Translations under genes and position numbers: made by a program | Virus record (IMG/VR): IMGVR_UViG_3300019890_000015 | Coordinates: 1 to 31,316 of that record | Strand: one strand, 5' to 3' | DNA: 31,316 nt | From: a virus | Notes under the pieces: model-generated | Databases searched by the model: none | Told to the model about the DNA's origin: nothing | What the model saw: only the letters and a program-made list of their open reading frames with translations | Part shown: positions 1-31,316 of the stretch, in pieces | Position numbering within the stretch: position 1 is the stretch's first letter | How the letters are laid out: each line of letters begins with the position of its first letter

Positions 1-772
1 CGGAAGCGAGGGGAAAGCCACCGGTCGAGGCGCGAAGGCTGTCCATCATGAAGCGCACGGTGACTGTGCCGACGCCCATTTCTCCAGGCGACGTCCACGC
101 CCGAGTTACGCCAGCAACGGAAGTCGCCCAGGCGACGTAATCGTCGGCATCGCCGCCCATTGGTGGTTGGCGAATTCTTTGCAAAAGTCGCGCGCGAAGC
201 TGGTCAAGCGTTTCCTGGTCAGCGCCCCCGGTCAGCGTAACCACAGTCGCGACACCGTTGATCCCAGCAATCGCGGGGTTCCATGTCAAATTTGTCCCGG
301 TGTCCGCGTTCCCGGCAGAGCCAGCCGTAATAGCGGCAATCGGCACGGACGTGGGCGCCAAACCAACTGTCGTTTGGTGGGTAACCTGATAGGTCATAAC
401 GGTAGGGTTGCCGCCGGTGGTCGACGGGACGCTTCCGCCGGTGAGGAGCGCTCCGAGAGGGACGATTATTCCAGCGGAGGTTCCCACCGCGGTGATTGTC
501 CCTGTGGCTAGAGTAGCAGGCTTCTGCCCACCGCCAAAATTCGTCAGCCAAATGTCAGCGTATCTTGGAAGCCAGTCAGTCGCCGTATCAGGCATTACCT
601 GCTGAGCAATATAGTCAAGATAGAGCAGCGCGAGAAACGCCAACCCTGCATTCGAGTCCGCCATGACCCGCTGGATGCTGTTCGGGATCATCGGCCCGGC
701 ATTCATCGCCGCCATAATATTCGCTCGATTGAGCTGGCGGAGCGATTGCAGGGTTGGTGTCTGCCAGGGCAT
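1..772 (-). CDS. Baseplate J-like protein (Mu gp47 family), 3' end cut by window edge
   Basis: Structural wedge protein of a contractile-tail baseplate. The minus-strand frame is open from an ATG at 772-770 to the window edge (257 complete codons), so the C-terminal third is missing. Hallmarks of the gp47/baseplate J family are visible. These are an N-terminal segment starting MPWQTPTLQSL, a beta-rich middle with the motif GGADQETLDQLRARLL, then RIRQPPMGGDADDYVAWA, VAGVTRAW and GTVTVRFMMD. In Mu-like phages gp47 follows gp46, and here a gp46-like gene lies just upstream, separated by a 66-codon membrane-protein gene whose stop is 3 nt away. Family members are usually about 350-390 residues. 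The family call is firm from the motif string and context. Confidence 0.9.
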   Translation of the reverse strand, partial: MPWQTPTLQSLRQLNRANIMAAMNAGPMIPNSIQRVMADSNAGLAFLALLYLDYIAQQVMPDTATDWLPRYADIWLTNFGGGQKPATLATGTITAVGTSAGIIVPLGALLTGGSVPSTTGGNPTVMTYQVTHQTTVGLAPTSVPIAAITAGSAGNADTGTNLTWNPAIAGINGVATVVTLTGGADQETLDQLRARLLQRIRQPPMGGDADDYVAWATSVAGVTRAWTSPGEMGVGTVTVRFMMDSLRASTGGFPLAS

Positions 773-775
773 CGA

Positions 776-976
776 TTATTTTCCCGGATTACGAATTTTA
801 TTTACAAGAACCTGCGCAGAGTCTTCCCAGGTCTTCAACAGGTCAGCGGACACATAATCAGCGAGCGCCTCGTTGATTTCATGCTGATGACGGATTAGCC
901 CGTATATCCAGAGAGCCCACCAGATAATGCTTAAAGAGGCGAGCCATAGTGCGCAAGACAATGCAATCAGCCACAT
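776..976 (-). CDS. Small single-pass membrane protein between gp46 and gp47 genes
   Basis: A 66-residue protein of unknown function. Residues about 2-30 are a strongly hydrophobic Trp-rich segment (IWWALWIYGL), followed by a polar helical tail. This suggests an inner-membrane anchor with a short soluble domain. The ATG is at 976-974, one base after the gp46-like stop, and its own stop is 3 nt before the gp47-like start, so it is embedded in the baseplate operon. Mu has no gene between gp46 and gp47. It could be a lysis or membrane-associated accessory protein, but nothing in the sequence proves a role. Confidence 0.65.
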   Translation of the reverse strand: MWLIALSCALWLASLSIIWWALWIYGLIRHQHEINEALADYVSADLLKTWEDSAQVLVNKIRNPGK

Positions 977-977
977 T

Positions 978-1517
978 TCATTGTCCCTGAAATGGCGGCG
1001 GCAAAAACATTGGGACGACCGGCGCGCTAGCCTGTTCTGTCCAGAGCGCTTGGAATTGAAGCGCTATCGCACTTTTCGGGCCTCGATACATCGTCACATG
1101 AGCTAGAATGGTCTGCGAATTCGTCTGTTCCGCAGTCACCGTAAATCTACTGCAAATTTTATTATCGACGAATGGTTGCAGCGCATTCGCTATATATTGC
1201 TGGACGCGTGTAATTGTGGCCCCGGAAGCCGCGCCTGGTCCTACGATGGACGTCCGCGTCAAAAGCCAGAGTTTCGATCCGAGCGGCCAGCCACCCCAAA
1301 TCGCTTGCGCGTTGAGATCACCCCACCATCCTCGCAGGTCATCCGAATTAGGGGTCGGCAATTGGTCGGCCTGGTCAGCGATCGCATCGCTAAGAAGCGC
1401 AATGAAAACCGACGCCTGAAGCGCAGGTCCCTCGACGAGCTGGCCGGTGGTCGGAGTTTGCAACCAGTCCATCATTATTATGTTTGGCGTATCTAGGCCA
1501 ACGAGCTGAATGTCCAT
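978..1517 (-). CDS. Baseplate protein, Mu gp46 family
   Basis: A 179-residue baseplate component. It begins MDIQLVGLD and carries the gp46 family signature: a segment LQASVFIALLSDAIADQ, then RGWWGDLNAQ, then GSKLWLLTR, followed by an alpha-helical stretch (VQQYIANALQPFV). The length fits the family (roughly 150-180). In Mu the order is gp45-gp46-gp47. Here three receptor-binding candidates lie between the gp45-like gene and this gene, and a small membrane protein separates it from gp47. The start is 1 nt past the upstream stop. Confidence 0.87.
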   Translation of the reverse strand: MDIQLVGLDTPNIIMMDWLQTPTTGQLVEGPALQASVFIALLSDAIADQADQLPTPNSDDLRGWWGDLNAQAIWGGWPLGSKLWLLTRTSIVGPGAASGATITRVQQYIANALQPFVDNKICSRFTVTAEQTNSQTILAHVTMYRGPKSAIALQFQALWTEQASAPVVPMFLPPPFQGQ

Positions 1518-1518
1518 G

Positions 1519-2457
1519 TCAGCCGCTCTTTAATGGGTTTCTGACAAACCCGTTGAACCCCACTTCTCCGTCATAATTCGCAACAGTTATCGTGGCGCCA
1601 GTGCTTTGATATATGGCAGGGACGCCGTCAACGGAATTGGTGACTACGAGATTTCCTCGCGACGGTGACGTTCCGCCGGCAGCGGAAATCGGCGCATTGC
1701 AATTCCATCCGATGAACCGGTTCGCGTATGCTGCCTTGAGGCTCCCGTCCGAAGAGCCACCGAAGTATATTCCAGCGCCCCTGCTGCCTGGCACCATGGA
1801 GCCTGCGCAATCGACAAATCCGCAATCGTCGCAATTGGAAAGCGCATAGGCCACCCCATGCTGAAAGGTAATGTGGCAATTCCTGGCCGACACAAAGCAG
1901 GTGTTCCGGCCGGCCCCAGGAGTTCCGTCAAGCACGATCCCGTGCGTGGGACCGATTACGGCCGCCGTCAAATCGTCAAGGCGAGAGTGATAATTAGCAA
2001 TCGCGGCGGGAGATGGGAGCGTCCCGAAATAATAGGCTTGAGCCGTAACACCGACGCAATGGATGCGCGCATATTTCGCGCAATAGGACGACATGGACTG
2101 GAGGCCGGTTCTGGCAACTCCCGCGCCATCGATTGAGAGGTCGAATACGCCGCCGTTGTCAATCCGGTCCGCGCCGACTGCGGGCGCGTCATATATTACG
2201 ACGCCGCCTTGAGCCCCGGCCCATGTCAGGATAGTGCCTTCAGACAATGCCGTGTCGAATAGATGCGCGCCGCAAAAGGCCCCTTTTATCTTTACGTTGC
2301 TGGCTCGGACTATCGGGGCTTCCAGCGTATAAGCGAGTGGGTGCAAGCGGACCGTACCTCCGCCATGGGTTGAAGCCATAGACGAGATTGCCGAATTGAT
2401 CGCGGGAGCGCTGTCGCCAGCCGCTGGGGCAATGAGCATTTCCCAAGAGGATGTCAT
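1519..2457 (-). CDS. Parallel beta-helix tailspike-like protein (putative receptor binding or depolymerase)
   Basis: A 312-residue protein starting at the ATG at 2457-2455, which overlaps the upstream stop as TGATG. The frame is open further upstream, but that part is a shadow of the neighbour. The N-terminus has the layout of pectate-lyase-type right-handed beta-helices: GGGTVRLHPLAYTLEAPIV, then a SNVKIKGA turn. Repeated short strands rich in Asn, Gly and Cys follow (NCHITFQHGVAYALSNCDDC). The C-terminus (TITVANYDGEVGFNGFV) looks like a final beta coil. Known tailspikes of this fold bind or cleave surface polysaccharide. No catalytic pair can be assigned by eye, so enzyme activity is inference. 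It follows two fibre-like genes in the same operon. Confidence 0.65.
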   Translation of the reverse strand: MTSSWEMLIAPAAGDSAPAINSAISSMASTHGGGTVRLHPLAYTLEAPIVRASNVKIKGAFCGAHLFDTALSEGTILTWAGAQGGVVIYDAPAVGADRIDNGGVFDLSIDGAGVARTGLQSMSSYCAKYARIHCVGVTAQAYYFGTLPSPAAIANYHSRLDDLTAAVIGPTHGIVLDGTPGAGRNTCFVSARNCHITFQHGVAYALSNCDDCGFVDCAGSMVPGSRGAGIYFGGSSDGSLKAAYANRFIGWNCNAPISAAGGTSPSRGNLVVTNSVDGVPAIYQSTGATITVANYDGEVGFNGFVRNPLKSG

Positions 2458-3170
2458 CACTGCTCCATTGCGCTCATCATAATATTGCCTAGGGCACAGT
2501 TTCCGCCACTGGCTGCGACCGCGACGTCGAACCAAATAGCCGTGCTCAATGTCAATCCAGTTACAACGGCGTTTAGCGTAAATGGAAAGGACACGACATT
2601 CGATGTGGTTATTGATGGCGTCAAACCTGTGCCGGTCGACGCCGCTCCATGGGTTGGTGCAGTTCCTGTTCCGTATCTTAGATTGGCAAAGCACGACTGT
2701 GCACCGGTATCATTTGACAAATTGCCGCTTACGATAAGCAGCACCTTACCGGTGCCCGTAGGCGTAATCGCCCCGGCCAAACCCTCCATTACGGCCGTTC
2801 CACTTGATACAGTAGCTGGGTTTGATGGCGATGACTGGGTTGCTGCGCTAGCTCCCGTGGTGACTGTGCATGTTGAACCAAGCGTGCAAAGAACACCGTT
2901 GACTGTCGTCCCCGTATTGACGAGATCGGCGTTCGTCACTAGACCGGTCGCAATGAATGAACCTGTCACGGTTAGATTGCTTATCGTCCCGATACCGCCG
3001 CCAAGCGACGACACCACACATTTGCTGCTTACGCCGCCTTGCACACAATAGATGAGCTCGGCGCCTGAATATGGGGTGCTTGCGGCCGGAAGCGTGGGAA
3101 GCGTTTGTTGGGCCGAGGCTTGCGACCACGTAGCGGCGAGGACAGCAATGGCGCATAGAAGCCGCTTCAT
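2457..3170 (-). CDS. Secreted/fibre-like protein sharing a segment with the large tail fibre
   Basis: A 237-residue protein with a clear Sec-type signal peptide (MKRLLCAIAVLAATWSQASA, then QQTLP). Residues about 60-103 are nearly the same as residues 353-395 of the large fibre immediately upstream, including the shared string TNADLVNTGTTVNGVLC. The rest is a Ser/Thr/Gly-rich beta-type domain with paired cysteines and a C-terminal all-beta region (residues 120-237) that resembles a fibre tip. Shine-Dalgarno AGGGTGA precedes the ATG. Likely a receptor-binding or fibre accessory protein. The signal peptide is unexpected for a virion part assembled in the cytoplasm. Confidence 0.62.
   Translation of the reverse strand: MKRLLCAIAVLAATWSQASAQQTLPTLPAASTPYSGAELIYCVQGGVSSKCVVSSLGGGIGTISNLTVTGSFIATGLVTNADLVNTGTTVNGVLCTLGSTCTVTTGASAATQSSPSNPATVSSGTAVMEGLAGAITPTGTGKVLLIVSGNLSNDTGAQSCFANLRYGTGTAPTHGAASTGTGLTPSITTSNVVSFPFTLNAVVTGLTLSTAIWFDVAVAASGGNCALGNIMMSAMEQ
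2862..2993 (-). repeat. Copy 1 of a segment duplicated between two fibre genes (other copy at 4533-4661)
   Basis: The two stretches are diverged copies at DNA level (shared runs such as cccgtattga and gtgcaaagaac). They encode nearly identical peptides in the 237-residue and 845-residue fibre-like proteins. This indicates an intragenomic duplication or module exchange between adjacent receptor-binding genes. Confidence 0.75.
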
Positions 3171-3179
3171 TAGGTCACC

Positions 3180-5717
3180 CTACATCGGATAGGTAAAATT
3201 GAGCTGATTGCCGCCAAATATCCCAAATAAATTATTATTCGTCCCGTCGCCAGCCTCGACCGCCTGAATCCAATCCAGCCCTATTGGATTGCAGGTGAAC
3301 GGCCAATTGGTGGTCGTTGGCCCCTGCATTGCCGTTGTAGTAGTCCCGGTGCTTGGTGTGGACACGGGCGCCCACATTGCGCCTGACGAGATAACGTCTG
3401 AACCAACAGGCACCCCCGCGACATTTTCCACAATTCCAGTCAGAACGAATGAATTGTCTGACAACGACCCACCAATAACCTTATCAAACGATTGATACCA
3501 GACGGTGCATGCGTCCTCTATTTGCCCGACAACAAAATAAATCCTATTGTTTGACGAGGCGTTTGCTTGTTGCCAATTAGCCACGCCCGCGTTTGGGCCC
3601 TTAAATATGTACTGTGCCGCTGTATCAAAATTAAATGTGGAGATTAGAACCCTATTGTAATAGTTCCACACGTAGAGGATTCCAGGCGACCCTCCGGAAG
3701 CGGCACCGCCGTACACAAAGGTAAGCAGCCCACCTGAGGTTGTGGCTATCGTGCCTACGTATGTTCCCTGATTCTGGGCCACGCTTATAGTAGCAGCGTT
3801 TGACGTTCTGCATGTCATCGCAGAAACATTGCTATTTACATATTGATTATCGAATTTCCCAACGCTTCCTGCGGACGACCTCGTGTTAAAGGCCGTCCAG
3901 ACCGGCCCAGTACACAGAACCGGTACACCTCCGCTTAGCGTAACAAAGACGTCATATACGGAGCTTGCCGCCCAGCCAGAACCAAACGTGCCAAGCGACA
4001 ACCCTGTGTTATCAGAGGGGCCAGAAGTGAACTGGTAATTGGCAAAGGTTGTGCCGTTGTAAATTGCAATGAACGCGGATTTATAAGGTGCATAATAAAG
4101 CGTTGTCGCGTTGGCCTGGGTCGTCGCCATCACGGGCACGCCATTCTGCAGCGTCAGCCGGCCGCCGTGTTCCACGGGCGGGATTGCGCCGCCGCAAGGG
4201 GCAGATATCGTATTACCGTTCGCGTCGAATTGGGCACATTGGCCAGACGTGGTCGCGCCGCTCTGCGTCACGAACTCGGTAGTGTTGCCAGAGCGCGTTC
4301 CTTGCGCGATGTTTCCGGTTCCGGCACCGATTAGCGGATTGCTCCCGGTAAACGTCCCTACCCCGGTGCCGCCATTGGGCACAGGCACGATACCGGTGAG
4401 CGTCGAGGTGCCAAGCGCGAGCGTAAAGCCGGTACCGGTTCCTCCGCTAGTGAGGGTGCCGACACCGGTCAATGATGACGCTGTGACGCCCGACGCCAAC
4501 GTAGCGCCGGTCAATGTCCCAGCCGCCGCAGTTACCGTGCAGCTAGAGCCGAGTGTGCAAAGAACGCCGTTGACCGTAGTGCCCGTATTGACCAGGTCGG
4601 CATTCGTTATGAGCCCAGTGGCCGTGAGAGAGCCAGTGACGGTCAGGCCGGCGATTGTGCCGACGCTCGTCAAGGACGATGCGGTAACGCCAGAAGCCAG
4701 TGTCGCGCCCGTGAGCGTCCCGGCCGGGGCGATGACAGCGTTAGGTGCCGTCGATGTGACAAGTCCTTTGCCATTGACTGTAAGGGTTGGGATGGACGTG
4801 GACGAACCGACAGTCGTTGGCGAACCGTTAACGGTCGCGAGCGTCATTGCGAGCGAGCCAGCCGTGTTTGTCACATCGCCGGTATGCGCCGGTTCATTTG
4901 CCGCCGGCAGAAGCGTAGATCCGGTCACCGTCGTGGTACCCGTATAAATCGCAACCTGGCCTATGGTCGACGACGCTACGGTGCCGCTGGCTCCGGTAGT
5001 AGTGCATGCGCCGCCTGCATCCACAAAATTGCCGCTGGCATCGATCTGAACGCAGTGCCCGCTGGTAAGGGTTCCGGTCGCGGTAGCTAATTCTGTCCCG
5101 GTCGGGTTTGACCTCGTTATGCCGGTTACTTCGCCAATCGGTATGGCGGGCGTGTTGACCGCTGCCGCCGTTAGCCGGCCCTTTGCGTCCACCGTGAAAC
5201 TCGGAATTGAATTGGTGCCGCCATAGGGATTAGCGGTGACGGCCGTATTTGCAAGGGTAGTTGCGCACGACGATGAGGTGATATCGCCAGTCAGAGCAGG
5301 AAGCTGGGCGCATACCGCCGAGCCGGTAAGTTCGGTGAACGGTATCGACGGCGTCACCGAGCCGGACGCGGTCATGAGCCCCTTACCGTTCGAGGTGAAC
5401 GTAGGGATGGCGTTGGCGCCGCCAAATGTGCCAGACGTGCTATTGACCGTCGGCAAGGTCGCGGCGCATCCAGCGGTAGAGATGTCACCGGTTAGAACGG
5501 GCTGTTGGCCGCACGTGATTGTCCCGGTCACGTTACTGAAAGTGAGCAGCGACTGGATATCGGCGAGCCCGATAGTCCGAAGGGCTAGATAGCCGGTTCC
5601 GCTAACCGGTGTCGCTAGAACCTGGTTTGGCGCTTCGATGAGACCTTGGGCGAGCGCGCCCACGCATGACATAGCTACGGCAATCGCTGCCGCGATGTAT
5701 GAACGTAACAATGTCAT
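3180..5717 (-). CDS. Large repetitive tail-fibre-like protein with N-terminal signal peptide
   Basis: An 845-residue Thr/Ser/Gly-rich protein. Residues 1-24 form a Sec signal peptide (basic start, hydrophobic core AAAIAVAM, ALAQ end). Residues 65-520 are built from degenerate repeats. A TGDI/TGDV motif occurs at about 76, 143 and 279. An NGKGL-type turn occurs at about 110, 177 and 315. A cysteine-paired motif (GHCVQIDASGN...GGAC and GQCAQFDANGN...APC) occurs at about 220 and 492. A 17-residue TLTGATLASGVTASSLT block occurs at 334 and 401. Residues 520-845 are a non-repetitive aromatic-rich beta domain, likely the receptor-binding tip. It lies between the gp45- and gp46-like baseplate genes. 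The SD is weak. Fibre function comes from composition and position. Confidence 0.72.
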   Translation of the reverse strand: MTLLRSYIAAAIAVAMSCVGALAQGLIEAPNQVLATPVSGTGYLALRTIGLADIQSLLTFSNVTGTITCGQQPVLTGDISTAGCAATLPTVNSTSGTFGGANAIPTFTSNGKGLMTASGSVTPSIPFTELTGSAVCAQLPALTGDITSSSCATTLANTAVTANPYGGTNSIPSFTVDAKGRLTAAAVNTPAIPIGEVTGITRSNPTGTELATATGTLTSGHCVQIDASGNFVDAGGACTTTGASGTVASSTIGQVAIYTGTTTVTGSTLLPAANEPAHTGDVTNTAGSLAMTLATVNGSPTTVGSSTSIPTLTVNGKGLVTSTAPNAVIAPAGTLTGATLASGVTASSLTSVGTIAGLTVTGSLTATGLITNADLVNTGTTVNGVLCTLGSSCTVTAAAGTLTGATLASGVTASSLTGVGTLTSGGTGTGFTLALGTSTLTGIVPVPNGGTGVGTFTGSNPLIGAGTGNIAQGTRSGNTTEFVTQSGATTSGQCAQFDANGNTISAPCGGAIPPVEHGGRLTLQNGVPVMATTQANATTLYYAPYKSAFIAIYNGTTFANYQFTSGPSDNTGLSLGTFGSGWAASSVYDVFVTLSGGVPVLCTGPVWTAFNTRSSAGSVGKFDNQYVNSNVSAMTCRTSNAATISVAQNQGTYVGTIATTSGGLLTFVYGGAASGGSPGILYVWNYYNRVLISTFNFDTAAQYIFKGPNAGVANWQQANASSNNRIYFVVGQIEDACTVWYQSFDKVIGGSLSDNSFVLTGIVENVAGVPVGSDVISSGAMWAPVSTPSTGTTTTAMQGPTTTNWPFTCNPIGLDWIQAVEAGDGTNNNLFGIFGGNQLNFTYPM
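4533..4661 (-). repeat. Copy 2 of the segment duplicated between two fibre genes (other copy at 2862-2993)
   Basis: Encodes residues about 353-395 of the 845-residue fibre. The match to the downstream 237-residue gene covers the GTI..LTVTGS..ATGL and TNADLVNTGTTVNGVLC strings, with a paired cysteine pattern. Confidence 0.75.
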
Positions 5718-5720
5718 TGA

Positions 5721-7460
5721 TTATGCCGATATGGGTTGGTCAGTTGAGAGCGTGCGCCAGCCGAGGCCGCCGCCTGAGAGGTAGACGGGAACACCAGTCC
5801 CGGCACCGGCGCCTTCGCCTATCTTGCGTCCGTTCGTAGCGGTAGCCGTGCTCCACGTGGGGGCGCCTCCCGGCAACGCTCCAACCATGAACGCGCCAGC
5901 GTAATTTCCGACACCTGTAATGCCAGGGATGCCGCCCGACCCTGCGCCGCCGCCAGTAGCAGGCTGGTCATCAGAGAAGGCGCGCCACCCAAGCGTTACG
6001 CCAGAGTAGTAGACGGGGGTGCCAGTGCCGGAGCCGCTTTCCCCGACCTTGAACCCATTGGTTGCGGTTGCCGTACTCCACAATGCGGGAGAGGCCGGCA
6101 GATTGACGAAGAGGAAAGCGCCTAGATAGCCACCCGCGCCAGAGCCCGTTCCTGCCCCAGCGCCAGCCATCGGCTGGTCGGTCGAGCATGTGCGCCAGCC
6201 GAGAGTCGCGCCGGAATAATAGACAGGCACGCCAGTCCCAGATCCGCTCTCGCCGATCTTGAACCCGTTCGATGCGGTCGCGGTATTCCATAGAGATGCG
6301 GCAAGCGGCGAAGAGACCAGAAAGTCGCCGATGTAATTCGATGTAGCAATGACAGTTCCAGGAGTCGCCCAAATTGGAGGAAGGCCAGGACCCTGCGTCA
6401 CTAGGACAAAGCCAGGAGGCCCCGGCCCGAGTACATGCCAGTTTGAGCCCCCGCGATAAAGAATGTCGCCGACCGTTGGCGTCGTGACCCCGCTGGTCAT
6501 CGAGTTGGACGACAAGTTGCCGTTTACATCGATGGTGAAAGAGGCCGACCCGATGCTGGCCCCGCCAAACGCCGAGAGGAGCTGCGATATGCCGAGCGTG
6601 CCGGTGACGCTGGAATTGCCGTCGAGATTTATTGATGGCGCGATATGAGTAATCGCCCCGAGGGCCGTGCTGGTTATATTCTTGCCGGACTTGAGATTAA
6701 TGCCATTGAAGATAGAAATGGAGTGCAGTGCATTCTGGACGCTATGGACTATCCCACCTTGCTGGCTGATGGTTATTGTGTGCAGGCCCTTTTGGACGCT
6801 GTGCAGGATGCCCTTAAGCTGGTCTACAAAACTCTCGTGAACGACGGTCGATTGGTCGTTTGTGTCCGTAACCTGATGGGCTATCTTGCCAGGATGCTGG
6901 ACGGTCCTCGTATCCTTGTCCATCGAATGATGCGCATATGGCGTCTTGGGCTGCCAGGCCTGTTGTCCCAGGTCTGAGCTTTGACTGCCAGTAGCCTGCC
7001 CTGCCCCGCCGGCACCGCTCGAATCCCCCCTGCCCTTGACTGTGTCAGCCTTGCGCATGACGCGCGTGGTGACCTTTTTATCGTTTGGGACCGAGTGATA
7101 TGTGCCATCGCGCGCAATGTGTAATTGCTGCGTCTGGTCGTCATGCAGAGCGACTTCGCCAGGCTTGAATTTGACTGGCCGATAGCGCCGATCGATGGTA
7201 GCCAAGGCGACGCCGTGCTCGCGGCCCGCGCTCAAATACCCGATGACCGATTCAGCCCCCTTACCATCCTTTGCGTCCTGCGGCACCATCGTGAAGCCGT
7301 AAGGGAGCATATGCTCGATCGTAGCTTGCGATTCCCCGGAGTAGACACTCTGGGTAGATTCCTGCATCAACTTCGTATCGTCGACGGTTTGAAGCAGGGT
7401 CCGTGCAAATACATTGAGAGTTTTGTCCGAGGTCCATCGGGGTGTCCAATGCCGCGGCAT
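5721..7460 (-). CDS. Baseplate spike protein, Mu gp45 family, with extended repeat C-terminus
   Basis: A 579-residue protein. Residues about 10-120 match the gp45 central-spike family: DDTKLMQES, EHMLPYGFTMVPQD, GREHGVALATIDRRYR and KPGEVALHDDQTQQLHI. A low-complexity Gly/Ser linker (145-165) follows. Then comes a needle-like section with repeated HSVQ..LHTITI and HSVQNALHSISI turns (218-250), typical of spike beta-helices. Mu gp45 is about 200 residues. This one carries an extra half of about 330 residues ending in three tandem repeats (about 376-430, 445-500, 520-576) with the core YYSGxTLGWR..STDQP. The extension suggests the spike itself carries a fibre-like or receptor-binding part. The ATG is preceded by AAGGA and overlaps the end of the upstream gene region. 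Confidence 0.83.
   Translation of the reverse strand: MPRHWTPRWTSDKTLNVFARTLLQTVDDTKLMQESTQSVYSGESQATIEHMLPYGFTMVPQDAKDGKGAESVIGYLSAGREHGVALATIDRRYRPVKFKPGEVALHDDQTQQLHIARDGTYHSVPNDKKVTTRVMRKADTVKGRGDSSGAGGAGQATGSQSSDLGQQAWQPKTPYAHHSMDKDTRTVQHPGKIAHQVTDTNDQSTVVHESFVDQLKGILHSVQKGLHTITISQQGGIVHSVQNALHSISIFNGINLKSGKNITSTALGAITHIAPSINLDGNSSVTGTLGISQLLSAFGGASIGSASFTIDVNGNLSSNSMTSGVTTPTVGDILYRGGSNWHVLGPGPPGFVLVTQGPGLPPIWATPGTVIATSNYIGDFLVSSPLAASLWNTATASNGFKIGESGSGTGVPVYYSGATLGWRTCSTDQPMAGAGAGTGSGAGGYLGAFLFVNLPASPALWSTATATNGFKVGESGSGTGTPVYYSGVTLGWRAFSDDQPATGGGAGSGGIPGITGVGNYAGAFMVGALPGGAPTWSTATATNGRKIGEGAGAGTGVPVYLSGGGLGWRTLSTDQPISA
5733..6335 (-). repeat. Three tandem coding repeats in the spike C-terminus
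   Basis: Copies lie at about 6171-6335, 5961-6128 and 5733-5903. Each encodes a unit of about 55 residues with the order F.V..LP....W.TATA.NG.K.GE, then a GTG.PVY.SG..LGWR core, then DQP. The units are separated by Gly-rich linkers. They are diverged rather than identical at the DNA level. Confidence 0.85.
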
Positions 7461-7469
7461 GGCGGTTCC

Positions 7470-8156
7470 TTACGACGACAATGCGCGGATAGGCGACGCC
7501 ATAAACAAAGGGTTGCTCACATTATTTTCAGCCGCGATTTCTACTGCTCTGTCACCGGAGCCGTATATTCTCTGTGATAACCACAATGCTGGCCGCGTCA
7601 CTGGGAAATTGAAAAACACAATCCTCGGGAGGGTCTGTTCACGACTATTCAGGTCGATCGCAACTGCGCCACGAAGAGCAATAAGCGTCTGATAGGAGGC
7701 CCAATCGAAATTGTTGGCCGCCGTCTCGATAGCCCCGAGGAACGCCGCGCTTACCGTCGTGAGCGCCGCATCGATGCCGTCTCGGCTTGTAAATGTCGTA
7801 GCGGCGAGAATCTGGGAGAGCTCGACGAGCGACATCTGAATCGCGTAATCTTGGATCGCCTGCCCAGCGTTTCCAATTGGCGTGAGTGCCTCGGTGGCCG
7901 CACGCACTGAATCCATGGACGCATAGGTCATGCCCGCTTTGCGCGCGAGCTCGAAGACATTGGCGAGGTCAACCCAGAACGCTCCCGTCACGGCAATCTC
8001 TGATGCCATGCTTTCAAGGAGCTTGCCTGCAGCTGCGACGAAAGAGGTGCCACTCGGGAAATTGGATGCTGCGCTTGGCAGGGCCGCGAGGAGCTTATTT
8101 ATAACCCCCGTGCCTATCGAGACACCCTCATTGAGAGCAGTGTTGGTGATTGTCAT
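7470..8156 (-). CDS. DNA-circularization/tail protein gpN-like, C-terminal half
   Basis: A 228-residue helical protein whose C-terminal 60 residues have the end signature of the Mu gpN / DNA-circularization family (LPRIVFFNFPVTRPALWLSQRIYG, then DRAVEIAAENNVSNPLFM). The N-terminal domain of that family is on the separate upstream ORF. The two ORFs meet as TAATG (stop and start share one base at 8156), implying termination-reinitiation coupling. Together they total 414 residues, close to a normal single gpN. The start uses the ATG at 8156-8154, preceded by a GGGAC-type SD inside the upstream gene. Whether the split is an ancestral fission or a sequence error cannot be settled here. Confidence 0.78.
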   Translation of the reverse strand: MTITNTALNEGVSIGTGVINKLLAALPSAASNFPSGTSFVAAAGKLLESMASEIAVTGAFWVDLANVFELARKAGMTYASMDSVRAATEALTPIGNAGQAIQDYAIQMSLVELSQILAATTFTSRDGIDAALTTVSAAFLGAIETAANNFDWASYQTLIALRGAVAIDLNSREQTLPRIVFFNFPVTRPALWLSQRIYGSGDRAVEIAAENNVSNPLFMASPIRALSS

Positions 8157-8716
8157 TAAAGCGTCCCAAGCGGCGATCCTGGCGTCGCCCCTGGCAATAT
8201 TGCTGGTGGCGTTGGTACGCCCAACGACGCGATTGACGGGGAAGACTGAAACGTTGGAATGGCCGCTTGCGCCGTCGTGTTGACAGCAGCGTTTGTATTC
8301 GCCACCGGTGTCGAGAAAGCCGTCGAGCCGGCCTCCAAAAACTCAATCTCGAATTCTGAGATACCGCCCGCCTCTTGAAGACGCTCCGTATCGGAAAACG
8401 TATCGACGACGACCATGTCTACGCCAAGCGTCGGATGAACAAGGAGGCCTGGGCCGGCCCCAGATTCAAGGGCGTTGATGAGATTGTCGCGCGCAGCTTG
8501 ATAGTCGGGCGTAACAGACGGGCTATAGAGGATATAAGCCGCGACCCTGAACCGACGCGCGCGCCTCCCCATGTCCTCGGCAAATGGGATGTCAGCCTTT
8601 GGAAATTCATGCTCGACGATACGGCGACCGCTCGCCTTTGCATCCGTGTGTACGAAAAACGGCACACCACGAAAGGAGGCGGGTTGCAAATTCTGCCGCC
8701 AAAGTGGAAGCGCCAT
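8156..8716 (-). CDS. DNA-circularization protein, N-terminal domain (Mu gpN family)
   Basis: A 186-residue protein with the family start: a Trp-Arg-Gln-Asn-Leu segment, then ASFRGVPFFV, GRRIVEHEFPKADIPFAEDMGR, DYQAARDNLINALESGAGPGLLVHP. These match the N-terminal domain of phage DNA-circularization proteins (gpN), which act in the baseplate or tail tip and in ejected-DNA circularization in Mu. The residues after about 125 are a Ala/Pro/Thr-rich linker that ends at the stop, so the protein stops where the family normally continues. The C-terminal half follows in the next ORF. In Mu the gpN gene precedes gp44, but here it follows the gp44-like gene. Confidence 0.83.
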   Translation of the reverse strand: MALPLWRQNLQPASFRGVPFFVHTDAKASGRRIVEHEFPKADIPFAEDMGRRARRFRVAAYILYSPSVTPDYQAARDNLINALESGAGPGLLVHPTLGVDMVVVDTFSDTERLQEAGGISEFEIEFLEAGSTAFSTPVANTNAAVNTTAQAAIPTFQSSPSIASLGVPTPPAILPGATPGSPLGTL

Positions 8717-8719
8717 TGG

Positions 8720-9838
8720 TTACCCCGCCGGGTTTACGTCAACTTGATTCAGTCCGCCTAGGCCATTTTGATTGCACAGTTCCAATTCTGTGACTGTGCC
8801 CTCGGAACTATTTTGCTTGTGCTTCACTGCCTTGAGAAAGACAGTCTGGGAATTACTAAGATTGGTCGGCCATATCATCGGGCTGTTGAGCGCAATCTGT
8901 TGCGGCGAACCGGTGACCTTAGTTATCCATAGTTGTCCATCCGGAGCGAACCATCCAGGAACCGTGACATTGATAATGCAAGACGTCAGTTGATTAATCG
9001 ATTGCTGATGGTCGGCAAACATTTGCGCGGCTTGCTTGTCGCCAGCCATCGGCATTGGAATCGTCTGCTTGCGCTGCGCCGCTATGCCAGTCAAAGTAGT
9101 TTGACTCTGTGACGACGCAGACACGTCCTGTGATTCTGCCATTGAGTGAGTATCGTTCCCAGTGTTCTGACCGACAGTATCGACCCTTTGTGTAAGTGGA
9201 TTGTTCTCGAAGAAGGCGCGCGCCTTCAAAATGTTCTGCCCTTCAGTGAGCGCCAGACCTGACCCGCCTGCGCTCGTATCGCCGCGGAAGAACACCCAAG
9301 TGCCGTCCGAATCCTCGGTCATTTGCAGGTTGCGCATTTGTGCGAGCATCGACACAAAATCGATAATCGGCTGGCCGATATGTTCCGAAACTCGCTCAAA
9401 TGGCTTGTCAGCCCCAGATGGCGAACCTACTAGACTGACGTTGATGCCAACTTTGCCAGCCGCCGCTTGGGCAATCTGCACGAATGTTGAATTCGTATAC
9501 TGGCCTGGTTTGCCGTCCACCGTTGAGGTTATGACGTTCTGGACCGCAGAGTAGACGCGGATTTGGATGTGGTGGACTCCAGCATCAAAATAAATTTGTC
9601 TCAAGTCCACGAAGGCATTATTCATGACTGGCAGGCCGGCGAGAGAGACCATCGCTTGGTCTCCCGGGCCGATGCGCCAGCCGGCGATGCCGCTAGTCAG
9701 TGAGCTTGCAACCTCCGCGACCTCAAATGTCGCATATGTCGGCGGTTGCCCAATTACCCGCTCAACAACGACTGATTCCCATTGAGAGAATGTCTGGCCG
9801 TTAACAACGAGGTCGGCCGTGACTACGCCATTCGACAT
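8720..9838 (-). CDS. Baseplate hub protein, Mu gp44 (gpP) family
   Basis: A 372-residue hub protein. Features shared with Mu gp44 include an N-terminal beta domain (VVVNGQTFSQWESVVVERVI in part), a middle FERVSEHIGQPIIDFVSMLAQMRN helix region, and a C-terminal section with PMPMAGDKQAAQMFADHQ followed by VPGWFAPDGQLW, the typical region before the last beta domain. Such hubs form the central trimer between the tube and the spike. A long Ser/Gln-rich stretch (about 230-255) precedes the C-domain. The ATG is at 9838-9836 with AAGG upstream. The upstream gap holds an opposite-strand gene, so this gene may depend on read-through from the tape-measure transcript. Confidence 0.85.
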   Translation of the reverse strand: MSNGVVTADLVVNGQTFSQWESVVVERVIGQPPTYATFEVAEVASSLTSGIAGWRIGPGDQAMVSLAGLPVMNNAFVDLRQIYFDAGVHHIQIRVYSAVQNVITSTVDGKPGQYTNSTFVQIAQAAAGKVGINVSLVGSPSGADKPFERVSEHIGQPIIDFVSMLAQMRNLQMTEDSDGTWVFFRGDTSAGGSGLALTEGQNILKARAFFENNPLTQRVDTVGQNTGNDTHSMAESQDVSASSQSQTTLTGIAAQRKQTIPMPMAGDKQAAQMFADHQQSINQLTSCIINVTVPGWFAPDGQLWITKVTGSPQQIALNSPMIWPTNLSNSQTVFLKAVKHKQNSSEGTVTELELCNQNGLGGLNQVDVNPAG

Positions 9839-9855
9839 ATATCAGCCTTATCACA

Positions 9856-9912
9856 TAATAGGCATTTGCCCTTTTCTCTTGACAACGACGGGCAAATGTC
9901 CTAAGCCTATTA
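9856..9912 (+). repeat. Interrupted inverted repeat flanking the moron promoter
   Basis: The left arm taataggcatttgccc (9856-9871) has its reverse complement on the right as gggcaaatg (9890-9898) plus gcctatta (9905-9912). The right arm is interrupted by six or seven extra bases around 9899-9904. The candidate -35 sits in the loop. It could be an operator, a hairpin at the leader, or a remnant of insertion. Confidence 0.6.
9879..9907 (+). promoter_or_regulatory. Candidate promoter for the plus-strand moron gene
   Basis: A perfect -35 TTGACA at 9879-9884 is followed after 17 nt by a weak -10 (TAAGCC at 9902-9907, only two consensus positions matched). It lies 23 nt upstream of the gene's start codon. 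The weak -10 lowers confidence, and activator dependence is possible. Confidence 0.4.
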
Positions 9913-9914
9913 AG

Positions 9915-9920
9915 AGGAGG
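9915..9920 (+). promoter_or_regulatory. Strong ribosome binding site (AGGAGG) that fixes the moron start
   Basis: A full AGGAGG lies 9 nt before the ATG at 9930, directly ahead of a signal-peptide start. It selects this ATG over longer in-frame alternatives upstream. Confidence 0.8.
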
Positions 9921-9929
9921 AACACCACA

Positions 9930-10379
9930 ATGAACAAAACAATTCTTGCAGCCGTAGTGATGGCAGCGATCTCTGGGCCCGCGATGGCAGCGAACTGTTA
10001 TGACGGCAAGACCGACGATTGCACCGCTGCATGGAGCTTGGCGCACAAGCCGAAGACGCTGCGTGATGGTGATGACAAGGATTGCTCAGGGCCGATTCTG
10101 CAACTAAAAAGTGAACGCTGCCTTTCGCAGATACGCGGGCCCACCTCTGACCAGCAGTGCCTTGGCCATGTCCATTATATGGCCGATGGCATGCGCAAAT
10201 CCGAAACCTTCGCCATCACCGCGATGACAATTAACCAGAAGACCGGTGCCACGCTTTACGGCGGCCACGGCACAAATTGGTATGCGCCGAACGAAATAAG
10301 AATTACTGGGCACTGTAACTTTATCCCCCAGCATACGCCAGTCGATTCGCAAGGCGATAAATATTACGAACCTCAGTGA
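9930..10379 (+). CDS. Secreted six-cysteine moron protein (opposite strand to the late operon)
   Basis: A 149-residue protein of unknown family. Residues 1-20 are a textbook Sec signal peptide ending GPAMA, followed by the mature start ANCYDG. The mature part has six cysteines (residues 23, 31, 52, 64, 77, 129) that could form three disulfides, which points to a periplasmic or extracellular protein. It is the only convincing gene on the plus strand. It abuts the tape-measure stop directly (TGA at 10377-10379, opposing stop from 10380) and lies in the gap before the hub gene. The own SD, candidate promoter and orientation are classic for a moron expressed in the lysogen, for example in host-envelope modification. 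Function is unknown. Confidence 0.83.
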   Translation: MNKTILAAVVMAAISGPAMAANCYDGKTDDCTAAWSLAHKPKTLRDGDDKDCSGPILQLKSERCLSQIRGPTSDQQCLGHVHYMADGMRKSETFAITAMTINQKTGATLYGGHGTNWYAPNEIRITGHCNFIPQHTPVDSQGDKYYEPQ

Positions 10380-13037
10380 TTAAGCTTCTTGCCGGTTGTC
10401 GTAGCCTGGACGGCCGCGAGTCAACTTCACTTCCTGGAAGATGCCTTCGGTTCTTGCGCTCGCCTGCGTCCCTCTTGGAAAACCGGCAAGCTTGATATCG
10501 ACGCCGGCCCGTCCAGTAACCGTGTGGTTCATTGACTCGTGCTGGCGGCGCACAGCAGGATCGAGGCCTTCCGGAGCGCGTCGAATCTCTAATCCTTGCC
10601 TGATTTTTTCAACATCAGTGCCGACCATATGACCGCCGCTGCGCCCGTAGTCCGGGGCCCTAGTATCGCCTTCGACGACGGGGATTCCCTCATCTGTTGC
10701 TGCTCCAGTGGCAATGGAGACATGTCCGCCTATCTGCCCTGGCCGCAGGCCGCGCATGCTGACAACCACATCTCCCTTTCGCGCATCCTTCGGGTCGACG
10801 TGGCTTCCCCACTTAGCCCAATTTGTTGCGACATTGGCGCCTTCTGGCCCAGAAATACCCGCCTTTTTGAAAGACGCGCTCACAAAAGCCCCGCACCAGC
10901 TGAGAGTCGCCGGATCCATGCCGGCGCCACCGGTTTGCAAATACTCTGCGATTAGGTCATGGCCCTTTGGATCATGATCCTTGAGCCCTTGCATCGTTTT
11001 GGCAAAGTCCGCAGCAGCTGACGATGATTTGACGACACCAGGGCCTGCTTTCGCAGCCGCTGCAACGTCAGCAGGGGAGCCGCCAGATCTTGACTCTACA
11101 TCACCAAGTCCATGAAGGAATCTGAGCCTCTTACTTACATCAGAATCAGGATACTTCGGCCGCTCATAATCACGAACGAGCGTGTCCACCATGCCTTCCG
11201 AACTTCCGCCGCCAGACAGCGCGGCCTTAGTCTTTGCAAACCTCGGATTTGTATCAACCTCCCATTTGAACGCCTTCATCTGCTCGCCGATAGACATATC
11301 CTGCGGAGCTTTGCCGAAATGCGCCTTAATAGCTTCCGACCGCGGTTTATCCCACTGCACCATACCAGCTGCATACTGGCCGTTGTTCATATTGGTATTT
11401 GCAGGATTTGCGAGCGACTCACCGCTAAGATTTGCGGTAATCGCTTTGGCCGCATCTGGGCTATATCCAGCATCAATCGCTGCCTGATAGGCCTCGCTCT
11501 GATTAGCGCGTAACCCACCTCCAGCCTTATCGCCACCACTACGCGTCAGAAGAGCCCGCGGGCCGCGTCCAGGGCCCGTAAGCTCACCGCCGCCCCCGGG
11601 GCCGCCCCCGGGGCCGCCGCCAGGGCCGCCAGCGCCCCCTGGGGTAGCAAGGCTCCACCAATCCTTGAAGGCCTGTAGAACGCCCTCAAAAACACCTTCC
11701 TTGACGTTCTTTTTGAATTCGATTGGCGCTCCCGCGCCGAGGGGGGTTAGGGCTGGCGGAGCGCCGGGGCCGGCATGCTGCCCATATTTGCGTTGCCTAG
11801 CCGCCTCGTCCTCGCCCTCATTGAGCGGTTGCGGCATTGCGAGCGCCGCGATACCGCCAGCGGCCAAAATAGCCATCCCTAGCGGCGTTGCCCCGAAGGC
11901 GAGTGACGCGGCAGTTGCCCTCCCTATCGCTGCTACAAGCCCTGTGCCGACTGCCGCGGAAAGACCCACAACGCTAGCGGTCATCCCAATGATAGCGGCC
12001 GCGGCGGGAGCCAGCCATGCGACAAGAGCTACCCCGACGACAAGCTTTAATGCGTTCGCCCAACCGCCAAAATAACCGACAAGGTCGCTTATCTGTTGCC
12101 CGAACCCCTTCCAATCGAAGTCACGAATTGCTGCAGCAATTCGCTTCATGATCTCGGCCATTTGCGCGCCATGCTCGTGCACGAACTCGCGTATCGAGTT
12201 GACGATATCCTCCAATGTCGGCGCGAGCCCGGCACCTATTTCCTCCTTGAGATATCCAACGCTTTCCCGCAATCGGTCGAAAGCTCGTTGCCCCGCGAGA
12301 CCGGCCGCGACCTGCTCCTTGGTCATATGCGTCATATGAGTTTCGATATCGTCGAGCTGTTCCTTGGTGTAATGCGCCCACTCTGGCGGTAGGCCTAAAA
12401 CTCCAAGAACCTTCTCTCTTCCCCCTCCCTTCTCCGGAATTTTCTGCAATTCTCGGAAGGTTATCGCGAGCGCGTCGGCTTCGTCCTTGGCTCCCTTGAG
12501 TTCGTTTCTGAACTTGGTGCCCTCGCCACCCTTCGGTATAAGCGGGCCGAGCTCATTGAGTGGTCCGGTGTTGAACTTTTGCAATTGCTCAAGGCTGGCC
12601 GCTAATTTTTGGATGCCGGCCGAGGCTTCGTCCTTCGAACCGCCGAGCCGCTCGGTAAGCTCTTGAAGAGCTCGGATTTTGTCGTACGAAAGACCGGTGG
12701 CCCGATTGAGCTGGTCGAGGTCCCGAGACGTTCCGGCGAACTCTTTGATGGCGCGGGAGATACCTTCTATCGCCCCGGCCGCCGTAACCGCGCCGAGGCC
12801 CAGCCCGACCATCGCGGGCAAAAGTGCGCCCTTGATTTGCTCAGCGCCGCCCTTCATGGATTTGCGCAGGTCTTCGAACGCGTTGCGGTGCTGGACCGCG
12901 AATTTCGAGCCTTCTTTGTGGACTACCTTTTCATAGTCGCCGAAGGTCCGGAGCTGTTTAACAAGCTCTTTTAGCGGGCCCGAAAAGCCATCAACGACGG
13001 CGGCTGTGAGTGCGAGTGTGTCAGCCTGGCTTGCCAT
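10380..13037 (-). CDS. Tail tape measure protein with muramidase and CHAP/NlpC-like domains
   Basis: An 885-residue protein that sets tail length and is ejected at infection. Residues about 1-320 are helical and coiled (start MASQADTLALTAAVVDGFSG). Residues 327-400 contain hydrophobic membrane-like segments. A Pro/Gly-rich linker (466-486) separates a phage-tail-lysozyme-type domain at about 511-640, with candidate catalytic Glu540 in the NLSGESL motif and an AAGMVQWDKPR block. A second cysteine-hydrolase-like domain lies at about 700-790, with Cys715 in LSWCGAFVSASF, the KGDVVV segment, and His772 in GQIGGHVSIATG. Two peptidoglycan-degrading activities would help the tail tip cross the wall. 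The start follows the frameshifted chaperone ORF by 9 nt with GAGG upstream. Confidence 0.9.
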   Translation of the reverse strand: MASQADTLALTAAVVDGFSGPLKELVKQLRTFGDYEKVVHKEGSKFAVQHRNAFEDLRKSMKGGAEQIKGALLPAMVGLGLGAVTAAGAIEGISRAIKEFAGTSRDLDQLNRATGLSYDKIRALQELTERLGGSKDEASAGIQKLAASLEQLQKFNTGPLNELGPLIPKGGEGTKFRNELKGAKDEADALAITFRELQKIPEKGGGREKVLGVLGLPPEWAHYTKEQLDDIETHMTHMTKEQVAAGLAGQRAFDRLRESVGYLKEEIGAGLAPTLEDIVNSIREFVHEHGAQMAEIMKRIAAAIRDFDWKGFGQQISDLVGYFGGWANALKLVVGVALVAWLAPAAAAIIGMTASVVGLSAAVGTGLVAAIGRATAASLAFGATPLGMAILAAGGIAALAMPQPLNEGEDEAARQRKYGQHAGPGAPPALTPLGAGAPIEFKKNVKEGVFEGVLQAFKDWWSLATPGGAGGPGGGPGGGPGGGGELTGPGRGPRALLTRSGGDKAGGGLRANQSEAYQAAIDAGYSPDAAKAITANLSGESLANPANTNMNNGQYAAGMVQWDKPRSEAIKAHFGKAPQDMSIGEQMKAFKWEVDTNPRFAKTKAALSGGGSSEGMVDTLVRDYERPKYPDSDVSKRLRFLHGLGDVESRSGGSPADVAAAAKAGPGVVKSSSAAADFAKTMQGLKDHDPKGHDLIAEYLQTGGAGMDPATLSWCGAFVSASFKKAGISGPEGANVATNWAKWGSHVDPKDARKGDVVVSMRGLRPGQIGGHVSIATGAATDEGIPVVEGDTRAPDYGRSGGHMVGTDVEKIRQGLEIRRAPEGLDPAVRRQHESMNHTVTGRAGVDIKLAGFPRGTQASARTEGIFQEVKLTRGRPGYDNRQEA
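11590..11625. repeat. Three 12-bp tandem repeats encoding the Gly-Pro linker of the tape measure
   Basis: Two exact copies of ccgcccccgggg (11590-11601, 11602-11613) are followed by a variant ccgccgccaggg. They encode the GPGGGPGGG part of the linker. Such repeats can change copy number by slippage. Confidence 0.85.
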
Positions 13038-13046
13038 CAGACGACC

Positions 13047-13537
13047 TCATTCGCTTTCGCGCTCGCGCATCCGCCGATTGACGGCTTGGCACAATCGCTC
13101 AATTTCATCAGGAGATTTGTCGAGAAACTCATAAGGGGAAACATGAAACAAGAACGCCAAATCGATGCATGCAGACGTCAGGCCTGACCCGCCGCTGGCA
13201 GAAAAAAAGGGGTGATAGCCCAGGAGCAGGCCACCAGGTCCTGAGGCGCCATTTTTTCAATGGAACCGCTAGGTATGTTGGCCAGGCGCGCGACCATGGC
13301 TTGAACGCGCTGCATATTGTGGGTGATTTTAGGCGGGTCAGAAACAGGATCGAAGTCTACAGGGTTGCCAACGCGAAGCAGGTCGGCGCCCGTAGGCATG
13401 CGCATCTTGATGATGCTGATAGTTTCTGTATAGGCCGGTATAGGCTTTATAAGCTTGACGTAGATATGATCCTTGTCCTGCTCCAAGTCTGATGGAAGCG
13501 CCTCCAGGCCTTCCGTGTCATTCTTCTCATGGGTCAT
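13047..13537 (-). CDS. Tail assembly chaperone, long form made by -1 frameshift
   Basis: The predicted fusion is 163 residues: 112 residues of the upstream ORF, then 51 residues in the -1 frame. The heptamer T TTT TTT (minus strand, 13208-13202) is in register with the upstream frame (CCT TTT TTT CTG). Slipping back one base gives an uninterrupted reading to TGA at 13049-13047. The extension ends in a helical, acidic-basic motif (CIDLAFLFHVSPYEFLDKSP, then IERLCQAVNRRM) typical of the second half of tail assembly chaperones in Mu- and P2-like phages. The second ORF has no good start of its own, and the tape-measure gene starts 9 nt later, exactly where such fusions end in other tailed phages. 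The long form is thought to bridge tape measure and tube subunits. Confidence 0.88.
13178..13537 (-). CDS. Tail assembly chaperone, short form (Mu gp41-like)
   Basis: A 119-residue zero-frame product, ending TPFFLPAAGQA after the slippery run. The core (HIYVKLIKPI, ETISIIKMRMPTGADLLR, NMQRVQAMVARLANI, MAPQDLVACSWAI) matches the Mu gp41-type tail assembly chaperone family. It lies between the tube gene (stop at 13539) and the tape measure, the conserved place for this gene. The ATG is 1 nt after the tube stop. Most product is expected to be this form, with a minority frameshifted. Confidence 0.85.
   Translation of the reverse strand: MTHEKNDTEGLEALPSDLEQDKDHIYVKLIKPIPAYTETISIIKMRMPTGADLLRVGNPVDFDPVSDPPKITHNMQRVQAMVARLANIPSGSIEKMAPQDLVACSWAITPFFLPAAGQA
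13202..13208 (-). promoter_or_regulatory. Slippery heptamer for programmed -1 frameshifting
   Basis: Seven consecutive T on the minus strand preceded by CCCC, in register as CCT TTT TTT CTG. It is positioned so that a -1 slip joins the chaperone ORF to the conserved second domain. P2-like phages use a closely similar T-rich slippery site at the same locus. Confidence 0.85.
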
Positions 13538-13538
13538 A

Positions 13539-13913
13539 TCAGGTTATTTCCTGCAGAGTTACCCCTTGGAAGATGACTGCCACCTTGCCATCGTGGGCGT
13601 CGATGACGCTTCCACCCTCATACCAGCCATTCGTAAGAACATAGCTGTTGCCGTTGGCTAGATCGATTTGGATAGTCGATTGAGTGATGTTTTCGAGCTG
13701 CACAATCGACAAATTATTGCCGATCGAAATCTCGCCCTTGATCTCAGGGACGATCGGCACCTCGATGTAGCCATGAACACCATCCATGCCTGCAACGCCG
13801 GTTCGCTTGACGATCATGCCAGTCACCATGAATGCGCCACGCGCCTCGAATTGGTTGCCGTCGACACGAAAGCTGAGTGTGCCGCCTATGCGATTAACAT
13901 TTGAAGTTGCCAT
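13539..13913 (-). CDS. Tail tube protein (Mu gpM-like)
   Basis: A 124-residue inner tube subunit, starting MATSNVNRIGGTLSFRVDG. The family features are the early RIGGT.S...DG..F.ARG.F turn, a central GYIEVPIVPEIKGEIS strand pair and a final TNGWYEGGSVIDAHDGKV segment. A longer frame begins at a TTG 12 nt upstream, but the ATG at 13913-13911 sits behind GGAGAC and is preferred. It follows the sheath gene by 30 nt, the normal sheath-tube order in contractile tails. Confidence 0.9.
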   Translation of the reverse strand: MATSNVNRIGGTLSFRVDGNQFEARGAFMVTGMIVKRTGVAGMDGVHGYIEVPIVPEIKGEISIGNNLSIVQLENITQSTIQIDLANGNSYVLTNGWYEGGSVIDAHDGKVAVIFQGVTLQEIT

Positions 13914-13943
13914 GGTAGTCTCCAAGAATTATGAGGCAGCACC

Positions 13944-15503
13944 TTACAGGCCAATGGACGTAGAAGCCCCTGACACATTCGGCTGAAAGAGCAGACGGAA
14001 TTGCGCCAGCACGGAAAAAATTCTCAGCGCCCCGGCTAGCTGTGGCGGCCAGAGAACATTCACTCTGTTAGGATTTGTGCTATCGATCTGAACGACGAGA
14101 TTGTTGGTGAAGTCCGTGACGTCGGACACCAGACCGTTGAACTGGGCGATGATGAACCTGGCAATGAGTTCTCCCAAGATTGTTTTAGGCGTAACTATCG
14201 CCTGCCCTGGGCCATAGGCCGTTCCATCCGGCACCAACTTCACGCGAGCAAATTTTGTCGTAATCGCGGACTTCAGGTCGCTCAGCAGAAACGCCAATGT
14301 CGCAAGTGTGGTGAGCAATGCAAATGCAGTGTCTGCCTGCCCAAAGCTGTTCAACTGGTACTGACTCGCCTCTCGCAGGATCATGGGGTTGCCATCAGGA
14401 GCAACCGCCTGAATTGCGAACCCTGAGTTGGTCAGATTATTGAGCTGAGCTTGCGAGAAGCGAAATTGAAGCTGCGCTGGCAGGACCCCGAGCATTTCCA
14501 AAGTCTGCAGCGGGCGCGCTGGATCATCTTGAAAGGCATTCGCAGCCAACCCGCAATATGCCGCCGCCCATTCCCATATCGGTGAAGGTGCTTGCTGCTC
14601 GATGGCCATCGATGAAATTACCGGAGCATTCGTCGATAGCCCGCGAGTGATCGCATCCGCGAAGTCATTGCGATAAGAGTTGACGACAAACCCGTATTGC
14701 TGGCGCGAGAAGCTCCAGCGGCCGGTCGCTCCAAAGCCAAATTCCGTTGCCCACACCGCTTCCGTTGCAGAATCGTTGTACGGCATGCCGACATAGAAGA
14801 ATTGATTGGCCTGGATGTTGGAGATAGCAGTTGTAAAAGTAGGAGCGCCAGTTCCTCCAGTTAACCACGCATTCGTGGTAGACGGAGGCGGCACTGTCAC
14901 TGTGAGCCCAAGCGGAAAAATCTGCCCGGCGGTGCCACCGAGATAATTCGGGATGCATGTGATGTCGTTGCCGGTGAGGCCCTTCCAAATGCAGGTGCAG
15001 GTGACGACACCAAGCGAGGATGCGGCAGTGACCGGCAGATCTACTGCGGCATTGATCGCAGCCGCAAGGTTTGTGGCCACAATGGTCACGGTGTCTGTAG
15101 CCGCAACGGACACCTGGACGAGCTGCCCTGCAATATAAATGAACAGCGTGCCGGCAGCAGTTGGGGCCGTTGCGATAGTGATCGTCCCTGTAGCCGCGGC
15201 TCCGGCGCCCGGATCTGGGACCGGGATGCAGTACAGAAGCTGATTTGGGTTGACCTTGAAAAACGCATTGACCATGCGCGTGAGCATGGAGCCTCTGCCA
15301 AACAGCAGCTGTCCAAGCGCAGGAGAGCCAACCGCGACAAGTGCGTTTGCTGTCGCTGTTCCCGCATTCGCTCCGGTTGAATTATACTGGCCGACGAGAA
15401 GCGCCGGCTGGTTTTGGGTTAGATTCCCAGCGAGCGAACCATCGACGGTTGCCCAAAATAATGGGACGTTCCAGTTGGCGGGAAGTCCGGTTGATACCGA
15501 CAT
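13944..15503 (-). CDS. Contractile tail sheath protein (Mu gpL-like)
   Basis: A 519-residue sheath subunit that contracts to drive the tube through the envelope. Visible family features include the N-terminal NVPLFWATVDGS start, a RMVNAFFKVNP segment, and a central inserted domain (about 105-185: TGTITIATAPTAAGTLFIYI, then DTVTIVATNLAAAIN, then KGLTGNDI). A conserved C-terminal block follows, from ARPLQTLEMLGVLP to the final GALRIFSVLAQFRLLFQPN. The length matches Mu gpL (495) closely. SD GGAGGCC lies before the ATG. A factor-independent terminator lies just upstream, so sheath expression may be tuned or have its own promoter. Confidence 0.92.
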   Translation of the reverse strand: MSVSTGLPANWNVPLFWATVDGSLAGNLTQNQPALLVGQYNSTGANAGTATANALVAVGSPALGQLLFGRGSMLTRMVNAFFKVNPNQLLYCIPVPDPGAGAAATGTITIATAPTAAGTLFIYIAGQLVQVSVAATDTVTIVATNLAAAINAAVDLPVTAASSLGVVTCTCIWKGLTGNDITCIPNYLGGTAGQIFPLGLTVTVPPPSTTNAWLTGGTGAPTFTTAISNIQANQFFYVGMPYNDSATEAVWATEFGFGATGRWSFSRQQYGFVVNSYRNDFADAITRGLSTNAPVISSMAIEQQAPSPIWEWAAAYCGLAANAFQDDPARPLQTLEMLGVLPAQLQFRFSQAQLNNLTNSGFAIQAVAPDGNPMILREASQYQLNSFGQADTAFALLTTLATLAFLLSDLKSAITTKFARVKLVPDGTAYGPGQAIVTPKTILGELIARFIIAQFNGLVSDVTDFTNNLVVQIDSTNPNRVNVLWPPQLAGALRIFSVLAQFRLLFQPNVSGASTSIGL

Positions 15504-15525
15504 AGTGGCCTCCTAATTGGCAAAT

Positions 15526-15547
15526 AAAAAACCCGCCGAAGCGGGCT
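15526..15547 (-). terminator. Factor-independent terminator between the gp38-position gene and sheath
   Basis: On the minus strand a 5-bp GC stem (CCCGC / GCGGG, extendable by a G-U and an A-U pair) closes a UUCG tetraloop and runs into six U then AUUU. It lies in the 71-nt gap between the 66-residue ORF and the sheath start. It may reduce downstream transcription or act as a partial attenuator inside the late operon. Confidence 0.85.
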
Positions 15548-15574
15548 GGTGTTTCTCGAGTTTCCTTGCGGCCG

Positions 15575-15775
15575 TTATTCCGGGCCTTCGTATGCTGGCT
15601 TCTCTTCCGGGCGCCACTGCTTCGCCGGGTCATCCGTTAGCCATCCGTCCACGAGCCCGCGGCATGTCTCGCCGTCGTACTCCCATAGGCAGCCTCCGAC
15701 TTTCGGCTTGCCATCAATTGGATGCGCCACATTCAGCGCGGAAGCCTTTGTCGGGTAAACCATAATTTTGGCCAT
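15575..15775 (-). CDS. Small tail protein at the Mu gp38/DUF2635 position
   Basis: A 66-residue protein starting MAKIMVYPTKASAL. In Mu-like phages a short protein of the DUF2635 type precedes the sheath gene and follows the tail-terminator-position gene, exactly as here. The aromatic and Gly-rich middle (VGGCLWEYDGETCRGLVDGW) is compatible, but I cannot confirm the family by eye. Cys29 and Cys38 flank a WEYDGE turn. The longer upstream frame is a shadow of the neighbour. The terminator lies after its stop. Confidence 0.62.
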   Translation of the reverse strand: MAKIMVYPTKASALNVAHPIDGKPKVGGCLWEYDGETCRGLVDGWLTDDPAKQWRPEEKPAYEGPE

Positions 15776-15779
15776 TGAT

Positions 15780-16343
15780 TCAGTCCTCTTGGTCTCCGAC
15801 CTCGATCGGAATTTGCACTTCGATGATAGTCGTTCCAGAAGGCGCCTCGGTCTGAATATCGATGAGATTGAGATCGTAGGGCGCGAGCGGCTCGTATGTT
15901 TTCGTGAAGCTGATATGCATCCGCACGCGAATTTCAGCGATGTAGGATTCGCCGACCTTCGAGAAGACATATTCGCGGGTGACCAGCTCAGTGAATTCGT
16001 AGAGAAGAAGAAATTGCGTGTCGCCTAGAAGGCGCGCTTTGGCCTTTCCGACGAAAACATCAAGCGTCCCGTCCATGAGTTGCTCATCGGACGCCATAAA
16101 GACCCATGACAGTCCAAGAACCAGCGAGTCCTTGAACCTCGGCTGAGTCACTCCCTTGGAAGCATCGAGCTGCGTCTCGTCCTCGGCAACTATGAACACG
16201 CCAAGAGCCGGCAATTGTTCCGGCTGCACTGTCGTAATCGGCGCCTTGCGGGCGCTCTTCATGCCGCGGCCGTTGATCGTCATAGGGACAAGACTGTCAA
16301 ACGCGTAATCGCGGATTGTGACGGCGTGGGTTGAAACGGTCAT
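15780..16343 (-). CDS. Putative tail terminator/completion protein (Mu gp37 position)
   Basis: A 187-residue protein between the head-completion genes and the small gp38-position ORF. It has an N-terminal MTVSTHAVTIRDYAF helix, a central ALGVFIVAEDETQ strand, and DTQFLLLYEFTELVTREYVFSKVG followed by EIRVRMHISFTKTYEPL. This alternation of strands and helices resembles tail terminators, which cap the tube and sheath at the neck. The start ATG at 16343 overlaps the stop of a 34-codon membrane ORF (ATGA), suggesting translational coupling. Function is inferred from gene order and is not proven. Confidence 0.6.
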   Translation of the reverse strand: MTVSTHAVTIRDYAFDSLVPMTINGRGMKSARKAPITTVQPEQLPALGVFIVAEDETQLDASKGVTQPRFKDSLVLGLSWVFMASDEQLMDGTLDVFVGKAKARLLGDTQFLLLYEFTELVTREYVFSKVGESYIAEIRVRMHISFTKTYEPLAPYDLNLIDIQTEAPSGTTIIEVQIPIEVGDQED

Positions 16344-16444
16344 CGTCTAATGGCGCCAATGATGACGGTGATGATGGTGGCGATGCACAGAATGAAGAGT
16401 ATGGTGACGAAGACCATGCCAAATGCTGCTAGAAAATCCACCAT
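16340..16444 (-). CDS. 34-codon membrane-spanning ORF overprinting the muramidase C-terminus
   Basis: An out-of-frame ORF (ATG at 16444-16442, TGA at 16342-16340) inside the 3' end of the secreted muramidase-like gene. Its product (MVDFLAAFGMVFVTILFILC, then an Ile/Thr-rich run and AIRR end) is one hydrophobic helix with a basic C-terminal end. The same DNA read in the muramidase frame gives an odd His-rich tail, because CAT/CAC runs become ATC/ACC codons in this frame. The stop overlaps the next gene's start as ATGA, a junction used repeatedly in this operon. A G-rich but imperfect SD lies upstream. It could be a holin-like or envelope protein. The evidence is structural only. Confidence 0.6.
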   Translation of the reverse strand: MVDFLAAFGMVFVTILFILCIATIITVIIGAIRR

Positions 16445-16769
16445 GTGAAGAACCCCACCGCCTCATAAAGGCAATCTGCGCAGGAACGGTGTGTGGGTTG
16501 CGCGCGTTCAGGCCGGTTTGCCGCGTGAAGATAGAGCCCATGCCGGGATAGCGAAGCTGGAATGGTCCGAACGACCTTCCATGGTCGCCGACATAGCAAT
16601 TCAACCCTTCAACCGCATAAATTCTTAGAAGAGCGCCTGCTTCTACGCCGCCGAGATTGAGGATCGTTTGGTGCCAGGATTGCGTATGAGCGTGGCACGT
16701 GGATGCCTCGCTTTTAAGCGGCGCAAGGATAAGCATTAATGCGAGGACGGACAGAATCATGATTTTCAT
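16347..16769 (-). CDS. Secreted muramidase/transglycosylase-like protein with a His-rich tail
   Basis: A 140-residue protein. Residues 1-22 are a Sec signal (MKIMILSVLALMLILAPLK then SEAS). The core IYAVEGLNCYVGDHGRSFGP then FQLRYPGMGS matches phage muramidases in which Glu precedes a GD.GRSFGPFQLR block, so Glu54 is the likely catalytic acid. The GLNARNP and SSIWHGL blocks fit the family end (usually GWxPWHGA). The last 20 residues contain ten or more His and continue past that end. That tail is the out-of-frame reading of a hydrophobic ORF and may be a by-product. The SD is GAGG. It sits between the head-completion and tail-terminator-position genes, unusual for a lytic enzyme. Confidence 0.68.
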   Translation of the reverse strand: MKIMILSVLALMLILAPLKSEASTCHAHTQSWHQTILNLGGVEAGALLRIYAVEGLNCYVGDHGRSFGPFQLRYPGMGSIFTRQTGLNARNPHTVPAQIAFMRRWGSSHGGFSSSIWHGLRHHTLHSVHRHHHHRHHWRH

Positions 16770-16778
16770 GATGGTGCC

Positions 16779-17147
16779 TCACAGGTCCGTCACTCGCTTC
16801 ATGATAAGTTTTGCCGCACCGCCGCTGTCCATCCTGACATCATCGACCTGCAGAACAATCTGTGACCCTATAGTGACGCCGGAGAACTCGGTCTGCACGT
16901 CCCCTACGATCGTGATTTGATCCCCCTGCATAGGAAGTATCGGCAATTCAGATAGCCGCACATCAATCTCAAGCGTCCGCGTCGTCAGCTGGCCGCCATC
17001 ATCGAGGATGATGTCGACCACCTTGACGGTCCATATCCCGCGCGCCGCATAGGGCGCGGCGCCGGGTATGGAGAAGAGCGGATTGATTGTGAGCGGCTTC
17101 CCGAAGGAATTTTGCGCAGGATTGAGGACGAGCGTGTCAAAGTCCAT
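16779..17147 (-). CDS. Head-tail joining protein candidate (lambda gpFII-like position)
   Basis: A 122-residue beta-rich protein starting MDFDTLVLNPAQNSFGKPL. It lies just before the tail genes, at the place where head-tail attachment proteins (gpFII type, about 115-120 residues) occur. Internal features are a GIWTVKVVDIILDDGG strand, an RLSELPILPMQGDQITI segment and a repeated strand at VLQVDDV. The GDQITI turn fits the family. The start is 1 nt from the previous stop. The family call rests on size, order and beta content. Confidence 0.6.
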   Translation of the reverse strand: MDFDTLVLNPAQNSFGKPLTINPLFSIPGAAPYAARGIWTVKVVDIILDDGGQLTTRTLEIDVRLSELPILPMQGDQITIVGDVQTEFSGVTIGSQIVLQVDDVRMDSGGAAKLIMKRVTDL

Positions 17148-17148
17148 G

Positions 17149-17532
17149 CTACGTCCGCATTGCCTGATTGACCGGCGACCGAGGCGGCCCGAGCTCGACG
17201 ACTCTCGAGCCCTCAGACAGGGCGGCAGGGTATATCTCAGGCTCTCCGGGCTTATGAACGATGCCGAGTGAGATGAGACGCTCTGCCTCCTTTTTATCGA
17301 GCTCTATTTCGAATCCCTCTTCATAGGTAACCGATATCGGAGCTCTCACTGGACGCCCGTCTTCGCCCTGCCTTACGATCTGCGTTTCGGTCGGGTGCGG
17401 GGCCAGTACTGTCCTGCCCCGCGCGACGACTACGCGCTCAGTTGGAAGGTCATCGTCCCAGTGTGGCACGACCACTTCCCCTTCGTCGATGACGCGCGGC
17501 GGACGGCCGCGGCGTCTTGTTTCTTCTACCAT
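17149..17532 (-). CDS. Hypothetical head-region protein with an N-terminal AT-hook-like motif
   Basis: A 127-residue acidic protein. Residues 5-14 contain RRRGRPPR, the core of an AT-hook-like DNA-binding motif. The remainder has an acidic hinge, a segment PVRAPISVTYEEGFEIELDK, and a helix KKEAERLISLGIVH. It sits between the capsid region and the head-tail joiner, where lambda has gpFI. No family is recognised. A packaging or head-completion role would fit the position, but it is not shown. Confidence 0.6.
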   Translation of the reverse strand: MVEETRRRGRPPRVIDEGEVVVPHWDDDLPTERVVVARGRTVLAPHPTETQIVRQGEDGRPVRAPISVTYEEGFEIELDKKEAERLISLGIVHKPGEPEIYPAALSEGSRVVELGPPRSPVNQAMRT

Positions 17533-17548
17533 TTTTCAAAGCTCCAAT

Positions 17549-17788
17549 TTATTTCTTATCGGGACAAACTTCCTTCGTCGGATCGCAGTCTTCCTTGAAC
17601 TTGCCGTTGTCCTGAAGGGATTTGTCATTGCTGTCCGTCTTGGACTTCTTCTCGATGGTTGTCTTTTCCTCCGTCGTGGTCTTGTCCTTGCCCATGGACT
17701 TTTCCTGGGCTGCGGGCTTCTTTGGCGCCAGGTCAGCGGCAACCGCGGGAGTGATGGCGAGCGCGAAGATGAAGACGTATTTAAGCAT
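17549..17788 (-). CDS. Small secreted Lys/Glu-rich protein downstream of the capsid gene
   Basis: A 79-residue protein. Residues 1-18 form a signal peptide (MLKYVFIFALAITPAVA), followed by a highly charged Lys/Thr/Glu-rich tail and a C-terminal pair of cysteines (EDCDPTKEVCPDKK). This is odd in a head module. Similar tiny exported proteins recur in this phage at 25397-25651 and 9930-10379. Function is unknown. Confidence 0.6.
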   Translation of the reverse strand: MLKYVFIFALAITPAVAADLAPKKPAAQEKSMGKDKTTTEEKTTIEKKSKTDSNDKSLQDNGKFKEDCDPTKEVCPDKK

Positions 17789-17800
17789 TGTTATGATTAT

Positions 17801-17880
17801 CCTCAGTTTAGGACCTGAGCCGCCGCCCTTTCGGTACAGCCGCCCCTTACGGCTAGGAATTACCCCGCCTTGCTCAGGTC
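17801..17880 (-). repeat. Structured inverted repeat in the capsid 3' intergenic gap
   Basis: A 9-bp perfect pair, gacctgagc (17812-17820) and gctcaggtc (17872-17880), encloses a 51-nt loop. The loop contains a small inner stem, agccg/cggct. A second copy of the short arm (ctcag at 17802-17806) can pair with the same ctgag (17815-17819), so two alternative foldings exist. No U-run follows, so it is not a standard terminator. It may stabilise or process the capsid mRNA. Confidence 0.55.
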
Positions 17881-17900
17881 ATTTCGGGGCTGATTCAGAA

Positions 17901-18998
17901 TTAGTTGAAGACAGCCGTGCAAACGTTGGCCGAGAACGATGCGTTCGGGCGCGCCGGAATAACGATAGGCGAGCACTGCATCATGAGGTAACGCTGCGCC
18001 GGGTCATTATCGACCCAGGTCTTCGGGGCGAACGGAAGCGCGGCGTAGTTGAACGCGGGATCAAGGATTTGCGCGAACGCGCGGGTTCCCATCATGTCCC
18101 GGCCAACAAGAATGACGGTGCCATCAGTCAGCATCGGCAATTCGACCTCAAGATTGGTCGCGCTGTCGACTTGGACATACCACTCGTTGTAGATCCACAG
18201 CGAGTATTGTCCCCACTGCCCTTTGTAGACAGCTCCCTTTTCGATACGCGCACCCGGGTCGATGGCGTTTCCGAACTCGCCCAGCTTCGGATAGTAGATC
18301 GCGCCCTTGAGCAGCGGGTCGGCGATAAAGCCTTCCCAGCTTGAGGTCGTGAAAATGATGTCCGTAACAGTGGCGCCGCTCTTTTTGAGAATCTGGCGCT
18401 GCCAGGCCTCGATATTGAGCGTCGGGGTTGCCGTTCCAGCAACGACGTTTGCAATCGTCCACTGCAGAGTGCTCGTAAGAGTTACGCTCAGCGATGGATC
18501 GCGGCCGAAATCGATCAATTGGGTCGGGAACCCGTCTCCAATGATCGTCACGGTTCCGTTCTGGAGAACCTGAGCTGCCATCCATTCAAGGCGACGGGTC
18601 AGAATATCGATCTGGTCCGTCATCTCAAATTCGATGTTCGCCATTTCTCGCTCGGAACCGGACATGTCGCCGCCGATACGCTCACCGATCATACGACGGA
18701 TCGGCTTGCGCAAGTCTGGCGCGCGCTTGTCCTTGATATACGCCGGCTTGAAGACGTTGGTCTGCATGCGGCGTTGCTCGACAAGCTTGCCCTCGACAAG
18801 AGGCGAGACGAACGGCGCGATACGGCGCTTGCCGATATCGACGTCGATCGACACATACTCGGTGTCAGAGGTGACAAGATTGGGAAAATATTTGTCGAGG
18901 AGGAAGGTAGTGGGTCGTAGCAAATTGGGGACAACTTGGATCAACACATTCGTATCGAGAATGGCGTTGATTCCTGGCCCCGGCGCGTTAACGGCCAT
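17901..18998 (-). CDS. Major capsid protein (lambda gpE family)
   Basis: A 365-residue protein starting MAVNAPGPGINAILDTNVL. Features of the lambda gpE family are an early FLLDKYFPNLVTSDTEYVSI block, VDIGKRRIAPFVSPLVEGK, a KPAYIKDKRAPDLRKPIRRM segment, then a spine helix around EREMANIEFEMTDQIDILTR. It follows the decoration protein, as in lambda. Length is close to lambda gpE (341). The start is preceded by AAGGAG and the stop is followed by a structured gap. This should be the main head shell subunit. Confidence 0.9.
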   Translation of the reverse strand: MAVNAPGPGINAILDTNVLIQVVPNLLRPTTFLLDKYFPNLVTSDTEYVSIDVDIGKRRIAPFVSPLVEGKLVEQRRMQTNVFKPAYIKDKRAPDLRKPIRRMIGERIGGDMSGSEREMANIEFEMTDQIDILTRRLEWMAAQVLQNGTVTIIGDGFPTQLIDFGRDPSLSVTLTSTLQWTIANVVAGTATPTLNIEAWQRQILKKSGATVTDIIFTTSSWEGFIADPLLKGAIYYPKLGEFGNAIDPGARIEKGAVYKGQWGQYSLWIYNEWYVQVDSATNLEVELPMLTDGTVILVGRDMMGTRAFAQILDPAFNYAALPFAPKTWVDNDPAQRYLMMQCSPIVIPARPNASFSANVCTAVFN

Positions 18999-19051
18999 TG
19001 TAGTGACTCCTTAAAATGATGATGCGATTTAGCCGAAGCTGGCCGGGCTGA

Positions 19052-20152
19052 TTATTGCGGCGGCGCAGACGAGAGCGACGCCTTGACGTAGATATTCCAG
19101 AGGCGGAGCGCCTGCTTGACCCCAGCCAAAGTGAGGCTTGGATCGAAGATGAGTGCATTGCCGTTGACAGCGCCCTCAAGCAGGATGCCCGAGTTGACGT
19201 TTCCGCCGGTCGGGTCTGAGGTATCGAGCAGAATGCCGGTGGGCACCTCGGTTCCGTCCGTCGCGGTTGCCACAGCCTTCTTCCAGACACTCGCGCCAAC
19301 AGCCGCCGGAACAATCACAAACGTATCTCCGGCCGCGATACTCGCGCCAGTGGTGATCGTGAAGTTAAGCTGGGGATCGACGAATGCCGTACCTACGGTA
19401 GCCACGCCAACCGACTCTCCCACAGGATTGGTGACATTCGCCTGTGTCGTGCTGATTAGAGCGATCGTGTAGATACCTGGAAGCGTTTGCGGTCCTGCGG
19501 TGACCGAACCGATCGTCTCAGCCCCGGTGTTCGCCGTGCCGCCGGTAAGAGTTCCGGCCGAAACGGTAAGCGAGGTGGCGTTCGAGACGACCAGAGTATA
19601 GGCATTGCCGCCGGTGCCAGGGATCTTCGCAGTCGCAGTTACAACGGCAGCCGCAACGCTGAATGACATCTTCGAGATGTTGACATCAACCGAACCATTC
19701 AGGAACGACGCAATGGCGCTCGCAACTGCCGCGAGGTCCGCCGTAGCTGTCGAACCCGCCACGAGGCCAGCTGGAAGAACGACCTCGTTGCCTACGCTTG
19801 GCTCTGATACGGTGCCGCTAGGAACCGCCACGAAAGTGACGACGGTGCCGTTGATGGTCATCGTGTCACCGCCGACGGGAGTGCCGCCGCCGCCCGCGAC
19901 GGAGCCACCCGTTGGGACCTGAGCAACCGTAATGGTGCCGGTTCCGAACGCCTTGCCTGGAGTCGCGGTATAGGCGCCCTCCATGGTCTGGCCCATAACA
20001 GTGCCGCGCAATAGGACCGCAGAGCCAGAGATGAGCGCCTGACCTTCCGTGCGATACGGTCCGCCCATCAGTAGCTGATCGGGGTTGTAAAGTTCAGCGA
20101 TAATGCCCGGCTGTTGCGGGTTGTCTTGGAAGACAGTGGGATTCAAAGCCAT
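19052..20152 (-). CDS. Head decoration protein (lambda gpD-like) with a long internal insertion
   Basis: A 366-residue protein. The ends fit the gpD-type decoration family: MALNPTVFQDNPQQPGII then LLMGGPYRTEGQALISGSAVLLRGTVMG at the start, and GILLEGAVNGNALIFDPSL then WNIYVKASL at the end. Between about residues 96 and 207 it carries an extra beta domain (TMTINGTVVTFVAV ... ATADLAAVASAIASFLN ... GTGGNAYTL) and then further beta segments, so it is about three times lambda gpD. The inserted domain resembles that in the sheath protein. SD AGGAGG before the ATG is part of a GGAGGCCTCC palindrome, so the ribosome site may fold. Confidence 0.82.
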   Translation of the reverse strand: MALNPTVFQDNPQQPGIIAELYNPDQLLMGGPYRTEGQALISGSAVLLRGTVMGQTMEGAYTATPGKAFGTGTITVAQVPTGGSVAGGGGTPVGGDTMTINGTVVTFVAVPSGTVSEPSVGNEVVLPAGLVAGSTATADLAAVASAIASFLNGSVDVNISKMSFSVAAAVVTATAKIPGTGGNAYTLVVSNATSLTVSAGTLTGGTANTGAETIGSVTAGPQTLPGIYTIALISTTQANVTNPVGESVGVATVGTAFVDPQLNFTITTGASIAAGDTFVIVPAAVGASVWKKAVATATDGTEVPTGILLDTSDPTGGNVNSGILLEGAVNGNALIFDPSLTLAGVKQALRLWNIYVKASLSSAPPQ

Positions 20153-20216
20153 GGAGGCCTCCTGTTATAAAAGTGCTGCCAAATGGAGAAGCGCGGGCCG
20201 CCGGCGCGCGTAATGG

Positions 20217-20867
20217 TTAGGCTTTCTCGCCGCGGCGCCGTTTGCCCGCTGCAATGATCGCAGCCGCAGTCATGCTGACCTGATCCTGATAGGCGTTGCC
20301 AGTGCCGCCGCTTGGCTCTTTCGGATCACCAGGCCCGACCTGCACGTCGATGTTAGCCATACGATCACGCAAAGCGTCGACCTTAGGCGCCGGCTTCAGT
20401 GCCTTCGCCGACAGGAGCTCAATCGCCTTGACGTTGAGATGCCCAATCGCCTGCTCCGCCGACATATCGGTGCTGAAGGAGAGCCGCTCGGCCTCTTCGA
20501 CCGCATGCTTGGCGCCGATGCAGGTCATGATGGCATGGATACGGACACGCTCTGCATGGCGAGCTTTCTTGTCGTCATAGTCGCTATCATCATCCGAGGT
20601 GTCTTTTTCCTTTTCGGCCTTGGCCTTCTTGCCCTTCTTCTCGGGCATGTCGTCGCCCTCGTCGCAGGCCTCTTCGTCCTCGGCCTTCGCGGATCCCTTG
20701 GCCTTTTTCTTCTTGGCCTCGGTGTCCTCTTTTTCGTCTTCCTTGCGATCCTCCTCGTCCTTCTTTTCCTCGGTATCATTGTCGGCCTTGGCCGCGAGGA
20801 CGCCGGCGAGATGGGCGAACGAAGAGATTGCACCCACCGAAGCGGGCGCCTTTTGCGTGTTTGCCAT
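20217..20867 (-). CDS. Scaffold-like low-complexity acidic/lysine-rich protein
   Basis: A 216-residue protein. Residues about 25-105 are an extremely charged run of Lys, Glu and Asp (EEKKDEEDRKEDEKEDTEAK and similar). This is flanked by an Ala-rich helix at the start and a helical region (AIGHLNVKAIELLSAKALKPA) at the end. It lies between the capsid protease and the decoration/capsid genes, where scaffold proteins lie in lambda-like phages. The composition suits a disordered assembly scaffold that is later removed by the protease. The assignment is by position and composition only. Confidence 0.65.
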   Translation of the reverse strand: MANTQKAPASVGAISSFAHLAGVLAAKADNDTEEKKDEEDRKEDEKEDTEAKKKKAKGSAKAEDEEACDEGDDMPEKKGKKAKAEKEKDTSDDDSDYDDKKARHAERVRIHAIMTCIGAKHAVEEAERLSFSTDMSAEQAIGHLNVKAIELLSAKALKPAPKVDALRDRMANIDVQVGPGDPKEPSGGTGNAYQDQVSMTAAAIIAAGKRRRGEKA

Positions 20868-20881
20868 AGTGGGTACTCCTG

Positions 20882-21697
20882 TTATTGGCGAGGGATCGCC
20901 GTTTTTGCCTTCATCACGGTGAGGAAGGCCGCATCAGGCGTTAAAACGGCGTCGGCGAGGCCAGAGTCGACCCCGAGTTGCCCTAAAAAGGTTCCCGCCT
21001 GCATTTCACGAATTTCTTCGATGGTTTTGCCCCGATTTCGGGCCACAATGTAGAGAAACAGCTCGCCGAGGGCGTCAATATCGGCCTGAAGACGCTTTTC
21101 CGCCCCTTCCGAGAGCGGAGTCGTCGGACAAGTGTCGGTTTTCCGGTCGCCAAACTGCAAAGTCGTGATTTTTACGCCCATTTGGGCGAGAGAAGCCGTG
21201 ATATCGAGCCTCAGAGCGATTACGCCGACCGATCCGACGCCACCAGTGCGCGGCACATAGACTTTTGTCGCCGCGGAGGCGATCGCGTAGGCCGCCGAGT
21301 AGGCGCACTCGTCGCAAATCGCGTAAATCGGCTTAACTTTGCGCAGTGCAAAGATTTTATCGGCAAGATCGAAGCATCCCGCGACCTCTCCACCCGGCGA
21401 ATCGACATGCAGGACGATGCAGGAGGCATCGACGTCGTTAATTGCCCAATCAATGCACCTTGAAAGGTCTTGATACAGACACTCGCCCCATCCAAATCCG
21501 GGCGCATGCACAAGAATCCCCATGACGGGAATGACTGCGACCCCGTCGACGAGAGTATATGGCCGATACTCGGCTTTCTCTTGGACGACGACTTCGTAGT
21601 CCACGCGCGCCCGTAACGACTCCAGCATTGCAGCCGCGCGGCTCCCTTCCAGGAGAAGCGGGACGTTGAAAAGACGCTGGGCGAAGAATGGCGTCAT
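20882..21697 (-). CDS. S49-family capsid maturation protease (lambda gpC-like)
   Basis: A 271-residue protein. The ATG at 21697-21695 overlaps the previous stop (TGATG) and begins MTPFFAQRLFNVPLLL. The longer upstream frame is a shadow. Motifs of the S49/SppA family are IVLHVDSPGGEVAGC, then the nucleophile region CAYSAAYAIASAAT (candidate Ser134), then GGVGSVGVI, and a Lys (K186) in QFGDRKTD. It cleaves scaffold or portal during head assembly. It is followed by the scaffold-like gene, the usual partner. The length fits the protease part alone, with no scaffold fusion. Confidence 0.9.
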   Translation of the reverse strand: MTPFFAQRLFNVPLLLEGSRAAAMLESLRARVDYEVVVQEKAEYRPYTLVDGVAVIPVMGILVHAPGFGWGECLYQDLSRCIDWAINDVDASCIVLHVDSPGGEVAGCFDLADKIFALRKVKPIYAICDECAYSAAYAIASAATKVYVPRTGGVGSVGVIALRLDITASLAQMGVKITTLQFGDRKTDTCPTTPLSEGAEKRLQADIDALGELFLYIVARNRGKTIEEIREMQAGTFLGQLGVDSGLADAVLTPDAAFLTVMKAKTAIPRQ

Positions 21698-21960
21698 CAG
21701 AAGGTGACCACAACGTTGACAGCCACGCCAGTGACGGAGATCGCCCAAATTTGAGTAGCTACTAACGTTGGAAAGAAGAATGGAACGCTCTGCATTCCCA
21801 AAGGATGACCGGCCGCAGTTGCCGCCGGCTGGCCCGTGGCTGCAATGAACTCGATCTCCCCCTCCGGTGAAATTAGCATGCCGCTTGCGGCCGTAGTCGT
21901 GCCGAGGCTAACATACGAGGCGCCCACGGAAATGACGGCTTGTGTTGCTTGTGCGGCCAT
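21697..21960 (-). CDS. Small beta-rich head-region protein of unknown function
   Basis: An 87-residue protein starting MAAQATQAVISVGASYV. Composition is Ala/Val/Gly-rich with alternating strands and a conserved-looking GMLISPEGEIEF segment. It lies between the portal block and the protease, with a 1-base overlap with the protease. No family is recognised. A minor head or connector role fits the position. Confidence 0.6.
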   Translation of the reverse strand: MAAQATQAVISVGASYVSLGTTTAASGMLISPEGEIEFIAATGQPAATAAGHPLGMQSVPFFFPTLVATQIWAISVTGVAVNVVVTF

Positions 21961-21964
21961 GAAG

Positions 21965-22150
21965 TCACTCCTTGTTGTCGCGCAGTTCCATCATGACGAG
22001 AACCCTAGCCGCCTCCCAGCGGGATTTGTCATCTGGGGCGCCGGCAATAAACGGATGCTCGACGATCTGCTCCATGTATTCCTCTCGCTTGTCCTCAGGG
22101 GACTTGGGTGGGAACCCAACGTCTGGGTGTGGACGATATCCAATTGGCAT
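21965..22150 (-). CDS. Small charged protein after the portal gene
   Basis: A 61-residue protein starting MPIGYRPHPDVGFPPK. A longer upstream frame is a shadow of the portal end. The sequence has an amphipathic stretch (EEYMEQIVEHPFIAG, then RWEAARVLVMMELRDNK), with charged ends and no membrane segment. It follows the portal stop by 1 nt. Function unknown; it may be a packaging or head-assembly accessory. Confidence 0.6.
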   Translation of the reverse strand: MPIGYRPHPDVGFPPKSPEDKREEYMEQIVEHPFIAGAPDDKSRWEAARVLVMMELRDNKE

Positions 22151-22151
22151 T

Positions 22152-23900
22152 TTACGCCGCCACCGGTTTTTTACTGACCTTGGTCGCGTTCGTAGGATTC
22201 TTCGATGCAGGGTCTTGCGTCGTGTCCTGGCCCTCGCCACCCTGCGTTATGAACTGACCTGCCCATGCCGGCCGCGGAATTCCCAATTCATCGAACCGCT
22301 TCAGTTCGTAGGCTCGCTGCTCCAGAACTTCTTCGGAGTCTAGACCTTGCTGCGCGCATTCAAATTGATGAGTCGAAATCGCAGCATCCATGCCGATCAC
22401 GGCACCTTGCTTTTCAGCAACAGGATCGACCCATCCCATTCCTGGCCCCATCCATCTGCAGCGCGAGTACGCGCCAGGGAAAGTAGGAAAGTCAGGAGCC
22501 CCAGCTGGCAATGGTATATCGTCTACGTCGAATGCTTCCTCCAGCCATGCAGCGCGGATGGGGTCGCAGAACCCCTCGCCAAAATTTTCCCGCCTACGCT
22601 CTAAAGTTTTCCACGCCTCGAGGAGCGCCGCACGCGCGCTTGAGTAATTCACATCCGACCAATCGTTGGAAACCTGCTGCGCAGATAGCCCGAGACCAGT
22701 TGCTACATTTTTCAGGAGAGCACTTTCGAAGGCATGGAAGTTGGCCGACGGCCTGTTGGACATGACGGCCTTGATGTCCTCGCCCGGGAACAGACTGGGA
22801 ATTCGCGCATTCCCGATCATGATGTTCGAAAGATTGTGGAACTCCTTGCGCTGCTGCTGATAGAGCGGCAGGAAGTTCTCCTGGTCGTCGACGGCGTCGG
22901 CCATCAATTCGTGGTCGTATGGAGACACCAGATAGGTTCCAAAAATCGCACTTATGATAGCGGAATCCAACTCTGTGCCATCATACTTGACGAGCATTTT
23001 AAGCCGTTCCAGAACCGGCGTGAAAATGCCGGCCCCACCACGGTGCTGAGACGCGCGGTCACTGTCATAGTCATGCACGACGATTGGCCGCCCCCAGGAT
23101 GTCTCGCGTGGAAGCTTATCCCATATTTGCGATTCCGCCGCGCTGAACCAATCCCCAAGGTGCGCACGCCTGATATGATAGAACTTCGCAGCTCCCCATT
23201 GATCGATCTCGATGCCGCCGCGCATGCTGTGTTGGTCAAAACGCAGTTGAGGATTGGATAGCCTGTCAGGGTCGACAAGTTGGATCGCCGTTGCATAGGA
23301 TGCGCGGCCACGGCCAATGCGCTCTGGCATCCACAGAAGAACAGCTAGCGCATCTCCGTCAATCAGCTTGTGCCGGAAGGCCAGCCGCATCAACTGTGAA
23401 AACGTATTGTTACGCCCTGCGTCAGCATAGCGTCCGATGTCATCGACCGCCCATGAGCGCCAGAGAGCATCGATGCATCGCGAGTATTCGTTCGACCATT
23501 CATGATCGAACCCTTTGATTCCAGTCGCGTCGGCAAGAAGCTTATAATCAGGTTTCGGAACCGGCCGTAGAAGCGAGCCGATCGTATTGTCGAGAATTCT
23601 TGTTATGGCACCTGATGCCCAACCGTCGTTGCGAACCATATCCCGCGCGCGGGACACAATCCGGTCGCGATACATGTTGAGTTCGGCATCAGGGCTGAGC
23701 AGCATCGGCTGCCACGCCGCCATATGCTGGCCCCATAGATCCGCGGCGTCATATGGGGGACCGCCAAAGTTTCCACTTCCTCCAGTCAGCGCGCGCGGCG
23801 TAGATCGGCCAGGCCGAGTCTGCGCAGGAGTCCGGTCGACCGGCTTAAACGGCGTACCGTCCCAGTCTAAGAAAGTTATCTTTGGAGGTCGCTCAGTCAT
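22152..23900 (-). CDS. Portal protein (lambda gpB family)
   Basis: A 582-residue portal. The ATG at 23900-23898 (MTERPPKITFLDWDGTPFK) is preferred to a longer frame, because it overlaps the upstream stop by only 8 nt and has GAAGG ahead. Family features are a helical start (LSPDAELNMYRDRIVSRARD, then MVRNDGWASGAITRILDNTIG), DALWRSWAVDD, and a segment QLMRLAFRHKLIDGDALAVL. Further on come a stretch with SWGRPIVVHDYDSD, and a clip/wing section SNDWSDVNYSSARAALLEAW. Length is close to lambda gpB (533). It forms the dodecameric DNA channel, next to the gpW-like gene as in lambda. Confidence 0.92.
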   Translation of the reverse strand: MTERPPKITFLDWDGTPFKPVDRTPAQTRPGRSTPRALTGGSGNFGGPPYDAADLWGQHMAAWQPMLLSPDAELNMYRDRIVSRARDMVRNDGWASGAITRILDNTIGSLLRPVPKPDYKLLADATGIKGFDHEWSNEYSRCIDALWRSWAVDDIGRYADAGRNNTFSQLMRLAFRHKLIDGDALAVLLWMPERIGRGRASYATAIQLVDPDRLSNPQLRFDQHSMRGGIEIDQWGAAKFYHIRRAHLGDWFSAAESQIWDKLPRETSWGRPIVVHDYDSDRASQHRGGAGIFTPVLERLKMLVKYDGTELDSAIISAIFGTYLVSPYDHELMADAVDDQENFLPLYQQQRKEFHNLSNIMIGNARIPSLFPGEDIKAVMSNRPSANFHAFESALLKNVATGLGLSAQQVSNDWSDVNYSSARAALLEAWKTLERRRENFGEGFCDPIRAAWLEEAFDVDDIPLPAGAPDFPTFPGAYSRCRWMGPGMGWVDPVAEKQGAVIGMDAAISTHQFECAQQGLDSEEVLEQRAYELKRFDELGIPRPAWAGQFITQGGEGQDTTQDPASKNPTNATKVSKKPVAA

Positions 23901-24153
23901 TATGGCCTTCGTCAATGAGTCGAAGCTGCGCATCGCGTAGCGACTGCGCGACATGACATTTCATTTTGTATTCGGATTTCAGCATTCTCATACTGAACTG
24001 AAAGTGCTCCTCCCAGGTAAGCACAAGTTCTTTATAGCGAGCCTCTACCTCATGTCTCCTGCGTTGCCTTTTGAAGTCGACGACGTCCGTTTGCCGCGCG
24101 ACCGTTCTGATAGGGATGGCGCTGACCTTGGGCGTCTCAAACGTTGAAGACAT
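23893..24153 (-). CDS. Small basic protein before the portal gene
   Basis: An 86-residue protein starting MSSTFETPKVSAIPIRTVAR, with GAGGG ahead of the ATG at 24153-24151. The longer upstream frame is rejected. The middle is a basic helical stretch (RQRRRHEVEARYKELVLTW) with Met- and Lys-rich follow-on. It overlaps the upstream ORF by 17 nt and the portal start by 8 nt, so translation is tightly coupled. No family is recognised. Confidence 0.6.
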   Translation of the reverse strand: MSSTFETPKVSAIPIRTVARQTDVVDFKRQRRRHEVEARYKELVLTWEEHFQFSMRMLKSEYKMKCHVAQSLRDAQLRLIDEGHND

Positions 24154-24409
24154 CGTTTCCCTCGTCGAGCGGCCCGGCCTGCACGCCAGTAGCACGAGCA
24201 GGTATGTTCGTCGGCGCGGCGGTGCCCCCACTGAACCCAAGCGCTGCCAGCATGGCGGTCGCTGTGACCTGGCCCACGGGGCACACCTTGACGATGCCGT
24301 TCTGGTTGGGAATCGTCGCGTGAAAGATCGTGTACAGATTGCCAGGGATCGTCGTGGCGCCACCCGCGATTGCAGTCTCGCCTTTAACGCCTGCTTTGAC
24401 CAAGCCCAT
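24137..24409 (-). CDS. Small beta-rich protein in the gpW-portal interval
   Basis: A 90-residue protein starting MGLVKAGVKGETAIAGGATT. It is Ala/Gly/Thr-rich with alternating strands and two central blocks (NLYTIFHATIPNQNGIVKV and QVTATAMLAALGFSGG). It resembles the other small beta protein at 21697-21960 in composition, but I cannot show homology. A minor head or decoration role is possible. Confidence 0.55.
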   Translation of the reverse strand: MGLVKAGVKGETAIAGGATTIPGNLYTIFHATIPNQNGIVKVCPVGQVTATAMLAALGFSGGTAAPTNIPARATGVQAGPLDEGNDVFNV

Positions 24410-24426
24410 GTTCGCGACTCCTCATC

Positions 24427-24504
24427 TCACGGCCCGATAGATGCAGCAACCAACCACATGACACCAGCCACCAGAATAATTGCCTGGATGGTATCGCCGC
24501 TCAT
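24427..24504 (-). CDS. 25-codon hydrophobic ORF after gpW
   Basis: MSGDTIQAIILVAGVMWLV then AASIGP. It is a single hydrophobic stretch with a short N-terminal cap. The start overlaps the gpW-like stop as ATGA and an SD-like GAGG lies about 11 nt ahead. It joins the recurrent theme of tiny one-helix ORFs in this operon. Confidence is limited by its size. Confidence 0.45.
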   Translation of the reverse strand: MSGDTIQAIILVAGVMWLVAASIGP

Positions 24505-24755
24505 CTGAAATATGGCCTCAGAGCCCGCCGCTGTGCGGCGCGGTTCCCGAGCATCCGTTGAAGATACATGATGTGCTGGGCGAGAGCGCCCATGTCCGGT
24601 ACGCGATAGGTAACGCTCTTGCCTTCATACGAAACTGTTTGCGGCTGTCCGCCAATCATCAAATTCTGGTAGGCCACCTGGGCTTGCGCGAGATAGCCTC
24701 GGAGCGTCGAAGCCGGAAGTCCCGCAAACTCGGTCGCATTAGGATCCCACCGCAT
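24501..24755 (-). CDS. gpW-like head-tail joining protein
   Basis: An 84-residue protein (lambda gpW is 68). The start MRWDPNATEFAGLPASTLRG then YLAQAQVAYQNLMIGG matches the gpW pattern of an N-terminal helix, a beta hairpin (TVSYEGKSVTYR) and a C-terminal helix (GALAQHIMYLQRMLG). It is needed for head completion and for gpFII-type joining. It lies between terminase and portal as in lambda, although an accessory block separates it from the terminase. SD AAGGA overlaps the upstream ORF's end. Confidence 0.8.
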   Translation of the reverse strand: MRWDPNATEFAGLPASTLRGYLAQAQVAYQNLMIGGQPQTVSYEGKSVTYRVPDMGALAQHIMYLQRMLGNRAAQRRALRPYFR

Positions 24756-24760
24756 TCGGT

Positions 24761-24943
24761 TTATCCTTCTTTACCGGCGCGGGACGTGAAGCAGCTATCC
24801 CGCCACATCTCATACCGACGAAAGTTCTCCGCAAGCGTTTCTTCGGTGTCGATATTCTTGCGTGTCCGTATCACAGCACGTGCCTTGACTGCGCGCGCCC
24901 ACAAGTTCCTAGCCGCGACGCAAATCTTGCAGCTCGTCTTCAT
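24761..24943 (-). CDS. Small basic protein overlapping its neighbour
   Basis: A 60-residue protein (MKTSCKICVAARNLWARAVK). It overlaps the 92-residue upstream ORF by 35 nt. SD AAGGATC precedes the ATG. Three cysteines (Cys5, Cys8 and Cys51) and a strong basic stretch suggest nucleic-acid association, but this is inference. The stop overlaps the gpW SD region. Confidence 0.5.
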   Translation of the reverse strand: MKTSCKICVAARNLWARAVKARAVIRTRKNIDTEETLAENFRRYEMWRDSCFTSRAGKEG

Positions 24944-25187
24944 GCTGTTGATCCTTCACCACCGCGAGTACGTCCTCGAGCTCTTTGACAAATTGATCCT
25001 TGGACAGGAACCGCGCACTTGTCTCCTCCCAGTGACCGTCGAGCAGCCACAACTCGGAAAGCCAGGATGGGAATTCGACACGCCCAATTCCGTTGATATG
25101 AACCCGGCGCACGCTTATCCACATCGGGTGCTGCGCCGCATTTCTCGCCTTCGTCAGGATGGCCTCGATGTCCTCGGCTTTCGTCAC
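24909..25187 (-). CDS. Hypothetical accessory-block protein with GTG start
   Basis: A 92-residue protein starting at GTG (25187-25185) that overlaps the stop of a lysine-rich ORF as GTGA. The start MTKAEDIEAILTKARNAAQ is helical. The middle holds a Trp-rich block (SWLSELWLLDGHWEET) and the end is a charged helix (KDQFVKELEDVLAVVKDQQH). No family is recognised. It lies in the block between terminase and gpW. Confidence 0.55.
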   Translation of the reverse strand: MTKAEDIEAILTKARNAAQHPMWISVRRVHINGIGRVEFPSWLSELWLLDGHWEETSARFLSKDQFVKELEDVLAVVKDQQHEDELQDLRRG

Positions 25188-25270
25188 TTACTAGCTGCCT
25201 TCGTTTTGCCTTTTCCTTTTTTCTTCAGTTTCGCCTTGTCGCTCTTTGGCTTCTTGTCGCTTTTCGCCAT
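25184..25270 (-). CDS. 28-codon lysine-rich ORF overlapping another gene out of frame
   Basis: MAKSDKKPKSDKAKLKKKGK then GKTKAASK. It lies entirely inside, and in a different frame from, the 69-residue ORF at 25191-25400, except for its last bases. SD GGGAG is well placed, and the stop overlaps the next GTG start (GTGA). Polycationic content suggests a DNA- or RNA-binding or anti-host peptide, but there is no direct evidence. Confidence 0.5.
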   Translation of the reverse strand: MAKSDKKPKSDKAKLKKKGKGKTKAASK

Positions 25271-25400
25271 CTGGTGTCTCCCATGCGGTTTTAATTTCAA
25301 GAAGGTTGGATTTGACTAGCGCCATTACCTCAGGAGTGAGATGCCGCCATGTGTCTCGTCGACCTTCGTAGCCCCGTCTTCTTCGGCTGCGGTGTGTCAT
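25191..25400 (-). CDS. Small charged protein with two-frame overlap
   Basis: A 69-residue protein (MTHRSRRRRGYEGRRDTWRH, then a charged Lys/Glu-rich tail). It overlaps the upstream gene as ATGA and holds the lysine-rich ORF in another frame across 25191-25270. The central HLTPEVMALVKSNLLEI looks helical. Both frames may be coding, or one may be a shadow. No known family. Confidence 0.45.
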   Translation of the reverse strand: MTHRSRRRRGYEGRRDTWRHLTPEVMALVKSNLLEIKTAWETPDGEKRQEAKERQGETEEKRKRQNEGS

Positions 25401-25651
25401 TGGCCAAGATCGTTTACTTTGCTAGCCGCCGCCCGCGCCGCATTAATGATCGCAGCACAGACAGCCTCCACAACAGCTGCTGGACCTGTTCCTTCGCACA
25501 CTGTTGTAATAGGTATGCACATATCGCCGTTAACGGTATAACCATCAGGGCACGACTTTGCGGCATGGTGAGGATCAGATTTATCAGCGTGGGCGACGAC
25601 AGTGGCGAGGCTGGTCCAGATTACAAATGCCGCCACAGAAATATTTTTCAT
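25397..25651 (-). CDS. Small secreted four-cysteine protein
   Basis: An 84-residue protein. Residues 1-22 form a Sec signal (MKNISVAAFVIWTSLATVVA, then HADKS). Four cysteines (34, 45, 52, 65) in the mature part suit two disulfides, and the short Ala-rich C-terminus is helical. SD GAGG lies ahead. The product should be periplasmic. There is no Cys in a lipobox position, so it does not look like a classical outer spanin. Function unknown. Confidence 0.65.
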   Translation of the reverse strand: MKNISVAAFVIWTSLATVVAHADKSDPHHAAKSCPDGYTVNGDMCIPITTVCEGTGPAAVVEAVCAAIINAARAAASKVNDLGQ

Positions 25652-25670
25652 CCCAGCGCCTCACTCTTAT

Positions 25671-26315
25671 TTACCTTGATGGCACAGTGATAGTTGGCGA
25701 CGGGCTGTTCAACTGCACGTGGGAAGTGGCAGATGACGCCCTCATATCGTCGAGTTGTTTTTGTATGTCTAGTAGCTTCTGGGAGACGGTATATTGTCCG
25801 CCAAAATCTTTGCGCAGGTCATCTATCTGTTTGCGCACTTCAGCCAGGTTCTCCTTCTGCTGGTCCCAGTGATTGACCTGCTCCGCCCGGGTCACCTGAT
25901 TGTCGCGGAGGTAGGCAATCTCCGACTTAGCGCTTTGAAGCTCCGACTTGACTCCGTCAATCGTCTTGTCTTCCCGCAGCTTGAACTCCTCGTGCTCCTC
26001 CCGTGTAATTTTTCCCTTCATTTGGGCAATAAAGAAATCGCTGGTTTTTTCAAGGTTCTGGATATCACCGGAGGATACGCGTGCCAGATCCGCTTTCACT
26101 TCTATCAGTTGTTCGTGCAATGGCATGATGATGGCCGCATAGATGCCGCCAACAGCTATCGCCACAACCGTCAGCGTCTGTAATATGTTTGCGTATTTGC
26201 CAGAAAAGTCTCCGTTCTTGTAGTTTCCTGCAGCTGCCATTTCATCGCGACGTCTGTCAAAGTAGGATGGCCCGGAATATGGGCCTGAATAGGAATCACC
26301 ACTCGGCTCAGGCAT
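25671..26315 (-). CDS. Membrane-anchored coiled-coil protein (possible spanin-like or tail-associated)
   Basis: A 214-residue protein. Residues 45-64 form a single hydrophobic helix (NILQTLTVVAIAVGGIYAAI), after a Gly/Ser/Tyr-rich N-terminus. Residues about 65-190 form a long coiled coil with heptad Leu/Ile and Lys/Glu pattern, ending in a short Ser/Thr-rich tail. This is the architecture of an inner-membrane spanin or of a structural anchor. It lacks the usual spanin size and an obvious partner. SD AGGTAA precedes the ATG. Role is unproven. Confidence 0.55.
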   Translation of the reverse strand: MPEPSGDSYSGPYSGPSYFDRRRDEMAAAGNYKNGDFSGKYANILQTLTVVAIAVGGIYAAIIMPLHEQLIEVKADLARVSSGDIQNLEKTSDFFIAQMKGKITREEHEEFKLREDKTIDGVKSELQSAKSEIAYLRDNQVTRAEQVNHWDQQKENLAEVRKQIDDLRKDFGGQYTVSQKLLDIQKQLDDMRASSATSHVQLNSPSPTITVPSR

Positions 26316-26330
26316 AATGTTACCTACGAA

Positions 26331-26531
26331 TTAATTGCAATCATTTTTCCAATGCGGGTCGCCGCGCTTGCACGTCCTTCTCTTTGTCTTCTCATGTCCC
26401 CACCAGCCAGGATAGTGTCGCGGCACTGGCCACGGCTTGTCTCCTATGCCTACCCAGTCGTGTTGCCATGAACAGAGCCCATGCGGGTCGCATAAGTAAA
26501 CGTTGGCCGCGAGGATAAGTGGCAGGATCAC
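26331..26531 (-). CDS. Small Trp- and Cys-rich protein with GTG start
   Basis: A 66-residue protein starting at GTG (26531-26529). Residues 1-11 are hydrophobic (MILPLILAANV), then a Trp-rich stretch (GLCSWQHDW, GDKPWPVPRHYPGWWG) and four cysteines. This could be an exported or membrane-edge peptide. The start has no convincing SD, so the call is modest. The upstream 20-codon hydrophobic ORF ends 1 nt before this start. Confidence 0.45.
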   Translation of the reverse strand: MILPLILAANVYLCDPHGLCSWQHDWVGIGDKPWPVPRHYPGWWGHEKTKRRTCKRGDPHWKNDCN

Positions 26532-26532
26532 G

Positions 26533-26595
26533 TCATGCCATTAAAACGGCAACGATAACAATGAGCATCGCAACTATGACTATCTCCTCGAGCAT
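26533..26595 (-). CDS. 20-codon hydrophobic ORF
   Basis: MLEEIVIVAMLIVIVAVLMA, nearly all hydrophobic. SD GAGG lies 5 nt ahead of the ATG at 26595-26593. It overlaps the upstream membrane ORF by 16 nt and ends 1 nt before the next GTG start. The size is at the limit of what can be called, but the SD and recurring pattern support it. Confidence 0.45.
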   Translation of the reverse strand: MLEEIVIVAMLIVIVAVLMA

Positions 26596-26774
26596 CCCAA
26601 CCTCGCATCGACGGAACGCGCCCAAAGCCAGCCTGTGACGAAGGCGGAAGATAACTTCGACCGCTCACTCACATGTCGTTTTGCTGCATACTTGCTCAAA
26701 ATAATGGCTGGTGCGACGATGAAGACCATCGCCATCATCGGCAGGATGATAAACGCCACGTCCCAATCGTTCAT
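26580..26774 (-). CDS. Small single-pass membrane protein
   Basis: A 64-residue protein starting MNDWDVAFIILPMMAMVFIV. The frame is open further upstream, but the ATG at 26774-26772 overlaps the previous stop as ATGA and has AGGG ahead. It has one hydrophobic helix (residues 5-27), then a basic tail ending in a Trp/Arg-rich segment. Holin-like in size, but with one helix only. Role unknown. Confidence 0.55.
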   Translation of the reverse strand: MNDWDVAFIILPMMAMVFIVAPAIILSKYAAKRHVSERSKLSSAFVTGWLWARSVDARLGCSRR

Positions 26775-26980
26775 CTCGGCCCTATCAGCCATCGCCTCGC
26801 GATTCTCTTGGCGATTTTGTCGACGTCCTTGGTATCAAGGCGGATGACGTTTTTGCCCGCGACCACGACTTCTCCGCCAGCCTTCATGGCCGCACCGTAG
26901 ATTTCGTCACGTATCACGTCGCGAAAGTTACGGCGCTTGGCTTTCGTCTCAGGGTCGACTTTTATCTTTTCTTTGGGCAT
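26771..26980 (-). CDS. Small basic soluble protein
   Basis: A 69-residue protein (MPKEKIKVDPETKAKRRNFR start). It is helical and very basic, with a central AAMKAGGEVVVAGKNVIRLD segment and an RRWLIGPR end. The start is chosen inside a longer open frame, because its ATG at 26980-26978 lies 3 nt after the upstream stop. Nothing indicates a specific function. DNA binding is possible on charge alone. Confidence 0.5.
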   Translation of the reverse strand: MPKEKIKVDPETKAKRRNFRDVIRDEIYGAAMKAGGEVVVAGKNVIRLDTKDVDKIAKRIARRWLIGPR

Positions 26981-26982
26981 GG

Positions 26983-27210
26983 CTATTTGAGCCGGACCCC
27001 TGACATGCCGCCACCTGCCCCGCTCAGCATGGTCAATGCGAAGATGATGATCAGGATCAGGATTATCAGATAGACCGCGTTCTTGATGTTCTGTGGAACA
27101 ATCATCCCGAACTGACTGAGCGCCAGGAACACCAGCCAGACCACACCAAGGATGACGATGATGCCGATCAGAAGCCACAGGATTTGAATTGCAAGCGGGA
27201 TGAGTGCCAT
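26983..27210 (-). CDS. Small two-segment membrane protein
   Basis: A 75-residue protein with two hydrophobic helices (about residues 9-30 and 45-63; LIGIIVILGVVWLVFLAL, then YLIILILIIIFALTML) separated by a short polar loop. It ends in a Gly-rich tail. SD AAGG lies ahead. This topology is compatible with a small holin, and the family of short Thivi-type membrane proteins is a possible match in style. Neither can be confirmed here. Confidence 0.6.
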   Translation of the reverse strand: MALIPLAIQILWLLIGIIVILGVVWLVFLALSQFGMIVPQNIKNAVYLIILILIIIFALTMLSGAGGGMSGVRLK

Positions 27211-27213
27211 TTT

Positions 27214-27285
27214 TTAGACCTTGTTGAGTATGAAAAGGATGATGAAGATAATAACGACGGTGCCGACGATGTCCCCGATGCTCAT
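27214..27285 (-). CDS. 23-codon hydrophobic ORF
   Basis: MSIGDIVGTVVIIFIILFIL then NKV. One hydrophobic helix, with GGGTGAAG ahead of the ATG. It follows the 27-codon ORF by 6 nt and precedes the 75-residue ORF by 3 nt. Small but SD-supported. Confidence 0.5.
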   Translation of the reverse strand: MSIGDIVGTVVIIFIILFILNKV

Positions 27286-27291
27286 GTTGCT

Positions 27292-27375
27292 TCACCCACC
27301 ATAGAGGTCAAGAATCCATGAAAACACGAACACGAAGAAAGCGAGCAGAGCGAGCTTCGTTGCCACGTCCAACAT
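27292..27375 (-). CDS. 27-codon hydrophobic ORF after the large terminase
   Basis: MLDVATKLALLAFFVFVFSW then ILDLYGG. It starts 2 nt after the large terminase stop and has GAGGTAGGG ahead, a good SD. One hydrophobic helix. It is the first of a run of tiny membrane ORFs in the accessory block. Confidence 0.55.
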   Translation of the reverse strand: MLDVATKLALLAFFVFVFSWILDLYGG

Positions 27376-27377
27376 CC

Positions 27378-29291
27378 CTACCTCGGAAGCAGACTCGCAA
27401 TTGAACGCCGTGGTTTCGCTGCCGCCGGGAACGGAGATGCAGGTTGTACTGGCCTGGCCGCTTGACCCGTATGGACCACTTGGGCTGTCTGGTGCGGGTC
27501 GAGCATGCTGCCAGAGCGCCCGAAGCTGTGGTGCGCGCCAAGCGCGTAAACCATAGTGTCCAGCGCCTCGTTGCGTTTGCCTTCCGGAAGATACCAGACC
27601 CTATAGGGACGCCCTTCCTTGAAACGTGTCTGTACGTGCTCCGACGTAAGCTGCTCGAAATACTCTTCGTCGAAAATTCCGCCGACAGGAAAATGGATAT
27701 ATCCCGGGCCCGGCTTCTGGATTCTCAGCTTGCCGTAGATTGCGTCCTTGGCCGTATCGACGCCAATGCCGAAAATCGTGTCCTTCAGTTTCGTCTGGCT
27801 CGCGCGCTTCGGCCAAACAGGGCGAGGCCCGGCAAACCCCTTGATCGGGTACATGTTGCGACCGCGTCGCGCCTTGCAAAACTGGATGGCCGCGTTGGCG
27901 TGGTGGCCACCGGTGTCGACACAGGCCGCCCTGATGCGTACCTCTCGGCCTGCATCCGTGTGATATTTTGCGAGCAGGGTCCTGTCCAGTTCTACCCAGA
28001 CGCTCTGCTGCGCCGGGTCGCCGTAGAGTATCTGATAATCAATAGTCCAGATTTCTTCACGGTCACCCCAGCCGATGATCTGGACCTCGAGGCGGTCGCC
28101 CTGCAAATCCACGCCCGCCGTCAATGACCGGATGACGTCCGGGATGTTTTCAACGCCGTAGTTCTCGCGCCGACGAAGAAGCGAGTTGCCTTCGATCTTC
28201 TCTACCTCGTCCTCCCATGTCTCACCAAGCACGGTGTTGACGAACGTCTTGAGAAGCATTGGGTCATTGCGGTCCAGAAGAAATTGCCTGACCAGATTCG
28301 GCCACGAGGCATTCGGGAACAAGCTGTACGCCGACCAGATATGAAACCCTGCATGCCCTTCGGATGGCTTCGCCGCTACCCAGGCACCGCGGTCAATCAT
28401 CTGAGGCTTCCAGCGTTCCTCTATGACGCAGCCAGACGCCTCGCAAACGAAGTGCGCTGTCTCAGGACGATGCTTTCCGTCATCGCTCTTGTCCCAGCGA
28501 AGGTTGCTCCACTTCAGAGTTTGCGTTGCCCCGCAATGTGGGCAAGGCACGTAGTACCGGCGCTGGTCGCTTTCCAACCACGCCTTCTCGATCCGGCTCT
28601 CGCCCTTGATGGTAGGCGTCGACCCCAAAATTATCTTCCGGTTCCAGAACGTTTCTGACCGCTTCGTGCCAAGTCTGATCTGGTCGCCTTCCTTGCCGGC
28701 ACCTGTAACTGGGTACCCGTCGATTTCGTCGAAGCACACTATCCGCGCCGTAATGCGCCGGAAGCCGCCAGGGCTGTTGGCCCCGATGAACGAGACGCTC
28801 GCCCCGTTTCGAAACACCCGCTTGACAATTCTCTGGTCAGGATCCTTTGCCTTCACTTCCCCGGAAATGGCGTGAAGAACCGGCGTATCACGCAACATCG
28901 GCGCGATCTCGGTCCGGCTGTAGTCAGTCGCGTCAACATCACGAGGCTGAACAATCAGTACCGGTGACGGGTCCTGGTGGATGAAATATCCGATGATGTG
29001 GTCGAGGCATTTCGTGTAACCAACACGGGCGCTCTTCATGACCGTGATTTGCGTAACCGATGGGTCAGTGGCCGCGTCCATCATGCCGCGCTGATAGCCG
29101 AAGCTCGTGAACTTGCCAGGGTTCGCGCTCGTCTCCGGCGAGAGATACGCGTACTTGTCAGCCCACTCGGAAAGCGTCAGGTCCCGCGGCGGCAGTAGAA
29201 GCCGAAGCGTTTCCCTGATGGCAGGCTCGATATTGGCAGCCGAAGCAGCGACGGGAAAACCGCCGCCAGTAGACTGCTCGACGATAGTCAT
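27378..29291 (-). CDS. Large terminase subunit, GpA family (packaging ATPase and nuclease)
   Basis: A 637-residue motor protein that packages DNA and cuts the concatemer. Motifs seen are Walker A KSARVGYTK (about 86-94, lambda gpA type), Walker B IVCFDEID (about 184-191), and the coupling-type GSTPTIKGES. Zinc-ribbon cysteines appear around CPHCGATQTL (250-253) with a later C...C pair, and an acidic nuclease motif TAGVDLQGDRLEVQIIGWG (about 391-409) near the C-terminus. Length matches lambda gpA (641). The start overlaps the small terminase stop by 4 nt. Confidence 0.93.
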   Translation of the reverse strand: MTIVEQSTGGGFPVAASAANIEPAIRETLRLLLPPRDLTLSEWADKYAYLSPETSANPGKFTSFGYQRGMMDAATDPSVTQITVMKSARVGYTKCLDHIIGYFIHQDPSPVLIVQPRDVDATDYSRTEIAPMLRDTPVLHAISGEVKAKDPDQRIVKRVFRNGASVSFIGANSPGGFRRITARIVCFDEIDGYPVTGAGKEGDQIRLGTKRSETFWNRKIILGSTPTIKGESRIEKAWLESDQRRYYVPCPHCGATQTLKWSNLRWDKSDDGKHRPETAHFVCEASGCVIEERWKPQMIDRGAWVAAKPSEGHAGFHIWSAYSLFPNASWPNLVRQFLLDRNDPMLLKTFVNTVLGETWEDEVEKIEGNSLLRRRENYGVENIPDVIRSLTAGVDLQGDRLEVQIIGWGDREEIWTIDYQILYGDPAQQSVWVELDRTLLAKYHTDAGREVRIRAACVDTGGHHANAAIQFCKARRGRNMYPIKGFAGPRPVWPKRASQTKLKDTIFGIGVDTAKDAIYGKLRIQKPGPGYIHFPVGGIFDEEYFEQLTSEHVQTRFKEGRPYRVWYLPEGKRNEALDTMVYALGAHHSFGRSGSMLDPHQTAQVVHTGQAARPVQPASPFPAAAKPRRSIASLLPR

Positions 29292-29815
29292 TCTTCGTCC
29301 TCAAGGGTGGTCGGGATGTCGATGGCAGGCGGCGTGTCGGTCAGCGCCGCGCTCTTCAACCCGTCCTTGATGGCCTTCGAAATCACCTCGATGTCCTGCG
29401 GGCTCAGATGCGGAAGAAGCAAACGAAGCTTCCCTGGGACCGCCAGCATTGCGTTCCTTACCGCCGATATGATGCGGCCCCACGCCGGGCGAACATGCTC
29501 CAGCAGAACCGCGCTGTGCTCGATGAGGGAATTCTTGAGCTCGTAATTCTGCCTCTGAGCCTTCTTCAATTTGGCGCTCTCATCAGGCAGGTTGAGCCCC
29601 GATTCCTCGGTAGTCGTCCGCCCAGACGCCATCTCTCGCAAGCGCCGGATGTAGTTCCTGAGAGACGCATCAAGGTCATAGCGGCCATGTCCAAGGCGTA
29701 TGACGATTCGCTTCCGCGCAAGCGCGTTTACCGTGTACTCGTCGATATCCAATTTATCCGCAATCTCCAGACGGCTGACGCCCTTTCCGTCGGAGGCTTC
29801 CGTTTGATTTGTCAT
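29288..29815 (-). CDS. Small terminase subunit candidate (DNA recognition)
   Basis: A 175-residue protein. The ATG at 29815-29813 (MTNQTEASDGKGVSRLEIAD) is preferred over a longer open frame. It overlaps the stop of a 30-codon ORF as ATGA. The N-terminal part has a helix-turn-helix-like stretch (VSRLEIADKLDIDEYTVNAL), suited to cos recognition. The rest is helical (VRPAWGRIISAVRNAMLAVP). It directly precedes the large terminase, as in lambda, where Nu1 precedes A. Similarity to Nu1 proteins is by architecture only. Confidence 0.75.
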   Translation of the reverse strand: MTNQTEASDGKGVSRLEIADKLDIDEYTVNALARKRIVIRLGHGRYDLDASLRNYIRRLREMASGRTTTEESGLNLPDESAKLKKAQRQNYELKNSLIEHSAVLLEHVRPAWGRIISAVRNAMLAVPGKLRLLLPHLSPQDIEVISKAIKDGLKSAALTDTPPAIDIPTTLEDEE

Positions 29816-29904
29816 TTCCTGAACCTGGCTAGATAACCGACGATGAACAGCGTCGCGCACACCGCAATCACGGCGACTCCGCCGAGCACCTCTAGAACAT
29901 CCAT
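29812..29904 (-). CDS. 30-codon hydrophobic ORF before the small terminase
   Basis: MDVLEVLGGVAVIAVCATLF then IVGYLARFRK. One helix with a basic end. The ATG at 29904-29902 leads to a TGA that overlaps the small terminase start (ATGA). No clear SD precedes it, so it could be translated by coupling or be a chance ORF. It fits the pattern of tiny membrane ORFs in this phage. Confidence 0.45.
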   Translation of the reverse strand: MDVLEVLGGVAVIAVCATLFIVGYLARFRK

Positions 29905-29920
29905 ACGGTGAAGTATAAGG

Positions 29921-30130
29921 TCAAACTGATCCTGGGTCATCGGCGCGCTCGGCTTCTTCGAGCTTGTTGACCATGGCAATATCGTTGGCGAGCTTGTCGA
30001 TATATGGCTTGAGCCTTGGCGAAATGTCTATCGGTTTTGAGTAGTCAATCTTCGCGGCCCCCAAGGTAGTGGCCTGGCGATCAATACCTGGTTTTCGCTT
30101 GCTGCCATATGGGCCCTCGACCATCGTCAA
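29921..30130 (-). CDS. Small hypothetical protein
   Basis: A 69-residue protein with a Gly/Arg/Lys-rich start (MTMVEGPYGSKRKPGIDRQA) and a helical middle (KPYIDKLANDIAMVNKLEEA). The start overlaps the upstream stop by 4 nt. No function recognised. It lies in the early block with the replication gene and the terminase. Confidence 0.5.
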   Translation of the reverse strand: MTMVEGPYGSKRKPGIDRQATTLGAAKIDYSKPIDISPRLKPYIDKLANDIAMVNKLEEAERADDPGSV

Positions 30131-30531
30131 CGAAATGCGTCCTTCGTTGCCCTATCCGGGTCGATGGGCGTGCTGGACATCAAATCGGCTAGAAGCTTAT
30201 CGAACCCTTCGATGATGCGTTGCCTTGTGGCTGGGTCATTCTTCGGCGCGTATTCGACCTCACGCGGCCGCCTTCGCTGTGCTTCGCGGGCGGCAAAAAC
30301 CTCGGCTGTCTGAAACAATTCCGCCGCCGTTGGCAAAAACCTACCGTCGCCTACCTTGCCCTTTGCGGCATACTCGCACGCCTCAACCACGAAACGATGC
30401 GGCCGCCCTTCGAGAACCTCCCAATAGGCTTTAAGCTTAGCATTGCGCTCACTCTCGTCGCCACTCATTTGGAAGCAAAGGAACAGCTTCGCTAGTGCCT
30501 TTTTCGCGTCCTGTTGGGTCGGTATCGCCAT
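30127..30531 (-). CDS. Hypothetical protein overlapping the DUF1376 gene (possible replication partner)
   Basis: A 134-residue protein (MAIPTQQDAKKALAKLFLCF). It overlaps the upstream gene by 83 nt. A GAGG SD lies ahead of this ATG, while the later Met at residue 22 has none, so the longer start is used. The sequence is helical (LKAYWEVLEGRPHRFVVEAC, then FLPTAAELFQTAEVF), a pattern loosely like helicase-loader or primosome accessory proteins. This is a style match only. Confidence 0.5.
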   Translation of the reverse strand: MAIPTQQDAKKALAKLFLCFQMSGDESERNAKLKAYWEVLEGRPHRFVVEACEYAAKGKVGDGRFLPTAAELFQTAEVFAAREAQRRRPREVEYAPKNDPATRQRIIEGFDKLLADLMSSTPIDPDRATKDAFR

Positions 30532-31300
30532 TCAAAAACGCCTCTATCGCTCCACGCGTGCCGTTGCTTCTTCCGACAAACATGCCGGGAGTTGCGTCGG
30601 CGGGCTCATCGTTCCACCGCTCATCGTTCAGGAACGTCGCCGGGTTTAGCCATGACCTATCAGTGGGCTTTTGCCGTTTATAGCGCTCGACCCCGGTGAG
30701 GATGGCTTCGTAATCGAACTCTGGGCATTTGGCAATCTTCTCGAACGCTTTCCGCGCTGCCGGTTTCCCAACCTTGTTTGGCCAAGCTTGCCAGAATTCA
30801 TCAAACAGCGAAGTCCAAGTTTTACTTGGACAATTCTTGGGAGAGGTACGAATCTTAGTTATCTCTGTAGGATCTAGATCTAGGTGTAGAGATTCTCTCT
30901 TATTGTGAAGTGTGAAGTTGCATTCCCCGGGCATATCCTCGGGCATATCCTCGGGCATCTGTTGGGCATTTTCCAATTTTACCTTATTCCCCCAACGCTT
31001 AGAAGCTCCTTTTTGGCCATGTTTTCTTCTGTCGCGAGAATTCTTCAGCTCTTTTTCGATTCTTTTGTGCTTCCAATTCGATAAAAAAAGGCTGGCTATT
31101 TCCGGCTTGATGTTCAGCCATTCAGGAAGCGATAGCCTGAGAATACGTGCCAGCCTTCTATCGTCGGTAGGGAGCCCTCCAGCAAGCCAATATTCGTCAA
31201 TCAGCGTCCGATAGGCGCCGTGTTCTTCCAACGTCAGATGCGACGTGTCGGCGCGATAATCGAGGACGTAATGAGGGTACCACGGGCGCTTCGTCGTCAT
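30449..31300 (-). CDS. DUF1376/YdaU-family protein (phage replication-associated)
   Basis: A 283-residue protein. Residues about 1-85 show the DUF1376 pattern (WYPHYVLDYRADTSHLTLEE, then GAYRTLIDEYWLAGGLPTDD, then LARILRL and KHKRIEKELKN). A Lys-rich linker follows with a small Met-Pro-Glu-Asp repeat (about 116-124). The C-terminus (SLFDEFWQAWPNKVGKPAAR, then AFEKIAK and WLNPATFLNDERWND) resembles replication accessory domains found beside helicase loaders. It begins the minus-strand run with GAGAGG ahead of the ATG. The end overlaps the next gene. Confidence 0.78.
   Translation of the reverse strand: MTTKRPWYPHYVLDYRADTSHLTLEEHGAYRTLIDEYWLAGGLPTDDRRLARILRLSLPEWLNIKPEIASLFLSNWKHKRIEKELKNSRDRRKHGQKGASKRWGNKVKLENAQQMPEDMPEDMPGECNFTLHNKRESLHLDLDPTEITKIRTSPKNCPSKTWTSLFDEFWQAWPNKVGKPAARKAFEKIAKCPEFDYEAILTGVERYKRQKPTDRSWLNPATFLNDERWNDEPADATPGMFVGRSNGTRGAIEAFLNGDTDPTGREKGTSEAVPLLPNEWRRE
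30929..30952. repeat. 12-bp tandem repeat in the DUF1376 gene linker
   Basis: Two tandem copies of a 12-bp unit (approximately gggcatatcctc) encode MPEDMPED. It is a likely site of copy-number slippage. Confidence 0.8.
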
Positions 31301-31316
31301 GCACAGGCCTCTCGTC

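Follow-up and report, generated by a model that had tools for sequence, protein, structure and literature searches.

Programmed frameshifting in tail assembly chaperone genes is well known in tailed phages, and the survey by Xu et al. in 2004 is said to be the one that defined it. In lambda, two forms of the chaperone, gpG and gpGT, arise via −1 slippage before the tape-measure gene, while the chaperone shift of Mu is −2 (PMC5009743). P2 shifts −1 on TTTTTTG, a site that we confirmed in its sequence, and a hairpin is absent there and in P2-like phages (PMC3091744). For genes of a different, HK97-like tail assembly chaperone cluster, shifting of 6–7% has been measured (PMC3711429).

In this study, we analysed a virus record of 31,316 bases from IMG/VR, a single metagenomic contig (hereafter the window), which very probably provides a new instance of this phenomenon in a new branch. 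The head module on the − strand of the window is lambda-like (GpA terminase, lambda-family portal, S49 protease, and capsid E), and the tail module is contractile and Mu-like, comprising sheath, tube, chaperone, tape measure, DNA-circulation protein, and baseplate hub. The zero-frame chaperone is the counterpart of lambda gpG, P2 gpE, and Mu gp41, and its −1 extension is the counterpart of lambda T and P2 E′. The features concerned are as follows:

13944 to 15503, − strand: tail sheath protein (phrog_165, E=1.2e-138; PF04984)
13539 to 13925, − strand: tail tube protein (PF10618, E=1.1e-25)
13178 to 13537, − strand: zero-frame tail assembly chaperone, 119 aa (PF10109, phrog_166, gene order)
13205 to 13211, − strand: second in-register heptamer, C CCT TTT, overlapping T TTT TTT (sequence)
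13202 to 13208, − strand: slippery heptamer T TTT TTT in zero-frame register (sequence, relatives, rarity elsewhere in the window)
13178 to 13180, − strand: zero-frame TGA, end of the short product (sequence)
13047 to 13202, − strand: −1 frame extension, 51 codons plus stop, entered only via a −1 slip (selection, homologues)
13045 to 13048, − strand: GAGG, a putative SD-like stretch 7 nt upstream of the ATG of the tape measure and overlapping the stop of the −1 frame (read from the sequence)
10380 to 13037, − strand: tape-measure protein, 885 aa, with a C-terminal Phage_lysozyme2 domain and a CHAP-like region

The identity of the chaperone, as given in a preliminary description of this DNA, is upheld by a match to PF10109 (Phage_TAC_7, in full ‘Phage tail assembly chaperone proteins, E, or 41 or 14’) above the gathering score (E=2e-8, 34.6 bits against a cutoff of 25) and by the position of the gene, with the tube gene on one side and the tape-measure gene on the other; its match to phrog_166 (tail protein) has E=4.6e-12. 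The AlphaFold model of the zero-frame chaperone is confident (pLDDT 85), and the PDB held neither a fold match for the model nor a sequence match, so that structure is neutral for the interpretation. The C-terminal part of the tape-measure protein contains two possible cell-wall hydrolase domains, namely Phage_lysozyme2 (E=1e-15) and the weak CHAP-like region. Between the tape-measure and hub genes lies an ORF on the opposite strand (9819 to 10379, + strand), perhaps a cargo (moron) gene, whose product has a signal-peptide-like stretch (MNKTILAAVVMAAISGPAMAANC).

Read along the − strand, the zero frame is ...GCT ATC ACC CCT TTT TTT CTG CCA GCG GCG GGT CAG GCC TGA; seven codons separate the stop from the T run. 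The preliminary description correctly placed T TTT TTT (13208–13202) in register as CCT TTT TTT CTG, and its further statements that a −1 slip opens 51 codons to a TGA at 13047, that this frame ends 9 nt before the tape-measure ATG (at 13037), and that the fused length is 163 also agree with the sequence. It overlooked the second heptamer, C CCT TTT (13211–13205); a slip on either heptamer gives the identical protein. The extension (SASGGSGLTSACIDLAFLFHVSPYEFLDKSPDEIERLCQAVNRRMRERESE, stop TGA at 13049–13047) is part of a −1 frame that is open from stop to stop over 69 codons (13256–13047). The predicted fusion, with the predicted junction peptide ...ITPFFSASGGSG..., comprises 112 + 51 = 163 aa as against 119 aa for the short form, and the extension is predicted to be helical (structure model, pLDDT 85). 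Among 4040 codon positions taken from 12 further genes of the window, TTTTTTN was never found in register and any XXXYYYZ was found in register 14 times. Besides the T7 of the slip site, the 31 kb contain just one other 7-base run of T/A. Folding downstream of the window slip site revealed no stimulatory RNA structure standing out (z +0.2 and +0.4), and L016, one among six loci folded, gave z −2.0 in the downstream hairpin search. By eye, no SD-like stretch was seen just 5′ of the window slip site.

These sequence data, together with the comparisons given below, argue very strongly that this contractile-tail (E/41/14-type) tail assembly chaperone gene undergoes a programmed −1 ribosomal frameshift. 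We infer that slippage takes place, how efficient it is, and how the two forms share the work, as follows. Most ribosomes would read on to the TGA at 13178 and give the 119-aa chaperone, and a minority would move back by one base, while tRNA-Phe occupies both the P and A sites on U_UUU_UUU, to give the 163-aa form; alternatively, tRNA-Pro and tRNA-Phe would slip on the overlapping C_CCU_UUU, with the same product. If lambda gpG/gpGT is a guide, the part shared by both forms would bind the tape-measure protein, the rare helical extension would recruit tube subunits, and the ratio of the short to the long form would matter for tail assembly. Tandem −1 slippage of tRNA-Phe would be the simplest reading. 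In synthetic E. coli constructs, U_UUU_UUU shifted less readily than A_AAA_AAG (PMC5009743), which counts against slippage here.

The site, its register and conservation, coding selection on the extension, and homology were all directly observed. Searches with the chaperone and the sheath gathered relatives, giving 15 loci in all: 11 environmental ones (the window and ten further distinct loci) and four named phages (SfV, PG1, BgVeeders33, and EPP-1). The preliminary description had regarded lack of conservation of the −1 frame among relatives as evidence against a frameshift; frame, slip site, and position are kept in 15 out of 15 loci, with an X_XXY_YYZ heptamer in register at the homologous codon and a −1 extension in each. 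The heptamer is T7 in eight loci, T6C in five, T6G in one, and CCCTTTC in one, that is, U_UUU_UU(U/C/G) at the homologous codon in 14 of the 15 and C_CCU_UUC in L001. L001 is without the T run (CCTTTCTG) and its sole remaining heptamer is C CCT TTC, with the −1 frame kept. SfV, EPP-1, BgVeeders33, L014, and L021 have six T only, and their X_XXY_YYZ is perfect and in register. At every T6 locus TTT follows a codon ending in T, a pattern whose chance by codon usage is ~4e-21 under independence, although the loci are not independent. Beyond the zero-frame stop the −1 ORF of the 15 loci continues for 43 to 53 codons, except for 35 in L012, where it is ended by the contig edge. The search profiles were built from seven sequences, and L012, L014–L017, L019, L021, and L022, which were scored with them, agree. 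L023, a more distant relative, has the heptamer T6G.

Two of the relatives have peculiarities. In L024 (4577–5086) the −1 frame is homologous to that of L023, and GCT TTT ATG stands in place of an X_XXY_YYZ heptamer; the shift would, judging by this sequence, differ in type, possibly as a P-site-only slip. In L015 (3447–4151) a single ORF holds two tandem chaperone domains, the first ending in AWAISPWLMP and the second in AWAVTPFF. Pfam scores one stretch there, namely the first copy, and the slippery site and −1 extension are found on the second copy only.

Searched alone, the extension had no match in Pfam or PHROG and no meaningful tblastn match in phages; its homologues emerged only by reading the positions beside homologous chaperones. 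A DNA-level search of phage records gave no match, and single-sequence searches of genome contigs gave no relative with the chaperone and one distant relative, from Paraburkholderia, with the sheath. In the examined records of SfV, PG1, BgVeeders33, and EPP-1 (L005 to L008) the extension is unannotated, leaving a gap of ~130–140 nt between the chaperone and tape-measure genes.

Selection on the part past the zero-frame stop was assessed in the 10 pairs formed by the window, L001, L003, L012, and L016. When read in the −1 frame, pS exceeded pN in 10 out of 10 pairs (pS 0.49–1.04, pN 0.04–0.32), whereas the contrast was largely gone when the same bases were read in other frames, pS being about equal to or below pN. 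Third positions of the −1 frame held 207 of the 379 differences; the binomial p for this excess, 1.5e-17, makes the case look too strong since the pairs are not independent, although the direction is uniform. These substitution patterns indicate that the −1 frame past the zero-frame stop is under purifying selection.

The seven-T homopolymer in the window could also be read as a site of transcriptional slippage, at which RNA polymerase would add or drop bases so that part of the mRNAs encode the long form, and such slippage does occur in other genes (review, PMC5009743). We consider this very unlikely here because relatives without T7 keep the arrangement: L001, which has no T run, retains the −1 frame via C_CCU_UUC, and the five six-T loci keep X_XXY_YYZ in register. 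The T6C, T6G, and C CCT TTC loci all obey the X_XXY_YYZ rule, and transcriptional slippage is therefore disfavoured. Moreover, polymerase slippage does not require register conservation, and 6–7 T are short for it. It is even harder to credit that the downstream domain is a separate protein, made by re-initiation or from an internal start past the zero-frame stop and never fused. The preliminary description held that the −1 frame has no start of its own, which is right insofar as no start position is conserved across the loci but not literally so, as the −1 ORF of the window has, ahead of its last part, just two TTG codons, which lie 20 and 29 nt beyond the zero-frame stop and would allow a separate start. 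Both TTG codons lie within the conserved domain without an SD-like stretch and neither is conserved, while the examined part of the −1 ORF in L014, L021, and L007 contains no ATG, GTG, or TTG at all; a separate protein would also leave the slip site unexplained.

That the window is a single metagenomic contig might suggest an assembly error, or a decayed gene whose ancestor was one continuous frame. The chance of this is close to nil: the two-frame layout recurs in independent contigs and in isolate phages of different hosts, the extension is under selection, and conservation already refutes such a reading. A Mu-type −2 shift was also considered for the window and rejected: in the window, L001, and L003 the −2/+1 frame stops 88–93 nt before the tape measure and its sequence is not conserved.

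The preferred reading, a −1 ribosomal frameshift, may have a further consequence. Counted from the end of the −1 stop, a likely start for the tape measure is at −11 to +14 nt in 14 out of 14 loci, with the two overlapping as TGATG in L001 and L003, and the zero-frame stop lies ~130–160 nt upstream of it. With the −1 stop near and the zero-frame stop far upstream, mainly shifted ribosomes would arrive at the tape-measure start and re-initiate. It is conceivable, if rather improbable, that the frameshift thereby also sets tape-measure output; if true, one slip would tie the amounts of the long chaperone and the tape measure together. Within this tentative reading, the stacked C_CCU_UUU and U_UUU_UUU would allow changes to the site, such as that seen in L001, with the shift retained.

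Our analysis extends −1 chaperone frameshifting on U_UUU_UUN to a lineage of environmental contractile-tailed phages that has been little sampled. To a known phenomenon it adds comparative evidence, an exchanged heptamer (L001), and extensions that the records of named phages leave unannotated, which constitute an annotation gap. The exchange from T7 to CCCTTTC shows that the slip heptamer is replaceable while the frame and the extension remain under selection.

Among the described systems, lambda gpG/gpGT is the functional prototype, although lambda is a siphophage and is likened to the window by function, not by sequence. The similarity to the second half of Mu/P2-type chaperones, noted in the preliminary description, holds at the profile level: in an HMM search with the extension profile over all 236 ORFs read in six frames from the tail regions of Mu and P2, the −2-frame ORF of Mu ranked first (E 0.0048) and the E′ frame of P2 second (E 0.27), both scores being individually weak. 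Mu gp41 shares the gene position and the chaperone family name with the window chaperone, and its extension is the best of those ORFs, but Mu shifts −2 whereas the window and its kin shift −1. SfV, in its orf13 region, and its relatives (SfI, SfII, and EPP-1) share the Mu-like order of the tail module and have chaperones 31–35% identical to that of the window; SfV and EPP-1 have a GGT TTT TTC slip and a −1 extension homologous to the window's, differing in the T6C site and in that the extension is unannotated. The homology of the window extension to the −1 frames of SfV, PG1, BgVeeders33, and EPP-1 is clear, although those frames are themselves predicted. P2 differs from the window in having T6G instead of T7 and in an extension similarity that is at the profile level only. 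Like the window, it has an E-type chaperone in a contractile-tail operon, a U_UUU_UUN a few codons before the zero-frame stop, a −1 extension ending at the tape-measure start, and no evident stimulatory RNA structure. Because Mu shifts −2, the window resembles P2 and not Mu mechanically, and by its sequence the window system is to be classed as P2/SfV-type in direction and nearer to P2 than to Mu in mechanism.
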